A stretch of 64,000 nt of DNA from Ensifer sesbaniae (GTDB lineage Bacteria > Pseudomonadota > Alphaproteobacteria > Rhizobiales > Rhizobiaceae), in contig NZ_JABEKU010000002.1 in NCBI RefSeq assembly GCF_013283665.1, positions 1,610,863 through 1,674,862 on the forward strand, given 5' to 3'. The position numbers and the translations under genes are program-made. The number at the start of each line of letters is the position of its first letter. The stretch's first letter is position 1. The notes under the pieces were generated by a model that was not told the origin of the DNA, did no database searches, and saw only the letters and a list, made by a program, of their open reading frames with translations. This document shows positions 1-64,000 of the stretch, piece after piece.

Positions 1-85
1 GCGCGAGGGCGGCGCCCAATGCGGCGCTGGACGTCGTCTTGCCGACGCCGCCTTTGCCCGATGTAACCACGACTACCTTGCCCAT
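1..85 (-). CDS. minD: MinD septum-site ATPase, 5' end only
   Basis: Only the first 28 codons are in the window; the gene continues past the left edge. The translated start, MGKVVVVTSGKGGVGKTT, is the deviant Walker A motif (KGGVGKT) that opens MinD/ParA-type ATPases. MinD binds the membrane when ATP-loaded, recruits MinC and keeps FtsZ rings away from the poles. It lies directly downstream of minC on the same strand, the usual minC-minD-minE order. The start is the ATG complement at 83-85. Identification rests on the P-loop and the context. Confidence 0.9.
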   Translation of the reverse strand, partial: MGKVVVVTSGKGGVGKTTSSAALGAALA

Positions 86-203
86 TCGTCTCTCCAAGTA
101 TCTAGAATTCGCCTTCGCCTGCGTCCTTATGATTTGGGCCGGATCGACCGAAATCATCAGCGGGATGCGGGCGGCGGCCGCCCGCACTCGTCCTCGTCTC
201 GCC

Positions 204-953
204 CTAGCCGAGAGTTCCCGCCTTGAGCGCTTCGCCGTCGAGCCAGATCTGCACAGCCTTGCCGCGCAGGTTTGGCTCCATCTCGTCGGCCGTCTTGTAA
301 AAGCCGTCGATCGCAATCAGTTCCGCTTCGAGCTTGCGGCAGAAAATCCGCGCAGATGCATTGCCCGTGGTGCCGGCCATCGCCCGGCCGCGCAGCGCGC
401 CGTAGATGTGGATCGAGCCGCCGGCCACGACCTCTGCGCCGGAGGCGACCGAGCCGACGATCGTCACGTCGCCTTCGGGGAAGAACAGCGATTGGCCGGA
501 GCGTACCGGCTGGGTGACGACGATCGAAGGCGTTGCCTTGGCGGCAAGCGGCTCGGCCGTGATGACGGCCTGCGTTGCCGTCTCCGGGGCCTCGGCCGCC
601 CTTTCGGCCTGCTCCGCCATCTTCGCTTCGTAGTCGGCTGCCGGACGCCCGTCATTCATCGCCGGCGGAAGATCGGCGCCGAGCAACGACTGGCGTGCGC
701 CTTCGATGCCCATGATCCGGACGTTGCGTTTGCCCAGTTGATCGACGAGTTCGCGCAACTGTGAACGATCGATGTCGAGTCCCTCGACATCGAGCACGAC
801 CGGCCGCCGCAGGAAAAACCCGGCGGAGCGGGATGCCAGATCGTCGAGCCGGGTGAGCCAGTCCTCGAGAGGCAACTCGGGGGTTAGCGCTAGAGCAAGG
901 AAGGAGCGCCCCTTGAGGCGGATCGGCCGGGATTCAGTTAACACGTCGTTCAT
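204..953 (-). CDS. minC: MinC septum site-determining protein
   Basis: Encodes about 249 residues. The N-terminal domain opens MNDVLTESRPIRLKGRSF and carries the D-x-E-G-L-D segment typical of the FtsZ-inhibiting half. A central Ala/Pro-rich linker follows. The C-terminal beta-helix has the MinC_C motifs FFPEGDVTIVGSVASGAEV and GSIHIYGALRGRAMAG, where MinC dimerises and binds MinD. A longer frame begins at 1001, but its extra 16 residues do not resemble MinC, so the ATG at 951-953 is preferred. minD follows after about 120 bp. MinC blocks FtsZ assembly at the poles. In S. meliloti the min locus is on pSymB, which hints at the replicon type. Confidence 0.93.
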   Translation of the reverse strand: MNDVLTESRPIRLKGRSFLALALTPELPLEDWLTRLDDLASRSAGFFLRRPVVLDVEGLDIDRSQLRELVDQLGKRNVRIMGIEGARQSLLGADLPPAMNDGRPAADYEAKMAEQAERAAEAPETATQAVITAEPLAAKATPSIVVTQPVRSGQSLFFPEGDVTIVGSVASGAEVVAGGSIHIYGALRGRAMAGTTGNASARIFCRKLEAELIAIDGFYKTADEMEPNLRGKAVQIWLDGEALKAGTLG

Positions 954-1212
954 CTTGGTAAATTTTCCGTTGCTTCGGTGTACCGACGAAATGGTTAACA
1001 AATGGTTAATTCGGCAATGCGAAGGTTAATGACGCAGGTCCCGCGACGAGCCCGCCGACGTTGAAAAACAAGGGAAATCGACCTCTTGGAAGAGGCATAT
1101 CTTTTGGTCGTCGGTGCCTTGGCGATGGAGGGTTGATTGTCTGCCGGCCGCTGAGGGGAGCGTGAATCGTCGACCCCCGGCGATTGCGATTCGGCCGGTT
1201 GCGTGAAGGGAG

Positions 1213-1230
1213 TTGACATTGGAGTGTCAA
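1213..1230 (+). promoter_or_regulatory. Inverted repeat overlapping a -35-like box
   Basis: TTGACA (1213-1218) and TGTCAA (1225-1230) form perfect 6-bp arms around 6 bp. The left arm is also a consensus sigma70 -35 hexamer for the small gene at 1266. It may be an operator or simply the promoter; the arrangement is seen directly, the role is inferred. Confidence 0.4.
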
Positions 1231-1235
1231 AATAA

Positions 1236-1250
1236 GAACATAACGTGAAC
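1236..1250 (+). promoter_or_regulatory. LexA (SOS) box-like direct repeat
   Basis: GAAC (1236-1239), seven bases, then GAAC (1247-1250). The alphaproteobacterial LexA site is the direct repeat GTTC-N7-GTTC, which reads GAAC-N7-GAAC on the other strand. It lies 15 bp upstream of the ATG at 1266, between a TTGACA -35 box and the ribosome binding site, where LexA would block transcription. Confidence 0.5.
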
Positions 1251-1265
1251 AAATGGAGGTTTCCC

Positions 1266-1469
1266 ATGAACCGGACAGAAACCATGACCCATACCGAAGA
1301 AGTGATCGAACGCGCCATGGCTGCCGTCGCAGCCGCCCGGAAGAAGCGGGAACGCGAAGCCGAGTGGCGCAAGCGCACCTTTGGGCGCATCGACATGACG
1401 CCGCCTCTGCCGCGGCTGAAGCGCGGCGGCGTGCAGCTTTCCCTGCGGCTCGACGGTTCTGCCCGGTGA
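1266..1469 (+). CDS. Small basic helical protein, probably SOS-regulated
   Basis: Encodes 67 residues starting at the ATG behind a good ribosome binding site (GGAGG at 1255-1259). The middle is a strongly charged helix (AAARKKREREAEWRKR) followed by TFGRIDMTPPLPRLKRGG. There is no signal peptide, membrane segment or recognised domain. The longer frame from 1245 overlaps the promoter and is not preferred. A TTGACA -35 box and a GAAC-N7-GAAC LexA-like site lie just upstream, suggesting DNA-damage induction. Its position beside minC makes a division-related role tempting, but nothing in the sequence shows one. Confidence 0.55.
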   Translation: MNRTETMTHTEEVIERAMAAVAAARKKREREAEWRKRTFGRIDMTPPLPRLKRGGVQLSLRLDGSAR

Positions 1470-1801
1470 TCGAAGAGACGATCACTCATGGGATTGCGGC
1501 TCTGACGACGATGGATGTCGCAGAAGTCAGGCGCATAACTCGAACCAAATTCGGGATTTCCGCGACATTAGGCAGCATATTATACGTCGCCGCATGACGA
1601 TACTGGAACAAAAGCACCTAGCCTTGCTCGATGAAGCACAGCGCCGTGGACAACCGGACATGGACACGGACATGGACAAGGCGGGCGCGGGTTGCCTTCG
1701 TCTGCTCCGTTGCTTGAGGAACGGCCGCTTCCGGCGCTGCTGGAAAACGCCCGAACACACACCATTCATCACGAATGGTGCGTGTTCCTTTTGCGCGCTT
1801 C
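1470..1801. other. Intergenic stretch without a supported gene
   Basis: 332 bp between the small plus-strand gene and the small minus-strand gene. Short frames here lack ribosome binding sites and look like chance translations. The only clear structure is the hairpin at 1754-1786. Confidence 0.5.
1754..1786 (-). terminator. Strong hairpin, probable terminator
   Basis: Arms AACACACACCATTC (1754-1767) and GAATGGTGCGTGTT (1773-1786) pair over 14 bp with one mismatch around ATCAC. On the minus strand it follows the stop of the 1802-2017 frame and a GTTTT run comes shortly after. On the plus strand CCTTTT follows directly, so it could act in both directions. Confidence 0.55.
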
Positions 1802-2017
1802 TCACTTCGGCTCGTTGTCGTTGTCGGCTTTGGCATTGAAATCGCACTGATAGCTGACCTCGACCTTGGCGATGAGAGGAACCGAGACTGCGACCGAAAT
1901 CTTCAACCGGCCCTTTTGGGACAGCTTGGCGACTTGCCGGCCCGTGATGGCGCGCCTGCCATTGATCCCAAGAAACAGCGCCGCCGCGCCGAAGAAGAAA
2001 CCGCACGCGTCAGCCAC
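1802..2017 (-). CDS. Small hypothetical protein with N-terminal hydrophobic segment
   Basis: A 71-residue frame from a GTG with a purine-rich GGAAGAA just upstream. The N-terminus (ACGFFFGAAALFLGI) is hydrophobic, perhaps a membrane anchor. The C-terminus ends in NAKADNDNEPK, an acidic tail common in rhizobial small proteins. A strong hairpin lies 16 bp after the stop. No family is recognised; it lies 102 bp beyond the stop of the beta-propeller gene on the same strand. Confidence 0.35.
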   Translation of the reverse strand: MADACGFFFGAAALFLGINGRRAITGRQVAKLSQKGRLKISVAVSVPLIAKVEVSYQCDFNAKADNDNEPK

Positions 2018-2119
2018 GGATTCTTCCAGACCGAGTCAGGAAGGACGATCGCAGACGTAGCTCACGCTGCTTTCGGTCGGCACAGAGCTGACAACAAGTG
2101 GCAAAGTGATCAGTCAAGG

Positions 2120-3427
2120 TCATTGCGCAACTATCGTATGTACACCTGCCGGAAGCCTGAAGCGTTCCTGCGTCGCAGCGAGAGACGGCCGGGCCTCGGA
2201 GATGATCCGCCACACTTCGACCGCCCCGCCGGGCGACGCGCTGTGGTTTCTATACCGATTGACGCCAACGAAGACGTGGCGACCGCCGCGATCGAAGGCC
2301 AGGCCTTGGGGAAGAACCCCTGCGACCGGCCATTCGCCATGAAGTGTCAGCCGGCCGGTTTGGCTTTCCAGCTCGTAGAGGCTGAGTGAAGCCTGCTCGG
2401 TCCAGTCGCGCGATCCGTCCGGCTTTCCGGTTCCACGCAGATTGCACGTGACCAGGAAGCGGCCGTCAGGGCTGAAGGCGATCGTCTCGGCTCCCCATCC
2501 TCCGACAATGATGTGGGGCACAGTATGCCGTGCTTTGTCGCCGGACGCGCCGACATCGGCGAGCCGGACGGTCGTCAGAATTCCCTCTCGCACGCCGTAG
2601 AACCCCTCGGTGTCGGTGCCCCACTGCAGGTCGGAGGTGACATAGTAGCGACCATCCGGCGAGAACCGGCCGACGAAGGGAAACTTGTTCGTTTGCACGC
2701 GGTTGCCCCAGGGACGGATATCGGACACCGCTCCGGCTTGATTGCGGACGACCTCGTAGAAGGCAACCTGGTTGCGATCGACGAGGTTGACCGCGATGTA
2801 CCGACCGCTCGGGTGCCACTGCACCCAGCTCGACTTCAGAGGAATGAAGCCAGTTGATGGTTCGAGGTCGAGGCCGAAGCTGGTGACCAGCCCGAAGTGG
2901 CCGTCATTGTTTGAAACGAAGGAAAGTTCCCGGTCAGCATCGACCGTGATCGCGACGATCAGGTCACCGGAAGGACTGACCTCGATAGCCTGTGGCTGTG
3001 TGCCGATTCGCACGCTGTCCACGACCGTCGGGCTATCGCCGTCAAGCCTCACCGAGCGGATCGCGTCGCCTTGCGGCAGTTCATCGAGGCGTGTCGCGCC
3101 CGCGGGCCGTTGGCCGAAGGTCTCCGCCACGAACGCAAAGCGGCCATCTGGCGAAAGATCGAGAGCGCCCGGTGGGCCGTAGGTAGAGTTCGATATTTCC
3201 AGCTGCGTCACCAGCGACGCCTCGCTCAATGGTGATCTGATGATGGACAGCGTGTCCCGGTGGCGAGAATCTGGAGGCCCAAGTTCACCGGTCTCATAGA
3301 CGGTCGGGACCATGTCGGTATCGGAGAGGACGACGATCGTCTCGGCTCCAGTCTCTGATGTCTCCGCAAGTGCAAGGACCGGCACCAGTACCATCGCCAG
3401 TACGGCGATGCGTGAACATGTTCGCAT
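2120..3427 (-). CDS. Secreted lactonase-type beta-propeller protein (copy 1)
   Basis: 435 residues from the ATG at 3425-3427, preceded by GGAG. A signal peptide (MRTCSRIAVLAMVLVPVLALAE) is followed by repeated blades with SPDGRFAFVAET, WHPSGRYIAVN, FSPDGRYYVTSD and FSPDGRFLVTCN, the pattern of YVTN/7-bladed lactonase-like propellers. The upstream part of the longer frame (to 3688) overlaps the divergent LysR gene and is not credible. A clear paralogue lies at 9147-10499; both keep WHPSGR, FVGRF-PDGRYY and VLP-G. It is predicted periplasmic. Substrate and enzymatic activity cannot be told from sequence; lactone hydrolysis is one possibility. Confidence 0.75.
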   Translation of the reverse strand: MRTCSRIAVLAMVLVPVLALAETSETGAETIVVLSDTDMVPTVYETGELGPPDSRHRDTLSIIRSPLSEASLVTQLEISNSTYGPPGALDLSPDGRFAFVAETFGQRPAGATRLDELPQGDAIRSVRLDGDSPTVVDSVRIGTQPQAIEVSPSGDLIVAITVDADRELSFVSNNDGHFGLVTSFGLDLEPSTGFIPLKSSWVQWHPSGRYIAVNLVDRNQVAFYEVVRNQAGAVSDIRPWGNRVQTNKFPFVGRFSPDGRYYVTSDLQWGTDTEGFYGVREGILTTVRLADVGASGDKARHTVPHIIVGGWGAETIAFSPDGRFLVTCNLRGTGKPDGSRDWTEQASLSLYELESQTGRLTLHGEWPVAGVLPQGLAFDRGGRHVFVGVNRYRNHSASPGGAVEVWRIISEARPSLAATQERFRLPAGVHTIVAQ

Positions 3428-3482
3428 GAAATACAGCTCCGTTTGTTCTTGACCTCCCTTCCTCTCATTGCCGCCGCTAATC

Positions 3483-3500
3483 GTCCAATCGATATTGGAC
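3483..3500. promoter_or_regulatory. Inverted repeat between divergent LysR and propeller genes
   Basis: GTCCAAT (3483-3489) and ATTGGAC (3494-3500) are perfect 7-bp arms around CGAT. A direct repeat GATATT-N9-GATATT (3491-3511) overlaps it. The site sits in the 123-bp gap between the propeller gene (start 3427) and the LysR gene (start 3551), the classic place for a LysR operator. Confidence 0.5.
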
Positions 3501-3550
3501 ATTCCGATATTTCCCAAGGTAATATCTGCTCTGCCCAGGGAAAATCTACA

Positions 3551-4468
3551 ATGAACCTCGCCGCAGTCGATCTGAACCTGCTCGTCGCCTTCGACGCCCT
3601 GCTCGGCGAGGGTAGCGTGAGCGCCGCGGCGGCGCGCATAGGCCTCAGCCAACCCGCCATGAGCAAGCGTCTGGCGCATCTGCGGCAACTCTTTGCCGAC
3701 GATCTGTTCGTCCGCAGCGCAGATGGGGTTCGTCCAACGGAAAAGGCTTTGGACCTTGCCGATCCGATCCGCGCGGCGCTGCGGCAGATAGAGGACGCGT
3801 TGGGTGGCCTTGGGCAGTTTTCACCTGACCGTTCGCAGCGCGTATTCAGGATTGCGACGACGGATCACGTTGCGGCCACCCTGGCTCCGCGCCTTATGGC
3901 TACCCTACGGCAGGTTGCGCCAAGGACGTCTATCGTTATCCGAAGTCTTCATCGCCAGGACGTGATCGACCAGCTCGAGAAGGGATCCGTTGATCTCGCG
4001 ATTACGATACTGCCGGACGCTCCGACCAGCATAAAGCGGGTTTCCCTCTTTCACGTCGACTGGGTTTCGCTCGTGTCGGCTTCTCACCCCGAGATTGTCG
4101 ATGAGCTGACGCTGGATCTCTATCTGAAATATCCGCACTTGTTGGTGACCCATGTCGGCGACCTCAAGGGCTATGTCGATCGCATGCTGGACGATCGAGG
4201 CCTAAAGCGCAACGTCGTGATGAGTCTGCCCTATGCACTGGCCGTGCCAGCAATCATTGCGCGCACCGACATGATCTGCACCTTGTCGGCCAATCTGGTT
4301 AATCTCGCCAGCTGGCCTGGGGTACGATCTTTCCCAGTGCCGTTCGACTATTCCGGATATGAGGAGACGATGCTCTGGCACCGGCGGAACGACAGCGACC
4401 CGGGTCATGGCTGGATGCGGCGCACGCTACTTGAAGTGAGTGAAACGCTTACGCGCCACGAACCGTGA
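3551..4468 (+). CDS. LysR-family regulator, divergent from propeller copy 1
   Basis: 305 residues. The winged HTH at residues 1-60 (DLNLLVAFDALL, SVSAAAARIGLSQPAMSKRLAHLR, FVRSADGVRPTEKAL) is followed by a LysR substrate-binding domain. The HTH form (AAARIGLSQPAMSKRLAHLR) is closest to the NodD/NahR/LinR branch. The ATG at 3551 has AGGGAAA upstream. It is transcribed away from the propeller gene across a 123-bp gap with a palindrome, so it probably controls that gene and itself. The ligand is unknown. Confidence 0.88.
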   Translation: MNLAAVDLNLLVAFDALLGEGSVSAAAARIGLSQPAMSKRLAHLRQLFADDLFVRSADGVRPTEKALDLADPIRAALRQIEDALGGLGQFSPDRSQRVFRIATTDHVAATLAPRLMATLRQVAPRTSIVIRSLHRQDVIDQLEKGSVDLAITILPDAPTSIKRVSLFHVDWVSLVSASHPEIVDELTLDLYLKYPHLLVTHVGDLKGYVDRMLDDRGLKRNVVMSLPYALAVPAIIARTDMICTLSANLVNLASWPGVRSFPVPFDYSGYEETMLWHRRNDSDPGHGWMRRTLLEVSETLTRHEP

Positions 4469-4486
4469 CCGGCAGTTTGTGGACGC

Positions 4487-5419
4487 CTAGGGCATCCTCG
4501 ACATAAAGGCCTCGCGCTCGGGGTCCTGCGCCCGGGCACGAGCGAACTCCACCAAGGCTCGCAGCTTGGGCAGCAGCGAGTTTCGCTTCGGATAGTAGAG
4601 AAAGAGACCGGGTGACTCCATCGCGTGATCGTTCAGGACGCCAATCAGCCGCCCCGAGGCGAGAGGCTCGTGAACGACCGGCTCCGGCACGTAGATCAGG
4701 CCAAGTCCCTTGAGCGCGGCCGCCACCATGACCGGAGTGTCGTTCAGGATCATCGGGCCTTTCACTGTGACTTCGTAGGTCCGCTTTCCGTCCCGAAACG
4801 TCCAGTTGACGATCTTTCCGGAACTGCTGAGGCGGAACCGGATGCAGCGATGGCAGGCAAGATCCTCCGGTCGTTCAGGTTTCGGAAACTCAGCGAAATA
4901 GTCAGGCGAACCGGCGACAATGAACGGGAAGGACGGCGACAGCCGCACGGCCACCATGTCGGGCTGTAGTCGTTCTCCGAGCCGGATACCTGCGTCGAAG
5001 CCGTTGGCGACGATGTCCGACAGCCCATCTTCGGCAAAGAGCTCAACCTCGATGTCCGGAAAGACTTCACAGAATTCGCGCATCGGATCGAGAAGGAACG
5101 GAATGACGCCCCGGGATGCATTGAGCCGCAGGGTTCCTGATGGGCGACCGCTGTAGATCTTCAATGCCGTGAAGCAGGCTTCGAGGTTCTCGAGCGCCGG
5201 GCGCGCCTGCTCCAGAAACAGCATCCCCGCCTCGGTAAGTCCGACACTCCGCGTGGTCCTGGATAGCAGTGCGGTACCGAGACTGGATTCAAGCGCCTTG
5301 ATCATCTGGCTGACGGCTGAGGGTGAGACGCCGAGATCGGCTGCGGCGGCGCGAAAACTCCTGCGGTCCGCCACCCTTATGAACGCCGCAACTGCATCAG
5401 TCTCCGTTCGCCTCAGCAT
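4487..5419 (-). CDS. LysR-family regulator, divergent from the SMP-30/DedA operon
   Basis: 310 residues from the ATG at 5417-5419 with AGGTG just upstream. The HTH (AVAAFIRVADRRSFRAAAADLGVSPSAVSQMIKALE) and the following RTTRSVGLTEAG are typical of the CrgA/DsdC-like LysR group acting on oxidoreductases and unknown solutes. The longer upstream extension (to 5866) crosses the promoter region of the divergent operon and lacks HTH-like content. The gene faces away from the SMP-30-like gene across about 170 bp containing an inverted repeat, so it is the likely regulator of 5589-8056. Confidence 0.85.
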   Translation of the reverse strand: MLRRTETDAVAAFIRVADRRSFRAAAADLGVSPSAVSQMIKALESSLGTALLSRTTRSVGLTEAGMLFLEQARPALENLEACFTALKIYSGRPSGTLRLNASRGVIPFLLDPMREFCEVFPDIEVELFAEDGLSDIVANGFDAGIRLGERLQPDMVAVRLSPSFPFIVAGSPDYFAEFPKPERPEDLACHRCIRFRLSSSGKIVNWTFRDGKRTYEVTVKGPMILNDTPVMVAAALKGLGLIYVPEPVVHEPLASGRLIGVLNDHAMESPGLFLYYPKRNSLLPKLRALVEFARARAQDPEREAFMSRMP

Positions 5420-5507
5420 CACCTGGCCTTCGCATTGCCTTCTCACGCTCGCCGGCTGTTGTCCGTCAACCCTTTGACGCCGTGATTGTGAAGCTCCTGT
5501 GATCAGC

Positions 5508-5539
5508 TTGTGCAATAATGGCTGAATTATCGAGCACAA
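5508..5539. promoter_or_regulatory. Interrupted palindrome upstream of the SMP-30-like operon
   Basis: TTGTGC (5508-5513) with ATAAT (5515-5519) mirrors ATTAT (5526-5530) with GCACAA (5534-5539). It lies midway between the divergent LysR gene (start 5419) and the operon starting at 5589, so an operator role is plausible. Confidence 0.45.
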
Positions 5540-5588
5540 CCGAACGATATACCTTGTTTGTATCGTCGTGCAAATCGGGTCGTTCGGC

Positions 5589-6725
5589 ATGAAACTACAG
5601 GTCATTCTTCGACGCTCTGCCATAGTAACAGCGATGGCTGCCGTTCTTCTCATCCTGGCGTTCGCCATCATGGTCCAGTCGTCGGATTTCACACCGGCAA
5701 CATGGACACCGGGCGCGCAGTCGCAGAACACACGCAACACCGCATTGCGCGAAGCGCGCCCGGTCGGTGGCGAGACTCTGTGCGGACCGGAAGACGTCGC
5801 CATCGACGGACGGGGCCGCATCTTCGCCGGGACCGTCGATGGGACGATCTGGCGTGCAGACCTCAACGCCGAGAGGCCGCGCTTCGAGCGGTTTGCCGAG
5901 GTCGGCGGACGCCCGTTGGGATTGGTGGTCGGCGCCGATGACGTTCTCTACGTGGCCAATCACGGCATCGGGCTGCAGGCGGTTTCGCCCGGGGGTGAGG
6001 TCACAAGCCTGCTGACCGAGGTCGATGGCACGCCAATCCTCTTCGCCAACGACCTCGCCATCGATACGGACGGGATCATCTATTTTTCGGATGCGAGCAG
6101 CCGCTACAACGTCTCCACCATCGGCGTTCAAGGCACCTACGGCGTGCCCGACCTTCTGGAGGGGCGTCCATTCGGCAGAGTAATCCGCTTCGATACCCGC
6201 AGCGGGGCCGCTTCCGTGCTCGCGGAGGGGCTCTATTTCCCCAACGGCATCGCCATCAGCCGGGACGGACAGTCGATCATCGTGGCGGAGACCAATCGGT
6301 ACCGGCTGTCGCGCATTTGGCTCGACGCCCCTCGTGCCGGCGAGCGTGAAACGTTGATCGACAATCTGCAAGGCTTGGCCGACGGCCTGACCGGGCTCGG
6401 CGACGGCAGGATGCTGCTTGCCGCCTATCACCGCACCCCCGTGCTCGATGAAAGCGTCCTGCCAAGCTGGTTCATGCGGCACGTCATGTCGCGGCTGCCG
6501 AATTCCTTCTTCACACGCAATGCTCCGAACGGATTTGTCGCCGTCATCGACGACCGGACAGGCGAGGTTCTGCAGGAACTCCACGGCGGAACGGGTGAAG
6601 CGGCCGCGCCAGCCAATGCGATCTTTTGGAACGGGGAGCTTTTCATCGGAACGCTGTTTGGCTCGGCGGTGTCGAGGATCGATCTGCCGGTAAAGCCCTC
6701 GTCTACGCAAACGTTGGCAAACTGA
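5589..6725 (+). CDS. SMP-30/gluconolactonase (strictosidine synthase-like) membrane-anchored propeller
   Basis: About 378 residues. An N-terminal hydrophobic helix (AIVTAMAAVLLILAFAIMV) acts as anchor or signal. The body has SMP-30/LRE motifs: CGPEDVAIDGRGRIFAGT, FANDLAIDTDGIIYFSDAS, YFPNGIAISRDGQSIIVAET and PNGFVAVIDDRTGEVL. These include the Glu/Asn/Asp metal-ligand positions of the six-bladed family. ATG 5589 is chosen because it begins the basic n-region; a 7-residue longer start at 5568 is possible, and no strong ribosome binding site decides. It is followed after 16 bp by a DedA-like gene, implying an operon. It probably hydrolyses a lactone or related ester at the membrane, but the substrate is unknown. 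Confidence 0.78.
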   Translation: MKLQVILRRSAIVTAMAAVLLILAFAIMVQSSDFTPATWTPGAQSQNTRNTALREARPVGGETLCGPEDVAIDGRGRIFAGTVDGTIWRADLNAERPRFERFAEVGGRPLGLVVGADDVLYVANHGIGLQAVSPGGEVTSLLTEVDGTPILFANDLAIDTDGIIYFSDASSRYNVSTIGVQGTYGVPDLLEGRPFGRVIRFDTRSGAASVLAEGLYFPNGIAISRDGQSIIVAETNRYRLSRIWLDAPRAGERETLIDNLQGLADGLTGLGDGRMLLAAYHRTPVLDESVLPSWFMRHVMSRLPNSFFTRNAPNGFVAVIDDRTGEVLQELHGGTGEAAAPANAIFWNGELFIGTLFGSAVSRIDLPVKPSSTQTLAN

Positions 6726-6741
6726 CTGCGAGGGCACACCC

Positions 6742-7395
6742 ATGGATATCGATCCGATCGGCGACGTCATGACCTGGGTCGCGACGTACGGGGTAGCGGG
6801 GCTATTCGGCATCGCCCTCGCTGAACGTTTCGTACCTGTGCTGCCCTCGTACGGCCTTCTTGTCGCCGTGGGCATCGCCACGGCGGAAGGCACTTGGTCG
6901 CTCCCTGTTGCTCTTACCACCTCAATCACCGGCGGCGTTGTGGGCTGTGTCGTCTGTTATCTGCTGGCGAAGGCACTTGGAGAATCGCGATCACGGGCGC
7001 TTCTCTGCCGGACTGGCGGTCTCTTCGGCGTGTCGAATGCAGGCATCGAGCGCTGGACGGCGATTCTGCACGACAACCGGACAATGTTTACGTTCGCCGC
7101 ACAACTCGTCCCGACCGTCAGGCTGCTTGCTCCCGGGCTGGCCGGGCTCCTGCGTGTGAAGACAGCCGTTTTTGTGACGGGTTCCGCCTGCGGCGTTGCA
7201 CTCTGGAACAGCGTGTTCATCGGATTGGGTTTTGCAACCTCCACCGTGGTTGATGCCGCCAATGCCTCTGCTCTGGCACTGAGTGTGTTGGTGCTGCTGC
7301 TGGTTTCAGAGGGTGTCGCACTCGTGATCTGGACTCGCTGGCGGCGGCGCGCCGGACGGGCAGCAATCGAGAGGATGTCAGCCGGTGACCAGTGA
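6742..7395 (+). CDS. DedA/SNARE-associated-family membrane protein
   Basis: 217 residues with several hydrophobic segments (GVAGLFGIALAERFVPVLPS, SITGGVVGCVVCYLLAKALG, ALALSVLVLLLVSEGVAL). The E-R-F-x-P-x-LPS motif near the N-terminus and F-x-x-QLVPTVRLLAPGLAGLLR match the DedA family, whose members flip phospholipids or C55 lipid carriers and support membrane homeostasis. It is the second gene of a three-gene operon and overlaps the next gene by 11 bp. Pairing with a phospholipid-methyltransferase-like gene makes a role in membrane lipids plausible. Confidence 0.75.
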   Translation: MDIDPIGDVMTWVATYGVAGLFGIALAERFVPVLPSYGLLVAVGIATAEGTWSLPVALTTSITGGVVGCVVCYLLAKALGESRSRALLCRTGGLFGVSNAGIERWTAILHDNRTMFTFAAQLVPTVRLLAPGLAGLLRVKTAVFVTGSACGVALWNSVFIGLGFATSTVVDAANASALALSVLVLLLVSEGVALVIWTRWRRRAGRAAIERMSAGDQ

Positions 7396-8056
7396 GGCCC
7401 AAAAGCCGGACGCCGATCCCCTGAGCGATCTTGTCAGGTTCTTCCGCGCCTGGCTATCTGATCCGCTTCGCGTCGCCGCGGTCATACCCTCAGGGATGGC
7501 CCTGGCGGACGTGATGACCAGGGAAATCTCAGCCGCGACGGGGCCGGTCATCGAGCTTGGCGCGGGGACCGGCGTATTTACCCGCGCGCTTATCGCCCGC
7601 GGTGTTCCCGAGGATCAACTTGCGCTCGTCGAGTCCAGTTTCGATTTCGCCCAACTTCTCCAACTCCGCTTTCCCCAGGCTTATACGCTCCGCATGAATG
7701 CGACTCAGCTCCGCCATATCGAGCTGTTCGGCCAGCGCGGTGCCGGCGCGGTCGTTAGCGGCTTGCCGCTCCTTTCGATGTCAGCACGCGAGGTCATCAG
7801 AATTTTGGAAGGAGCGTTCGGTCACCTTCGGCCCAACGGCGCGTTCTACCAGTTCACCTATGGCCCAAGATGCCCGGTGTCGAGTCCGCTCTTGGATCGG
7901 CTTGGGCTTAAAGCGACCCAGATTGGTGGCACGTGGGCGAACGTTCCGCCCGCGGCCGTCTATAGATTTCGCCGACGGCCGGCACACACGATGGCCACAA
8001 GCCAGGTGCTCGAACCCCATGTGTCGGCACCTCCTTCATCGGCAGAGGCCTGGTAG
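7385..8056 (+). CDS. PmtA-like SAM methyltransferase (phospholipid N-methyltransferase family)
   Basis: 223 residues from a GTG overlapping the end of the DedA gene by 11 bp. FFRAWLSDPLRVAAVIPSG near the N-terminus and VIELGAGTGVFTRALIARGV (SAM-binding motif I) are the pattern of rhizobial phosphatidylethanolamine N-methyltransferases and the related rRNA adenine dimethylase-like fold. GLPLLSMSAREVIRILEGAF and F-x-QFTYGP also fit PmtA. The C-terminal tail of about 25 residues looks unstructured. Known PmtA makes phosphatidylcholine from phosphatidylethanolamine. Whether this copy methylates the same lipid is unknown; the operon with DedA favours a lipid substrate. Confidence 0.72.
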   Translation: MTSEAQKPDADPLSDLVRFFRAWLSDPLRVAAVIPSGMALADVMTREISAATGPVIELGAGTGVFTRALIARGVPEDQLALVESSFDFAQLLQLRFPQAYTLRMNATQLRHIELFGQRGAGAVVSGLPLLSMSAREVIRILEGAFGHLRPNGAFYQFTYGPRCPVSSPLLDRLGLKATQIGGTWANVPPAAVYRFRRRPAHTMATSQVLEPHVSAPPSSAEAW

Positions 8057-8116
8057 CGACCAAGGTGACATCGTCGGTCGCCAGTGCGCCGTTCGGCAAA
8101 CGCCGATCGCCGGATA

Positions 8117-9025
8117 TCAGGCCTCGAGCGGCTTCGCGGCCGATGCGCCCAGGACGTCCTCGAAAACATCCAGGAAGCGGCGGCCGACTGAGGGGAGCAT
8201 TTTCCCGCGCCAGGCGACGGCCATCGGGAGCGAGGGAGGCGCGGGCGAGAGGGGACGGAAGACAACACCGGGCCGTGGAACCGCGGCTATTCCTTCGGTG
8301 ACGAAGCCCAGGCCTTCGCCGGCCGACACGAAGGCCGTAAGCGTTGTCATTGGCGTCACCTCCTGGACCACCCTCGGGTTGATCCCCTGTTTCTGAAAAT
8401 AGGCGATCAAACGATCGTAGATGCGTGGCCCGACAGACCGCGGCGGGAGGAGGAAGGGCTGCCCCGCCAGATCCTTAGCCGAGATGCGCTCGCATGAAGC
8501 GAGGGGATGCGCCTGCGGCAATGCAAGGACGAGTTGCTGATCCGGCAAGGCACACTTGCCGAGATTTCTCGCCTCCAGTGGCGGATGAAGCACGCCCAAA
8601 TCGAGGCTGCCTTCCTCCAGCGCTCTCTCGAGCAGCGGTGAGACCATTTCCGTGAGCTCTACGGCCACCTGAGGGTAGCGAGCCCTGTAGGCGCGCACCG
8701 CCTCGGGCAGCACGCTGTAGAATGCAATCACTGTGAAGCCGAGCCGTAGGACTCCGACTTCACCGTCTGCCGCCCGCTTTGCCTGAAGCTTCGCGAGATT
8801 CGCGTTCGCGACGGCAGCGCGCGCCGGCTCCAGGAAGGCGGCGCCCGACGGCGTGAGGCCCACATGCCGGCGATCACGTTCGAGAAGGCGAACGGCGATC
8901 TCCGCTTCGAGCGCACGGATGCGCTGGCTGAGGGCTGGCTGCGTGATGTTAAGCCGCTCGGCGGAGCGACGGAAGCTTAGGGTCTCGGCGATGGAGACGA
9001 AGCAGGCGAGCGATCGAATGTCCAT
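8117..9025 (-). CDS. LysR-family regulator, divergent from propeller copy 2
   Basis: 302 residues. The HTH (MDIRSLACFVSIAETLSFRRSAERLNITQPALSQRIRALE) and ERDRRHVGLTPSGAAFLEPAR are typical of the CatM/BenM/CynR-like LysR branch. A type 2 periplasmic-binding-like effector domain follows. The start ATG complement is at 9023-9025. It diverges from the second propeller gene with a 121-bp gap holding a TATCAC-N5-GTGATA palindrome. Genes for two propellers with their own divergent LysR regulators recur within 7 kb, so a shared inducer class is likely. Confidence 0.88.
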   Translation of the reverse strand: MDIRSLACFVSIAETLSFRRSAERLNITQPALSQRIRALEAEIAVRLLERDRRHVGLTPSGAAFLEPARAAVANANLAKLQAKRAADGEVGVLRLGFTVIAFYSVLPEAVRAYRARYPQVAVELTEMVSPLLERALEEGSLDLGVLHPPLEARNLGKCALPDQQLVLALPQAHPLASCERISAKDLAGQPFLLPPRSVGPRIYDRLIAYFQKQGINPRVVQEVTPMTTLTAFVSAGEGLGFVTEGIAAVPRPGVVFRPLSPAPPSLPMAVAWRGKMLPSVGRRFLDVFEDVLGASAAKPLEA

Positions 9026-9043
9026 TATTGATGCAAAGTCCTT

Positions 9044-9060
9044 ATCACAGGTGGTGATAT
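9044..9060. promoter_or_regulatory. Palindrome between LysR and propeller copy 2
   Basis: TATCAC (9044-9049) and GTGATA (9055-9060) are perfect 6-bp arms around AGGTG, with the T-N11-A spacing expected of LysR sites. It lies 18 bp upstream of the LysR start and 87 bp upstream of the propeller start. The following CGATTGGA also occurs upstream of propeller copy 1. Confidence 0.5.
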
Positions 9061-9146
9061 TCCGATTGGATTCTTATGAAGATCGCAGCGATGATCGCCC
9101 CTGACAAGCACGTCGACAGCACGATGAATAGCCGAAGGGATCAGAA

Positions 9147-10499
9147 ATGCGAATTATCCTTGGAGCCGCCTGTGTTGCGGCGTTGATAAGCAGCACCACC
9201 GGGGTATCTGCGACAACAGACCTACCGGGTTTCCTACCAGAGCTTTCCGCCGGCACGATCGCGGTGATCTCGGATGGCGAGTTCGTTGCCCAAACCTACG
9301 CGATGGGCCGGCTCGCACCTGCGGGGGCTGGTCTGCGCGACAGACTTACCATTCTGACGATCGAGGATGGTACGGTGCGCACCGCCTCGCTCAACGTGTC
9401 GAATTCCGTCACTGCGGCGCCGGAAGTCATCGCGCTCACGCCGGACGGCGCGACCGCTTTCGTGGTGGAGCGGCTCGGTGAACGGCCGGCCGGTGGAGAG
9501 ACGGTGCGGGACCTCTCGCCGGGGAACCGGCTCTTCGCGGTCGACCTCAGCGACAAGGCAAATCCGGTGATCGCGGATACGATTGAGATCGCCCCGTTCC
9601 CTGAGGCGCTCTCCGTCGGCCCACAAGGTGACAGGGTGGCGGTCGTCTCGAATACCCCGGACGCGAGCTATCTTCAGATCGCTGCCGTCGCCGACGGCAG
9701 GTTCGGGGAAGTCGCGCGGTTCAGCCTGGGCGATCTCGGCGTGGAGGGCTCGTCTTCCGGACCGCGCGGCGGCATTACGGCGACGAATGTCCAATGGCAT
9801 CCGAGCGGTCGCTTTCTAGCCGTCAACATAAACACGCAGAACCGGGTCGCGTTCTTTGCGGTGACGGAGCAAAACGGAGCTCTCAGCGTGCGATCTTGGG
9901 GCAACATCGTCGAGGTCGGGCGGGATCCATTCGTCGGTCGCTTCACCCCGGATGGCCGCTACTATCTGACGTCCGACTGGGGTCGGGACTTCACCGCTTC
10001 CGACCTTGAGGGGCGGCTTCCGCAGACGCCTTCATCGATCAGCGTCATTCGCATCGCCGATCCGCAAGCCCAGAACGGTGATGCGCGGCACGAAAGGATC
10101 AGCGGTGCCGAGACCGATGTTTCTGCGGAGGGCATTGCGATCAGCCCCGATGGACGCCTGGTTGCCACGGTCAACATGCGTGGCACGCCCTTCCTTCAGG
10201 AATCGCCGCGTTTCCAACGCGAGGCAAGTGTTACCCTGCTCACCTTCGAGCCGGAGACGGGCTCCATCGCCAAGGTCGCCGACTATCCGGTCAACGGCGT
10301 TCTGCCGGAGGGCGGCAGCTTCGACCTGACCGGCGACCATTTCCTCGCTACTGTTTTCGAGGGCCATGCTGGCGCGGATGCTGACAGCGGTGCGGGTCTC
10401 GAAGTTTTTCGCGTGGTACGCGGCGAACGCCCCGCGCTCGAAAGGCTCGGCCGCGTTCCTGTTCCCCATGGCGCCCATCACGTCGTCGTCGGACAGTGA
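9147..10499 (+). CDS. Secreted lactonase-type beta-propeller protein (copy 2)
   Basis: 450 residues from the ATG after GAAGGGA. A signal peptide (MRIILGAACVAALISSTTGVSA) precedes propeller blades such as LTPDGATAFVVERLGERPAGG, WHPSGRFLAVNIN, FVGRFTPDGRYYLTSD and ISPDGRLVATVNMRG. It matches copy 1 (2120-3427) blade by blade, and both end in a His-Val-Val/Ile-rich tail (GVHTIVAQ and GAHHVVVGQ). It belongs to the YVTN/lactonase-like propeller group and is predicted periplasmic. No catalytic residue can be assigned with confidence. Its divergent LysR partner at 8117-9025 probably regulates it. Confidence 0.77.
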   Translation: MRIILGAACVAALISSTTGVSATTDLPGFLPELSAGTIAVISDGEFVAQTYAMGRLAPAGAGLRDRLTILTIEDGTVRTASLNVSNSVTAAPEVIALTPDGATAFVVERLGERPAGGETVRDLSPGNRLFAVDLSDKANPVIADTIEIAPFPEALSVGPQGDRVAVVSNTPDASYLQIAAVADGRFGEVARFSLGDLGVEGSSSGPRGGITATNVQWHPSGRFLAVNINTQNRVAFFAVTEQNGALSVRSWGNIVEVGRDPFVGRFTPDGRYYLTSDWGRDFTASDLEGRLPQTPSSISVIRIADPQAQNGDARHERISGAETDVSAEGIAISPDGRLVATVNMRGTPFLQESPRFQREASVTLLTFEPETGSIAKVADYPVNGVLPEGGSFDLTGDHFLATVFEGHAGADADSGAGLEVFRVVRGERPALERLGRVPVPHGAHHVVVGQ

Positions 10500-10623
10500 C
10501 ATTTCGATCTGGGGTCGGTCTTGCTGGCCACCCCCAAAACCCGCTCGTCTGGACCGACATACGGGGAAATGCGGAGATACGGACAGCCGGACCGCACCCG
10601 TTCAGCGCCTTGCAGGGCCTCGT

Positions 10624-11066
10624 TCATTCGAGGCGGCTGGCTCGGGTCACGGCTTTCTCGACTAGCCCCCTGTCGCCGCTCTCGTGGGTCCAGGTCATCA
10701 CCAGCCGTGTGATCCGCCAGCTGCCGTCGCGCTTTACCAGATCGTAGTGATAGCGCCCCATCAGGATCCACATTTCCCCGCCCAGCCGGTGAGCGGCTTG
10801 GAAGTCCGCTTCGGCGACAGCCGCATCGGCTGCGGTGGTCGATATGGCGTGATTGGTAACGAGGTGCTGCGTGGTGTCGAAACCGGGGAGAAGGCCCGAC
10901 CACTGTTCGACGACATCCTCGGCAGATAACGTGGACGGCGCGCCGCCCCACAGGCTGGTGTAGTCCAGCGTGACCGTATCGGCGAACGCGGCGCGCACGC
11001 GGTCCCATTGATGCCGATCGGCGCCAGCCGCTATGTCAGTGATGACATCAATGATCGCGGCGCGGT
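10624..11066 (-). pseudogene. SnoaL-like (NTF2-fold) protein, 5' end replaced by IS6 remnant
   Basis: The minus strand encodes a SnoaL_4/NTF2-like domain: VRAAFADTVTLDYTSLWGG, DVVEQWSGLLPGFDTTQHLVTNH, MWILMGRYHYDLV, GSWRITRLVMTW. This is the usual fold of small cyclases, isomerases and hydratases. In frame upstream of the first usable GTG (10998) the similarity continues (IIDVITDIAAGADRHQWDRVR), but no ATG, GTG or TTG with a ribosome binding site precedes it. The frame runs into the IS6-type sequence that starts near 11070. The native start was apparently lost, so the gene is probably inactive unless it begins at the internal GTG (124 residues). Confidence 0.6.
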
Positions 11067-11069
11067 CCG

Positions 11070-11467
11070 TGGCGAGCGGTTGATCAGGACGGTTACGTTC
11101 TTGACGAGATCGTCCAGACCCGCCGCAACACCAAGGTCGCCAAGCGATTGCTGACCCGGCTGCTGAAGAAACAGGGTATGATGCCGAAGCGTATGATCAC
11201 TGACAAGTTGCGCTCCTATGGGGCCGCGAGACGCCAGGAATGCCGGAGGTCGAGCACCGCTCCCATAAAGGCCTGAATGGCCGGGCCGAAAATTCGCACT
11301 TGCCGTTTCGGAAGCGGGAGCGAACACGGCAAGGCTTCCGGTCGATCGCATCGCCGCAGCGGTTCGTTTCGATCTATTCGCCTGTCCGCAATCTTTTCCT
11401 TCCCTCCCTTTCCAGCCGTCCCGCACATTACATTCGAGCCCACCGTCTTCAGGCCATCGCAGAATAA
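11070..11467 (+). pseudogene. IS6-family transposase remnant, truncated and frameshifted
   Basis: Reading from 11070, WRAVDQDGYVLDEIVQTRR continues through KVAKRLLTRLLKKQGMMPK and RMITDKLRSYGAARRQ. A shift near 11238 then moves to the frame MPEVEHRSHKGLNGRAENSH followed by FRKRERTRQGFRSIASPQRF. These are the DDE catalytic-core and C-terminal sequences of IS6/IS26-type transposases. The N-terminal half and the HTH are missing. Near 11531-11542 CGTGACAGCACC might be an old terminal repeat, which is unproven. The insertion probably destroyed the start of the SnoaL-like gene. Confidence 0.82.
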
Positions 11468-11558
11468 ACGGCCGTAGCGATACGAACCGCCTGAAAAACG
11501 GCAAATGGCTTCGTGCGTCAACGCTTCAAACGTGACAGCACCTATCCGTTAAATGTCG

Positions 11559-12746
11559 TTATACGTTTGGCGTTGCTTGGATCGGCCGGGAAGTACGCGA
11601 GCTTCCGATCGCGTCGCGAACATGATGGCTGCGCATGCCCATCGCGGCATAGATCAAGGCGTAGAGGCCGATGACCACCACCCCGACCCATTCAATACGG
11701 AAAGGCGTGAACTGGTATGCTAAAACCAAAACAACCTGAATGAAGAAATGCAGCAGGTAATAGCGTTGGCGACCCAATCGCTCGACACCCCAGTTCAGAT
11801 TGCGGCTGTACAACCGGATCAGCGAATCCAGTGAATTGACGACAAAGATGACGCCGACCATGACCATGAACCAGTTCAGCCAATCTGGAATCGCGATGCG
11901 CCGGTCGAAGTAGATGTAAAGTACGCAGAACCAGATGCCGAGTGGTATTGCCGGCAGGATGACCATCGCTCCGGCAAGCTTCCAGGCCCGCAACCCTCCG
12001 ACGAACCCCGATACGAACTGGCCGATCATGATGCTCCAGGAGAACCACCAGAAAAGGTAGAACTCGTGGTACGAGCTAATCGGGCTAACGAAACGATGCA
12101 GATTGGTGAAATACTCGGACAGTTGTAGCAGATTTGCCCCAAAGGCGGAGAGCCCCGTTTCGCTGTGGAAGTAGGCAACAGCAACCAGTGCTACGAACAT
12201 CAGAATCCCAAACATCCAGGTTGACAGGATTGCCAGCCATTTCATGAAGTTAACGTCCGAACTCGAATGAACCGAAATCATGATCACGGCAATGGCCAGC
12301 AGCCAGCGGGCCCATACCGGCAGCGCAGGGATGTAGCTCGGAAGCGCTGTGAGAAAGAGATAGCAGGTGAAAGCGCATGTCGCGATGATTGTAAGGTTGT
12401 ACACCCACTTCACCGAAGGGGTTTCAAAGATCTTTAGCTTCGGCTCCAGTATAACGAAATAGAAGGTCGAGAGAAAATACATCATCCAGACAAGAGGCCC
12501 CCACATCCCGAACTCGATGGAAAGCGGATTGGCAAAACCGTATGCCTCTTCACCGGCATACATTGGAAACTCTGTCAACGGTAACATCACCAGACCCATG
12601 TCCAGGCCTGCGGTAAATAGAAGTGAAACAAGTGTAAATGTATTGACCGGTGTTGGCCCTAGGCAGTTGACGTTTCCCCAGCGAAAAATCACGAAAACGG
12701 CACTAAGTAAAACAACAAGATAGGCAGCACTAATAATCAGGCTCAT
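11559..12746 (-). CDS. BCCT-related membrane protein (betaine/choline/carnitine transporter-like)
   Basis: 395 residues, almost wholly hydrophobic, with about ten predicted membrane segments. The start at 12746 has AGGGGA eight bases upstream. The segment FWWFSWSIMIGQFVSGFVGG matches the substrate-gate helix of BCCT transporters (family form: W-W-x-(A/S)-W-x-x-x-x-x-x-F), and GLDMGLVMLPLTE and VHSSSDVNFMKWLAIL fit neighbouring helices. It is shorter than usual BCCT proteins (about 500 residues) and divergent, so the solute could differ. The gene stands alone between an IS6 remnant and a Tn3 remnant, suggesting acquisition by transfer. Confidence 0.5.
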   Translation of the reverse strand: MSLIISAAYLVVLLSAVFVIFRWGNVNCLGPTPVNTFTLVSLLFTAGLDMGLVMLPLTEFPMYAGEEAYGFANPLSIEFGMWGPLVWMMYFLSTFYFVILEPKLKIFETPSVKWVYNLTIIATCAFTCYLFLTALPSYIPALPVWARWLLAIAVIMISVHSSSDVNFMKWLAILSTWMFGILMFVALVAVAYFHSETGLSAFGANLLQLSEYFTNLHRFVSPISSYHEFYLFWWFSWSIMIGQFVSGFVGGLRAWKLAGAMVILPAIPLGIWFCVLYIYFDRRIAIPDWLNWFMVMVGVIFVVNSLDSLIRLYSRNLNWGVERLGRQRYYLLHFFIQVVLVLAYQFTPFRIEWVGVVVIGLYALIYAAMGMRSHHVRDAIGSSRTSRPIQATPNV

Positions 12747-13193
12747 TTATTTTGTTCCCCTTCATGAGTGAGTTGTGGACACAATATGCATGCACGTTCA
12801 CGCGTCGGCGCTCCTCACTTGAGGGCGTCGTTACTGCCATGGGGTTTCCTCGGTATTTTCGCGCGGCACCTTGAGAGAGCCGTCAATTTTTTCATTTGTC
12901 GCGACAGTTCGCGTCGGCAGTGTCTAGGCGCTGCCCGCTTAATGGAAAAACTCATACGCAAAAGTTCATGCCTACATATAGTGGAGGCTGCAAAAGCGGC
13001 GCCCGCTTCGCGCCTCTGCATGTATCAAATGCGACGTGGTCTTGGCGCTCTGGCATTTGATTTTGACAAGGCGAGAATACTCGGATCCCCAAAAACTGGA
13101 CCGTTTTTGATTGGAGTTTTCCGACCACGGACTGTCTGCGATCCTGGGTTCACTTCATAGCTTCGAGGGGCGGTGACCTGCCACTGGACATCT

Positions 13194-13228
13194 GTGGAAA
13201 CCCCCGCAAGTGCGAGGGGATTTTTCCA
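13194..13228 (+). terminator. Terminator-like hairpin
   Basis: CCCCCGC and GCGAGGGG pair around AAGT, followed by ATTTTT; the outer flanks TGGAAA and TTTCCA also pair. No intact gene ends here, so it may be debris of the neighbouring element. Confidence 0.35.
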
Positions 13229-13294
13229 GGCACCGTAATTGCGCGTAGTCGGGTGCTGACCTCTGTCCGGCCTCTGTTGCGACTATCTGGATGC

Positions 13295-13436
13295 CTCAAC
13301 AAAGGCGAAAGCCGTCATACCCTTGCCCGCGCGGTCTTTCTCCACCAGCTGGGCGAGTTGCGAATCGCGCCGCTGAAACCATGGCCTACCGGCCTCGGGC
13401 CTCAACCTCGTCGTCAACGCGATCATCCTGTGGAAC
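13295..13436 (+). pseudogene. Tn3-family transposase C-terminal remnant with frameshift
   Basis: The plus strand reads LNKGESRHTLARAVFLHQLG and ELR, then after a shift GLNLVVNAIILWN. Together these match the C-terminal end of Tn3-family TnpA (LNKGE-AR-ALARAVF, then YRASGLNLV-AAI-LWN). Only about 47 codons survive and no terminal repeats or resolvase are visible. It marks an old Tn3-type insertion. Confidence 0.72.
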
Positions 13437-13854
13437 AGGGGTTCATGCGAACGCTTTCGCTTCCGAGGAGGAGGGGGCGGCGAACGAAACATTGCATTGG
13501 ACCCGGCACGACCTCTCTGCCGACAATTATTCTCGCTTCGCCTGCGGTTGGATGGAGAGCGGAGCCACGATCATTGGCGGCTGCCGTGGCATTGGCGCGT
13601 CGCACATACGGTGTGTTCCTTCACGGCTAATCGCGGCGAAAAAGAGTCGTCCTCACAGGGTAACTGAATAGCCATTGCCGCCAGGCGGCCGTCACGGATG
13701 CATTCGACGATTTCGACGGACTCGAGGAAGAGAAACTGAGCGGTAGAAGATGATCTCCGCTTCGAAAGCGCCCAGGAACGATCGCGATATTGTAAACGTC
13801 GCTTTTGCCGTGGGTTGAAGTCCACTCGCGCGGGTTCGGCGGGCGAGCGACATT

Positions 13855-14724
13855 CTATGTTGCTTCGGTTTCGGTCTCGTAGTGCGTGAGGATTTCCGCG
13901 CCGGTGGCGATCCAAACGTCGTCACGCGCGGCGATCTCGCTGAGGAAGTCGCGCAGAATTCGCCACCGCATCGGCCGGCCGGAAACCTGCGGATGCAGGA
14001 CAAGCGTGCTCACCCCGCCCCACTCGTGGGTTCCGGCAAACTCCTCGCGCCAGATGGGTAGGATAGCGTCCCGCCCGAAGAGCGGGCGCGCATCCAGCCG
14101 ACCCGTCATGCCGAAATTCCAGTCGTCAAACGCATAATTAACGGGGATTTCAACCAGACCGGGCCGGCCATCGGCGAGGTGATGGCGGTAGGGGCGAATA
14201 TCGTCGCGAAAAGAGCTCGAATAGCGCAGACCGCGTTCGGCGAGATAGGCGAGCAGTTCCGGGAAATTCTCGCCGGATGGCGCACGGTAGCCGATGGGCG
14301 TCACTCCGAGCCGGGACTTCAGCGCTTCGATGCCGCGGTCGATCTCCTCTTTTGCATCGTCGAGCTTGTTGCGATCCGGACATTTGTGCAGGTAGCCGTG
14401 ATGGGCGATCTCGTGCCCGGCAGTGACAATCGGTTCACACGCGGCGGTATGGGCCTCGGCAGTCCAGCCGGGAATGAAGAAGGTTGCCTTGAGGTTCAGC
14501 ATGTCCAGCAGTTCGAGGATCTTTGCTATCCCGACCCGGGCGTCGTAGCCGCCCAGCGAGGTCGTCACCATCCGGTCGACATTGGCGTGATTGTTGCCGA
14601 TCCAGGCAGTCTCGGCGTCGACGTCGAAGCCGATGAACAGAGCGCTTTTCTTGCCGTGCGGCCAGTCAAAGATGGGGGCTGGCGGCGCCGGATTGAGCGG
14701 GCGGGGGCTGAGATCATAGGTCAT
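13855..14724 (-). CDS. Polysaccharide deacetylase family protein (PuuE/PgdA-like)
   Basis: 289 residues. NodB-homology motifs are visible: GFDVDAETAW carries the first Asp pair, ATFFIPGW is the TFF strand, and GHEIAHHGYLHKCP carries the zinc-binding His residues. RAPSGENFPELLAYLAERGL is motif 3 and TLVLHPQVSGRPMRW contains the conserved Leu-His motif. This subgroup without a signal peptide includes allantoinase PuuE and Helicobacter PgdA, cytoplasmic amide hydrolases rather than cell-wall enzymes. It is the last gene of the argH-like/ABC/MmgE operon, 12 bp after MmgE, so it probably hydrolyses an amide bond in the imported compound. Confidence 0.82.
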   Translation of the reverse strand: MTYDLSPRPLNPAPPAPIFDWPHGKKSALFIGFDVDAETAWIGNNHANVDRMVTTSLGGYDARVGIAKILELLDMLNLKATFFIPGWTAEAHTAACEPIVTAGHEIAHHGYLHKCPDRNKLDDAKEEIDRGIEALKSRLGVTPIGYRAPSGENFPELLAYLAERGLRYSSSFRDDIRPYRHHLADGRPGLVEIPVNYAFDDWNFGMTGRLDARPLFGRDAILPIWREEFAGTHEWGGVSTLVLHPQVSGRPMRWRILRDFLSEIAARDDVWIATGAEILTHYETETEAT

Positions 14725-14736
14725 GAAATTTCCTTC

Positions 14737-16146
14737 TCAGATAAAGAACGGCGCTTCGGGTTCGTCCGAGACCAACAGTTCGGGTAGGCCCCGGCAGTCC
14801 GCCCATCCTTCCAGCGCGCCGACGAAATCGGCGAGAACAGCGACGCGCGCTGCCGGCAGGGCCATCGACGCGAGGCTGTCGAACTTGGCGCGGATGGCGA
14901 CGTCGCTCATTGGCCGCTCGCTGGAGCCGGTGGCGCGCGGCACCATCGCCGTCCTGGTTTCGCCATCAGTGAAAGTGACGGTCACCTCCGGCTCGGCCAT
15001 TTGCGGTATATGCGGATCGGGATGGAAGCGGATGCGGTCGAGAGCAACGGCGAGGCGCGAATCTCTGCGGGCAGCGGCGGAATACTGTTCGAGGTCGACG
15101 CGACCGAAGACGACGAGCGCCGCTAGCGCATAGCCGAGGCTCATTTGCGCGCCCGCAAGCGTTTCCAGTCGCACCCGGCCGCACATGTCCATCAGGAAGG
15201 AGCTGAGGCGAAGATCGATCCTCGCGATGTCGGCGGCAGTGCGGCCGGTCTCGGAGAGGATGTCTCCGACCGCGTCGATGGCGGAATGCGCGCCGCGGCA
15301 GGCGGCGTAAGGTTTGAGCGAGGCCCGTTCGACCTTCCAGTTCGTTCCAAGCCCGGCGGAGAGTTCGGTCGGCTGGCCGGCATCCCGGACATAGGTGCGG
15401 AAGAAGCCGCCCCAGACGTCCTCGAAGACCTGCGAGGGCCCGGAAAAGCCGGCGGCGGCGAGATCGGTGGCGAGCAGTCCGCCTTCGGCGGCCCGGCCGG
15501 CATGGACTTTCTTCGCCTGGCTACCGTCGTGATTGAAGGCCCAGAGGCCGGAGGAAAAGCTGGTGGCCAACGTCAGGGCGTGGCGAAATAGGGCGCTGTC
15601 ATAGCCGCGCAACCGAGCGACCGCCGCCGCGGCGGCGAGCGTGCCGCAGGTACCAGTCGAATGCCAGCCTGCGCCGTTGTGCACGCCGTAGCCGCCCGAG
15701 GCGTCCAGCACACGGCGGCCGACCTCGTAGCCCGCCGTCAGCGCGCAGAGCAGGTCGCCGCCCGAGACCGGCTCATGGCAAGAGGACAGAGCCGCTATCA
15801 GCGCGGGCAGGATGACGGCGCCCGTATGGTCGCAGCCTCCGGAATCGTCGAGTTCGAAGACATGGGCGGCAACGCCGTTGGCGAGCGCCGCATCGCGCGG
15901 ACCGGTCCGCTGCGGCGAGGCCAGAAGCGGTACCGTTCCTCCCGGTGCGGCAAGCGCACGTACCTTGCGGAATTCGACGGAGCGGGTGCCGGCGAGCGCG
16001 GCGCCGACCGTATCCAGAAGGTGGGATTTGGTGCGGGTGGCGACCCTGTCCGGCAGATCGGCAGGGACAAGGCGGGCGCAAAAATCGGCAAGCGCTTCGA
16101 CATGCGGCAGCGCTTGCAGGCCGCTCTGGACTGCATCAGGTGTCAT
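14737..16146 (-). CDS. MmgE/PrpD family protein
   Basis: 469 residues. LLDTVGAALAGTRS, AHVFELDDSGG, HTGAVILPALIAAL, GYEVGRRV and GWHSTGTCGTLAAAAA are the hallmarks of the MmgE/PrpD family, which includes 2-methylcitrate dehydratase and cis-aconitate decarboxylase. Many family members encoded in transporter operons have unknown dehydratase or isomerase roles. There is no signal peptide. It lies between the substrate-binding protein and the deacetylase gene of the same operon, so it likely acts on a breakdown product of the imported compound. Methylcitrate-cycle partners (prpB, prpC) are absent nearby. Confidence 0.85.
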   Translation of the reverse strand: MTPDAVQSGLQALPHVEALADFCARLVPADLPDRVATRTKSHLLDTVGAALAGTRSVEFRKVRALAAPGGTVPLLASPQRTGPRDAALANGVAAHVFELDDSGGCDHTGAVILPALIAALSSCHEPVSGGDLLCALTAGYEVGRRVLDASGGYGVHNGAGWHSTGTCGTLAAAAAVARLRGYDSALFRHALTLATSFSSGLWAFNHDGSQAKKVHAGRAAEGGLLATDLAAAGFSGPSQVFEDVWGGFFRTYVRDAGQPTELSAGLGTNWKVERASLKPYAACRGAHSAIDAVGDILSETGRTAADIARIDLRLSSFLMDMCGRVRLETLAGAQMSLGYALAALVVFGRVDLEQYSAAARRDSRLAVALDRIRFHPDPHIPQMAEPEVTVTFTDGETRTAMVPRATGSSERPMSDVAIRAKFDSLASMALPAARVAVLADFVGALEGWADCRGLPELLVSDEPEAPFFI

Positions 16147-16206
16147 GATGTCCTCGTTTGAGAGGCGAGGGGAGGGCCCGACAGACCCGCCGGGCCGTCC
16201 CCGCGA

Positions 16207-17034
16207 TTATTCTGCGGCTTCGCCGTTGATCATCACGCCGTCGAGTGTGCTGGCGGCGAGACCATATTTTTCGAAGATCGTCTTATATTCGCCGGAAGCC
16301 ATGACGGCCTTCAGGGCGCCGGCAATCGCGTCGCGCAGCTCGGGCGTCTGCTTGGAGAAGCCGATGCCTTGATAAACTTCGGTAAAGGGCTCGCCGACGA
16401 TGGCGTAGGTGTCCTTTTCAAGCTGCAGCAGGTAGGGCAGGGTTTCCGACCCCTGGACCGCGCCGTCGAGGCGACCCTGCTTCAACTGGGCGCGGGCATC
16501 GGCCGAGCCTTCCGTACCGACGATAACAAGCGCCGGCTTGCCGTTGGCTTCGCAATTGGCGGTGCTCCACTTCTTGGCCTCATCCGGGAAGGAGGTGCGA
16601 CGGCTCATGCCAACGGTCTTGCCACAGAAGTCGGTGAGTTCCTTGAATTCATCCTTGCGTTTGGCCGAGGTATAAAACTGCGCGCCGGAACTCATATAGT
16701 CGACAAAGTCCATGGTCTCGCGCCGTTTGGGCAGGTCGCTCATGCCGCTCAAGACAAGGTCGGCGCGGCCGGTGTTCAGCGAAGACACCATTTGTTCGAA
16801 GCCGATCTCGGACCATTCGATCTCGGTGCCGAGCTGCTTGGCCAGCGCCTTGCCAAGCTCGATGTCGACGCCCATCAGTTCGTTCGTCGCCGGGTCGCGA
16901 TATTCCATCGGCGGATAATTCGGCGTGTTCGCCACCACAAGCTTGCCCGCGGATTTGTATTTCTCCGGCAGATCCTGTGCGTGAGCGGTAAAGGCGAACA
17001 GGCACGTCGAGGCGGCCAGAATTGCTTTTTTCAT
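16207..17034 (-). CDS. Polar amino acid ABC transporter, periplasmic binding protein
   Basis: 275 residues. The ATG at 17032-17034 is preferred over the one 12 bp upstream because AGGATGGGA precedes it and the signal peptide (MKKAILAASTCLFAFTAHAQ) then starts correctly. The mature part has NTPNYPPMEYRDPATNELMG, GVDIELGKALAKQLG, FEQMVSSLNTGRADLVLSGM and VGMSRRTS, standard for family 3 solute-binding proteins. It belongs with the ATPase and permease upstream in the operon. The ligand is probably an amino acid derivative, perhaps one the argininosuccinate-lyase-like enzyme can split. Confidence 0.9.
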   Translation of the reverse strand: MKKAILAASTCLFAFTAHAQDLPEKYKSAGKLVVANTPNYPPMEYRDPATNELMGVDIELGKALAKQLGTEIEWSEIGFEQMVSSLNTGRADLVLSGMSDLPKRRETMDFVDYMSSGAQFYTSAKRKDEFKELTDFCGKTVGMSRRTSFPDEAKKWSTANCEANGKPALVIVGTEGSADARAQLKQGRLDGAVQGSETLPYLLQLEKDTYAIVGEPFTEVYQGIGFSKQTPELRDAIAGALKAVMASGEYKTIFEKYGLAASTLDGVMINGEAAE

Positions 17035-17064
17035 CTTAGTTCCCATCCTGTCGGTTTTTTGCGG

Positions 17065-17835
17065 TTATCGTTGCACTGCCTTGAGGAAATCGGCGGTGCG
17101 GGGGTTGTCGGGTTGGGTCAGGACCCGCGCCGAAGGGCCGTGCTCAATCAGCCGTCCGCCGTCCATGAAGGCGACGGTATTGCTGACGTTGCGGGCAAAG
17201 CCCATTTCATGGGTGACGACGATCATCGTCATGCCGGAGGCGGCGAGATCGTTCATCACATCGAGCACTTCGGCCACCAGTTCGGGGTCGAGTGCGGAGG
17301 TCGGCTCGTCGAACAGGATGAGCGAGGGGCGCATGCCCATCGCGCGGGCGATGGCGACCCGCTGCTGCTGGCCGCCGGAAAGCTCCGCGGGATAGTTGCC
17401 GGCCTTGTCGGCGAGGCCGACGCGTTTCAGGAGTTCCATCGCGTGTTCACGCGCTGCCTTAGCGCTTTCGCCCAGAACCTGGACCGGCCCTTCGATCACG
17501 TTTTCCAGCGCCGTCTTGTGCGGGAACAGGTTGAAGCGCTGGAAGACCATGCCGATGCTGCGGCGCTGGCGGGCGATTTCCACGTCGCTCAGCTCATAGA
17601 GCTTGTTGCCGTCCCGGCGGTAGCCAATGAGCTCGCCATTGGCCCAGATCGCACCAGAGTCGATGCGTTCCAGAAGGTTGATGCAGCGCAGCAATGTGCT
17701 CTTGCCGGAGCCCGAAGGGCCGATGATGCAGCTCACCTCGCCCTTGCGCACTTCCAGACCCACCTCATGGAGTGCCTTGAATGTGCCGAACCTCTTGCAG
17801 ACGTCAACCGCCTTGACCAGGATTTCGCTTGTCAT
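17065..17835 (-). CDS. Polar amino acid ABC transporter ATP-binding protein
   Basis: 256 residues from the ATG complement at 17833-17835. Walker A (GPSGSGKST), Q-loop region (GMVFQRFNLFPHKTALENV), signature (LSGGQQQR), Walker B (LILFDEPTSALDPE) and the H-loop (VVTHEMGFAR) are all present. This is the GlnQ/HisP type. It sits 11 bp after the permease gene and 30 bp before the binding protein, and powers uptake by that system. The longer upstream frame merely overlaps the permease. Confidence 0.93.
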   Translation of the reverse strand: MTSEILVKAVDVCKRFGTFKALHEVGLEVRKGEVSCIIGPSGSGKSTLLRCINLLERIDSGAIWANGELIGYRRDGNKLYELSDVEIARQRRSIGMVFQRFNLFPHKTALENVIEGPVQVLGESAKAAREHAMELLKRVGLADKAGNYPAELSGGQQQRVAIARAMGMRPSLILFDEPTSALDPELVAEVLDVMNDLAASGMTMIVVTHEMGFARNVSNTVAFMDGGRLIEHGPSARVLTQPDNPRTADFLKAVQR

Positions 17836-17846
17836 GTGCGCCCCCT

Positions 17847-18713
17847 TCAGATCGTCGTGCGACCGCGGGTGCCGCGGGCGTAGTAGCGTTCGATCCGGGA
17901 TTGGATCAGGGATAGGACGGTGACGATCGCGAGATACCAGAAGCTTGCGACCATCAGCAGCTCCAGCACGCGAGTGTTGGCGTAGTAGATCACCTGCGCA
18001 TTGTGCAGGATCTCCGAATACTGGATCACCGAGGCGAGCGAGGTGAGCTTGACCATGCTGATCACCTCGTTGCCAACAGGCGGAACCATCACGCGCATGG
18101 CTTGCGGCAGCACGATGCGGCGCAGCGTCTGCATTCCCGTCATGCCGATCGTCCGAGCGGCTTCGTACTGGCCGGCGTCCACGGACAAGAGGCCGCTTCG
18201 CACGACTTCCGAGGTATAAGCGCCCTGCTGAATGCCGAGGCCGAGCATGGCGGCAATGAAGGGCGTCATGACCTCGACGGTGTTGAATTCGAAGAGGCCC
18301 GGAATGCCCATCGTCGGGAAGATCAGCGCGAGGTTGAACCAGAGCAACAGCTGCAGGAGCGCCGGCGCGCCACGAAAGATCCAGACATAGACGAGCGCGA
18401 TGTATTCGAGCACCGGGTTGCCGGAAATGCGCATGATCGCGATGAGGACGCCGAGCGCGATGCCGAGCGACATCGCCGCGACCGTCATCAGCAGCGTATT
18501 CCAGATGCCCTGGATGATCACCGGGGCGAACAGGAACTGGCCGACGACCGGCCATTCGATCTGGCCGACGACGAAGGCGCGGATCAGGAGCGCCACCAGG
18601 AAGAGCACGATGGCGGCGAAGACCTTGCGTCCCACATGCTTGCGCGGGACGAGTTGGAGATGGGCGATATCATGGGCATCGCGGCTGGAATGGGGAAGGG
18701 GCGTGTCGGTCAT
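17847..18713 (-). CDS. Polar amino acid ABC transporter permease
   Basis: 288 residues with about 50 cytoplasmic residues, then five to six membrane helices. The EAA loop reads YEAARTIGMTGMQTLRRIVLPQAMR, and GIWNTLLMTVAAMSLGIALG and IFRGAPALLQLLLWF are typical of HisM/GlnP-type permeases. Only one permease gene is present, so it probably works as a homodimer. The start overlaps the argH-like stop by four bases (ATGA), indicating translational coupling. Confidence 0.92.
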   Translation of the reverse strand: MTDTPLPHSSRDAHDIAHLQLVPRKHVGRKVFAAIVLFLVALLIRAFVVGQIEWPVVGQFLFAPVIIQGIWNTLLMTVAAMSLGIALGVLIAIMRISGNPVLEYIALVYVWIFRGAPALLQLLLWFNLALIFPTMGIPGLFEFNTVEVMTPFIAAMLGLGIQQGAYTSEVVRSGLLSVDAGQYEAARTIGMTGMQTLRRIVLPQAMRVMVPPVGNEVISMVKLTSLASVIQYSEILHNAQVIYYANTRVLELLMVASFWYLAIVTVLSLIQSRIERYYARGTRGRTTI

Positions 18714-20164
18714 GATTCCGCTCCCGTTAAGGGGAGAAGGGCAATACCCGAGAGGTTTTGTTCGGCCCAGGCACGCTGCTTTTTGCAGGTCTCGGCGAAG
18801 GCCGCAATCTGCTCGCGCACGCGGGCGGGAGCGGTTCCCCCCTGGCCGAAACGTTCGGCGAGCGCCCGGGCTGGGTCGATCACCTTAAGCACAGCCGGGG
18901 TCAACGCCTCGTCGATGTTCGGCAGGTCGGTCTCTGTCAGCCCGTCAAGGTCCATGCCGCGCTCTTCGCAATAGCGCACAGTCGCGCCGGAGATCTCGTG
19001 GGCATGCGAGAAGGGAATACCCTGCCGCACCAGCCAGTCCGCCACTTCGGTCGCTAGCGTGAAGCCGCGTGGCGCATCGGCCGTCATGCGCTCGGTGTCG
19101 AAGGTCAACGTCGCGACCATGCCGGCGAAAGCGGGCAGGATCAGGTCGAGAAGATCTATCGTCTCGAAAAGGGCGCGCTTGTCCTCGGCTAGGTCGCGGT
19201 TGTAAGCGAGCGGCATCGCCTTGAGTGTGGCGAGCATGCCGGCAAGATTGCCGATCATCGTGCCGGACATGCCACGCGTTAGCTCGGCGATATCGGGATT
19301 CTTCTTCTGCGGCATGATTGACGAGCCGGTCGAGTACGAATCGTGCAGCCTCACCCAGGCGAACTGGCGCGAGGCCCAGATGCAAATCTCCTCTGATAGG
19401 CGCGAAAGGTTCACACCCAACATCGCCGTGACGAACAGGAACTCCGAGACCACGTCGCGGCTCGCGACGGCATCAATGGAATTCTCGCAGGGACGGGCGT
19501 AGCCGAGATCGCGCGAAGAGCTTTCGGTGTCGCGGGCGAAAGCCGAACCGGCGAGCGCAGCGGCGCCGAGCGGCGAACGGTCGAAGCGACGGTCCCAGTC
19601 GATGAAGCGCTCGATGTCGCGGCTGAGTGACTGCGCGTGGGCCATCAGGTGATGGCCGAGCGATATCGGCTGAGCCGGCTGAAGATGGGTGAAGCCCGGC
19701 ATGACCGTTTCGATATGCGCTTTCGACTGCGTGGCGAGTGCGTCCTGCACCGTAAGGACCAGCTTCACCAGTCGACGCGCCGTGCGGCGAAGGTAAAGGC
19801 GCGTATTGTTAGCGGTCTGGTCGTTGCGCGAGCGGCCGGCGCGCAGCTTGCCGCCGAGGGCTCCGAGCCGTTCGATCAGCAAGCGCTCATGGAAGGTGTG
19901 TAGGTCCTCATCCGAGGCTTTTGGCTTCTCGCGGCCGGCTGCGACATCGGCCGCGATCGTATCGAGCGTTTGCAGCATCCGCGGCAGTTCGTCCTCGCTC
20001 AGCACGCCAGCGCGTGCGAGTTCACGCGCATGGGCGCGAGACCCGGCGATGTCTTCAGGGGACAGGCGGAAGAAACTTGGATTGCTTCGCGAAAGCGCGG
20101 CGAGTTCCGGAGATGGACCGCTGGAAAAGCGGCCTCCCCAAAGCGACGTCGCTTGTTCTGTCAT
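18710..20164 (-). CDS. Argininosuccinate lyase paralogue (fumarase/aspartase superfamily)
   Basis: 484 residues from the ATG at 20162-20164; the 20-residue extension to 20224 is unlikely. LWGGRFSSGP, LGGKLRAGRSRNDQTANNTR, PGFTHLQPAQPISLGHHLMA, SPLGAAALAGSAFARD and the S-loop TGSSIMPQKKNPDIAEL match ArgH, including the catalytic Ser and Lys. ArgH-type enzymes remove fumarate from N-substituted aspartates. The gene opens an operon with an amino acid importer rather than lying beside argG, so it may degrade an imported N-succinyl-type compound (EDDS lyases belong to this branch) instead of making arginine. Biosynthetic argH cannot be excluded. Confidence 0.85.
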   Translation of the reverse strand: MTEQATSLWGGRFSSGPSPELAALSRSNPSFFRLSPEDIAGSRAHARELARAGVLSEDELPRMLQTLDTIAADVAAGREKPKASDEDLHTFHERLLIERLGALGGKLRAGRSRNDQTANNTRLYLRRTARRLVKLVLTVQDALATQSKAHIETVMPGFTHLQPAQPISLGHHLMAHAQSLSRDIERFIDWDRRFDRSPLGAAALAGSAFARDTESSSRDLGYARPCENSIDAVASRDVVSEFLFVTAMLGVNLSRLSEEICIWASRQFAWVRLHDSYSTGSSIMPQKKNPDIAELTRGMSGTMIGNLAGMLATLKAMPLAYNRDLAEDKRALFETIDLLDLILPAFAGMVATLTFDTERMTADAPRGFTLATEVADWLVRQGIPFSHAHEISGATVRYCEERGMDLDGLTETDLPNIDEALTPAVLKVIDPARALAERFGQGGTAPARVREQIAAFAETCKKQRAWAEQNLSGIALLPLTGAES

Positions 20165-20279
20165 GCTGGTCTCCTCGGTAAGTAAGTTCCCGAGCAAAGG
20201 TTGCCTTTTAGAGACCGCTTGCACAAACGCGAAAAAGCGATAGCGTTATGACGAAACCGACTAGCCCCCTTGCCGGAGA

Positions 20280-21176
20280 ATGTTCTTGGTTCATACCTCA
20301 GTGCCGCTGCCTTCGATGACCGCCCTTCGCGTAGTGCTGGCGATTGCGGAGCGAGGCTCTACGACAGCGGCTGCCGACAGCATCAACCTTTCGCAAAGCG
20401 CCGTCAGTAAGCAGCTGCTGACCCTGGAAAACCTTCTCGGTGCGCAGATGTTCATGCGAAAGCCGTCGGGCATGGTGCCGACGGACCTCGGGCGGATTTA
20501 TCTTGAACAGGCACAGGTGGCGATCAAGGCGATGGAGGAGGCCGCTTTCAGGGCGGCGAGCCTGCAGCCGGATTCCCATACGCTCAGGCTAAAGGTGCTG
20601 CCCATCCTTGGCGATCGCTGGCTTTTGCCACGCTTTTCAGATTTCAATCAGAAGCACCCGGATATCGACGTCCAGTATACCACTTTCGCGACCGACAATC
20701 CCGCGGTTCAGCCGGACGCAGTGTTCCGCTTCGGCCGTGGACCGTTCGCGAACGAACACTCGATCTACCTTTTCGGCGAAGATGTCCGGCTCGTGTGCGC
20801 ACCCGCTTACCTCGCGCGCTTCGGCTCCTGTGAAACTATCGAGGATGCCGCGCGCGGTATCATCATCGAACATCCGGGTACCCCGTTGCGCTGGATCGAC
20901 CTTGTTGCGGAGCATGGGACACCGGAGCTTGAGCCACAGGGCGTCATGCGATTTGACTATTATACGCTGGTGCTGCGTGCCGCTATCTCTGGGCAGGGTA
21001 TGGCCCTCGTTCCGCCGCAGCTCGTCGAGGAGGAACTGAGGGCCGGAAGCCTCGTCAATCCTGGCGGAATTGGATATGTATCCAAGGTCGCCTACTGGTT
21101 CACCACTCCAACGGACCGCAAGCCTTCTTCTGCGTTGAAGGCGTTCCAGCGTTGGCTGATGACGCAGGTGGAATAG
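20280..21176 (+). CDS. LysR-family regulator (GcvA-like), divergent from the argH-like operon
   Basis: 298 residues. The HTH (TALRVVLAIAERGSTTAAADSINLSQSAVSKQLLTLE) and FMRKPSGMVPTDLGRIYLEQ fit the GcvA group, whose proteins normally begin with a Leu-Pro-Ser/Leu-x-ALR motif, seen here as LPSMTALR. The start is uncertain: ATG 20280 follows GGAG too closely, and a GTG at 20301 would give the more typical N-terminus. It diverges across 115 bp from the argH-like gene, so it likely controls that catabolic operon. Confidence 0.85.
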   Translation: MFLVHTSVPLPSMTALRVVLAIAERGSTTAAADSINLSQSAVSKQLLTLENLLGAQMFMRKPSGMVPTDLGRIYLEQAQVAIKAMEEAAFRAASLQPDSHTLRLKVLPILGDRWLLPRFSDFNQKHPDIDVQYTTFATDNPAVQPDAVFRFGRGPFANEHSIYLFGEDVRLVCAPAYLARFGSCETIEDAARGIIIEHPGTPLRWIDLVAEHGTPELEPQGVMRFDYYTLVLRAAISGQGMALVPPQLVEEELRAGSLVNPGGIGYVSKVAYWFTTPTDRKPSSALKAFQRWLMTQVE

Positions 21177-21187
21177 GGAAGCGCACG

Positions 21188-21712
21188 ATGGAAAAGGTGA
21201 CAATACGGCATGCGATCCAGGCCGATGCGGACGCAATCGCGCATTTCCACGTGCGGGTCTGGCGACAAACCTACCGCGAGCTTGCTCCAGCCGAGATTTA
21301 CGCCGCGCTTGATGAAAACCGTCGTCGCAACACCTGGCGCGAAACGCTCTCAGCGAATAATCCCGACCAGATCGTGCTTCTCGCCGAATTGGAGGGAATG
21401 CTGGTCGCGATCGGCGCTGCCGGCGCACCCTCAGCTGAAATCTTTGGTGACTTGGGCGAGATCAAGAACCTCTACGTCGATCCGGACCTCAAACGCCAAG
21501 GCATCGGCCGCCTCTTGCTCTCAAAGCTTGCTTCGCATTTACGGGAGAGAGGGTTCCCCGGAGTCGGCCTGGGCGTGGTCGATGGCAACGTGCCTGCCAT
21601 GGCTTTCTACGAAGCACTTGGTGGCAAGCGGATCGGCGAATATACGGATCACGGTCCGATCTGGCGCTCCCCAAATATCGTCTTCGCGTGGCCCGAGAAT
21701 GTGGGGCTTTGA
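21188..21712 (+). CDS. GNAT-family N-acetyltransferase
   Basis: 174 residues starting 11 bp after the LysR stop. IRHAIQADADAIAHFHVRVWRQTYRELAP is the usual N-terminal pattern of a GNAT subgroup. IKNLYVDPDLKRQGIGRLLLSKLASHL is motif A, with the Q/R-x-x-G-x-G/A acetyl-CoA site, and GLGVVDGNVPAMAFYEALGGKRIGE is motif B. The acceptor is unknown. A longer frame from 21152 overlaps the LysR gene and is not used. Confidence 0.85.
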   Translation: MEKVTIRHAIQADADAIAHFHVRVWRQTYRELAPAEIYAALDENRRRNTWRETLSANNPDQIVLLAELEGMLVAIGAAGAPSAEIFGDLGEIKNLYVDPDLKRQGIGRLLLSKLASHLRERGFPGVGLGVVDGNVPAMAFYEALGGKRIGEYTDHGPIWRSPNIVFAWPENVGL

Positions 21713-21995
21713 CGCTCGCTGCATCAGCGTGAACCGAAACTCATCCGCAAACCATCGCACTGTGAACCGCTGCCCTCGTTGTGTGCGTTGGCAGTTGGAT
21801 AATGTATGACTGGAATGTTTTCGGTTGCAGTCGGCGGCGGTGAGCAAAAGCTCGCGAGCTTCTCGGTTCACCGATCACGTCCCGGCGCGGGTGCAAGGCC
21901 TGCGCGGTGACGCTCGACGACTTCATCGATTGCACGCTTGCTTGGCACGACCGTGTGTCCTTCCACGGCGGACAAGAGGTCCCAAAGGTGTCTGG

Positions 21996-22361
21996 TCATC
22001 CAGTGTTGCAGGGTACCGCCCGCCAATTTGAGTGACGAGCGTTGATCAAAGTCGAATTGCCGTCCACCACGAGCCAGAGTCCGTTCCCCAAGGCACGAAC
22101 GGTGAGCGGTTTCCGTTTCCCCTGATTGCATTTCGACGCTGTCTGCATATGCCGGTTTGCATTGACGATGCCTCTTTCACGCATACGCGCGTTAACGAGC
22201 TGGTCGAGCGGAATGAACAGGTGAGCTTCGCCGAGATCAAAGTAAAGCGAGGGGTCATCCGGAAGCGTAGCGAGCGCCGCGGCGATTTCCTGGCTCAGCT
22301 CAGTCTCCCAGACCGCGCCGTCCGACCGAAGAGTTAGATATCTTGCTGACATTTTCGTCAT
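21996..22361 (-). CDS. Conserved hypothetical protein with ParB-nuclease-like core
   Basis: About 121 residues from the ATG at 22359-22361 (another ATG is three codons in). The C-terminal half, KRKPLTVRALGNGLWLVVDGN followed by STLINARHSNWRAVPC, has the layout of the ParB N-terminal fold (target V-R, G-W-V-V-D-G-N, A-R-x-x-G/N-W). FIPLDQLVNARMRERGI looks like the preceding strand. There is no HTH or dimer domain, so it is not a segregation ParB. It is an orphan among sparse DNA, and its C-terminus may be shortened. Confidence 0.5.
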   Translation of the reverse strand: MTKMSARYLTLRSDGAVWETELSQEIAAALATLPDDPSLYFDLGEAHLFIPLDQLVNARMRERGIVNANRHMQTASKCNQGKRKPLTVRALGNGLWLVVDGNSTLINARHSNWRAVPCNTG

Positions 22362-22700
22362 CTTTCGCGCATTGGTCTTAAGGGAATTAGCGTCTCCTGA
22401 AATAAGTCCATACTTTCTGGCTCTTTTGACTGGTTCGGACCATCGCGCCATCAACGGACATATGATGGCCGACGGCGCAGATGTCGCAAGCTAGCAGCGA
22501 TCATCACAGCTACGAAATCCGAAATTTCGCTCGGCCTCGTCAGGCGCTTATTGCTTTTTGGCATCCCTGCCTTCCTCGCATAGCGAGGATCCAGAAGTTG
22601 TAAGGCACCGCGCCAGAAAGCCGCTGATGTCGGATTCGCTACGTTAGATTTCGGGGTATAGGCCCAGATTGGTGATCCGAGCGAGTTTTGCGCTCCGTAG

Positions 22701-22967
22701 TTATTGGGTGGAACGTGGGCAGCCGACGCGCACCAGAACGCGGTCAGATCCTGCGATGTCCTCCGCGACGCGCCGGATGAACTCGTCGCCGCCGGGGGCG
22801 TTGACCATTCCTTCAATAACGACGCCGTTTCCAAGCACCCTGAAGCAAAGGTTAGTCGTGTCAAAGGGTGCTTCCGCCGCCAACGCGTCCTTAATGGAGG
22901 CGATCAGACCCGAGGCATCCGAACCCTCGCCACCTCGGCAGTCAAGTTCTGGTGGGATCAGAATCAT
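22701..22967 (-). CDS. BON-domain-like small protein, candidate EcfG target
   Basis: 88 residues with a good ribosome binding site (AGGAG, nine bases upstream of the ATG). The second half, LCFRVLGNGVVIEGMVNAPG followed by a helix and DRVLVRVGCP, follows the BON pattern (V-x-x-x-G-x-V-x-L-x-G-x-V ... I-x-x-x-x-x-V). BON domains occur in OsmY-like proteins that protect cells during osmotic and general stress. No signal peptide is visible. A GGAAC-N16-AGTT site lies just upstream at 22991-23015, so the gene may belong to the general stress regulon. Confidence 0.55.
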   Translation of the reverse strand: MILIPPELDCRGGEGSDASGLIASIKDALAAEAPFDTTNLCFRVLGNGVVIEGMVNAPGGDEFIRRVAEDIAGSDRVLVRVGCPRSTQ

Positions 22968-22990
22968 CGCTGGAACTCCTATGGAATTCC

Positions 22991-23015
22991 AACTCGTTTT
23001 ATGCGGAGTTGTTCC
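22991..23015 (-). promoter_or_regulatory. EcfG/RpoE2-like promoter candidate for the BON-like gene
   Basis: Minus strand GGAAC (23011-23015), 16 bp, then AGTT (22991-22994). The EcfG consensus in rhizobia is GGAAC-N16/17-CGTT; the -10 part deviates at the first base and C is absent. The predicted start of transcription would lie about 20 bp before the ATG at 22967. Confidence 0.4.
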
Positions 23016-23040
23016 TATTGGAGGATGCTCGTTCGCCTAA

Positions 23041-23148
23041 GAAAACGGCCCCGAAAGGCGACAACGGGGCCAAGTGCGTTATCCGGGCTCCAGTGGGGGA
23101 AGGGGAGATCAGAGCCCGCCGATGACCCCGCATCATGATCACCGACAT
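23041..23148 (-). ncRNA. Candidate general-stress small RNA with C-rich loop
   Basis: An EcfG-like promoter (23155-23179) points into about 105 nt that ends in a terminator. In order along the RNA, a 7-bp stem CGGGCTC/GAGCCCG (23112-23118 with 23084-23090) encloses a 21-nt loop. The loop is rich in C/U (CUCCCCUUCCCCC), complementary to Shine-Dalgarno sequences. Then GGCCCCG and CGGGGCC (23065-23071 with 23047-23053) form a second hairpin followed by GTTTTC. This is the layout of trans-acting stress sRNAs such as Caulobacter GsrN, which is sigmaT-dependent and has a C-rich loop. Transcription itself is inferred. Confidence 0.5.
23047..23071 (-). terminator. Rho-independent-like terminator of the candidate sRNA
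   Basis: Minus strand GGCCCCG, 11-nt loop, CGGGGCC, then GTTTTC. The seven GC-rich base pairs and the U-tract fit an intrinsic terminator. No protein gene ends at this place. Confidence 0.6.
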
Positions 23149-23154
23149 CTAATA

Positions 23155-23179
23155 AACCGGCATTGGCACGCAATGTTCC
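23155..23179 (-). promoter_or_regulatory. EcfG/RpoE2-like promoter for the candidate sRNA
   Basis: Minus strand GGAAC (23175-23179), 16 bp, GGTT (23155-23158). It shares GGAACATTGC and the TTTATT after the -10 box with the prkA promoter at 53444-53468. Consensus is GGAAC-N16/17-CGTT, so one -10 base differs. Confidence 0.55.
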
Positions 23180-23750
23180 TTCAGAACTCCCGACGTCGAT
23201 ATCAGGGCGTTTCCCTGGGAGGTTGGCCGCCACGTCCACCAGCATGAGCGGTTCGGCCCTGTAGGTGGCGTAGCAGGCCACCTGAGAGACGTCGAGTTCA
23301 AGCCCGGTCTTCGCCGCGAGTTTTACGGCAGGTGTTCGTCCGCAGCCTTGTAATGGAAGCGATGGGCTCGTGGCGATCGCGCCGAATGGCGTGCGACTGC
23401 CGCGGCTCTCGATCATCCTGCCGCTCAGCGCGATCGAGGGATCGCGGTACGGGTAGCCGTCTCGCGGTACCAAGCTGCAGCGCTAACGGGATGATTGGAA
23501 CCCGGGCGAGGCTTTGTCAGATTCTTGAGGAGGGCTATTTCGTAAATGTCGTTCTCATCGGGTTTCCTGCACCGCCAGAACCGCCGATTACTCTATGGCT
23601 CGATACTCAGCGAGACATGCCCGCAGACATCTCCGACTGCCGCACTGTCACCTGATGCTTGTCACGGTTGAAGCAAGGCAAACCGCATCGTCGGTAAATC
23701 GCGGTTCACGTGTTTCCTCAGGGTTGGCATTCTGTCGTAGCCAATAGTAT

Positions 23751-24071
23751 TCACGCGTTCCTGATCTGGTCGACGGCGGTCGCCAATAGTTCGTCCATAA
23801 CGCCGCGAATTTGATGATCGGACTTGTCGACGCCAGCTGCGTCGAAATCGGCGCGTACTTTTCGGAATACGTCGTTGTCTCCGGCTTCCTCGAAGTCCGC
23901 GCGCACCACGTCATTCGCATAGGCGTCGGCGTCCGCGCCGGCTTTGCCGAGCTGTTCAGCGGCCCATAGACCGAAGAGTTTGTTGCGGCGTGCCATGGCC
24001 CGGAACTTCGATTCCTCGTCCATCGCGAACTTCTTTTCGAAGCCTTCTTGGCGGTCTCTCATGCTATTCAT
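23751..24071 (-). CDS. DUF1476 protein, F1Fo-ATPase zeta (inhibitor) subunit paralogue
   Basis: 106 residues. RDRQEGFEKKFAMDEESKFRAMARRNKLFG followed by LWAAEQLGKAGADADAYANDVV matches the DUF1476 family throughout, as do ADFEEAGDNDVFRKVRADFD and the SDH-IR-x-MDELL end. In Paracoccus and relatives this protein is the zeta subunit, whose N-terminal segment inhibits ATP hydrolysis by F1. Rhizobia usually have one chromosomal copy away from the atp operon. Here it sits in a gene-poor stretch without atp genes, so it may be an extra, stress-related copy. The start is the ATG at 24071; one three codons later is also possible. Confidence 0.88.
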   Translation of the reverse strand: MNSMRDRQEGFEKKFAMDEESKFRAMARRNKLFGLWAAEQLGKAGADADAYANDVVRADFEEAGDNDVFRKVRADFDAAGVDKSDHQIRGVMDELLATAVDQIRNA

Positions 24072-24445
24072 GGTTTGGCCCCCGGTTCAGGTGCGAGTTC
24101 TGACTTTCGTCCGAAATTCGCCAGATAACCAACTAGCAAATACTTTGTAATTAGCCAGACGAAACTCAGAGTGGCGCGAACTGGCACGATTGGCAACACC
24201 GGACCCCTTGTTTGCGAGATCGATCAGCTCCCAGTCCCATTTTGGGGTGCCTATTCGACATCAATGTTCGACAAGTGCTAGGGCGATCATATCAAAATGC
24301 TCTGCGAGATCGGATCGCCGGGCTGCACCTGCCTGCAGCGAATATCATGCAGTCGATTCCCGCCCGTTTTAGCATCGGCTCCCTCTGCGCTATCGTCGAA
24401 ACGGGAGGCTCAACCAAAACGCCTTGGCTATCTGGGGCAGTGAGG
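24072..24445. other. Intergenic stretch, no gene seen
   Basis: 374 bp between the zeta-subunit gene and the end of the BacA-like ABC gene. Short plus-strand frames (24190-24586) overlap the ABC gene or lack motifs and ribosome binding sites. No clear repeats or promoters of known type were seen. Confidence 0.45.
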
Positions 24446-26491
24446 TTAGTCGACTGGGGGCGTTTCGGAAGATTGTTTCGCCCGCTCGGCACTAACAAGC
24501 GGGCCCGTAAACGTTGCGACGGGGGTTTTCGTGACCAATCGATCTTTGATCGACAAGACACTGTCGAAGAATTCGCCGCCGGTTGACGATTTAGGCGGCG
24601 CGACTGTGTGCATCACGCTGATTACGGTCGCGTCGGCACATTGGGTGCGGATTGCGCCGTAAAGGGCTATTCGAGATGGAATGTCCAGGGAACTGGTTGG
24701 CTCGTCTAAAAGTAATATTTGGGGACGCAGCAAAAGAATTCTCGCCAAGATGAGCTTCTGCTTTTGTCCGCCGGAAAGAGCTTGATCCCACGTTTGATCG
24801 TCGCGGCCCTCCTTTGCAAGATCACAGATGAGATCATCAAGCCCGGCCCTAGACAGCGCCGTTGCAACTTCGGCGTCGGAGTAAGATTCTGGAGGATCCG
24901 GGAGGCAGATCAATTCCTTCAGCGGCGTTGGTTGGAGTTTGACCTCCTGTGCAGCATAGAGAAGCCGCACATTCCGAGGCAGACCAATTGTCCCACTTCC
25001 ATGCGGCCAAAGTCCGTTGATTGCTTTCAGTAGCGAAGACTTGCCGCATCCGGACTCTCCTACAAGCAAGGTCCATTCACCTGGTCCGATACGAAGACGT
25101 CCCGTTGAAAGAAAGGGCTCGTCGTCACCCGGATGCATCAGTTCGATATTGTTCAGGACCACGCCCAAGCGCCGATCGTGTCGCACGTACCGCAACTCGG
25201 AGCGCCCGGTGCGTGCGTGGAATGCACGAGGATCCTGCGCGTCCTCGATCGCATGCGCGAGTTCAGTTATACGCGCAGCGTTTGCTCGCAGCCTTGCTAT
25301 GTCGGGCATGACGTGAATGAACCACGAACAGTCTCTGATGACCGCGTTGGCGAGCTCCGCTCCGGTAATGTACGACTGCAGAGTGATTTTGCTTTGCGCG
25401 TAGGGCAAGAGACCAGGTGCGTAGGCGACGATGCGTGAAGCGAAGAAATCGTAAACCAGTTCGAAACCCATATAGGCAGAGCTAAGAATATTCAGGCTCG
25501 CCCATGTCCGATCGATGTTGCGATATCGCCGTCTGTGGACCCGGTTTTGGGATTCCTCGCCATCAGCGGCTGCGATATGGAAGCCGCGGTTGATGAAGGT
25601 AGCGAGCGCATGACGGTAGCTACCCTCGGCCCACTGCATTCTCACGTCCAATTTCTGTTGGATCGCGCCAAGCTTTATGGCCAGGAAAGTGTTAAGAGGC
25701 ACGTACGCAGAGACTACGGCGATTGTTAAGAGTGCACTGGCGTAACTGCCCAGAAACTCTAGTCCACTGATTTCGGTGGAAGTGGCAATAATTTTGCCGC
25801 CCACGAAATAGAGCGACAGAACGACCCCGGCCACCCCCATGGCAAGTCCGATGGCGCCGCCGGTCATACCCTTGATTGACTCTTGAATACGCTGATCGAC
25901 ATTGTCCGGCACCGATGCGGCCGATGGTATAGCTTCTGTGGCTCCCTGTTGGAGATGAAAGTGCGTGTGATTGCGGTCGAGCAACGCTTCGTTGAAACGC
26001 TCATCGAGCCAGGCACGCCATCTTCGGTGAAGGCTGGTTGAGGAGAAATGGCGGACTGCGATGAAGCCAACTTCCTTCAGGACGACAATCCCGACCAGCG
26101 CACCGGCGCTCGCCAGGAGCGATTGAAGCGTGGACGGGTTTTTGGGATGGTGAAGGAAAGAAATCGCGCTAAATAACTCTCCCGATGCCTCGGCGAACCA
26201 GACACTGGCCATCGCTGACAACGCCGTCAGCAGCACGATCATGGCCGCCAGTCCCCAAGCTTCTTGCCACTTCTCGGAAAACCAATAAGCAGCCATCAAC
26301 CCCCAAAAACTGCGCATTGACGATACTGGCGTCAACTGCGGCCGTTTATCCGGCCTGCGCGTCCGCAAGTGCAAATTCCCCCTCAGCGCATTCTCGATTT
26401 CTTCTCCGATTCCACACTCGCACTTTTGAGCCCCAGTTCCTACCCCGAAATTCCGGAAAGCGGCATTTGTCGCCTTCGTATGGGTCACCAC
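24446..26491 (-). CDS. BacA/SbmA-related ABC transporter (ABC_membrane_2 fused to ATPase; BclA/ExsE-like)
   Basis: Up to 681 residues. The membrane domain (about residues 60-400) has long helices and stretches such as RRWRAWLDERFNEALLDRNH, PDNVDQRIQESI, GYASALLTIAVVSAYVP-type helices and FYRHALATFINRG-like text, typical of the SbmA_BacA/YddA (ABC_membrane_2) family. The ATPase domain has Walker A GESGCGKSS, signature LSGGQKQK and Walker B ILLLDEPTSSLD. Relatives include S. meliloti ExsE and Bradyrhizobium BclA, which import antimicrobial or NCR peptides or export lipids. The start is uncertain: the GTG at 26491 gives a 58-residue cytoplasmic extension; ATG 26317 (MRSFWGLMAAYWFSEKWQEA) is a good alternative. 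Confidence 0.8.
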   Translation of the reverse strand: MVTHTKATNAAFRNFGVGTGAQKCECGIGEEIENALRGNLHLRTRRPDKRPQLTPVSSMRSFWGLMAAYWFSEKWQEAWGLAAMIVLLTALSAMASVWFAEASGELFSAISFLHHPKNPSTLQSLLASAGALVGIVVLKEVGFIAVRHFSSTSLHRRWRAWLDERFNEALLDRNHTHFHLQQGATEAIPSAASVPDNVDQRIQESIKGMTGGAIGLAMGVAGVVLSLYFVGGKIIATSTEISGLEFLGSYASALLTIAVVSAYVPLNTFLAIKLGAIQQKLDVRMQWAEGSYRHALATFINRGFHIAAADGEESQNRVHRRRYRNIDRTWASLNILSSAYMGFELVYDFFASRIVAYAPGLLPYAQSKITLQSYITGAELANAVIRDCSWFIHVMPDIARLRANAARITELAHAIEDAQDPRAFHARTGRSELRYVRHDRRLGVVLNNIELMHPGDDEPFLSTGRLRIGPGEWTLLVGESGCGKSSLLKAINGLWPHGSGTIGLPRNVRLLYAAQEVKLQPTPLKELICLPDPPESYSDAEVATALSRAGLDDLICDLAKEGRDDQTWDQALSGGQKQKLILARILLLRPQILLLDEPTSSLDIPSRIALYGAIRTQCADATVISVMHTVAPPKSSTGGEFFDSVLSIKDRLVTKTPVATFTGPLVSAERAKQSSETPPVD

Positions 26492-26969
26492 GCCGGAGCC
26501 CGTGTTCGTGGGTCAGAGGATAGTGTGGACAGGTCCTATCTGCACGATCGCTTCAAACGGGTGTTACCCAAGCAACGAACAATGGAGGGGGACGGACGGA
26601 GCCGTTTATCGTGTCGCGTCTATTCATAATAGTCGTGCCGCAAGGTGACTGCGCCTCTAAAAGATTGGCCAACCGGTCCTCAACAGACCCCGTAGAGCAG
26701 ACGGCCCCCTCCTTGCAAGAAACTCTTATGGTGGTTTTGATCGGATCGCTTGCGTTCATATGTCCGGCCTGTTGCTGCGCTCGCACATGAAGGCTGGCCA
26801 AGATGGGTTCCGCGACATGGATTCCAAACAGAAGCTCGACTTCAAAAGCCACTGTCCGCAACGAGTGTCCCACGTCTCGGATCGATCGAGCACACCATCT
26901 GCTCGTTTCTGCAAGTTCACGCATCAGATCAACGCGGTAGCTTCCAGCTTGCCGTAGTTGCCTGATTTC
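26492..26969. other. Intergenic stretch between ABC gene and IS110 remnant
   Basis: 478 bp. A minus-strand frame of 123 codons (26553-26924) has no recognised domain and no good ribosome binding site. Base composition is like the rest; no promoter or repeat of known type stands out. Confidence 0.4.
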
Positions 26970-27541
26970 TTAAGCCGCACTTGCCAACTTTGGCGGCTCA
27001 GCGTTTTGGCGATAGGTTGCGCCGGTCACCATCATCTCCCAGGAAATCCGGGCGATCTTGTTGGCCAGTGCGATAGCCATGAGCTTGGGGGACTTGCGCT
27101 TGAGCAATTCGACAAGCCACGGTGTAGCGTTCCTTCCGCGTCCCGCACGCAGGTGCTGCAAAACCGCGGTCGCGCCCACAACCAGTGTCTTACGCAATGC
27201 CTCATCGCCGGCCCTTGTAATGACACCAAGCCTGACCTTATCCGCAGTCGAACGGTCCCGGGCGTCAGCCCCATCCAGGCGGCAAATTGCCTTCCCGACG
27301 CAAACCACTCCGGCGCCGGCGCTTTCATCACCAAGATTACCGCGCCGATCGGCCCGACACCCGGGATTTTTGCAAGACGACGGCAGCATTCGTTATTTCG
27401 ATACCAGGCCATCAGTTTTGCCTCCAATTCCTTCCGGCGCTCATCTAACTGCGCAAATTCGCCAGCGATAGATGCAAATGGATCGCGTTCCAGTGCTGGA
27501 ATGGTTTCGTCAATCAGGATCCGTTCAAGCGGCGGCTGTTC
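26970..27541 (-). pseudogene. IS110-family transposase remnant, 5'-truncated and frameshifted
   Basis: From about 27541 the minus strand reads ERILIDETIPALERDPF, then CCRRLAKIPGVGPIGAVILV and FAAWMGLTP. A shift near 27260 moves to RDRSTADKVRLGVITRAGDE, LVVGATAVLQHLRAGRGR and LLKRKSPKLMAIALANKIAR. These are the Transposase_20 half of IS110/IS116/IS902 proteins; the DEDD catalytic half is missing. The remnant is inactive. It shows this interval has received and lost mobile DNA. Confidence 0.85.
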
Positions 27542-27770
27542 ATTGACAGATCAGGAGCGGGTAGCTTTCGACCCCATTGCCGTCGTTCAGACAGTTCTGC
27601 GTCACCCTTGAAACCGGACGCTTGCACAGGCTGCTCTCTGCGGCCATGCCAGCGCGTTGGCCGGGATGCCGGCGGCCGTAGCCGTCCATAAATCGCGACC
27701 GCCCGCGCAATAGGGATCGGACGAAGCTTCGAAAGGACTGATTAGGAGGCATCGTCGAAGTATCGATCTG

Positions 27771-28054
27771 ATGCCGCGCGAAAATGCTGCCGATTACGGC
27801 TCGACACTGGAACTGCTGCCGGAATGGTATGTGCTCGTGGCAAAATGCGGAAAGTGCCGGCATCAGGGGCAGGTTGATCGTCGGCTGGTTGCCAGCACAT
27901 GCGGATGGGGCATTCGCCTCAGACCATTGGTCAAACGCTCAAATGCTCGCGCTGCGGAAACAGGGAAAGAAGCAAACTGCTTCTTGGCAAGTTGCCCCGC
28001 GACCAAGGCGCGTCGGGATCGTTCAGGTTCGCTCCTTTTGCCCTACGTCCCTGA
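27771..28054 (+). pseudogene. Zinc-ribbon-like small rhizobial protein, frameshifted
   Basis: From ATG 27771: STLELLPEWYVLVAKCGKCRHQG and QVDRRL, containing a C-x2-C pair. In the next frame the sequence continues LKCSRCGNRERSKLLLGKLPRD with a second C-x2-C-G-N pair and stops at 28052-28054. Both halves fit one small conserved rhizobial protein with a four-Cys zinc ribbon. A single-base shift near 27929-27932 separates them, so as written the gene cannot make the full ribbon. It may be a real pseudogene or a sequence error. Confidence 0.6.
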
Positions 28055-28394
28055 TATTGCGTTAATTGCGAACCGCTGCGCACTCTTGCGCGACACGCTT
28101 GGCGCAACAACGCGCATCCCGAGCGGCGGAAACCCGCTTCTCGCGGCCCAACGGCGGCCGGCGCTTTGAAGTGGATCCACGCGCGATGGTCGAGGATTCA
28201 GAGTAAGGTCATTGCTTGTAAGAAGTATCTGTCTCAAATTGCTGGTACACGAAAGGCATATGTCACATCTGTTCCGAGAATTCCTGCAATTATTAACGAA
28301 AGTTATCAAGCGTGATGCGAAAGCAGGAACGGCAAATATGGAACAATTTATTAGCCGCTTCGTTGAGTTGGTGATCGAACGAAAGGATGAGATC
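28055..28394. other. Leader region of the glycine-zipper gene
   Basis: 340 bp with no supported gene. It carries an EcfG-type promoter (28340-28364) close to the next gene. Upstream, an AT-richer stretch (28200-28300) shows no recognised element. Confidence 0.5.
28340..28364 (+). promoter_or_regulatory. EcfG/RpoE2-type promoter upstream of the glycine-zipper gene
   Basis: GGAAC (28340-28344), 16 bp, CGTT (28361-28364): a full match to the rhizobial general-stress consensus GGAAC-N16/17-CGTT. The predicted transcription start is about 25 bp before the ATG at 28395. Confidence 0.7.
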
Positions 28395-28799
28395 ATGAAG
28401 AAGCTTGTAATCACGGCGGCTGTTGCTGCTCTAATGGCAGGCTCCGCCTTTGCTCACGACACTAATAGGGAAGCCGGTACGGCCGCAGGCATGGCCGGGG
28501 GTGCGGCAGCGGGTGCTGTCGTCGGTGGCCCGATCGGTGCCGGTGTCGGCGCCGTGGTGGGTGGCGCGCTTGGTGGAGCGCTGACGCCTCCGCCGCCGGA
28601 AGTGGTCACCTATGTCGCGCAGCAGCCGGCTCCGCCGTCTGTCGTCGTGCGGGAGCGGATCGTGGTCGGTAAACCGATCCCGCCGGCCGTCGTCCTGACG
28701 CCGGTTCCTAAAAACCCGCGCTACGCCTATGCGGTCGTCAACCACCAGCGGGTGATCGTGGAACCGCAGTCGAGAACAGTGGTGCAGATCGTCAACTGA
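28395..28799 (+). CDS. Periplasmic glycine-zipper protein (DUF1236-like C-terminus)
   Basis: 134 residues from the ATG after AAGGATGAG; the longer frame from 28212 runs through the promoter. A signal peptide (MKKLVITAAVAALMAGSAFA) is followed by a Gly/Ala-rich zipper (GGAAAGAVVGGPIGAGVGAVVGG, residues about 38-62), seen in surface or membrane-associated proteins. A Pro/Val-rich part follows, ending RYAYAVVNHQRVIVEPQSRT VVQIV, the repeat of DUF1236 proteins. A consensus EcfG promoter precedes it and a terminator follows, so it is a monocistronic stress gene, probably at the cell envelope. Confidence 0.78.
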   Translation: MKKLVITAAVAALMAGSAFAHDTNREAGTAAGMAGGAAAGAVVGGPIGAGVGAVVGGALGGALTPPPPEVVTYVAQQPAPPSVVVRERIVVGKPIPPAVVLTPVPKNPRYAYAVVNHQRVIVEPQSRTVVQIVN

Positions 28800-28828
28800 C
28801 CCGCGCCGCAACAACCTCTCTCCTGGGG

Positions 28829-28854
28829 GGGCAGCGTTCACGCGCTGCCCTTTT
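28829..28854 (+). terminator. Rho-independent terminator after the glycine-zipper gene
   Basis: GGGCAGCG (28829-28836) pairs with CGCTGCCC (28843-28850) around TTCACG and is followed by TTTT. It lies 30 bp after the stop. Confidence 0.85.
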
Positions 28855-29063
28855 GCGGTTCCATCCGACGGTCGCGGCCAAATCAGGATCGAAGTATTGT
28901 TTCTGCGGCAGCTAATATACATTTCAAATTAAATTATCCGGTATGCGGAAAATTTATTTAATGTTGCTTTGAATTGTTATTCGAATACATTCTGTTCCGG
29001 TTAAATTTGTTCATGATAGCGCGGGTATTGATATAATATAAATCGGTCCAAGAGGATGGCGAT

Positions 29064-31118
29064 ATGGCAAAGATCGCAGGCTCGTACTCAGACGATGTTT
29101 TGAAAGGTTCGGAGGAAACCGACTACATTTGGGGTCTTCCCGGTATCGATACGATCGATGGCGGCGGCGGCGACGATTTTGTCGATGGTGGAACTGAAAG
29201 CGACATCCTGACGAGCTCGAGCGGTTACGATCGGATCCACGGCGGCGCCGGTGATGACCAGATCACTCTCGCCGGGACCGGCGGCGCGGTTACGGGAGGC
29301 ACGGGCTATGACGCTCTCGTCGTCGACTTCCCGCAAAGCGCCGACCGGATGGTCTTCAACGGCGCGGGCGGCCATGGCTATGTCGGCGACCCGAACGCCG
29401 CCAACCGGCACATCTTCTTTCACGATATCGAGTGGCTGCGGCTCTTCGCCGGCAGCGGTGACGACAGGATCATTGGGACTGACGGAGGCGATCGGATCTC
29501 GACCGGTGCCGGCAACGACGTCGTCAATGCGGGCGCGGGACACGACATCATCACCAATACGGGTGGTCACGATCGTCTCGACGGCGGCGATGGAACTGAC
29601 CGCTTCGTGCTTGTCGGGACGGGCAGCACCGTCTTCGGGGGGACCGGAGACGATACGTTGGTCGTCGATCTTTCGGGATCGGCTGCTCCGGTCGTGTTCA
29701 ACCTGGAGAATGGTCACGGCATCATTGGAGACGGGACGCCGGCGGAGCTGCACCTCTTCGTCCAGCATCAGGATGTCGAGCGGGTTGAGCTGATGACCGG
29801 GCGCGGAAGCGACCGTGTTATGGGGAGCGCGCTTGGCGACGTCATCAAGACAGCCGGTGGCAACGATGTCGTCGATGCCGGCGCCGGCGACGACATGATC
29901 ACCGACGGGTCCGGTGCCAACCGTCTTTTTGGCGGCGACGGCAGCGATGGGATCATCTCCACACTCTACTCCGCCGAGATCGATGGCGGTGCCGGCGAGG
30001 ACTGGCTCGCTATCAGCGAGATGGAGCGCACGAGCGACCTCACCGTCGATTTCGCTGCCGGCAAGGTTTCGACCGGCACCGTGCTGCGCGGCTTTGAGCA
30101 GGTGAGCCTTGCGCTCGGCAGCGGCAATGACCGAGTCATCGCGGGTGATCTCGGCTCTCTCTGGGTTGATGCCGGCGCCGGAAACGATCATCTCGAAGGA
30201 GGCGCCGGACGCGACCAGTTCGATGGCGCGGAGGGAAACGACACCATCGATGCCGGCGCCGGCGACGACATGATCGAGACGGGCGCCGGCGATGACGTGG
30301 CTTTTGGCGGTGATGGCCGGGATAGGCTCGCCAATGACGGCGGCAGCGACGTGCTCGATGGCGGCTCCGGTGACGACTGGCTGCAGGACAGCGTTCCCGG
30401 CAGCGGCAGCCTTGGCGTCGCGTCGATCCTGCGCGGCGGCGCGGGCAACGACACCATCAATGCCCGTTACCTCGGTGACGCCGACGGCGGTGAAGGGCGG
30501 GATCTGTTGTCCCTCAATTATGGCGGCTTGCGTGAAGCGACGGATTTCGATGCGGCGCGCGGTGTGACCCATACCGGACTGACCTTCGCCAATGTCGAAT
30601 ATTTCAACATCACGACCGGGCGTTATGCCGACGTGTTGCGCGGCGCCGACGACAACGACACTTTCAATTCGCTGGGCGGCAACGATATCCTCGACGGGCG
30701 CGGCGGAAACGACGCGCTATACGGCGCAACGGAAAACGACCAGCTATTCGGCGGTGACGGTGCGGATATCCTCGACGGCGGTGCGCACAATGACCTTCTG
30801 AGCGGCGGCAACGGCGCCGATTGGCTGACAGGAGGCAGCGGCGCCGACACGTTTTTCTGGTCGTCGGAAACCTCCGGCCAGGCAGGCCTCGATCGCGTCG
30901 TCGACTTCGCCCGCTGGCAGGGCGACCGGATCGCCTTTTCCGAGGAAGCCCAGGATGCCACGGGCATTCACAGCTATGCCGATTTTCTCGCCGCCGCACA
31001 TGATACGGCAGACGGCGTGTTCGTCGCCTTCAACGGTTCCGATGCCGAGGGCATTCTGATCGAGGACGTTTCGCTTTCGGTTCTGACGGAAAGCGACGTC
31101 GTCTTCGGCCTCGGCTGA
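29064..31118 (+). CDS. RTX (hemolysin-type) calcium-binding repeat protein
   Basis: 684 residues, acidic and Gly/Asp-rich, without a signal peptide. Nonapeptide repeats of type GGxGxDxUx occur in blocks over most of the length (GGGGDDFVDGG, GGAGDDQITLAG, GAGDDMIETGAGDDVAFGG, GGNGADWLTGGSGADTF). They bind Ca2+ and fold after secretion. The C-terminal 90 residues (DRVVDFARWQGDRIAF ... SDVVFGLG) fit an uncleaved type I secretion signal. There is no catalytic domain, so it may be a surface or matrix adhesin. No type I secretion genes are near. The ATG has AGAGGATGGCG upstream; an AT-rich promoter region (28920-29060) precedes it. Confidence 0.88.
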   Translation: MAKIAGSYSDDVLKGSEETDYIWGLPGIDTIDGGGGDDFVDGGTESDILTSSSGYDRIHGGAGDDQITLAGTGGAVTGGTGYDALVVDFPQSADRMVFNGAGGHGYVGDPNAANRHIFFHDIEWLRLFAGSGDDRIIGTDGGDRISTGAGNDVVNAGAGHDIITNTGGHDRLDGGDGTDRFVLVGTGSTVFGGTGDDTLVVDLSGSAAPVVFNLENGHGIIGDGTPAELHLFVQHQDVERVELMTGRGSDRVMGSALGDVIKTAGGNDVVDAGAGDDMITDGSGANRLFGGDGSDGIISTLYSAEIDGGAGEDWLAISEMERTSDLTVDFAAGKVSTGTVLRGFEQVSLALGSGNDRVIAGDLGSLWVDAGAGNDHLEGGAGRDQFDGAEGNDTIDAGAGDDMIETGAGDDVAFGGDGRDRLANDGGSDVLDGGSGDDWLQDSVPGSGSLGVASILRGGAGNDTINARYLGDADGGEGRDLLSLNYGGLREATDFDAARGVTHTGLTFANVEYFNITTGRYADVLRGADDNDTFNSLGGNDILDGRGGNDALYGATENDQLFGGDGADILDGGAHNDLLSGGNGADWLTGGSGADTFFWSSETSGQAGLDRVVDFARWQGDRIAFSEEAQDATGIHSYADFLAAAHDTADGVFVAFNGSDAEGILIEDVSLSVLTESDVVFGLG

Positions 31119-31131
31119 GATTTCGCTGGCG

Positions 31132-31854
31132 TCAGGTTTCCGGGGCCTCGCTGTCGCCCCTGGTCGTTGCCTTCTCCGTCTCCGTGGTCAGGCGTCCATC
31201 GATGAGATCAACGCGCCGATCCATGCGCGAAGCCATGTCGAGATCGTGGGTGACTGCCACCACGGTCTTTCCCTGCTCGCGCACCAGCCTTTCCAGGATC
31301 TGGAACACCTGTTCAGAGCTCTTGCTGTCGAGGCTGCCGGTTGGTTCGTCGGCGAGGATCAGTGGCGGATTGTTGGCCAGCGCGCGGGCCACGGCCACGC
31401 GCTGTCGCTGGCCGCCGGAGAGCTGGTCTGGCCGTTTGTCGAGATGATCGGCAAGGCCGAGTGCCGCAAGCAGTTCGCTTGCCCTCTCGCGCATCTCGTC
31501 CCGGCCAAGACGGCCGAGCCTGCGCATGGGGATCTCGACATTCTCTCGGGCGGTGAATTCCGGCAGCAGGAAGTGGAACTGAAAGACGAAGCCGATATTG
31601 GCAAGGCGTGTAGCGGCTCGTTCGTGCTCATCCATCAGGTCCGTGTCCCGGTCGCGAATGGTGAGCGTGCCGCGGGTCGGCCGGTCAAGCAGGCCGAGCA
31701 GGTAAAGCAGCGACGATTTGCCGGAGCCGGAAGGTCCAGTGACGGCGACGAACTCGCGCTCGCCGATAACGAGCGATACATCCTTGACCAAGGTGACCGG
31801 GACCGTCTCCTCGAGGATGCGTGTGAGGCCCTTTGCTTCGACGAGCGTGCTCAT
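31132..31854 (-). CDS. MacB/LolD-type ABC transporter ATP-binding protein
   Basis: 240 residues: Walker A (GPSGSGKSS), GFVFQFHFLLPEFTARENVEIP, signature (LSGGQRQR), Walker B (LILADEPTGSLDSKS) and the H-loop (VAVTHDLDMA). The A-D-E-P-T-G-x-L-D form is specific to the MacB/LolD/FtsE group. It overlaps the permease gene by four bases (ATGA) and is the last gene of the tripartite operon, supplying energy to the FtsX-fold permease. Confidence 0.92.
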   Translation of the reverse strand: MSTLVEAKGLTRILEETVPVTLVKDVSLVIGEREFVAVTGPSGSGKSSLLYLLGLLDRPTRGTLTIRDRDTDLMDEHERAATRLANIGFVFQFHFLLPEFTARENVEIPMRRLGRLGRDEMRERASELLAALGLADHLDKRPDQLSGGQRQRVAVARALANNPPLILADEPTGSLDSKSSEQVFQILERLVREQGKTVVAVTHDLDMASRMDRRVDLIDGRLTTETEKATTRGDSEAPET

Positions 31855-33092
31855 GTCGCGCCCCTGATGATGTCGACGGGGTTGGCGCGGGCGGCTCGCC
31901 TTGCCGGCAGATAACCGGCGACGGCGGCCGAGCCGAGCGCGAAGGCGGAGGCGATGGCATAATGAAGCGTGCTCCAGGCGATCGGCAGCCGTGTCATTTC
32001 CTGGCCGGTCGCCGATAACTCGAAGCGGACGAGCGACAGCGCATAGACCATCGCAAGGCCGAGCGCCCAGCCGATGAGCGTGCCGGCCGTGGCGATTGCC
32101 ACGCCTTCAAGCACGAACAGGATGCGCATGTCCGTCTCGGTGAAGCCGAGCGATTTCATGATGGCGATGTCACGTGCCTTTTCATGCGTGATCGTCGAGA
32201 TGATGTTGAAGATACCGAAGCCCGCCACCAGCATGATCGCCGCAACGACCGTGTACATGATGACATTGCGCACGACGAGCGCCTCCAGGATCGACTCGTT
32301 CGCCTCCTGCCAGGCGACTGCCTTGTAGCCGAGCTCGGCCTCGATGCGGCGCGCTACCGGGGGTGCTGCGTTCGGATCGTTCAGCTTGATGTTGATCTCG
32401 TTGATCGCGTTCGGCCGGGCCGAGAGGATCTGCGCGTTCTTCTGCAGCACATAGGCCTCGCCTTCGTCGCGTGCAGTGGTTCCCGTGTGGAAGAGGCCGA
32501 CGATCTTGAAGCGGCGGGTCAGCCCCTCCGAGGAGACCGCAGTGATCGTATCTCCAAGCCCGGCGCCGAGGCGGCGGGCCATGGTATCGCCGATCACCAC
32601 ATTGTTGCCGCCTGCGGCAAGGGCGGCGAAGCTGCCGGCCTTGAAGTCCCCAATGATCGGCGAGACGCGAGGCTCTGCCTGCGGATCGATGCCGATGACG
32701 GCGGCGCCGACCTCCTGACCGGAATAGCGAACGACGCCCTGCGCCTTGAGGGTCGCGGCAAAACGGCCCGGGATCCAGCCGTCAAGCCAGGAAAGCGCCG
32801 CGGTGGGATTGATGATGCCGCGGCGGTCGTCGCGTGGTCTCAGTCCGGAAATGGCGGCGGCATCGAAAAAGTCCTCCGCTGGTTGCCGCCGCGCGGTGCG
32901 CTGCTCGTCGGTCACCTGGACATGCGGCATGGTGTCGACGAGCTGGCGGACGAAATCGTCCTGGCCGCCCTGCATCAGGGCCGCCATCGCGATGGAAAAG
33001 CCGACGCCGACCGCAACGCCCAGCATCGCAACGATCGTCTGCCGGCCCCGGCCGGAGATGTGGGTCAGTGCGATGTCGAAGATGAGGCGCAT
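31851..33092 (-). CDS. MacB/LolC-type ABC transporter permease (FtsX fold)
   Basis: 413 residues from the ATG at 33090-33092. The N-terminal helix (TIVAMLGVAVGVGFSIAMAAL) is followed by a large periplasmic domain (residues about 45-260). Three C-terminal helices follow, with the FtsX pattern FGIFNIISTITHEKARDIAIMKSLGF and GTLIGWALGLAMVYAL; the C-terminus reads AVAGYLPARRAARANPVDIIRG. In the MacAB mechanism such permeases move material in the periplasm to an outer-membrane channel or act in lipoprotein release. The adaptor gene lies 7 bp upstream. Confidence 0.88.
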   Translation of the reverse strand: MRLIFDIALTHISGRGRQTIVAMLGVAVGVGFSIAMAALMQGGQDDFVRQLVDTMPHVQVTDEQRTARRQPAEDFFDAAAISGLRPRDDRRGIINPTAALSWLDGWIPGRFAATLKAQGVVRYSGQEVGAAVIGIDPQAEPRVSPIIGDFKAGSFAALAAGGNNVVIGDTMARRLGAGLGDTITAVSSEGLTRRFKIVGLFHTGTTARDEGEAYVLQKNAQILSARPNAINEINIKLNDPNAAPPVARRIEAELGYKAVAWQEANESILEALVVRNVIMYTVVAAIMLVAGFGIFNIISTITHEKARDIAIMKSLGFTETDMRILFVLEGVAIATAGTLIGWALGLAMVYALSLVRFELSATGQEMTRLPIAWSTLHYAIASAFALGSAAVAGYLPARRAARANPVDIIRGAT

Positions 33093-33099
33093 GGCGAAC

Positions 33100-34110
33100 T
33101 CAGTTCCCTGGGGCAGGCGTGGCCCTGACGCGCGTGTTATCGGCAAGGCCGGTCGGGAAGGGCGAGACGACGCGCGCGCCGTCCTCCAGTCCCGAGAGGA
33201 TCTCGACGCCGCCCGCGCCGCGTATGCCGGTTTTCAAGTCGCGGATCCTGGCACGATTGCCGTCGATCACCACGGCCTTCGTCCCTTCCAGCGCTACGGT
33301 CGGGATGATCAAGGCGTCATGCGCTACCCGCACGATAATGTTGACGTCGGTCGACATGCCGATCCGAAGCGGTGTGTCATCAGGGAGGCGGAAGCGGACG
33401 CGATAGGTCTTCGTCACCGGGTCGCCCTTGGGAGTGATGCTGTCGACGGTCGCCTCCAGCCTTCGGTCGGGGAAGGCATCCGATCGCAACAGCGCGCGCT
33501 GACCGACTTCGACGCGCGGAATGTCCTCTTCGTTGACGTCGGCCGTCACGATCAGCGGCTTCGGTTCCCCGACCCAGAAGAGCACCGTGCCGAGATCTGC
33601 GACCTCGCCGATCTCGCCGTCCTGCCTGAGTACCTGACCGGCGCTCGGCGCTCTCAGCACATAGGTCGCGAGCCGCGCCTGACGGCCGGCGACGAGGGCT
33701 TCGAGCTGGCCGAGTTCGCTGCGTGCCCGGTCGACTTCCTGTTCGCTGATCGTACTCCGCTCGGAGAGTGCCAGCTTCCGCCGATACTCCTCCTGCGCCA
33801 GCGTCAACCGTGCCTGGAGTTCGCCGAGTGCTGCCCGCGCCTCGGTGTCGTCGAGGCGGGCGAGCACATCGCCCTTGGCGACGCGTTCGCCTTCGCAATT
33901 GCATTGTTCGACGATCCGTTCGGAGACCGTTGGAGTGACCTTCGCCCAGGTGCGCGGCTCTACGACGCCATCCGCATAGATGATCTCCGCCGCGTCGCCA
34001 CGCTTCGGGGCGATTGTGGAAACAGGTGTGGGACGAAACAGATACCAGGAGCCGGCCGCGCCGATGGCGACGATAACCGCCGCTCCGATTGCATAACGAG
34101 CCATCCGCAC
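33100..34110 (-). CDS. MacA-like periplasmic adaptor (HlyD/RND membrane fusion protein)
   Basis: 336 residues. An N-terminal anchor (AIGAAVIVAIGAAGSWYLF) is followed by the lipoyl half-motif around GERVAKGDVLARLDDTEARA. A coiled-coil hairpin (LQARLTLAQEEYRRKLALSERSTISEQEVDRARSELGQLEAL) comes next, then the second lipoyl half (VLRAPSAGQVLRQDGEIGEV) and beta-barrel domains. NCEG near residue 73 is unusual because of its Cys residues. It is the first gene of the adaptor-permease-ATPase operon and diverges from a TetR gene with a palindrome between. No outer-membrane factor is encoded here, so a TolC homologue elsewhere would be needed. Confidence 0.85.
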   Translation of the reverse strand: MRMARYAIGAAVIVAIGAAGSWYLFRPTPVSTIAPKRGDAAEIIYADGVVEPRTWAKVTPTVSERIVEQCNCEGERVAKGDVLARLDDTEARAALGELQARLTLAQEEYRRKLALSERSTISEQEVDRARSELGQLEALVAGRQARLATYVLRAPSAGQVLRQDGEIGEVADLGTVLFWVGEPKPLIVTADVNEEDIPRVEVGQRALLRSDAFPDRRLEATVDSITPKGDPVTKTYRVRFRLPDDTPLRIGMSTDVNIIVRVAHDALIIPTVALEGTKAVVIDGNRARIRDLKTGIRGAGGVEILSGLEDGARVVSPFPTGLADNTRVRATPAPGN

Positions 34111-34152
34111 GAGACTCTCCTTGAATGCGTCCAGTCGGTTCGGTATAAATAG

Positions 34153-34165
34153 ACCGACGGTCGGT
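34153..34165. promoter_or_regulatory. TetR operator palindrome
   Basis: ACCGAC (34153-34158) and GTCGGT (34160-34165) are perfect arms around one G, in the 145-bp gap between the adaptor gene (start 34110) and the TetR gene (start 34256). Such ACCGAC-type palindromes are typical of TetR efflux regulators. Confidence 0.7.
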
Positions 34166-34255
34166 TTGTTTCAAGGATGCGTATCACCCTTGCCGTCGGG
34201 AGCGTCGTGAACCGTGCCGTGAGCCCCGTGCCAAGCCGCCGTTCTGGGAGAGCTT

Positions 34256-34942
34256 ATGGTCAGAACGAAGAAATCGCCGGAAGTCCGATCGAACGAGCTG
34301 ATCGATTGCGCCGAGCGGCTGTTCTTCCAGCATGGCTACGAGAACACGACGGTCAACGACGTCATCCGCGAAGCCAATGTCTCCAAGGGTGCCTTCTACC
34401 ACTATTTCGTCTCGAAGGAGGCGCTGCTGGAGGCGGTCGCGACCCGGATGGCGCGGCGGAACCTGCAGGAATTGCAGCCGCTTGCCGAGGACCCGTCGCT
34501 CGATGCGGTCGGGCAGTTGAACGTGCTTTTCGCCGGCTCGCGGCGGATGAAGGTTGAAATGGCGCCGCAGCTGAAGAACACTTTCAACGCCTTGTTCAAG
34601 CCTGAAAACGTCGTTCTCTACCATCGTATCGACGAGGCACTGCAGGATGTCAGCCTGCCGCTCGTAACGCAGATGTTGCGGCGCGGGCATGAAGCCGGAA
34701 CGCTGGATGCGCCCGATCCGGAAGCCGCGGCGCTGATGTTACTGGAGCTGCGGCTGAGTGTCGCCAAGGTGATGCACAGGGCGTTGCAGCGCTACGAGGC
34801 CGGCGACCTCGACGGCGCGGCGACGATGCTCGACGGCTGGATGCGGACCTATGGCACCGCAATCGAGCGTTTCCTCAAGCTCCCGGACGGATCGATCGAG
34901 GTGACCGAGCCGGGCTTCGCCCGCGCCTTTCTGGAGGCGTGA
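34256..34942 (+). CDS. TetR-family repressor of the MacAB-like operon
   Basis: 228 residues. The HTH at residues 10-57 (ELIDCAERLFFQHGYENTTVNDVIREANVSKGAFYHYFVSKEALLEA) is canonical TetR; the rest is a helical ligand-binding domain. The start ATG has GGGAG upstream. It diverges from the efflux operon with a palindromic site in the gap, so it most likely represses both directions until a toxic ligand binds. Confidence 0.9.
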   Translation: MVRTKKSPEVRSNELIDCAERLFFQHGYENTTVNDVIREANVSKGAFYHYFVSKEALLEAVATRMARRNLQELQPLAEDPSLDAVGQLNVLFAGSRRMKVEMAPQLKNTFNALFKPENVVLYHRIDEALQDVSLPLVTQMLRRGHEAGTLDAPDPEAAALMLLELRLSVAKVMHRALQRYEAGDLDGAATMLDGWMRTYGTAIERFLKLPDGSIEVTEPGFARAFLEA

Positions 34943-35038
34943 GCGGAAGCTCGACCGCGGTTAGCTGCTTTCGCGACGAAAGTAAGCAATTCCGAACGGA
35001 ATATCGATTCAGGCTTATCCGGAAGTGCGCCGGAGACA

Positions 35039-35863
35039 TCAGCCCTTTGGTGCCCCGCGCAGTGCCGAAGCCGGGTAGCGCAGTGTCGGGTCGAAGGGGT
35101 TGAGCTTGCTGCTGATCGCCTGCGCTTCGGCTTTCAAGAGATCGGTGATGGTGCCGCTTCGCGTTTCCGTCAGGCGCGACGCCAGCGTGCCGATGCTTAA
35201 CGAGGCGACCGCGATGCCGTTGCGGTCGAGCACGGGGACGCCGAGACCCGCCATGCCCTCGATCATCTCGAAATTCATCTGCGCAGCACCGATGCGTCGC
35301 ACCTCCTCGATCTTGATGCGCAGGTCCACCTCGTCGATCGCGGCCCGGTCCATGATGCGCGGCATGTTGAACTTGATGATCGCCTCGCGCTCCTCCTCCG
35401 GCAGATGGGCAAGGATGGCGATGCTGCCTTGGCCGATGCCGAGCGGCACCTTGCCGCCGATGTCGCCGGTAAAGGAACGGATCGGGAAGGGGCCTTCGAC
35501 CCGGTCGAGGCATATCGCATCGAAGTTGCTGCGCACCAGCAGGAAGACGGTGTCGTTGAACGTGGCGGATAGCCTCAACAGCGACGGCCTGGCGATGTCG
35601 AGGATGCCTTCTCGTCTGCGTGCCTGCGATGCGATCGAGAAGAACTCCAGCGACAGGCGATAGGATTTTCCTTCCGGCATCTGCTCGACAAGGCCTTCGG
35701 CAATCAGGCTCTTCAACAATCGATGCGCCGACGGCTGGGTGAGATTCAGCCTGCGCGCGAGATCGATCACCCGCACACCTTCGCTCGCGTTCTCCGCGAG
35801 GTCTTTCAGGATGTGGATCGCCTTGGAGAGGCTGGAGCTTCCGGCATTCTCTAATTCCGACAT
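35039..35863 (-). CDS. IclR-family regulator of the amine dehydrogenase/ABC operon
   Basis: 274 residues from the ATG at 35861-35863; the 28-residue extension to 35947 runs through the promoter. The HTH (LSKAIHILKDLAENASEGVRVIDLARRLNLTQPSAHRLLKSLIAEGLVE) and the effector domain (GIGQGSIAILAHLPEEEREAI, GMAGLGVPVLDRNGIAVASLSIG) are those of IclR/KdgR proteins. It is divergent from the 36176-42837 operon, with AT-rich DNA and inverted repeats between, so it probably responds to the substrate imported by that operon. Confidence 0.9.
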   Translation of the reverse strand: MSELENAGSSSLSKAIHILKDLAENASEGVRVIDLARRLNLTQPSAHRLLKSLIAEGLVEQMPEGKSYRLSLEFFSIASQARRREGILDIARPSLLRLSATFNDTVFLLVRSNFDAICLDRVEGPFPIRSFTGDIGGKVPLGIGQGSIAILAHLPEEEREAIIKFNMPRIMDRAAIDEVDLRIKIEEVRRIGAAQMNFEMIEGMAGLGVPVLDRNGIAVASLSIGTLASRLTETRSGTITDLLKAEAQAISSKLNPFDPTLRYPASALRGAPKG

Positions 35864-36175
35864 TTGCGTGCTTCTTTCGAAATTGACATAAAAGGATTCC
35901 ATATATTGGACTTTTTTAACAAAAGATTCCGAAATAGAAAATTGCATTTGTGTTTTTCGTCAATTTCCTGGAGTTAATTCACAAGCCTTACTCAGGGGTG
36001 AGCGTGGACAACGTGGATAGCCGATCCGGCTATCGCGAACGCTAAGCCGTGTCTTCGCCGGACCGCGTCGCCTGAAGCGAGGTTTGATGGTTGACGACGT
36101 ATCGTCGCCGCCGGGATCGCCGACAAGAAAAACGGGGCAGGCGATCCCTGGGGCAGCGACCCTGGGAGAGTGAGC
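35864..36175. other. Divergent regulatory region, IclR gene / ABC operon
   Basis: 312 bp without a gene. The half nearest the IclR gene is AT-rich. Repeated AAAGGATTCC- and AAAGATTCC-type tracts (35891-35930), TCCA-N5-TGGA (35898-35910) and a perfect repeat at 36016-36034 make it the likely control region for both directions. Confidence 0.55.
36016..36034. promoter_or_regulatory. Perfect inverted repeat in the leader of the ABC/dehydrogenase operon
   Basis: GATAGCC (36016-36022) and GGCTATC (36028-36034) around GATCC. It may be an operator or an mRNA hairpin, since it lies 142 bp upstream of the first gene. Confidence 0.4.
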
Positions 36176-37234
36176 ATGAGTTTCCTGAACCTCGAAAAGG
36201 TCTCCAAGTTCTATGGATCGGTTGCGGCCGTTCACGATTTCGACCTGGCAGTCGAAAAGGGCGAGTTCATCTCGCTGCTCGGGCCTTCCGGCTGCGGCAA
36301 GACGACGACCCTGCAGATGATCACCGGGCTCGTTCGTCCCTCGGCCGGCGCAATCACCATGGGCGGCCGCGACATCACCCATCTGCCGCCGCCGCAACGC
36401 GAGCTCGGTGTTGTCTTCCAGAGCTACGCGCTTTTCCCACACATGACGGTCGCCCAGAACGTCTCGTTCGGCCTGGAAATGCGCAAGGTCGCGAAGGCGG
36501 AGCGCGACAAGCGCATCAAGGAGATCCTGGCGCTCGTCCATCTGTCGGCGCTGGCGGATCGTTATCCGCGCGAGATGTCGGGCGGCCAGCGCCAGCGCGT
36601 TGCGATCGCCCGTGCCCTCGTCATCAATCCGCCGGTGCTGCTGCTCGACGAGCCGTTGTCGAACCTCGACGCGCAGCTTCGCGAGGAGATGCAGTTCGAA
36701 CTGCGCCGCATCCAGCAGACCGTCGGCATCACCACGATCATGGTGACCCATGACCAGGCGGAAGCGCTGTCGATCAGCGACCGCGTCGTCGTCATGGAAC
36801 AGGGACGCATCACCCAGGTCGACACGCCCTACGAACTCTACGAACATCCGCGCAACGACTTCATCTCGTCCTTCGTCGGCAAGTCGAACTTCCTGCGCGC
36901 GACGTCAGCCTTCAACGGCAAGGGTGCGTCGATCAGCATCGACAACACGCCGATCCGCTTCAACACCGATCGCCGTGAGCCGGAAGGCAAGGTCTCGGTC
37001 TTCATCCGCCCGGAAAAGCTGCGGCTGACCGTGCCCGGCGAGGGCCAGATCCAGGGCAAGGTGACGACCCGCTATTTCATGGGCAGCCAATGGCTGGTGA
37101 GCGCCGAGACTCCGGCGGGCGTTCTCGCTGTCGCGGTTCCCAATATCGGCGCGCCGCCGCCGATGGAAGGTGAAAGCGTCGGGCTCGCCTGGCAGAACGG
37201 CGATTGTCGTGTTCTGGCGGGAGCCGCCAGATGA
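36176..37234 (+). CDS. Polyamine-type ABC transporter ATP-binding protein (PotA-like)
   Basis: 352 residues from the ATG after GGGAGAG. Walker A (GPSGCGKTT), Q-loop (GVVFQSYALFPHMTVAQNV), signature (MSGGQRQR), Walker B (VLLLDEPLSNLDAQ) and H-loop (MVTHDQAEAL) are clear. The C-terminal TOBE-like domain (residues about 260-350) fits PotA/UgpC-type ATPases. It overlaps the next gene by four bases. It powers the two permeases and the binding protein at the end of this operon. Confidence 0.93.
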   Translation: MSFLNLEKVSKFYGSVAAVHDFDLAVEKGEFISLLGPSGCGKTTTLQMITGLVRPSAGAITMGGRDITHLPPPQRELGVVFQSYALFPHMTVAQNVSFGLEMRKVAKAERDKRIKEILALVHLSALADRYPREMSGGQRQRVAIARALVINPPVLLLDEPLSNLDAQLREEMQFELRRIQQTVGITTIMVTHDQAEALSISDRVVVMEQGRITQVDTPYELYEHPRNDFISSFVGKSNFLRATSAFNGKGASISIDNTPIRFNTDRREPEGKVSVFIRPEKLRLTVPGEGQIQGKVTTRYFMGSQWLVSAETPAGVLAVAVPNIGAPPPMEGESVGLAWQNGDCRVLAGAAR

Positions 37235-38106
37235 TGGGCGCTCAGACCTCCGCCATCAAGCCGCGTCTGCTGGCACCCTTTGCCCTTTCCGGACCGGCGA
37301 CCCTGTTCTTCATCGGCCTCGTGCTGTTGCCGCTGCTGTTGACGATCATTCTTTCCTTCAACAGTTACGATTATACGGCCGGCATCCAGGGCGACTTTAC
37401 CTTCGCCAACTACCTGACGGTGCTGCAGGACGAATATTATCTCTCGACCTTCTGGCGGACGCTGCGCCTGGCGCTGCTGACAACGGTCATCACCGTGCTG
37501 ATCGGCGTGCCGGAGGCCTATGTTCTCTCGAACATGCGCAAGCCGTGGCGGTCGATCTTCCTCTTGGTGGTCATCGGTCCGCTGCTCGTCTCCGTCGTGG
37601 TGCGCACCTTCGGCTGGAGCATGCTGCTCGGCAAGAACGGCTTCGTGAACGGCGCGCTCGCGATCGTCGGCCTCGATCCGGTCCAGCTGCTCTATACGGA
37701 GACGGCGATCGTCATCGGCCTCGTGCATATCATGCTGCCATTCATGGTAATCCCCGTCTGGACGGTGCTGCAGAAGCTCGACCCGACCGTCGAGGCGGCA
37801 GCACTCACCCTTGGCGCCTCGCGTTTCACGGCCCTGCGCCGCATCGTCTTCCCGCAGGCAGCACTCGGCATCCTCTCGGGCAGCCTGATCGTCTTTGCGC
37901 TATCGGCAAGCTCCTTCGCCATTCCCGGTCTGCTTGGTGGCCGGCGGCTGAAGATGGCGGCGACGCTCGTCTACGACGAATTCCTGATCGAGCTGAACTG
38001 GCCGCTCGGGGCGACCATCGCGATCATCGTGCTCGTCGCCAATCTCGTGATCATGCTTGCCTATAACCGCCTCATCGAGCGGCAGGCAAAGCGCAAGCTG
38101 GGTTGA
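37231..38106 (+). CDS. Polyamine-type ABC transporter permease 1 (PotB-like)
   Basis: 291 residues starting ATG-ATG at the overlap with the ATPase stop. Six helices; the first is TLFFIGLVLLPLLLTIILSF. The EAA loop reads VEAAALTLGASRFTALRRIVFPQAALGILSG. This is the PotB position and type. It is paired with permease 2 five bases downstream. Confidence 0.9.
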   Translation: MMGAQTSAIKPRLLAPFALSGPATLFFIGLVLLPLLLTIILSFNSYDYTAGIQGDFTFANYLTVLQDEYYLSTFWRTLRLALLTTVITVLIGVPEAYVLSNMRKPWRSIFLLVVIGPLLVSVVVRTFGWSMLLGKNGFVNGALAIVGLDPVQLLYTETAIVIGLVHIMLPFMVIPVWTVLQKLDPTVEAAALTLGASRFTALRRIVFPQAALGILSGSLIVFALSASSFAIPGLLGGRRLKMAATLVYDEFLIELNWPLGATIAIIVLVANLVIMLAYNRLIERQAKRKLG

Positions 38107-38110
38107 AGCC

Positions 38111-38905
38111 ATGCAGAGAAACGGACCCATCGCTCTCGCTTTCCATAGCCTCGTCGTCGTCTTCATGCTGGCGCCGATGGTTGTGGTCTGCCTCGTGGCC
38201 TTCACGCCGGAAAACACGCTGGCGATGCCCTGGAATGGGCTCTCGCTGCGCTGGTTCGGGGCGGTTTTCCATCACGGCGACTTCATGTCGTCCTTCGGCA
38301 ACAGCGTCCGGCTCGCCCTGCTTGCGGCGACGATCTCGACGCTCTTTGCCGTGCCGGCGGCACTGGCGATCACCCGCTACGAGTTCCGCGGCCGTGAAGC
38401 GCTCAATGCCCTGTTCCTGTCGCCGCTGATCATCCCGCACCTGGTTCTCGGCGTCGCCTTCCTGCGTCTCTTCTCGCTGATGGGCATGGGCGGTTCCTTC
38501 GGCTGGCTGGTCGCCACCCACGCGATCGTCGTGACGCCCTATACGCTGCGCCTGATCCTCGCGTCGCTGACCAGCATGGACCGCAACGCCGAGAATGCGG
38601 CGCGCACGCTCGGAGCTGCGGAGTGGACGGTATTTCGCCGGATCACCATGCCGCTGATGCTGCCGGGGATCAGTGGCGGCTGGCTGCTCGCCTTCATCAA
38701 CAGCTTCGACGAGCTGACCATGTCGATCTTCGTCACCTCGCCGTCGACCGTCACCTTGCCGGTGCGCATGTATATGTACGCCAGCGAATCCATCGATCCG
38801 ATGATGGCGGCCGTCTCGACGCTGATGATCGCGCTTGCCACCGTCACGATGATCGTTCTCGATCGGCTGTTCGGCCTCGACCGGCTTCTGGTGGGCAAGG
38901 GCTGA
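38111..38905 (+). CDS. Polyamine-type ABC transporter permease 2 (PotC-like)
   Basis: 264 residues from ATG 38111. Helices include IALAFHSLVVVFMLAPMVVVCLVAF; the EAA loop reads ENAARTLGAAEWTVFRRITMPLMLPGISGGWLLAFINSFDELTMS, very close to PotC/PotI. It forms the channel with permease 1. Confidence 0.9.
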   Translation: MQRNGPIALAFHSLVVVFMLAPMVVVCLVAFTPENTLAMPWNGLSLRWFGAVFHHGDFMSSFGNSVRLALLAATISTLFAVPAALAITRYEFRGREALNALFLSPLIIPHLVLGVAFLRLFSLMGMGGSFGWLVATHAIVVTPYTLRLILASLTSMDRNAENAARTLGAAEWTVFRRITMPLMLPGISGGWLLAFINSFDELTMSIFVTSPSTVTLPVRMYMYASESIDPMMAAVSTLMIALATVTMIVLDRLFGLDRLLVGKG

Positions 38906-38911
38906 AATCTG

Positions 38912-39226
38912 ATGTCGATGCATCCGTTGCTTCGGCGGCGCTACCGCCTGGACGAGACACCCGTGCCCTTCGTGCTCAACGGAGCGCCCGAAACCGGCCG
39001 CCGCGGCGACACGGTGCTGACCGCAATCCTCTCGGTCAGCGGCCGCCTGAGAACGAGCGAATTCACCGGCGAGGACCGGGCGGGCTTCTGCCTGATCGGC
39101 GCCTGCCAGGATTGTTACGTCATGTTGGCGGATGGCAGCCGCGTCAGGGCCTGCAGCACGGCCCTGCGGCCGGGCATGGCCTTCATCACCGATCCCGGCG
39201 AGATGGCGGAGGCGGCCCATGAGTGA
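38912..39226 (+). CDS. [2Fe-2S] small subunit of an FAD amine dehydrogenase (HcnA/OoxA-N-like)
   Basis: 104 residues, six bases after permease 2. VPFVLNGAPETGRRGDTVLTAIL and the cluster motif GFCLIGACQDCYVMLADGSR followed by VRACST give Cys residues in the Fer2_4 pattern (C-x4-C-x2-C ... C). Such small subunits occur in opine oxidases (OoxA/NoxA), HCN synthase HcnA and three-subunit D-hydroxyproline dehydrogenases (LhpBEF). It overlaps the next gene by eight bases, suggesting equal expression. Confidence 0.85.
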   Translation: MSMHPLLRRRYRLDETPVPFVLNGAPETGRRGDTVLTAILSVSGRLRTSEFTGEDRAGFCLIGACQDCYVMLADGSRVRACSTALRPGMAFITDPGEMAEAAHE

Positions 39227-40625
39227 GCTGCTGCAACCGGTCATCGTTGGCGCCGGACCGGCGGGCATTCGTGCCGCTGGGCGCCTCGTCCGCGCTGGCC
39301 TCAGGCCGATCGTGCTCGACGAAGGCCAGCGCGCCGGCGGCCAGATCTATCGCCGCCCGCTGATCGAGGATGGGCGTTCCTATCGCAGCCGTTATGGTTC
39401 GGAAGCCGGCAAAGCAAGAAAGCTCCACGAGAGCTTCGAGGCGCTGCTGCCCGAAATTGACTACCGGCCCGAAACGCTCGTCTGGAATGTTTCCCCGCCT
39501 GAGCGTGGCAATCAGCTCGATGTTCTCTCGGCCGGCGGTCATCGCCAGATCGGCTTCTCGCAACTGCTCCTCTGCACGGGGGCGACCGATCGCGTGCTGC
39601 CGTTCCCGGGCTGGACGACATCAGGCGTCTATACGCTCGGCGCCTCGCAGACGGCATTGAAGGCGCAGGGCTGCACGATTGGCGATCGCGTCGTCTTCAT
39701 GGGCTCCGGGCCGCTGCTCTATCTCGTCGCCTGGCAATACATGAAAGCCGGCGCACGCGTCGAAGCGGTCCTCGATACCGCGCCCTTCACATCGAAGCGG
39801 CACCTGCTGCCGCTCGCCGTTCGGGCATCCCGGATCGTCGGGCTCGGTCTCTTCTACGGGCTGCAACTCCAGCTTGCCGGTGTGAGGATCCATTACGGCG
39901 TGAGGCCCGAGATGGTTCTCGGCAAGGGCCAAGTCGAGGGACTGCGTTTCCGCCGGCGGACGCTCATGGGCGTGGCGAGCGAGACGATCTCCTGCGACGC
40001 GCTCGCCTATGGTTTTGCGCTCCGTCCGGAAACCCAACTTGCCGATCTTGCCGGTTGCCGTTTCCGCTTCGACGAGCGTGACCGCACCTGGCTGCCGGAA
40101 CGCGACGCTCTGGGCCGCACCAGCCGGCCGGATGTCTATGTCGCCGGTGACGGCAGCGGCATTGCCGGCGCCGATGCGGCAGAGATTTCGGGCGAACTCG
40201 CGGCGATGGCCCTTCTCGAGGATAGGGGGCAAGCATCGGCGGCGGATGCGCCGCGCCTGGTAACGGCGCGCGACGCGATCCTGCGTCAGCGCGATATCCT
40301 CGAAAGCGCCTTTCCCTTCCCGGACGATTGGTTTGAAACCGTACCGGACGAAACGACGCTCTGCCGGTGTGAGGAGATCACCATTGCCGAAGGACGCCAC
40401 GCCATTGCGAGCGGGGCCGTCACCGAGATCAATCGCCTGAAGGCGCTGAGCCGTGTCGGCATGGGCCGCTGCCAAGGGCGGATGTGCTCTGCTGCTGCGG
40501 CCGAACTCTTGAGCGGCACCTGCGGTACCGCCGCAGATAAGGTCGGCCGTCTACGCGCGCAGGCGCCGGTCAAGCCGATCCCGCTCGGCTTCAGCGCTGG
40601 CCTTGAAACGGAGGGGTGCTCATGA
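39219..40625 (+). CDS. FAD/NAD(P)-binding subunit of the amine dehydrogenase (HcnB/OoxA-like)
   Basis: 468 residues. The N-terminal FAD site is VIVGAGPAGIRAAGRLVRAGLR and DEGQRAGGQIYRRP; a second dinucleotide site is RVVFMGSGPLLYLVAWQYMKAG. YVAGDGSGIAGADAAEISGEL is the FAD C-terminal motif. A BFD-like [2Fe-2S] domain at about residues 375-435 (CRCEEITIAEGRHAI ... GMGRCQGRMC) has four Cys. The domain order equals HcnB and OoxA/LhpE alpha subunits, so it channels electrons from the substrate-oxidising subunit. It overlaps both neighbours. Confidence 0.88.
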   Translation: MSELLQPVIVGAGPAGIRAAGRLVRAGLRPIVLDEGQRAGGQIYRRPLIEDGRSYRSRYGSEAGKARKLHESFEALLPEIDYRPETLVWNVSPPERGNQLDVLSAGGHRQIGFSQLLLCTGATDRVLPFPGWTTSGVYTLGASQTALKAQGCTIGDRVVFMGSGPLLYLVAWQYMKAGARVEAVLDTAPFTSKRHLLPLAVRASRIVGLGLFYGLQLQLAGVRIHYGVRPEMVLGKGQVEGLRFRRRTLMGVASETISCDALAYGFALRPETQLADLAGCRFRFDERDRTWLPERDALGRTSRPDVYVAGDGSGIAGADAAEISGELAAMALLEDRGQASAADAPRLVTARDAILRQRDILESAFPFPDDWFETVPDETTLCRCEEITIAEGRHAIASGAVTEINRLKALSRVGMGRCQGRMCSAAAAELLSGTCGTAADKVGRLRAQAPVKPIPLGFSAGLETEGCS

Positions 40626-41764
40626 GCCGGCGTATCTCCATAGACGTCGCGATCATCGGCGGCGGGCTGGTCGGCAGCTCCGCAGCGCTCGCGATACGCA
40701 AGGCCGGGCTTTCCGTCGCGCTCATCGACAAGGGCTATTGCGGCGCCCAGGCCAGCGGCGTGAACTATGGCGGCGTACGGCGGCAGGGTCGCCCTCCCGA
40801 GCAATTGCCGCTTTCGCAGCGAGCGCACCGCATCTGGCCGCAACTGAAGGCGATGATCGGCATCGATGCCGAATATATGCGCTGCGGCCATCTGAAGCTT
40901 GCCCGCACCGAGAAGGATTTCGCCAAGCTCGAAGCCTATGCCGAGACGGTCAGGGACTATGGCCTTGGCCTCGAACTCATCGCTGGTTCGGCGTTGGAGC
41001 GCCGATTTCCCTGGCTTTCGGCGAAGGCGGTTGGCGCGTCGCTCTGCCCCGAGGACGGCCATGCCAATCCGCGTCTCGTTGCGCCCGCCTTCGCCCGGGC
41101 CGCTGAGCGCGCTGGCGTGGCAGTGCTGGAATTAACGCCGGTGCGTGACGTCGTGGCGACCGGCAACGGCTTCGGGATCCTCGCCGGCGACGGCGTCGAG
41201 ATCCGCTGCCGGCAACTGGTCAACAGCGCCGGTGCCTGGTCCGATCGTTTCGCGGCGCAGTTCGGCGAAGCGGTGCCGCTCATACGCATCTACCCGTCGA
41301 TGGTGGTGACCGAGCCGCTGCCGCTGCGCCTGCCTGTCAGCATGGGCGAGCAAGGCGGCAGCTTCTACGGCCGGCAGGTGGCACGCGGCAACTATGTCAT
41401 GGGCGGCGGCCGCGGCCTGCCGCTGGCCGACCCCGATTATTCACGCCCGTCGGTGACCGCGGCCTCCTCGGTCATGCAGCGCGCCATCGCGCTCTTTCCG
41501 CATCTCGCCCATGCCCAGGTCATCCGCTTCTGGTCCGGCACCGAGGCCGAGATGCCCGACGGCAACCCGGTGATCGGCCCGAGCGAAACGACATCAGGCC
41601 TCTTCCACGCCTTCGGCTTCTGCGGCGCCGGATTCCAGACCGCGCCGGCCGTCGGCGCGGTGCTTTCGGAGCTCGTCACCGAGGGGCGGAGTACCACGCC
41701 CATTGAAGCCTTTTCCATTGGCCGCTTCCGCAAGGTGACGGCCGAGACTGCAGCCTCGTTGTAA
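40622..41764 (+). CDS. Substrate-oxidising FAD subunit of the amine dehydrogenase (HcnC/OoxB/DadA-like)
   Basis: 380 residues, overlapping the previous stop (ATGA). VAIIGGGLVGSSAALAIRKAGLSV is the FAD site, with YGGVRRQGRPPEQLPLSQRA and GGGRGLPL further on. The C-terminus has VIRFWSGTEAEMPDGNPVIGPSE and FHAFGFCGAGFQTAPAVG, matching the DAO fold of OoxB, HcnC and glycine/D-amino acid oxidases. Together with the two preceding subunits it should oxidise a secondary amine (opine, D-amino acid, hydroxyproline-like). The exact substrate is open. Confidence 0.87.
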   Translation: MSRRISIDVAIIGGGLVGSSAALAIRKAGLSVALIDKGYCGAQASGVNYGGVRRQGRPPEQLPLSQRAHRIWPQLKAMIGIDAEYMRCGHLKLARTEKDFAKLEAYAETVRDYGLGLELIAGSALERRFPWLSAKAVGASLCPEDGHANPRLVAPAFARAAERAGVAVLELTPVRDVVATGNGFGILAGDGVEIRCRQLVNSAGAWSDRFAAQFGEAVPLIRIYPSMVVTEPLPLRLPVSMGEQGGSFYGRQVARGNYVMGGGRGLPLADPDYSRPSVTAASSVMQRAIALFPHLAHAQVIRFWSGTEAEMPDGNPVIGPSETTSGLFHAFGFCGAGFQTAPAVGAVLSELVTEGRSTTPIEAFSIGRFRKVTAETAASL

Positions 41765-41781
41765 ACAGAAAGGGGAATACC

Positions 41782-42837
41782 ATGATCGACCAACGGCTTA
41801 CCAAAACCACCGCGCTCGCGGCTCTGGCCTTCGTCCTGCAGCAGAACGCCGCGTCGGCAGAAACCAAGACGCTCTACATCGGCATGAACGGCGGCAACTT
41901 CGAGCGCGCCTATACCGAACACGTGCTGCCGCCGTTCGAGAAGGCGAACGACGTCAAGGTCGTCGTCGTGCCCGGCACCTCGGCCGATATTCTCGCCAAG
42001 GCAACCGCCGCCAAGGACAATCCGCAGATGCATGTCATGTTGCTCGACGATGGCGTGATGGTACGCGCGATCGGCGGAGGCCTCTGCCAGAAGATCGATG
42101 CCGATCCGGTGCTCGACCAGATTCAGCCGGCCGCTCGCCTGAAGGACGACATGGCCGTGGGCGTCGACATGGGCATGACCGGGCTCGCCTACAACAAGAA
42201 GCTCTTCGACGAGAAGGGTTGGCCGGCGCCGACCTCGTGGATGGACATGGCCGATCCGAAGTTCGAAAATGCCGTCGTCTTTCAGTCGGCTTCCGCATCG
42301 AGCTTCGGGCTGCACGCTTTCCTGATGTTCAACCGCATCCAGGGCGGTGACGAGACCAACGTCGAACCCGGTTTCGAAAAGTTCTCCGACACGATCGGCA
42401 AGAACGTCATCGAGTTCATCCCGAGCTCGGCCAAGATCTCGGAGATGGTGCAAACCGGCGAGGCCGCAATCTTCCCGTTGACCCCGACGGCCGTCAACAA
42501 CCTGAAGGACAAGGGCATCCCGGTCGAATACGCGCAGCCCAAGGAAGGTTCCGTGGTGCTCGCCGTCACCGAATGCGTGATCGCCAAAAACAGCGAACCG
42601 GAACTCAGCCAGAAGCTCGCTCACTACCTGCTTTCGCCCGAGGCGCAGAGCCTGGCGCTCGACCACGGCAACATCATCCCGTCGAACATCAATGCCAAGG
42701 CCGGCACGGATGCGGCGAACGAGAAGCTTGCAACCTTCAAGGCCAACATGCAGACCGCCAAGGTTCTCGATTGGGACGCGATCAACCAGAATCGGCAGGA
42801 ATGGAACAAGCGCTGGAATCGCATGATCGAAAGGTAA
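41782..42837 (+). CDS. Polyamine-type ABC transporter binding protein (PotD/PotF-like)
   Basis: 351 residues. A signal peptide (TALAALAFVLQQNAASAE) is followed by KTLYIGMNGGNFERAYTEHVLPPFEK. The body has VDMGMTGLAYNKKLFDEKGWPAPTSW and GEAAIFPLTPTAVNNLKDKGIPVEY, the pattern of family 1 (iron/polyamine/opine) solute-binding proteins; similar ones bind opines in rhizobia and agrobacteria. It has AAAGGGGAA upstream and closes the operon. A hairpin at 42869-42893 follows. Confidence 0.9.
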   Translation: MIDQRLTKTTALAALAFVLQQNAASAETKTLYIGMNGGNFERAYTEHVLPPFEKANDVKVVVVPGTSADILAKATAAKDNPQMHVMLLDDGVMVRAIGGGLCQKIDADPVLDQIQPAARLKDDMAVGVDMGMTGLAYNKKLFDEKGWPAPTSWMDMADPKFENAVVFQSASASSFGLHAFLMFNRIQGGDETNVEPGFEKFSDTIGKNVIEFIPSSAKISEMVQTGEAAIFPLTPTAVNNLKDKGIPVEYAQPKEGSVVLAVTECVIAKNSEPELSQKLAHYLLSPEAQSLALDHGNIIPSNINAKAGTDAANEKLATFKANMQTAKVLDWDAINQNRQEWNKRWNRMIER

Positions 42838-44654
42838 GCATCAGCTAACCTTTGTATGCATTTGCGCACGCCCTCGCTGAAAATGCGGGGGCGTTGCGGC
42901 ATTCCGGGATGGCGCATCAAAGCGCGCCGTCGATCGAAGAACTGTCGCGCCCGCCCTCGCCAGCCGATGACGGAAAGAGCTGGGAACCGAAGACCCCTTG
43001 GCTGCTGATCCCGGGAAAGCCGACATCGGCGATCTCGAAATCGGGCATCAACGGCAAGCATCGGCAGGATGCGCTCGAAGACGGCGCCGCCAAGCGGTAC
43101 CGCATTCCATCCTGACGTGCGGAAACCGTGGGTCTCTGGCAAACCCTTGGGTTCATCCAGCAGGGTCAGGAGCAGATAGCGCGGCTTGTCCACTGGAACG
43201 ATGCCCATGAAGGATGTGATGTTGAGCTCCTTCGAGTAGCGGCCGCCGATCACCTTCTCCGCCGTGCCGGTCTTGCCGCCCATGAAATAGCCTTTGACCT
43301 CCGCCTTCTTCGCCGATCCGGTCTTGGCGTTGAGCCGCAGCAGGTAGCGTAGCGCCTCGCCGGTTTCCGGCTTGATCAAGTCGCGGGTAAGCACGCGATC
43401 TTCGAGCGGTGCACCCTTGATCAGCGTCGGTCTTATGAGACGACCGCCATTGACGAGCGCCGCAACCGCGATGCTCGCCTGCAGCGGCGTGACGGCGATG
43501 CCGTGGCCGTAGGAGGCGGTCGCCGTATCGATCTCTCCCCAGCGCCGCGGCAGTTGCGGATGGGCGCTTTCCGGTAGTTCCGTCGTCAGCCGCGACATCT
43601 GGCCGAAGCGCCTCAGGAACCTGCGCAGATTTTCGGGACCGATCGCGATCGCCATCTTCGCCATCGAGATGTTTGACGAGTAGATAAAGGCTTCCGGCAG
43701 CGTCAGCGGCCGGTACTGGCCGCGGTAGTCGTTGATGCGGAAGCGGCCGAAGGCCAGCGGCTTGCTGGCGTCGACGACGGAGCGGAGGGTGAACTTGCCG
43801 GAATCGAGCGCCATTGCCGTCGTCAGTGCCTTGAAGGTCGAGCCCATCTCGAAGGTAGCGGCGGCGATGCGGTTGATGCGGTCGGGTTTCAGCGCGTCGA
43901 CCGGCAGGTTCGGGTCGAAGTCCGGGTAGGAAACGAGCGCCAGGATCTCGCCATTGCTGACATCGAGCACCAGGCCGGCTCCCGCCTTGGCGCTGAACTT
44001 GACGATCGCCTTGCGAAGCTCGGTCTCGAGCGCATGCTGGATGCGGATGTCGAGTGTGAGGCTCACCGGCTCGAGGTTGCGGTGGGAGAGATCCATGCCG
44101 CTCTGGCGCAAGACCTCCAGCCCCTGTCCCTCGATCCAGCGCTCGATGCCGGCGATGCCGATATTGTCGATATCGACGGTGCCGAGCACGTGGGCGGCGA
44201 GCGAGCCGTTGGGATAGAAGCGCTGCTTCTCGCGCTGGAAGCCGATGGCCGGAATGCCGGCGTTCCAGACCGCCTGTTCCTCCGCAGGCGTTACCTGACG
44301 CTTGATCCAGGCGAAGGCCGCGCCGCTCTTCAGCCGTCGATAGAGGTCACGCCCGTCGATGTCGGGGAAGATCGCGGTCAGCTTCTCGACGGCCTCGTCG
44401 ACATCGACGATCAGCCGCGGTTCGGCATAGAGCCCGGAACTCGGCACGTCGATCGCCAGAAGATTGCCGTTTCGATCGAGGATAGATGGACGCCCGAGGC
44501 TGGGTGGCGGCGGAATGTAGCCGGTTCGCTCGTAGTCTGCGACGCCAAGCTGGACCAGGCGCGCCAGCATGAGCCCGAAGACGAGCGCGAAAGCGCCGAT
44601 GACGAAGAGCAATCGGCCGCGACGATCCGGGCGGAGCTGAACCTGGCGTGTCAT
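42624..44654 (-). CDS. Class B penicillin-binding protein (FtsI/PBP2-like); 3' end apparently frameshifted
   Basis: Starts [22 protein letters not shown] at the ATG 44652-44654; one membrane helix follows. The dimerisation domain and transpeptidase motifs are present: S-x-x-K in GSTFKALT, S-x-N in SSNISM, K-T-G in GKTGTAEK. The open frame runs to 42624 (676 residues), its last 130 residues Arg-rich and unlike any PBP, and it overlaps the convergent transporter gene by 214 bp. In the other frame after about 43048 the text continues [16 protein letters not shown] to a stop at 42917, giving about 578 residues, the usual length. One extra base probably shifts the frame. It crosslinks peptidoglycan with the upstream class A PBP. 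Confidence 0.82.
42869..42893. terminator. Hairpin between the convergent transporter and PBP genes
   Basis: CGCCCTCGC (42869-42877) and GCGGGGGCG (42885-42893) pair with one wobble around TGAAAAT. It lies 32 bp after the binding-protein stop. The T-tract is weak, so this is a possible rather than firm terminator. Confidence 0.4.
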
Positions 44655-44655
44655 G

Positions 44656-47109
44656 TCAGTAGAGCCCGTTGCCGTTGGTGAGAAGCTTTTCACGCAGTTC
44701 CGGCGAGAGATCGGCGCCGGCGGTTGCCGACGTGCTCGCCGTCTGGAAACCGTCGATGACGGGGCAACCGCCGGCGCAGGGTGCAGTTCCTGGCTTAAAC
44801 GCTTCGAGAATGGCCCCGGGCGTGCCCTCAGGCACCGGTTGGCCGCTCTTCCTGTCGATTGCCTCGACCGTCATGCCTGCTGGCGCATGGAAATCTGCCG
44901 CCGGACGTCCCTGCAGCGCCACCTTCATGAAATCGATGAAGATAGGTGCGGCGAGGCCGCCGCCGGTTTCGCCGTAGCCCATGGGCTTCGGCGTGTCGTA
45001 GCCGAGGAATACACCCGTCACGATGTTCGGGGTGAAGCCGACGAACCAGACATCCTTTTCGTCGTTGGTGGTGCCGGTCTTGCCGGCAATCGGTACGCCG
45101 AGGGTGCCGACATTCCTGGCCGTCCCCCGCTCGACGACGCCGCGCAGCATCGAGGTCACCTGGTAGGCCGTCATTGGATCGAGCACGTAGTCGCGATCAT
45201 CGACCGGGGCGGGCTCTTCCTGACCGCTCCAGTCGGAGGCGTTGCAGTCGTCGCAGCGACGCTGGTCGTGGCGAAAGATCGTGCGGCCGTAGCGGTCCTG
45301 GATGCGGTCGACCATCGAGGGAGTGACGGCCTTGCCGCCATTGGCGATGACGGCATAGGCGGAGACCAGCCGCAAGAGCGTCGTCTCGCCGGCGCCGAGT
45401 GCCATCGGCAGGTATGGTTTCAGATCGTCATAGATGCCGAAGCGCTTGCCATAGTCCGCCACGAGATCCATGCCGAGATGGCGGGCGAGGCGTACCGTCA
45501 TCAGGTTGCGGCTGTTTTCCAGCCCCACGCGCATGGTCGAAGGACCGCTGAAGCGACCGTCATAGTTCTTCGGCTTCCATGTCCTGCCGGCGCCGTCGGC
45601 AAGCGCGATCGGCGCGTCCATCACCAGCGCCGTCGGCGCATGGCCGTTGTCCAGTGCCGCGGCATAGACGAAGGGCTTGAACGACGATCCCGGCTGGCGA
45701 TAGGCCTGGATCGCGCGGTTGAACTCCGACTGGGCATAGGAAAAGCCGCCGGCGACCGCGAGCACGCGGCCGGTGTTCGGATCCATGGACACGAGCGCAC
45801 CCTGAACGAGCGGCGGCTGCCGCAGGATATAGCCGTCCTCCTGGTTCTCGACATAGACGACGTCACCGGGCGAAAGGACGCCGTCAATCCCTGCAGCACA
45901 GTTCCGTTTTGTCTTGATCGAGCGGCAGAGCGCCCAGGCGACGCCCTGGTGGTCGAGACGGACCGTTTCTGCCGCGGTGGTCCCGTTTGACGGTGCGGCC
46001 TCGGGACGGAGTCCGATTTCCGCGTCCGCCTTCCCTGCGGCAAGGACCATGCCCAGCCGCCACTCCGGTACGTCGGAAAGCGGCCGGAGCTTGATGAGCG
46101 CGGAAGCCCAGTCCTCGGTTGCGAGAAGCCTGGCGACCGGGCCGCGGTAGCCTTTCGCCTGGTCATAGGCGATGAGCCCCCTGCGCAGTGCCTTCATCGC
46201 AGCCTCCTGCAATCGCGGGTCGAGCGTCGTGCGCACCGAAAAGCCGGCGGTGTAAAGGGCGGCCTCACCATATTGGCCATTGAGCTGGCGGCGGACCTCT
46301 TCGGTGAAATAGTCGGAACTTGCGATCGCGGACGAAGGCCGGCGTTGCTGGACGCCGAGCGGGGCGGCGGATGCCCTGGCGGCAGTCATGGCATCGATGA
46401 CACCGTTCTGACGCATCTGGTCGATGACCCAGTTGCGGCGGCCCATTGCGCGTTCCGTATGGCGATCGGGATCGTAGTTGTTGGGTGCTTTCGGCAGGGC
46501 TGCGAGGAAGGCTGCCTCCGAAACCGAGAGTTCGCTTACCGGCTTGTCGAAATAGGTGAGTGCGGCCTGTGCCACGCCGTAGGCGCCGCGCCCAAGATAG
46601 ATGTCGTTGAGATAGAGCTCGAGAATGCGGTCCTTGGAGTAGGTCTGGTCGATCCGCAGCGAGAGGATCGCTTCGCGCAGCTTGCGTTCAACCGTGCGGT
46701 CCGAAGACAGGAGGAAATTCTTGGCGATCTGCTGCGTGATCGTCGAGCCGCCGATCATGCGCCGGCCGGAACCGTAATTGGCAAGATTGGACAGGAGCGC
46801 CGTGGCGATGCTCGCAACGTCGATACCGGGATGGAGGTAGAAATTCTTATCCTCGGCCGAAAGGAATGCCTGGCGGATACGCGCGGGAATCGCGCCGATC
46901 GGCAGGAAAAGCCGGCGTTCGCGCGCGAGTTCTCCGACCATCGTACCGTCGCCCGCATAGAGGCGGGTGGTGACCGCGGGTTCCCAGTTCGCGAGCGTGC
47001 GGTGATCGGGCAGGTGTCGCGTCAGCGCCGCGACGATCGCGGCCGCCGCGAGCGCGACGATGGTCGCGAGATTGAGGGATGTGCCAAGCAGACTTGCGAT
47101 GAACTTCAT
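44656..47109 (-). CDS. Class A penicillin-binding protein (PBP1A/1C-like)
   Basis: 817 residues from the ATG at 47107-47109 (longer frame to 47202 not preferred). The membrane anchor is LGTSLNLATIVALAAAAIVA. The GT51 transglycosylase (about residues 50-230) has AFLSAEDKNFYLHPGID and GGSTITQQIAKNFLLS with the catalytic Glu. The transpeptidase has SSFK (RQPGSSFKPFVYAAAL), SRN (LENSRNLMTV) and KTG (AGKTGTTND). An OB-like insert lies between. It is the first gene of the operon, separated from the class B PBP by one base, and is divergent from an AmpR-type regulator. Confidence 0.92.
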   Translation of the reverse strand: MKFIASLLGTSLNLATIVALAAAAIVAALTRHLPDHRTLANWEPAVTTRLYAGDGTMVGELARERRLFLPIGAIPARIRQAFLSAEDKNFYLHPGIDVASIATALLSNLANYGSGRRMIGGSTITQQIAKNFLLSSDRTVERKLREAILSLRIDQTYSKDRILELYLNDIYLGRGAYGVAQAALTYFDKPVSELSVSEAAFLAALPKAPNNYDPDRHTERAMGRRNWVIDQMRQNGVIDAMTAARASAAPLGVQQRRPSSAIASSDYFTEEVRRQLNGQYGEAALYTAGFSVRTTLDPRLQEAAMKALRRGLIAYDQAKGYRGPVARLLATEDWASALIKLRPLSDVPEWRLGMVLAAGKADAEIGLRPEAAPSNGTTAAETVRLDHQGVAWALCRSIKTKRNCAAGIDGVLSPGDVVYVENQEDGYILRQPPLVQGALVSMDPNTGRVLAVAGGFSYAQSEFNRAIQAYRQPGSSFKPFVYAAALDNGHAPTALVMDAPIALADGAGRTWKPKNYDGRFSGPSTMRVGLENSRNLMTVRLARHLGMDLVADYGKRFGIYDDLKPYLPMALGAGETTLLRLVSAYAVIANGGKAVTPSMVDRIQDRYGRTIFRHDQRRCDDCNASDWSGQEEPAPVDDRDYVLDPMTAYQVTSMLRGVVERGTARNVGTLGVPIAGKTGTTNDEKDVWFVGFTPNIVTGVFLGYDTPKPMGYGETGGGLAAPIFIDFMKVALQGRPAADFHAPAGMTVEAIDRKSGQPVPEGTPGAILEAFKPGTAPCAGGCPVIDGFQTASTSATAGADLSPELREKLLTNGNGLY

Positions 47110-47417
47110 AAGGGCGGAACGGACCTTTGGGGCAAAAGGAAAGCCTGGCCCGCACGGATGCCCGTGCGGCGCGCAGCCTATCTGGAACGGCTTCGCCGGC
47201 ATCCGAGATGCCGACTGCCGAGCGATGCGGGTGGGCTATGGCCAGGTAAAACGACGCATGGGATCGATCCCCGTAAGCGGCGTGGTCGGCCGCACCTTCC
47301 CGAGCTGATGCTGCCGAGCGACAGCGGTGTCAGCCGATGAAGTTCACCGTAAAGGGATTGTGCCGGAGCAACAAACCACGTTTATTTGCGAGACCCATTA
47401 GATGAGTTAGGGCATTC
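47110..47417. other. Divergent regulatory region, PBP operon / AmpR-like gene
   Basis: 308 bp with no supported gene. The AT-richer part near 47340-47410 precedes the regulator. I could not find a clean palindrome; AmpR-type LysR sites are often T-N11-A with imperfect arms. Confidence 0.4.
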
Positions 47418-48341
47418 ATGGTCAGGCCATATCTTCCGCTCAATGCGCTGCGCGCCTTCGAGGCATCGGCGCGGCATCTAAGCTTCACCCGCGCGGCGAT
47501 CGAACTCTGCGTGACGCAAGCCGCGGTGAGCCATCAGGTCAAGCTGCTCGAAAGCCGACTGAACGTGACGTTGTTCAAGCGGTTGCCGCGCGGACTGATG
47601 ATCACGGCAGAGGGCGAGGCATTGCTGCCGGTGCTGCGCGATTCGTTCGACCGGATGGCGGATATGCTCGAGCGCTTCGAGGCCGGCCATATCCGGGAGG
47701 TGCTGATGATCGGTGCCGTCGGCACCTTTGCCGTCGGCTGGCTGTTGCCGCGGCTTGCCGACTTCCAGGCCAAATATCCGTTCATCGATGTTCGGCTTTC
47801 GACCAATAACAATCGGGTCGACATGGCGGCGGAAGGCCTGGATTTCGCCATCCGCTTCGGCGGCGGCTCCTGGCATAATATCGAGGCGACCCGGCTGTTC
47901 GACGCGCCGCTTTCCGTGCTCTGTATTCCTGAGATCGGCGATCGGCTGAAGACGCCCTCCGATCTCCTGAACGAAACGCTGCTCAGGTCCTACCGCGCCG
48001 ATGAATGGGTGAACTGGTTCGACGCGGCCGGCATTGCCTATCCGGCGCCGCTGCTAAAAGGCATCGTCTTCGATAGTTCGCTGGCGATGATGGAGGCGGC
48101 GGCCCAGGGGATCGGCGTCGCGCTCGCACCGCCGCTGATGTTCTCGCGGCTGTTGTCGAACGGCACCATCCGACAGCCGTTCGACGTTCACACCTCGATG
48201 GGAAGCTACTGGCTGACACGGCTGAAATCACGGCCCATCACGCCGGCGATGGAGGCGTTTGGCGAGTGGCTATCTGCCGCGGCGGCGCAGGAGGCAGTGG
48301 CCTTGCCATCGCCTCCGGCACAAGAGGTGCTCGCTGGCTGA
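47418..48341 (+). CDS. ampR: AmpR-like LysR regulator
   Basis: 307 residues. PYLPLNALRAFEASARHLSFTRAAIELCVTQAAVSHQVKLLE is nearly the AmpR HTH. RGLMITAEGEALLPVLRDSFDRM, GAVGTFAVGWLLPRLADFQAKYPFIDVRLSTNNNRVD and LLRSYRADEWVNWF are diagnostic of AmpR, which senses muropeptides (UDP-MurNAc-pentapeptide versus anhydro-muropeptides). No ampC beta-lactamase is adjacent. Instead the divergent operon encodes two PBPs, so this AmpR may couple wall damage to PBP synthesis. Assignment to AmpR rests on the family motifs. Confidence 0.85.
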   Translation: MVRPYLPLNALRAFEASARHLSFTRAAIELCVTQAAVSHQVKLLESRLNVTLFKRLPRGLMITAEGEALLPVLRDSFDRMADMLERFEAGHIREVLMIGAVGTFAVGWLLPRLADFQAKYPFIDVRLSTNNNRVDMAAEGLDFAIRFGGGSWHNIEATRLFDAPLSVLCIPEIGDRLKTPSDLLNETLLRSYRADEWVNWFDAAGIAYPAPLLKGIVFDSSLAMMEAAAQGIGVALAPPLMFSRLLSNGTIRQPFDVHTSMGSYWLTRLKSRPITPAMEAFGEWLSAAAAQEAVALPSPPAQEVLAG

Positions 48342-48528
48342 AACCGAAGATCTGTTCTTCCTACAGCGCCTCGCGGAGCAGTTTCACCGTGCTGGGTAGC
48401 ACGCAAGCCATCGAGATCGTTATAAGACCAAATAATTCTAATGCCTGCCCTGAATTCTTGTGATGCCCGTTTTGATCCTCCAGGGCGCCTTGGCCGGCGC
48501 CAACGGCGAGAAGCCGTTCGCGTCTTGC

Positions 48529-50073
48529 TCAGGCGCTTTTTGCCGTCGAACATTCGTACACTATGCGCCCCGTTTGCGGGTCGACGCCGGCGAGGCTGAC
48601 TTCGTAGCCCCAGAGGTGGCGCACATGGCGCAGCGTCGCGTCGCGACTGCCTTCTTCGAGCACGATTCCGCTCTTCACATTGTGCTGCAATCGAAGATGT
48701 CGGTCGCCGAGGAGATCGACGTCCATCACCTGGATATCGGGCTGGTTGGCGCCGACGTCGTAACTGTTGGCGAGGACAGAGCGAACGGCCGAATAGCCGC
48801 GTTCGTTGTGGATCGAAGCGACCTCGACAAAACGGTCAGACGCACGGTCTGCGAGGTGGAACAGCCGGAATTTGCGTATCACCGCCGGGCTCAGATATTG
48901 CAGGATGAAGGATTCGTCGCGGTGGTTGGCCCAGGCGTCGCGCAGCGTCTCCATCCAGTCGCCGTTGCCGGCAATGGAAGGGAACCAATCGCGGTCCTCG
49001 TCCGTCGGCTCGGTGGCGATCCGCTGGATGTCCTGCATCATTGCAAAGCCGAGCGCATAGGGATTGATGCCGGGATAACGCCGGTCGTCGAAATCCGGCT
49101 GGAAGACGACGTTGGAGTGGCTCTGCAGGAGTTCCAGCATGTGGCCCTCGCCAATCCGGCCCTGGTCGTAGAGCCGGTTGATGATGGTGTAGTGCACGAA
49201 GGTGGCGCAGCCTTCGTTCATGACCTTCGTCTGGCGCTGCGGGTAGAAATATTGCGCGATGACCCGGACGATCCGGAGCAGCTCCCGCTGCCACGGTTCC
49301 AGGATCAAGCTGTGCTTCTCGAGAAAATAGAGCAGATTCTCTTCCGGCAGGTTCAGCACTTTCTTGCGCTCGGAAGCGTCCCGCTCGGCGTCGGCCGGGT
49401 CACGGCTCTCGGCCGTCTGCGGCAGCGTTCGCCAGAGATCGCTGTAGGTCTGTTCCTCATATTCCAACCGTTCCCGCGCCCGTTCCCGAACCTTTTCGGA
49501 GGAGAGCCGCGGCGGCCGGCGATAGCGGAAGACGCCCTGGTCCATCAGCGCGTGGGCGGAATCGAGGATCGCCTCGACCGCGGCGGTTCCGTGCCGTTCC
49601 TCGCATTTGGCCACGTATTTCTTGGCGAAATCCATGTAGCTCAGAATGGCTCCGGCATCGGTCCACTGGCGGAAGAGGTAGTTGTTCTTGAAGAAATGAT
49701 TGTGGCCGAAGGCTGCGTGCGCCGTGACCAGCGCCTGCATCGCCATCGTATTCTCTTCCATGAGATAGGTGATGCAGGGATTGGAATTGATCACCAGCTC
49801 ATAGGCAAGGCCGCGGTGGCCCTTACGGTAGTGGTGTTCCTCATAGGCGAAGCGCTTGCCGAAAGACCAGTGCTGGTACATGAGCGGCATGCCGACCGAG
49901 GAATAGGCGTCGAGCATTTGCTCGGAGGTGATGATCTCCAACTGGTTCGGGTAGACGTTGAGGCCCATTTCCTCGAGCGCGACTTGCTCGATCGCGTCAT
50001 AGGCACGGGAAAGCGTCACGAAATTCCAGTCCGAGCCCTGGAACAGGAGACCTGAAGTCGCACGTCGAGCCAT
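48529..50073 (-). CDS. SpoVR family protein
   Basis: 514 residues from the ATG at 50071-50073. SDWNFVTLSRAYDAIEQVALEEMGLNVYPNQLEIITSEQMLDAYSSVGMP and YQHWSFGKRF are hallmark SpoVR text. PEENLLYFLEKHSLILEPWQRELLRIVR and NEGCATFVHYTIINRL also match. Non-sporulating bacteria keep it as ycgB beside yeaG/yeaH, where it takes part in stationary-phase and nitrogen-stress responses; its biochemistry is unknown. It is the third gene of the prkA-yeaH-spoVR operon, 11 bp after yeaH. Confidence 0.92.
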   Translation of the reverse strand: MARRATSGLLFQGSDWNFVTLSRAYDAIEQVALEEMGLNVYPNQLEIITSEQMLDAYSSVGMPLMYQHWSFGKRFAYEEHHYRKGHRGLAYELVINSNPCITYLMEENTMAMQALVTAHAAFGHNHFFKNNYLFRQWTDAGAILSYMDFAKKYVAKCEERHGTAAVEAILDSAHALMDQGVFRYRRPPRLSSEKVRERARERLEYEEQTYSDLWRTLPQTAESRDPADAERDASERKKVLNLPEENLLYFLEKHSLILEPWQRELLRIVRVIAQYFYPQRQTKVMNEGCATFVHYTIINRLYDQGRIGEGHMLELLQSHSNVVFQPDFDDRRYPGINPYALGFAMMQDIQRIATEPTDEDRDWFPSIAGNGDWMETLRDAWANHRDESFILQYLSPAVIRKFRLFHLADRASDRFVEVASIHNERGYSAVRSVLANSYDVGANQPDIQVMDVDLLGDRHLRLQHNVKSGIVLEEGSRDATLRHVRHLWGYEVSLAGVDPQTGRIVYECSTAKSA

Positions 50074-50084
50074 CCGGTCTTCCC

Positions 50085-51404
50085 TCATTTCCGGGTACGT
50101 GTGGCCGGCTGCCGGGCAAAGAGCCTGCGGAAGACCGGGTAGATGTCGGCGGGCTTGGCGATCCGGGTCATTTGGAAATTCGCCTTTTCGCCATCCACCG
50201 TGCGATAGGCGCGCCAGAGCGCGGTGCCGTTGTCCGTCGATCCGAAGATTTCCGTCTCGCGCTCGTCGATGATCTCGACATAGGCGTAATACTGGCAGAG
50301 CTTCGTCAGCTTCTCCCGGAGCAGCGCGGCGCAATGCTCGGAATCACCGATGATGTTGTCGCCGTCCGAGGCCTGCGCGGCATAGATGTTCCAGATCTGC
50401 GAGGGATAGCGTTCCTCGATGACCCTGATCATCTCCTCGAGCGCGGTCGACACGACCGTGCCGCCGCTCTGGGTACTGTAGAAGAACGTCTCCTCGTCAA
50501 CCTCGCGGGCTTCGTCCGTGTGGCGGATGAAGACGATGTCGATCCGTTCGTAACGCCGCTTCAGGAACAGGTGCAGAAGCACGAAGAAGCGCTTGGCGAG
50601 GTCCTTCTCGCGTTCGCCCATCGAGGCCGAGACGTCCATCAGGCAGAACATGACCGCATTGGCGTTCGGCAGCGGTTGCGCTTCGAAGCGGTTGAAGCGG
50701 ATATCGACGGGGTCGACATAGGGAATGCGACGTCGCCTGCGCTCGATCCTGTTCAGTTCGCTGCGAAGCTCGCTGAGCCTCTGGCGGTCTTTCGGTGAAA
50801 GCTCCGGCGTCGCCTCCAGTCGCGCGATCTCCTCCGCGATGGCGGTCAGCTCCGTTTCTTTCGGTCGATGCAGCGCCAGGCGTCGACCGAAGCTGTTGCG
50901 CATGGTCCGCCCGACATTGATGTTGGTCGGCGTGCCCGCGGTGGCGAAGCCTGCGCGACGCGGTTTGAACAACACCGTTTCCTTGAGGCTGAGCTTGACC
51001 ATGTCGGGCAGTTCCAGATCCTCGAAGAAAAGATCGAGCACCTCTTCGCGTGAAAGGACGAACTGGAAGTCGTCTTCGCTTTCTCCGGTCCCGGGGCGCC
51101 CCCGGCCGCCTCCGCCCCCACCTGCTTCCGGCTTCGGCAGGCGGTCGCCTGCCGAAAACTGCTTGTTGCCGGGAAGCACATAATTGCGTTCGCCGCTGCC
51201 CCGGGCCGGCTGGAACGTCGGCTCATTGGCGCCATCCGTCGGCATCGGCACGCCATGGGCGGCATCGACGTCGATGATCCTGTCGGCTTTGACCTGTTCC
51301 TTGATGACCCGCTTGAGTTCTTCGCGGGCCCGTTTCAGAAATCGCTGTCGGTTGCCGAGGCTCTTGTCCTTCGGATTGAGCCGCCGGTCGATGAAATTCG
51401 GCAT
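50085..51404 (-). CDS. YeaH/YhbH (DUF444) family protein
   Basis: 439 residues. FIDRRLNPKDKSLGNRQRFLKRAREELKRVIKEQV is the typical start; a Gly-rich linker (GGGGGGRGRPG) follows. The C-terminal VWA-like domain has FCLMDVSASMGEREKDLAKRFF, the D-x-S-x-S metal-ion-dependent motif. Partner of the PrkA kinase in the yeaGH pair of E. coli, where it helps survival under sustained stress. It lies between prkA (25 bp) and spoVR (11 bp). Confidence 0.93.
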   Translation of the reverse strand: MPNFIDRRLNPKDKSLGNRQRFLKRAREELKRVIKEQVKADRIIDVDAAHGVPMPTDGANEPTFQPARGSGERNYVLPGNKQFSAGDRLPKPEAGGGGGGRGRPGTGESEDDFQFVLSREEVLDLFFEDLELPDMVKLSLKETVLFKPRRAGFATAGTPTNINVGRTMRNSFGRRLALHRPKETELTAIAEEIARLEATPELSPKDRQRLSELRSELNRIERRRRRIPYVDPVDIRFNRFEAQPLPNANAVMFCLMDVSASMGEREKDLAKRFFVLLHLFLKRRYERIDIVFIRHTDEAREVDEETFFYSTQSGGTVVSTALEEMIRVIEERYPSQIWNIYAAQASDGDNIIGDSEHCAALLREKLTKLCQYYAYVEIIDERETEIFGSTDNGTALWRAYRTVDGEKANFQMTRIAKPADIYPVFRRLFARQPATRTRK

Positions 51405-51429
51405 ATACCAATCCCCTGCTTCGGCATCG

Positions 51430-53382
51430 TCAGCCCGCCTTGTTGACCCGCATGTACCAATCGACCAGCCGCCGGACCTGACGCTCGGTGTAGCCGCGCT
51501 CGGTCATGCGCTGGACGAATTCGGCATGCTGCTTCTCGGTAGAGCTGTCCTTCTTCGAGCCGAAGCTGATGACCGGCAGCAGGTCTTCGACCTGGCCGAA
51601 CATGCGCTTCTCGATCACGTCGCGAAGCTTCTCGTAGCTCGTCCAGGAGGGGTTGCGCCCATGATTCTTGGCGCGGGCGCGCAGGGTGAACTTCACGACC
51701 TCGTTGCGGAAATCCTTGGGATTGGCGATGCCGGCCGGTTTCTCGATCTGCGACAGTTCGCTGTCGAGGATCTCGCGATTAAGGATCTGCCCGGTGTCGG
51801 GATCCTTGAAATCCTGGTCCTCGAGCCATGCGTCGGCATAGGCGATGTAGCGGTCGAACAGGTTCTGGCCGTATTCGCTGTAGGATTCGAGATAGGCCTT
51901 CTGGATCTCGTGACCGATGAATTCGGCGTAACGGGTGGCAAGCTCGGACTTGATGAAGTCGAGATAGCTTGCTTCGGTCTCTTTCGGGAACTGTTCGCGG
52001 CGGATCGCCTGTTCCAGGATATACATGAGGTGCACGGGATCGGCCGCGACCTCCTTGGTGTCGTAGTTGAAGGTCTCGGACAACACCTTGAAAGCAAAGC
52101 GCGTGCTGATGCCGGTCATGCCCTCGTCGACACCGGCGGCGTCGCGATATTCCTGAACGGACTTCGCCTTGGGATCGGTGTCCTTCAGGTTCTCGCCGTC
52201 ATAGACGCGCATCTTGGTGTAGAGCGGCGAGTTCTCGTGGCGGGCAAGACGGGTCGATACGGTGAAGCGGCTGAGGCATTCGAGAACTTCCGGTGCGCAG
52301 GGGCTCTTGGTGAGCTCGCTTTCGCGCAGCAGCTTCTCATAGATCTGCCGTTCTTCGGTGACGCGCAGGCAGTAGGGAACCTTGACCACCAGGATGCGGT
52401 CGAGGAAGGCCTCGTTGTTCTTGTTGTTCTTGAACTGCAGCCATTCCGACTCGTTGGAATGCGCAACGACGATGCCCTGATAGGGGAAACCTCCGAAGCT
52501 TTCAGTGCCGTTGTAGTTGCCTTCCTGGGTCGCCGTCAGCAATGGGTGCAGGACCTTGATCGGCGCCTTGAACATTTCGACGAATTCGAGCAACCCTTGC
52601 GTCGTGCGGTTGAGACCGCCGCTGTAGGAGTAGGCGTCGGGGTCTGCCTGGCTATAGTTTTCGAGCTGGCGGATATCCACCTTGCCGACCAGCGAGGAAA
52701 CGTCCTGGTTGTTTTCGTCACCCGGTTCGGTCTTGGCGATGCAGATCTGGCGCAGGCGCGAGGGCATCAGCTTGACGACGCTGAACTTGGAGATGTCGCC
52801 GTCGACCTCGTCGAGCCGTTTCGTTGCCCAGGGAGAAATTAGGCCGGTGAGACGACGCCGTGCGATGCCGTATTTGTCTTCGAGGAGATCGGCCATGCGG
52901 TCGGGATGGAAGAGACCGAGCGGCGATTCGAAGACCGGGCTGATCTTGCCGCCGACTGCGAGCGTGTAGATCGGCTGCTGTTCCATCAGTTTCTTGAGAC
53001 GTTCGGCGAGCGACGACTTACCGCCGCCGACCGGCCCGAGCAGGTAGAGGATCTGCTTGCGCTCCTCGAGCCCCTGGGCGGCGTAGCGGAAGTAACCGAC
53101 GATCCGTTCGATCGTATCCTCCATGCCGTAGAAGTCGGCAAAGGATGGATAGATCTTGACGGTACGGTTTGAAAAGATACGGCCGAGACGTTCGTCCGCG
53201 CTGGTGTCGATCAGGGTCGGATCGCCGATGGCAGTGACCATCCGCTCCTGCGCGGTGGCATACATGCTTTTGTCGTCGCGACATGCGAGAAGATATTCTT
53301 GAAGGCTGATTTCTTCTTGCGCTGCACTCGTATAGATCTCCGAGAAGAGATCGAAGACATCGCATTCGCTCTTTTGCATCAT
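51430..53382 (-). CDS. prkA: PrkA-family serine/threonine protein kinase (YeaG-like)
   Basis: 650 residues from ATG-ATG with GGGAGAG upstream. The alternative ATG at 53436 lies at the predicted transcription start and is unlikely. The AAA-like domain has Walker A GPVGGGKSSLAERLK and region FPYQGIVVAHSNESEWLQF; the C-terminal kinase-like part has the PrkA ending. PrkA/YeaG is an unusual kinase or AAA protease active under starvation. A consensus-like EcfG promoter lies at 53444-53468. The operon continues with yeaH and spoVR. Confidence 0.94.
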   Translation of the reverse strand: MMQKSECDVFDLFSEIYTSAAQEEISLQEYLLACRDDKSMYATAQERMVTAIGDPTLIDTSADERLGRIFSNRTVKIYPSFADFYGMEDTIERIVGYFRYAAQGLEERKQILYLLGPVGGGKSSLAERLKKLMEQQPIYTLAVGGKISPVFESPLGLFHPDRMADLLEDKYGIARRRLTGLISPWATKRLDEVDGDISKFSVVKLMPSRLRQICIAKTEPGDENNQDVSSLVGKVDIRQLENYSQADPDAYSYSGGLNRTTQGLLEFVEMFKAPIKVLHPLLTATQEGNYNGTESFGGFPYQGIVVAHSNESEWLQFKNNKNNEAFLDRILVVKVPYCLRVTEERQIYEKLLRESELTKSPCAPEVLECLSRFTVSTRLARHENSPLYTKMRVYDGENLKDTDPKAKSVQEYRDAAGVDEGMTGISTRFAFKVLSETFNYDTKEVAADPVHLMYILEQAIRREQFPKETEASYLDFIKSELATRYAEFIGHEIQKAYLESYSEYGQNLFDRYIAYADAWLEDQDFKDPDTGQILNREILDSELSQIEKPAGIANPKDFRNEVVKFTLRARAKNHGRNPSWTSYEKLRDVIEKRMFGQVEDLLPVISFGSKKDSSTEKQHAEFVQRMTERGYTERQVRRLVDWYMRVNKAG

Positions 53383-53828
53383 GCTCTCCCGCGGCCGCTG
53401 GCTGAGACGGGGATCGCTGCTTATCGGCTCGCTCATTCGAATAAACGGCGTCCCATGCGCAATGTTCCCTCAGATTACTCGCTTTCTTCTGATTCTCGAA
53501 GGGGTTGATTTCATGGATTGACCGCAGGCTCACGAAATCCTGATCCGGATCGCGCCGGCGGAGTGCTTTTTCTTCTTCTTCTTCGGCCAGGAGTCGCGAC
53601 GGAGTGGTGATTCCGCAAGTGCTTAGGGGGCACTGTGCATGGGTCTCGATGCGACAGGCGCCGGCACCGAGCACAGCAGCTGCACGGAGCGGTGGGCGGC
53701 GAGCGCCTACAGCGCCGCGCCTCTTATCAGACGCGCAAAGGTCGCCGTAGCACTTTGAATTGCGGCATGTTTTGTCTTTCAATCGGCTACGATCTAAAGA
53801 AACATGCAGTAAGCCCGCGGCAAAGTCG
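53383..53828. other. Intergenic region with prkA promoter
   Basis: 446 bp between prkA and the end of the aconitase X gene. It contains the EcfG promoter at 53444-53468. The rest, including a TTCTTC-rich tract (53571-53585), has no supported gene; the frames seen are shadows of the neighbours. Confidence 0.55.
53444..53468 (-). promoter_or_regulatory. EcfG/RpoE2-type promoter of prkA-yeaH-spoVR
   Basis: Minus strand GGAAC (53464-53468), 16 bp, CGTT (53444-53447). It matches the rhizobial general-stress consensus fully and lies 62 bp upstream of the preferred prkA start. Confidence 0.75.
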
Positions 53829-55520
53829 TCAGGACAGCCAGGCCGGCAGTCGCGCCGGCACCTGACCCGTCAGCGCCGCCTCGACGCAATCGCCAAGACT
53901 GCCGAAGCGAACCGCGCGGCCGGAAAGGCCGGGTCCGTAATGGGCATATTTGCCGGAATTGGTCATCAGCGCCCGGGTCGTCGTCGGGAAGACCGGTTCG
54001 GAGATCGAACACCAGCAGAGATCGGGCAGCACCTGAATGCCGCTTGCTTCAAGGCGCGAGAGCAACCCTTCTTCCTTCGCCTCGGCGATCGCGTCGCGTC
54101 CGGCCGTCACGATGACGGCGACATCACTGTGCCGCTTCCGACCGTCGAAGGCTTCGGCCAGTGCGCGGCATTCCTCGAGCGAAGCGTGCGGGCTGCCGAT
54201 GGCGACGAGCTCGACTTCGGCAGGGCCTTCGTTGAAATGCACCCAGGCTTCGGCCATGTCGGCGCGCGTGATCTCCGTGCGGTCGGCATCTTCGGCGGCG
54301 GCCCCCTCGGCTTCAGGCGTGACGCCTTCCACATGCAGCATGGGTGCTGCGGACGTCGTGCCGAAAGCGGCGCAGAGCGCTTTGAGGTCGTCTCGGGAGG
54401 GCCGTGCGGAAGCAAGACCACGCAGAACCGGGATGCGATCGGGCGCGCCGCGGCCGGCGAGATAACCGATCAGCGGCCAGAAGGCATCGTCGATGTTCTC
54501 GGGAAGCTCCACGTCGATGATGCGCTTCGCCTTGCGGTGTTCGTCGAGATAGACGCCGGACAGTGGTGCGCGTCCCGTGAGCGCAATGCAGAGATCGAGG
54601 AAGTCAGGATGCTTTGCCGTGCGTGCGCCAAGCACCGTGTTGGCGAAGATGACGGCGTTGGACTCGGCCCAGGCAATGGCTTCGCCCGCCTTCGGCGCGC
54701 TGTCGAGCAGGTAGGGCGAGCAGGTGAAGGTCGGGCGGCAACCCATGCGCACATAGGCGTCGGCAAGCCTTGCGGCCGGATCGCCGAAGCTCTCCGGCAC
54801 GCCCTGCGCCTGCCAATTGGCGCGGTCGACCGAAATCGCGTTCATCGTCGTCGGCACACGAACCTTGGCGCCCATGTCTGCCATCTTCTCGGCGAAGGTG
54901 AGGTTCGCGGGGCTCGCATAGATGCAGCCGTCGATGTGGCCTTGCACCACGTCCACGAGCTTTTCCGCACCCTGCTGGGCGGCCATGGCCGAGATGATGT
55001 GCATCGCCTGTTGCACTGCGATGCCGTCGCGGCCTTCGAGCATGGCGCGATCGTTCTCGGTGAAATCGAGTGCGGCCGTCGCCGGCGGTTCGACCGGGAT
55101 CGTCAGGCCGTCGGCCACGATCGTCGTATCGCTAATGCGCGCCGACTTTGCCTCAAACAGCGCCTTGAAGGCTTCGCGCGAAACCCTGAGCACCGGCAAG
55201 GATTTGCCGAACATCTCAGCCGCAATTAGCGCCCCGAGCGTCAACACGTCCTCGGCTTCGCAAAACACCAGCGCGGCGGGTGCACGGCCGGTCAGCGCCA
55301 TGTCGAGCAGAACGCCCGAACCGGTGCAGGAGCCGCGGCTCGACGGCATCATCAGGATGCCGCCGGTGAGACAGAGGCCATGCAGCGGATGGTGTACATC
55401 GATCACCCGGCCCGTAGCGGGGTCAACGCCACCCCAGAAGCTCAGCGCCTCCTCGGTGGCGATAACAGGGCCATCGGCGGAGCCGGTAAGAATGCTGCGG
55501 GCGGCGATCGATCGGGTCAT
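53829..55520 (-). CDS. Aconitase X, predicted cis-3-hydroxy-L-proline dehydratase
   Basis: 563 residues. A small-subunit-like swivel domain (about residues 1-130: [58 protein letters not shown]) is fused to the DUF521 large domain. The large domain has [38 protein letters not shown] and [24 protein letters not shown]. Fused AcnX proteins of bacteria dehydrate cis-3-hydroxy-L-proline to pyrroline-2-carboxylate, using an Fe-S or metal centre. The start overlaps the stop of the 4-hydroxyproline epimerase gene (ATGA). The divergent reductase at 62618 could complete conversion to L-proline. Confidence 0.82.
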
Positions 55521-56518
55521 TTGACGACAAATCCATGGGCGAAGGGGTCGCGGTCATCGATGAAAATCGTGTTGATGCCGGTCAAGCGGGCCCAGCCGGC
55601 GATCGAAGGAATGATGGCATCGCGGCCGGCGACCTTGGTCGCTGCTTCGACGCGGCCCTTGAACAGCGAGCCGATGATCGATTCATGCACGAATTCGTCG
55701 CCGACCCCAAGCTTGCCCTTAGCGGCGAGCTGGGCCATGCGTGCCGAGGTGCCGGTGCCGCAGGGCGAACGGTCGATCGCCTTTTCGCCGTAGAAAACGG
55801 CGTTGCGCGCGTGCGCCTCGGCCTTGGTCGGCTTGCCGGTCCACTGGATGTGGCTGAGGCCCTGGATCTCGGGGTGCTCCGGATGGACGAACTCGTATTT
55901 GGCGTTCAACGCCGCGCGCAGCTTCGGGCTCCAGCCGACGAGTTCGCCGGCCGTATGGTCGGCCATGTCGCGGAAGTTCTTCTGCGGCTCGACGATGGCG
56001 TAGAAATTGCCGCCATAGGCGACATCGACGACGATCTCGCCGAGGCCCTCGACGTCCGCCGTCAGCCCCTCGGCATAGAGGAAGCCGGGCACGTTGGTGA
56101 GGCGCACCTCCTCGACGAAGCGGCCCTCCTGGCGATAGGTGATGTCGACCTTGCCGGCCGGGGCGTCGATCGAAAGCTTGCCGGGCTCGCGCGGGGTGAC
56201 GAGGCCATTCTCGATCGCCATGGTAATGGTGCCGATCGTGCCGTGGCCGCACATCGGCAGGCAGCCGGAGGTTTCGATGAAGAGCACGGCCACATCGCAA
56301 TCGGCGCGCGTCGGCGGATAGAGGATCGAGCCGGACATCATGTCGTGGCCGCGCGGCTCAAACATCAGACCAGTGCGGATCCAGTCGAACTCGCGTAGAA
56401 AATGCGCCCGCTTCTCCAGCATGTTGGCCCCTTCGAGCCGCGGTCCACCGCCGGATACGAGGCGGACCGGATTGCCGCAGGTGTGGCCGTCGATGCAGGA
56501 GAAAGTGTGGTTGGCCAT
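55517..56518 (-). CDS. hypRE: 4-hydroxyproline 2-epimerase (proline racemase family)
   Basis: 333 residues. [23 protein letters not shown] is the family start. Two active-site Cys are present: [10 protein letters not shown] and [14 protein letters not shown]. Family dehydratases for trans-3-hydroxyproline carry Ser/Thr or other residues at one of these places, so two Cys supports the epimerase (trans-4-hydroxy-L-proline to cis-4-hydroxy-D-proline). It lies between the D-amino acid dehydrogenase gene and aconitase X on one transcript. Confidence 0.88.
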
Positions 56519-56531
56519 GGTCGATGCTCTG

Positions 56532-57779
56532 TCAGAACCTTTGAGGCGAGAAGGATTGGATATCGATCGCCGGACGCTGGCCGGTCAAGAGGTCGGCGAC
56601 GAGCCGGGCAGTTCCCGCCGACTGTGTCAGCCCGAGATGGCCGTGGCCGAAGGCGTAGACGACGCGGCCCGTGGCGCGGGAGCGGCCGATCGCCGGCAGG
56701 CTGTCGGGCAGCGACGGACGGAAGCCCATCCATTGTACGCCGCCTTCGCTCTTGAAGCCGGGCAGGAAGGTCTCAGCCTTCTTCAGCATCGCTTGCGAAC
56801 GGCGGTAGTTCGGCGGCAGCTTCAGACCGCCGAGTTCGACCGCGCCGCCGACGCGGATGCCGGTTGAAAGCCGCGTGACGACGAAGCCGTGACCGCCGAA
56901 AGTGACCTGCGTGCGCAGGTCAAAGGCATCCTGCGGAAGCGTGGTGTTGTAGCCACGTTCCGTTTCCAGCGGGATGCGTTCGCCGAGCGTGCGGGCGATC
57001 TGGTGCGAGAAGGCGCCGGCCGAGAGCACGACCTGGTCCGCACGCCGCGTCTTGCCGTCCGCCGTCAGCTCCACGCCGCCATCGACCGGCTTCAATGCCG
57101 CAACGTCGGCACGCTCGATGGTGCCGCCCTTGGCGCGGAAATGGTCGGCAAGCGCCAGCGTATAGAGCTTCGGATCGGCGATCGAGTACCAGCCTGGGGT
57201 GAATGTGCCGTGAGTGAAGCGCGGCGCCAGACCGGGCTGGATCTCGGCCATTTCGGCCGCACCCATATGACGGAATTCGATGCCGTGCTCGGCCCGGGCC
57301 TTCCAGCCGGGAAGCGAGGCCTTCAGTTCGGCTTCGCTTTCATAGACCTGGAGATTGCCTTCCTTGCGCAGCATCGGCAACGTGCCGGTTGCGGTGAGGA
57401 AAGGTTCGAGCTCCGCCTTGGAGAGGTCCATCATCGCCGTCTGCGCGGTCGTCGAATGGGCGACGCGGCTTGGCGAGCAGGCGCGCCAGAAGCGGAACAT
57501 CCATGGGGCGATCTGCGCCGCATAGGCCGGGGGGACGCTCAAAGGCCCAAGCGGGTCGAGCAGCCACTTCGGCGCCTTCTTGAGGATGCCGGGCGAAGCA
57601 AGCGGCAGGATGTCGGTGAAGGCGAAGGCCCCGGCATTGCCGGCCGAAGCTCCGGCGGCCGGGCCTTCCCGGTCGAGCACGGTGACGGAAAGCCCCCGTG
57701 CCTGGGCGGCGATCGCCGCAGAAAGGCCGACAACGCCGGCGCCGATGACGATGACGTCAGGCTGAACTGCATCCTTCAT
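56532..57779 (-). CDS. hypO: D-amino acid dehydrogenase, predicted cis-4-hydroxy-D-proline dehydrogenase
   Basis: 415 residues. The FAD site is VIVIGAGVVGLSAAIAAQARGLSVTVLDREGPAAGASAGNAGAF. VQWMGFRPSLPDSLPAIGRS and VVYAFGHGHLGLTQSAGTARLVADL are typical C-terminal DadA text. The neighbouring epimerase supplies D-configured substrate, so oxidation to pyrroline-4-hydroxy-2-carboxylate is the likely role. It stands eight bases after the ABC ATPase gene and 13 bases before the epimerase. It could equally act on other D-amino acids. Confidence 0.82.
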   Translation of the reverse strand: MKDAVQPDVIVIGAGVVGLSAAIAAQARGLSVTVLDREGPAAGASAGNAGAFAFTDILPLASPGILKKAPKWLLDPLGPLSVPPAYAAQIAPWMFRFWRACSPSRVAHSTTAQTAMMDLSKAELEPFLTATGTLPMLRKEGNLQVYESEAELKASLPGWKARAEHGIEFRHMGAAEMAEIQPGLAPRFTHGTFTPGWYSIADPKLYTLALADHFRAKGGTIERADVAALKPVDGGVELTADGKTRRADQVVLSAGAFSHQIARTLGERIPLETERGYNTTLPQDAFDLRTQVTFGGHGFVVTRLSTGIRVGGAVELGGLKLPPNYRRSQAMLKKAETFLPGFKSEGGVQWMGFRPSLPDSLPAIGRSRATGRVVYAFGHGHLGLTQSAGTARLVADLLTGQRPAIDIQSFSPQRF

Positions 57780-57786
57780 GATCGGC

Positions 57787-58509
57787 TCAGTGCGTTGCTG
57801 CCAGGAACTTCTTGAGCTCCGGATCCTTCGGCGCGCCGAAGAGCGCTTCGGGTGCCGCGATTTCCGCCATCACGCCCTTGTGGAAAAAGGCGACACGATC
57901 GGAAACTTCGCGGGCGAATTTCATTTCATGGGTGACGCAGATCATCGTCATGCCTTCGGAGGCAAGCATGCGCAGCGTGTCGAGCACTTCGCCGACGAGC
58001 TGCGGGTCGAGCGCCGAGGTCACTTCGTCGAACAGCATGTATTCCGGCGACATGGCGAGTGCGCGGGCAATTGCCATGCGCTGCTGCTGGCCGCCCGACA
58101 TGCGGGTCGGGTAAACCGAAAGCTTTTCGCCGAGGCCGACATGGGTAAGCTGCTTGACGGCGATCTCCTCGGCTTTCTCCTTGGAGAGTCCGAGCACCTT
58201 GCGCGGCGCCAGCATGACGTTTTCGAGCACGGTCAGGTGCGGGAAGGCGTTCCATTGCTGGAAGACGATGCCGACTTTGGCCCTGAGCTTGTTGAGGTCG
58301 GTCGACTTGGCGTGGACCTCGGTGCCATCAACCAGAATGCGGCCGGCATCGATCGGCTCGAGGCCGTTGATGCAGGTGAGCAGCGTCGACTTGCCGGAGC
58401 CGGAGCCGCCGATGACGGTGACGACTTCACCCTTGTTGACGGTGAGGTCGATACCTTTGAGAACCTCCAGCGAACCGAAGGATTTGCGGACGTTTTGGAT
58501 CTCAATCAT
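57787..58509 (-). CDS. Amino acid ABC transporter ATP-binding protein, hydroxyproline cluster
   Basis: 240 residues. Walker A (GGSGSGKST), Q-loop (GIVFQQWNAFPHLTVLENV), signature (MSGGQQQR), Walker B (YMLFDEVTSALDPQ, with Val for the usual Pro) and H-loop (CVTHEMKFAR). The Val in place of Pro is unusual but does not touch a catalytic residue. Starts eight bases inside the permease gene. It powers the importer of this operon. Confidence 0.92.
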   Translation of the reverse strand: MIEIQNVRKSFGSLEVLKGIDLTVNKGEVVTVIGGSGSGKSTLLTCINGLEPIDAGRILVDGTEVHAKSTDLNKLRAKVGIVFQQWNAFPHLTVLENVMLAPRKVLGLSKEKAEEIAVKQLTHVGLGEKLSVYPTRMSGGQQQRMAIARALAMSPEYMLFDEVTSALDPQLVGEVLDTLRMLASEGMTMICVTHEMKFAREVSDRVAFFHKGVMAEIAAPEALFGAPKDPELKKFLAATH

Positions 58510-59152
58510 TGGACCACCGTTTTTCAAGGTAACCGCCGAGCCGGGCGATTGGGAAGCTGATGAGGAAGTAGATGGCGCCGCAGATCATCAGGATCAGCAG
58601 CGGTTCCTGCAGGCGTGTGACGAGCACCTGAGAGGCGCGCAGCAACTCGATCAGGCCGAGCCAGAGGACGAGTGCCGAGTCCTTCATGACGCCGAGCGTC
58701 AGGCCGATCCAGGACGGCAGCGAAACGCGGGTGGCAAGCGGCGCCACGATATAGCGCATGTCTTGCCACCAGGTCATGCCGAGCGACCGGGCAGCGCGGC
58801 GCGTCGTCGGCGGTACCGACGAGATGCCGCCGCGCACGATCTCGGTGCAATAGGCGGCCGTATAGAGCGACAGCACCACGCAGGAGGTCGTGAACGGAGG
58901 CCAGCCAAGCTTGGCGATCGACTGGAAGGCGTTGCCGAGTACCAGCTGGATGAGCAGCGGTACCGAGCGGAAGACGTCGAGCACGAAGGTCAACGGCACG
59001 GCCCAATAGGGGCCGACCTGGTTGCGCACGACGCCGAAGATGACGCCGAGGATCGTGCCGGCGGTAACCGAGACGGCCGTCACTGCGAGCGTCATCAAAG
59101 CGCCCTGCAGGAGGAAGCCGAGGTCACTTAGGGTGAGGGCGGTATTGAACAT
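58502..59152 (-). CDS. Amino acid ABC transporter permease 2, hydroxyproline cluster
   Basis: 216 residues, five helices; the EAA-like loop reads ARSLGMTWWQDMRYIVAPLATRVSLPSWIG. The N-terminal GALMTLAVTAVSVTAGTILGVIFG is typical of HisQ/HisM proteins. It is preceded by the other permease after 13 bases. Confidence 0.9.
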   Translation of the reverse strand: MFNTALTLSDLGFLLQGALMTLAVTAVSVTAGTILGVIFGVVRNQVGPYWAVPLTFVLDVFRSVPLLIQLVLGNAFQSIAKLGWPPFTTSCVVLSLYTAAYCTEIVRGGISSVPPTTRRAARSLGMTWWQDMRYIVAPLATRVSLPSWIGLTLGVMKDSALVLWLGLIELLRASQVLVTRLQEPLLILMICGAIYFLISFPIARLGGYLEKRWSND

Positions 59153-59165
59153 CTCTCACCTCTCC

Positions 59166-59831
59166 TTAGTAGCGGAACATGCGCGCGGCGAGCGCACGCG
59201 CCGCCAGCGTCACGGCCTTGGCGATGACATAGTAGATCACTGCGGCGATGGCGAAGAATTCGAAGGTGCGGAACGAGCGGGCGTTCAGCTCCTGCGTGAT
59301 GCCCGCGAGGTCGGTGTTCATGCCGACGGTAACGCCGAGCGATGTCATCAGGATCGCCCAGACCATCTGGTTGGTAACGGGCAGGAAGGCGATGCGCAGC
59401 ATCTGCGGCAGCACGATGTAGCGGAAGGCCTGGACCGAGGTCATGCCGAGCGAACGGCCGGCGCGCGTCTGGGTGTCGGGAATGGCCTTGAGGGCGCCGC
59501 GGAAATTCTCGGCGAGGTAGCCGGCATTGTTGAAGGCGATCCCGGCGAGCAGCGCCGTATAGGGGCTCAGGTGGATGCCGAAATTGCCGAGGCCGAAATG
59601 GGCCATGTAGATCTGGAACAGCGCCGGCGTGTTGCGGGCGATCTCGACCCAGGCGGTCGCAAAACTACCGAGGATGCGATTTCCGGACAGGCGGCAGGCT
59701 GTTAGCGCCAGCGCCAGTGCCAGGCCGATGACCATCGAGAGCAGAGCCACCTGCAAGGTGACCAACGCTCCATCGAGCATCTGCGGCAGAGCCTTCAGCG
59801 CCTGGTTCCAATGGAAGGTATAACTGAACAT
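59166..59831 (-). CDS. Amino acid ABC transporter permease 1, hydroxyproline cluster
   Basis: 221 residues from the ATG with GAGGTGAG upstream (a frame four codons longer to 59843 exists). LDGALVTLQVALLSMVIGLALALALT and the loop AGRSLGMTSVQAFRYIVLPQMLRIAFLPVTN are GltJ/HisQ-type. It is the first permease after the binding-protein gene. Confidence 0.9.
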   Translation of the reverse strand: MFSYTFHWNQALKALPQMLDGALVTLQVALLSMVIGLALALALTACRLSGNRILGSFATAWVEIARNTPALFQIYMAHFGLGNFGIHLSPYTALLAGIAFNNAGYLAENFRGALKAIPDTQTRAGRSLGMTSVQAFRYIVLPQMLRIAFLPVTNQMVWAILMTSLGVTVGMNTDLAGITQELNARSFRTFEFFAIAAVIYYVIAKAVTLAARALAARMFRY

Positions 59832-59903
59832 TGTTCGTCTCACCTCTGCGGAAACGAATAGCGGCGCGAAGCTACACTTCGCGCCGCCAGATGGACGGCC
59901 GGA

Positions 59904-60710
59904 TTAGCGGTAAACGCCTTTGGCCGTAAGGTCCGGGAGCTCGCCGCCGACCCACTTTTCGTAGAGTTCTGCGTAGCGGCCGGTGCGGACCTGCTGGTTG
60001 ATGAAGAGGTTGAGGAAGTTGATGAAGCCGTATTCTTCGCGGTTGGTGAAGAGCGCGACGTAGTCGGTGTCGAACGGAGCCTTGCCGACGACGGAGATAC
60101 CGGCGAACTTGCCGCCCTTGACGTTGGCCTGGGCAACCGTCGAGGTCGAAACCGTGGCGTCGATCTGGCCCTGGCTGAGAGCGAGGAACACGTCGGCCTG
60201 GGTCTGGTACGGACGGAACTCACCGGCGCCCCATTCCTTGACCTGCTTTTCGAGCGCGATCGCTTCGAAGGTGCCGGCGGTGGCGCCGACGACCTTGCCC
60301 TTCATGTCTTCGAAGGACTTGACGCCGGACTTGTCGTTGGCGGTCACGGCCATTTCGAAGGCGAAGTAGGGGACCGTCATGCCGACCGTCTTGGCACGCT
60401 CAAGCGTGTCCGAGGTCGAGGCAACGCCGACGTCGACACGGCCCGACATCAGAGCGGGAATGCGCTCCGGGAACGGGGTCTCGACGATTTCGGCTGTGAC
60501 GCCGAGTGCCTTGGCCAGATCGTTGCAGTAGTCGACGTCAAAGCCGATCGGGTTGTTGTTCTCGTCGCGAGAACCCATCGGCGGGAAGTCGAGCACGACT
60601 GCGCAACGCAGCGTTCCCGAGCCGATGACGTCATCCAGCTTGTCGGCATGGGCCTGGCTGGTCAGAGCTGCGGCCGCAACGAGGCCGAGCGCGAGCACCG
60701 AAGTCTTCAT
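59904..60710 (-). CDS. Amino acid ABC transporter binding protein, predicted hydroxyproline binding
   Basis: 268 residues from the ATG at 60708-60710. A signal peptide (MKTSVLALGLVAAAALTSQAHA) precedes RCAVVLDFPPMGSRDENNNPIGFDVDYCNDLAKALG and FPERIPALMSGRVDVGVASTSDTLERA, family 3 binding-protein motifs. It opens the operon for the permeases, ATPase and enzymes, and a TTGTATAC-type site lies 75 bp upstream. The ligand is inferred as hydroxyproline from the cluster. Confidence 0.85.
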   Translation of the reverse strand: MKTSVLALGLVAAAALTSQAHADKLDDVIGSGTLRCAVVLDFPPMGSRDENNNPIGFDVDYCNDLAKALGVTAEIVETPFPERIPALMSGRVDVGVASTSDTLERAKTVGMTVPYFAFEMAVTANDKSGVKSFEDMKGKVVGATAGTFEAIALEKQVKEWGAGEFRPYQTQADVFLALSQGQIDATVSTSTVAQANVKGGKFAGISVVGKAPFDTDYVALFTNREEYGFINFLNLFINQQVRTGRYAELYEKWVGGELPDLTAKGVYR

Positions 60711-60784
60711 TCTCTCTCTCCCTGAAATGAATGCCGTAGAGGCTGAGCCACTATTTCGTTTTAGAGAGCACAAATCAATAGAAA

Positions 60785-60803
60785 AATACAATTAGTATAC
60801 AAA
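60785..60803 (-). promoter_or_regulatory. Conserved operator upstream of the hydroxyproline ABC operon
   Basis: Reads TTTGTATACTAATTGTATT on the minus strand. It matches 16 of 19 positions with the site at 62538-62556. The TTGTATAC half and AT-rich mirror fit GntR/FadR-type operators. Confidence 0.65.
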
Positions 60804-60943
60804 AAGAATAATTTCATAACGCAGGATGTGCGCAAGGTTCCCATTTGTTTCGCCAAATGGGTTCCTTGCGCAGCGATCTGTCGCGGTTCACCAGCGGAAG
60901 CGGATGTGAGCGCAAAGGCGCGCGCACTTTTCCGCATCCGGCA

Positions 60944-62461
60944 TTAGCCCTGGAAATCCTCGGGCAGCAGGGCTTCCGGCATGTTCTGGTAGGAAACGGG
61001 ACGCAGGAAGCGGCGGATCGACATCGTGCCGACGCTCGTCGCGCCGAAGTTGGTCGAGGCCGGGTAGGGCCCGCCATGCACCATGGAATCCACCACCTCG
61101 ACGCCGGTCGGGAAGCCGTTGACCAGCACGCGGCCGGCCTTGCGCTCGAGGATCGGACGCAGACGGCGGGCGGTCTCGAGGTCGGCCGGATCCATGTGGA
61201 TCGTCGTGGTCAGCTGGCCCTGGAAGCCGCGGGCAAGCTGCTCCATCTCGCCCGTCGAGCCGACGCGGACGACGAGGGCGAGCGGTCCGAAGACTTCTTC
61301 GCCGAGCGCGTGGTCGGCGAGGAATTGTTCGCCTGAAGTCTCGAAGAGATTCGGCGAAGCGGATCGGCCGGAGGATTCGGTGGTCAGCAGCGGCTTCACG
61401 GTGTTACGGCTTTCAAAGCGCGCCTGTCCGTCGTGATAGGCCTTGGCGATGCCATCGGTCAGCATCGTCTGCGGCGCCACCTTGCCGAGAGCTTCGACGG
61501 CGGCGGTGGTGAAGCGATCGGCGTCAGCGCCGTCGACGACGACGGCGATGCCGGGATTGGTGCAGAACTGGCCGGCGCCCATGGTCAGCGAGCCGGCCCA
61601 GCCCTGGCCGAGCGTTTCCGCCCGTGCCTTCAGCGCTTCCGGCAGCAGGAACATCGGATTGACCGAGCCGAGCTCACCGAAGAACGGGATCGGCTCGGGA
61701 CGCGCGGCGCAAAGGTCGAACAGGGCGCGGCCACCGGCCAGCGAACCGGTGAAGCCGACGGCCTTGATCAGCGGATGCTGCACCAGCGCTTCGCCGACTT
61801 GGCGGTTGCCGCCCTGGATCAGCGAAAACACGCCCGGGTGCATGCCGGTCTTGCGGATCGCGGCTTCGACGGCCTGTGCAACGATCTCGCCGGTGCCCGG
61901 ATGCGCCGAATGGCCCTTGACGACCACGGGGCAGCCGGCGGCAAGGGCGGCAGCGGTATCACCGCCGGCCGTCGAGAAGGCGAGCGGGAAGTTCGAGGCG
62001 CCGAAGACGGCGACGGGACCGATCGGCCGCTGGATGAGCCGGATCTCCGGGCGCGGCGCTGGCTGACGCTCGGGCAGAGCCGCATCGAAACGGCGGTCGA
62101 GATACTCGCCCTTCTCGATGTGGTCGGCGAAAAGGCGGAGCTGGCCGGTGGTGCGGCCGCGTTCGCCCTGCAGGCGGGCTTCGGGCAGGCCGGTTTCCTG
62201 GCTGCCGATCTCGGTGATGGCCTCGGCGCGCGCCTCGATCTCATCGGCAATCGTACGCAGGAAGGCGGCGCGTTCAGCCCGGGTCGAATAGCCGTAGCTC
62301 AGGAAGGCTTCTTCGGCGGCCTCGGCGGCGCGGTTGACCAGTGCGACGGTGCCGGTGGCAAACTGATGGACCGGACCGTGCGCGGGCGCCGAGGCGAAGG
62401 TGCCCGCTCCGTCGAGCCATTCGCCGGCGACCAGGTGTTTTCCTTTGGGGGTGAAGGCCAT
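60944..62461 (-). CDS. hypH: Alpha-ketoglutarate semialdehyde dehydrogenase
   Basis: 505 residues from the ATG at 62459-62461 (a 22-residue extension to 62527 is unlikely). PIGPVAVFGASNFPLAFSTAGGDTAAALAAGCPVVVKGHSAHPG is the NADP-binding part of KGSA dehydrogenases, which have this SNFPLAFS signature; the Glu (FFGELGSVNP) and catalytic Cys (GAGQFCTNPG) are present. It converts the end product of 4-hydroxyproline breakdown to 2-oxoglutarate. A divergent reductase shares the regulatory region. Confidence 0.85.
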   Translation of the reverse strand: MAFTPKGKHLVAGEWLDGAGTFASAPAHGPVHQFATGTVALVNRAAEAAEEAFLSYGYSTRAERAAFLRTIADEIEARAEAITEIGSQETGLPEARLQGERGRTTGQLRLFADHIEKGEYLDRRFDAALPERQPAPRPEIRLIQRPIGPVAVFGASNFPLAFSTAGGDTAAALAAGCPVVVKGHSAHPGTGEIVAQAVEAAIRKTGMHPGVFSLIQGGNRQVGEALVQHPLIKAVGFTGSLAGGRALFDLCAARPEPIPFFGELGSVNPMFLLPEALKARAETLGQGWAGSLTMGAGQFCTNPGIAVVVDGADADRFTTAAVEALGKVAPQTMLTDGIAKAYHDGQARFESRNTVKPLLTTESSGRSASPNLFETSGEQFLADHALGEEVFGPLALVVRVGSTGEMEQLARGFQGQLTTTIHMDPADLETARRLRPILERKAGRVLVNGFPTGVEVVDSMVHGGPYPASTNFGATSVGTMSIRRFLRPVSYQNMPEALLPEDFQG

Positions 62462-62537
62462 CTGCGGATCCTTTCTTTCGATCCCGGATTGCCTTTTGTG
62501 GCAGAGGGGATCATGGCTGAATTGCACTCGTGGGATG

Positions 62538-62556
62538 TTTGTATACTATATGTATG
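62538..62556 (+). promoter_or_regulatory. Conserved operator between KGSADH and reductase genes
   Basis: TTTGTATACTATATGTATG, 16 of 19 identical with the site at 60785-60803. It sits in the 156-bp divergent region, so one GntR-type regulator could control both transcripts. The regulator gene itself is not in the window. Confidence 0.65.
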
Positions 62557-62617
62557 CAGAACATCAATCGCCTGACTGGCTCATCCGGATCAGGCGCAGC
62601 ATTTGAGAGGGAGAGAG

Positions 62618-63655
62618 ATGAGCGAAACCAACACCCTGACGATCGCAACGCTTTTCGAGCGCGTCGAGGCGATCTTCCTGAAGGCGGGGCTCAACGCCGT
62701 CCAGGCCGGCGCGCTTGCCCGCGTGATCGTCGCCGGCGAGCGTGATGCCTGTAAATCGCATGGCATCTACCGCATCGAAGGAGCGCTTCGCACCGTCAAG
62801 GCCGGCAAGGTGAAGCCGGATGCCGTGCCGGAACTTGATGCGCAGGAGGATTCCGCGATCGTCAAGGTCAATGCCAAGGGCGGTTTCGCCAACCCGGCTT
62901 TCGAACTCGGCCTGCCCGTCCTTGCCGAACGTGCCCGCTCGCTCGGTCTTGCCGCGCTCGTCATCAATGATTGCACCCATTTCTCCGCGCTCTGGCCCGA
63001 AGTCGAGGGGCTGACGGGAGAAGGGCTTGCCGGCCTCGTCATGTGCCCGAGCTACGCGACCGTTGCACCGACCGGCGGCAACAAGCCGCTGCTCGGCACC
63101 AACCCCTTCGCTTTCGGCTGGCCGCGAAAAAACCAGCCGCCCTATGTCTTCGACTTCGCGACTTCGGTTGCCGCGCGCGGCGAGATCGAGTTGCACCGCC
63201 GCGCCGGCAAGCCTTTGCCGGAGGGCTGGGCGATCGATGCCGACGGTAATCCGACGACGGATCCGGAAGCAGCGCTCGCCGGCGCCATGCTGCCCTTCGG
63301 CGGCCACAAGGGCTCGGCGATCGGCACGATGATCGAGCTCCTCGCCGGCATCATGATCGGCGACCTGACGAGCCCGGAAGTGCTCGACTATCTCGGTACC
63401 ACGACGCTGGCACCCTTCCATGGCGAGCTGATCGTTGCTTTTTCGCCGGAAAAATTCGCAGCCGGCCGGCCGGGCAATCCGTTTGCCCGCGCCGAGGTTC
63501 TATTCGAGGCGATCGTCGGTCAGGGTGCCCGCCTTCCGTCGCAGCGCCGCTTCGTCGCGCGCGCCAAGTCGGAGGCCGAAGGTGTCGTGCTCAACACGGC
63601 CGAGATGGAGCAGCTCGACCGGCTTCTCTCGCTCGGGCTCGACGCCGTCGCGTAA
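62618..63655 (+). CDS. Ldh-family oxidoreductase, predicted delta1-pyrroline-2-carboxylate reductase
   Basis: 345 residues after GAGAGGGAGAG. ACKSHGIYRIEGALRTVKAG, NAKGGFANPAFELGLPVLAERARSLGLAALVINDCTHFSALWPEVE and TGGNKPLLGTNPFAFGWPRKNQPPYVFDFATS are the malate/L-lactate/DpkA family pattern with the catalytic His and Asp. In hydroxyproline clusters such enzymes reduce pyrroline-2-carboxylate (from 3-hydroxyproline dehydration) to L-proline. The pairing with aconitase X in the same regulon supports this. A hairpin (63656-63674) follows. Confidence 0.82.
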   Translation: MSETNTLTIATLFERVEAIFLKAGLNAVQAGALARVIVAGERDACKSHGIYRIEGALRTVKAGKVKPDAVPELDAQEDSAIVKVNAKGGFANPAFELGLPVLAERARSLGLAALVINDCTHFSALWPEVEGLTGEGLAGLVMCPSYATVAPTGGNKPLLGTNPFAFGWPRKNQPPYVFDFATSVAARGEIELHRRAGKPLPEGWAIDADGNPTTDPEAALAGAMLPFGGHKGSAIGTMIELLAGIMIGDLTSPEVLDYLGTTTLAPFHGELIVAFSPEKFAAGRPGNPFARAEVLFEAIVGQGARLPSQRRFVARAKSEAEGVVLNTAEMEQLDRLLSLGLDAVA

Positions 63656-63674
63656 GCGGCGGCTCACCCGCCGC
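63656..63674 (+). terminator. GC-rich hairpin after the reductase gene
   Basis: GCGGCGG (63656-63662) and CCGCCGC (63668-63674) around CTCAC, directly after the stop. No U-tract follows, so termination efficiency is uncertain. Confidence 0.4.
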
Positions 63675-63722
63675 AGTCCTTCGGGATGGCGAAACCGCCA
63701 AACGAAAAAGGCCCTCTCATCA

Positions 63723-64000
63723 TGAACTGACCCCCGAAAGTTGGACATCAACCTTCGGGGGTTTTGCATGTCCAAGCACAGCATGGCTTTCAAGCAGTCG
63801 GTCGTGGAGTTTTGTCTGCGCGGTGATCGCGGCTACAGGAGCGTTGCGGCGCAGTTCGGCATCGATCATGCGACGGTGCGCAAATGGGTTGCGGCTCATG
63901 CGGCGCATGGTTTGGCGGGATTGGAGAAGAAATTCAGCCCCTATGACGCCGCGCTCAAGCTGTCAATTCTGCAACGGATGTGGGAGGATGGGCTGTCCCG
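63723..64000 (+). mobile_element. IS3-family element (IS150-type), left end; continues past the window
   Basis: The likely terminal repeat TGAACTGACCCCCGAAAG begins at 63723, followed by a C5GAA...TTCG5 hairpin (63731-63760) that can limit transposase expression. An orfA with HTH follows. The right end and orfB lie outside the window. It abuts the hydroxyproline cluster and could have separated it from a regulator or deaminase gene. Confidence 0.75.
63768..64000 (+). CDS. IS3-family transposase OrfA, partial
   Basis: The first 77 codons are in the window. MSKHSMAFKQSVVEFCLRGD and YRSVAAQFGIDHATVRKWVAAHAAHGLAGLEKK show the helix-turn-helix of IS3/IS150-type OrfA. The gene is open at the right edge. 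OrfB normally follows via a -1 frameshift. Confidence 0.82.
   Translation, partial: MSKHSMAFKQSVVEFCLRGDRGYRSVAAQFGIDHATVRKWVAAHAAHGLAGLEKKFSPYDAALKLSILQRMWEDGLS

Follow-up and report, generated by a model that had tools for sequence, protein, structure and literature searches.

Positions 23179-23041 on the minus strand of the 64,000-nt Ensifer sesbaniae stretch analysed here (the window) very probably hold the gene of a small non-coding RNA that the general stress response turns on. The best explanation of the whole, to which we give a probability of about 0.72, is an autonomous, EcfG-dependent, trans-acting sRNA of ~105 nt whose loop would pair with G-rich ribosome-binding regions and which would belong to a family of the genus. 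Promoter motif, family, spacing, covariation and neighbourhood were established by computation. As a single sequence the unit is unremarkable, and the case beyond chance comes from comparison between genomes.

Layout of the predicted sRNA gene

The observation made earlier at this place was confirmed. The unit and the ORF that follows it have these features, in window coordinates:

23155..23179, minus: EcfG-type promoter GGAAC-N16-GGTT (GGAAC at 23179-23175, 16-nt spacer, GGTT at 23158-23155), from the sequence
23146, minus: predicted transcription start, about ±3 nt, from SmelB126 spacing
23118..23146, minus: 5′ hairpin GUCGGUGAUC/GGUCAUCGGC, 10 bp, beginning at the predicted 5′ end, from the fold
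23084..23118, minus: C-loop hairpin, stem CGGGCTC/GAGCCCG at 23118-23112 / 23090-23084, from sequence and fold
23111-23091, minus: 21-nt loop of the C-loop hairpin, with CUCCCCUUCCCCC at 23107-23095
23041..23071, minus: intrinsic terminator, stem GGCCCCG/CGGGGCC at 23071-23047 with an 11-nt loop, then GUUUUC, from sequence and fold
22991..23015, minus: another EcfG-like promoter, GGAAC-N16-AGTT, past the terminator and ahead of the 88-aa ORF, from a motif scan
22701..22967, minus: 88-aa small ORF downstream of the unit, from the ORF list

The original prediction had described the promoter, the stem with its 21-nt loop and a terminator with a U-tract, with two hairpins in all and no protein gene. 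Promoter and stem are present on the minus strand, and the loop contains the C-rich segment. The fold gives three hairpins rather than two, the 5′ hairpin having been overlooked; in it base 23118 pairs within the 5′ hairpin, not within the C-loop stem. The 5′ hairpin, whose counterpart could be aligned in five related units, has the loop AUGAUGCGG, which is not C-rich, and the C-rich loop is that of the middle hairpin alone. The terminator stem and GUUUUC were found, but the U-tract is short. Open frames cross the unit on both strands (minus 23473-23015 and plus 22704-23138 in the ORF list), although the minus-strand frame has no Pfam match.

Start coordinates published in PMC7143759 for SmelB126, an RpoE2-linked sRNA, fall on the 9th base after its CGTT when placed on the pSymB sequence. 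By this spacing transcription would begin near 23146, so that the RNA would be ~105 nt long and would open with the 5′ hairpin. Fold and family loops together predict an RNA of ~100 nt with an intrinsic terminator and an exposed C-rich loop.

Folded alone, the unit is not unusually stable, with a z score of +0.31 for the whole (no more stable than shuffles) and +0.88 against shuffles for the part before the terminator. Rfam gave no match in the window at gathering score, and a permissive search of 22850-23350 returned only two weak matches, far under their gathering scores. A terminator scan of the region did not list the unit's terminator, probably because its loop is longer than the 3-8 nt that the scan allows. 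The sole sigma-70-like site in a scan of 22000-24500 lies at 23520-23491, not at the unit. The motif GGAAC-N16/17-NGTT occurs at five sites in the whole window against three for the reversed motif, so a single motif means little. Elsewhere in the window, at 28340-28364 (plus strand), GGAAC-N16-CGTT stands ~30 nt before the ATG of a frame whose start resembles that of a secreted protein; this is probably a further gene of the general stress response.

Genomic setting

The unit sits on a 2.35-Mb contig (C2) of a 6.9-Mb genome. Two NepR genes, at C1:3155693 and C1:959211, indicate that the general stress response is present in this genome. Other promoter-bearing units lie at C1:715747 and C1:2386702, which makes the window unit one of at least three promoter-bearing members of its family in its own genome. 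A partial copy without promoter lies at C2:1329645, near a frame that by eye is transposase-like. It is a chimera of the window locus without the sRNA promoter (~3087-3490 of locus L015, G000:C2:1326500-1333000), joining segments that match window 21847-21900, 23131-22834 and 22743-22686.

Matches of the locus in the plasmid collection came from Ensifer and Sinorhizobium, the closest being Sinorhizobium chiapasense plasmid pA, which carries the counterpart unit. Identity between the two is 97.5% in the 5′ hairpin, 94.1% in the C-loop hairpin (no substitution, and a 2-nt loop deletion in the S. chiapasense copy), 92.0% in the promoter (two substitutions, both within the spacer), 90.6% in the terminator, 91.4% in the upstream flank, 89.1% in the ORF start and 75.3% in the spacer to the ORF. 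On this alignment the hairpins are only modestly more conserved than the flank, and promoter and terminator are no better conserved than the upstream flank. The loop deletion puts any frame that crosses the unit out of register. Upstream of the unit, 23332-23180 (minus strand) has a match in S. chiapasense and another, at 72%, to a protein of Ensifer canadensis pT173c that is annotated as hypothetical; it is possibly a decayed small gene.

A multi-copy family in the genus

BLAST similarity to the window's terminator led to the first paralogue matches and then to genus loci of like layout. The full pattern, which requires promoter, spacing, the two terminator arms and a T-run, occurs eight times in 16 genus genomes, window included, and its reversal not once in the same genomes. 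It was used instead of the looser GGAAC-N16/17-SGTT-N65-95-GGCCCC, which proved unspecific at 30 matches versus 30 in the reversed control. A scan of the genome contigs for the exact pattern of the window's loop hairpin gave no match.

We then built a covariance model (R1) from 10 sequences and 13 pairs that covers the C-loop hairpin and terminator only and leaves the promoter out; L078a and L097 were removed from its training alignment for misaligned stems. With the best 150 candidates per genome scored in the 16 genus genomes, R1 gave at least 86 matches at E ≤ 1, of which 56 have E ≤ 0.1 (nine of them training members). Upstream regions were read for all 56 and for eight weaker matches, leaving out 22 of the 86, all with E > 0.1. 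Training members were selected in the knowledge of their promoters, and we do not count them as evidence. GGAAC-N16/17-NGTT stands within 130 nt upstream of 30 of the 47 untrained matches at E ≤ 0.1 and, in its strict form, upstream of none of the eight weaker ones. In all, 39 of the 64 matches read have the motif ahead of them (30/55 untrained, 9/9 training), and the reversed motif is found in none of the 64 upstream regions. Motif density is raised in the stretches around the matches (104 in 310,768 bases); even so, arithmetic gives fewer than two chance matches.

The 17 untrained matches at E ≤ 0.1 that lack the strict promoter include two with GATT, one with a site degenerate by eye and one that is the promoterless second copy in the own genome. 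By eye, GATT rather than NGTT forms the –10 in G010:C3:347923, G008:C2:1115523 and L026, the first two of which have a GGGCTGGCG..TCCTGCCGGC hairpin in common. Counting training members, 19 of the 39 promoter-bearing units have CGTT as their –10, 16 have GGTT, two AGTT and two TGTT. For Sphingopyxis, PMC7083833 likewise describes EcfG promoters with a conserved GGAAC and a flexible –10. The distance from promoter to hairpin falls into two classes, 1-8 nt in 10 untrained units (1 and 2 nt in two of these) and 32-43 nt in 20, with none of the 30 untrained promoter-bearing units in between.

What had been predicted as a single gene is thus a multi-copy family: at least 39 promoter-bearing units occur in nine of the 16 genus genomes, at 12, 10, 4, 3 (own), 3, 3, 2, 1 and 1 per genome, and at least 13 of the 39 stand within 300 bases of another. 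All 13 match places compared with annotation, 12 on E. adhaerens W2-B9 p1 and one on CTYH.Ch1 pCTYH.Ch1_2, lie between annotated coding genes, in a gene table that is incomplete and lists no RNA genes.

A refined model (R2) was trained on 55 matches, at least four places being present twice among them; outside the genus the best 11 candidates per genome were scored, with stricter filters that may lose weak members. Among 394 Rhizobiaceae genomes six had matches, all in the Ensifer genus, to which eight of the 394 belong; the 386 outside it gave none among the best 11 candidates per genome. In 397 genomes of the order, R2 found five isolated weak matches besides the own genome, none with the EcfG motif, and we treat these as chance rather than as relatives. 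No Rfam family matched in 20 family loci. The covariance search that had been proposed for Rhizobiales was thus positive within the genus alone; a distribution across the order was not borne out, and on these searches the multi-copy family appears so far in the Ensifer genus alone.

A pattern with CCCCTTCCCC after the promoter was set aside at five matches versus two in the control across the 394 family genomes, with a gap setting that excluded the window itself. One of the five (L089, in G163, another genus of Rhizobiaceae) has an EcfG-like promoter, then two hairpins whose loops contain ACACCCUCA and CCCCUUCCCC, then a terminator; it is possibly an analogous RNA outside the genus.

Structure in the family

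Folding the 5′ part of each of the 30 untrained units with a promoter gave a mean z score of –2.26, with 17 of them at or below –2. In 60 model-aligned matches, 10 of them training members, each of the seven C-loop stem pairs has somewhere changed at both of its positions, and 84.4% of stem cells are paired. The covariation score is 0.412, compared with 0.172 for shuffled alignments and at most 0.142 with slid partners, on an alignment that was fitted to the structure and includes the 10 training members. Because of this fitting, the 5′ hairpin region outside the model matters as an independent check: in the 20 untrained long-gap units it has a mean z score of –2.91, and 12 of the 20 carry CCC in a loop there versus 4.8 expected. 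CCCC falls in a hairpin loop of 13 of the 30 untrained units versus 3.5 expected, under a model that itself favours C-rich loops. The family stems covary, and the unmodelled 5′ hairpin is itself structured.

Proposed mechanism and targets

In the mechanism that we propose, EcfG (RpoE2), the general-stress sigma factor, would start the RNA at GGAAC-N16-GGTT and the GC-rich intrinsic terminator would end it, so that the gene would span 23146-23041 (minus strand), ~105 nt. Each member would form one or two hairpins whose stems vary yet stay self-complementary, and many members would keep a C/U-rich loop open. The exposed C-rich loops of the family seem made for pairing with ribosome-binding sites. 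In the manner of GsrN or NfeR1, the loop (CUCCCCUUCCCCC in the window unit) would pair during stress with ribosome-binding regions rich in G on several mRNAs; the likeliest effect would be a block of translation, and activation through the leader, as by GsrN on katG, is possible. Transcription, EcfG dependence, pairing in trans and targets are inferred.

A search of the own genome for GGGAAGGGG-N2-14-ATG, that is, this segment and an ATG only, gave 12 sites versus three in the control. Eleven of them open frames of just 7-87 aa, and the sole long frame (L199) was rejected, its ATG lying inside a frame of 832 aa or more; with no evident gene start among the 12 sites, this search found no targets. 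Such a result would also suit an EcfG-dependent RNA that binds a protein or another sRNA through its C-rich loops, as a sponge or titrator, rather than mRNAs, and the multi-copy, multi-loop design with similar C-rich loops fits that role. We consider it unlikely, since we know of no partner for such a sponge and since the exposed C-rich or anti-Shine-Dalgarno loops of the characterised alphaproteobacterial sRNAs GsrN and NfeR1, as these are described, pair with mRNA.

Relation to the downstream ORF

The 88-aa ORF has no Pfam match, and a 'BON-like' label given to it by eye was dropped for want of Pfam support. Of 12 matched plasmid records, 11 contain DNA similar to the whole ORF or a portion of it. 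By eye, an sRNA-like unit precedes the ORF homologue at six of seven loci in other strains (S. chiapasense and five E. adhaerens), with a degenerate promoter in L028-L030; R1 matches among these units are those of S. chiapasense, L026 and Casida A (E 0.0056). For E. adhaerens W2-B9 (L027) the unit was recognised by eye and is not an R1 match; by eye, too, the promoters of both unit and ORF there are canonical.

This recurrent position directly upstream of the ORF would be expected of a 5′ leader or attenuator, in which transcripts from 23179 would either end at the terminator or continue into the ORF. We hold this to be quite unlikely. The ORF has its own EcfG-like promoter past the terminator, for which GGAAC-N16-CGTT stands by eye at the corresponding place in W2-B9; on W2-B9 p1 only one of 12 match places (299585) lies in the gap before the ORF; the clustering of units within 300 bases of one another also speaks against a leader; and by eye nothing recognisable as a unit stands before the ORF homologue of CTYH.Ch1 (L031). 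Separate stress genes as neighbours fit better.

That a promoter motif matched by chance beside an ordinary mRNA terminator is strongly disfavoured: the motif count of the window and the near-zero z scores of the single sequence would allow it, but the complete pattern (8 versus 0 in its control) and the motif at 30 of 47 matches of a promoter-blind model speak against it. A short stress-induced protein read from the ATG at 23148, with incidental RNA structure, can practically be dismissed, for although the minus strand has a frame that stays open across the unit, the S. chiapasense deletion shifts that frame, the family stems covary and transcription is predicted to start downstream of the ATG.

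Comparison with known sRNAs

EcfG-type sRNAs with C-rich loops are already known; the multi-copy Ensifer family was not found in print, no description of it having appeared in the literature searched, which was largely without subscription journals and without supplements. The text of PMC5869019 (eLife 2018) proposes a wide occurrence in Alphaproteobacteria of EcfG-regulated sRNAs that expose C-rich loops, and predicts such sRNAs in Rhizobiaceae too. It reports from compensatory mutations that the C-rich loop of GsrN pairs with and activates the katG leader, and that BLASTn matches of GsrN were limited to Caulobacteraceae; outside that family, proximity to ecfG/nepR/phyR was used for candidates, and gsrN of C. 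crescentus itself is distal.

Caulobacter crescentus GsrN had been named as the closest parallel to the window unit, and both the parallel and the EcfG-sRNA reading are supported by promoters at promoter-blind matches, covarying stems, intergenic location and the two NepR genes. As GsrN is described, the two share an EcfG-type promoter, a length of ~100 nt, an exposed C-rich loop and an intrinsic terminator. GsrN, in the literature covered the one EcfG-dependent sRNA whose mechanism has been worked out, is described as a single gene, in contrast to the multi-copy Ensifer family; the window unit is not beside a general-stress locus (NepR on C1, the unit on C2), its C-loop belongs to the second hairpin whereas that of the short-gap class belongs to the first, and the Ensifer unit has no Rfam match.

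Rfam 15 holds a model of alpha-r14, and the window and the 20 family loci differ from that family in giving no Rfam match. In the account of PMC7143759, alpha-r14/NfeR1 (Smr14C2 of S. meliloti) has several copies, three hairpins and hypervariable stems, and three anti-Shine-Dalgarno motifs of NfeR1 silence targets redundantly. The window unit has three hairpins too, with several copies and variable stems in its family. Such motifs are given there for all of its loops, whereas in the window unit only the middle loop is C-rich, and its promoter is given as sigma-70, in contrast to the EcfG motifs at the Ensifer units.

According to PMC3616915, RpoE2 motifs lie upstream of 23 S. meliloti sRNAs. 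SmelB126 and other RpoE2-linked sRNAs of that species, as covered in PMC3616915, PMC3927594 and PMC7143759, share an RpoE2-type promoter and a terminator with the window unit, and SmelB126 is described as multi-copy; on pSymB, however, it is without the C-loop and GGCCCC terminator layout, and its fold differs by eye. R1 did not match SmelB126 on S. meliloti pSymB and gave one marginal match elsewhere. That match (L175, 1402638-1402739, minus strand, E 0.57) carries GGAAC-N16-GGTT, a stretch of UUCCCUCUCC and, with GGCCCCGCC, a strong terminator, and may be a distant S. meliloti relative. AbcR1/AbcR2 (alpha-r15) also have anti-Shine-Dalgarno motifs in unpaired regions, but the table of PMC7143759 gives them RpoD promoters (AbcR2 also RpoH1/2), and the Ensifer unit has no Rfam match.

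Implications

Tentatively, at somewhat under even odds, a GsrN-like RNA may have multiplied in Ensifer into a set, peculiar to the genus, of redundant, rapidly diversifying ribosome-site blockers through which the general stress response would act and which would give each strain its own translational stress programme. Under this speculative reading the set would comprise two architectural classes, partly in tandem among stress genes, in which stems would drift and C-rich loops would be kept.

If a multi-copy, fast-evolving family does stand under the general-stress promoter, much of the post-transcriptional stress response of these soil bacteria would be uncatalogued, given that no Rfam family matched the window or the 20 family loci. 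With its loops fixed and its stems changing, the family would be a natural experiment, and the sibling sRNAs would be ready candidates for tests of redundancy.
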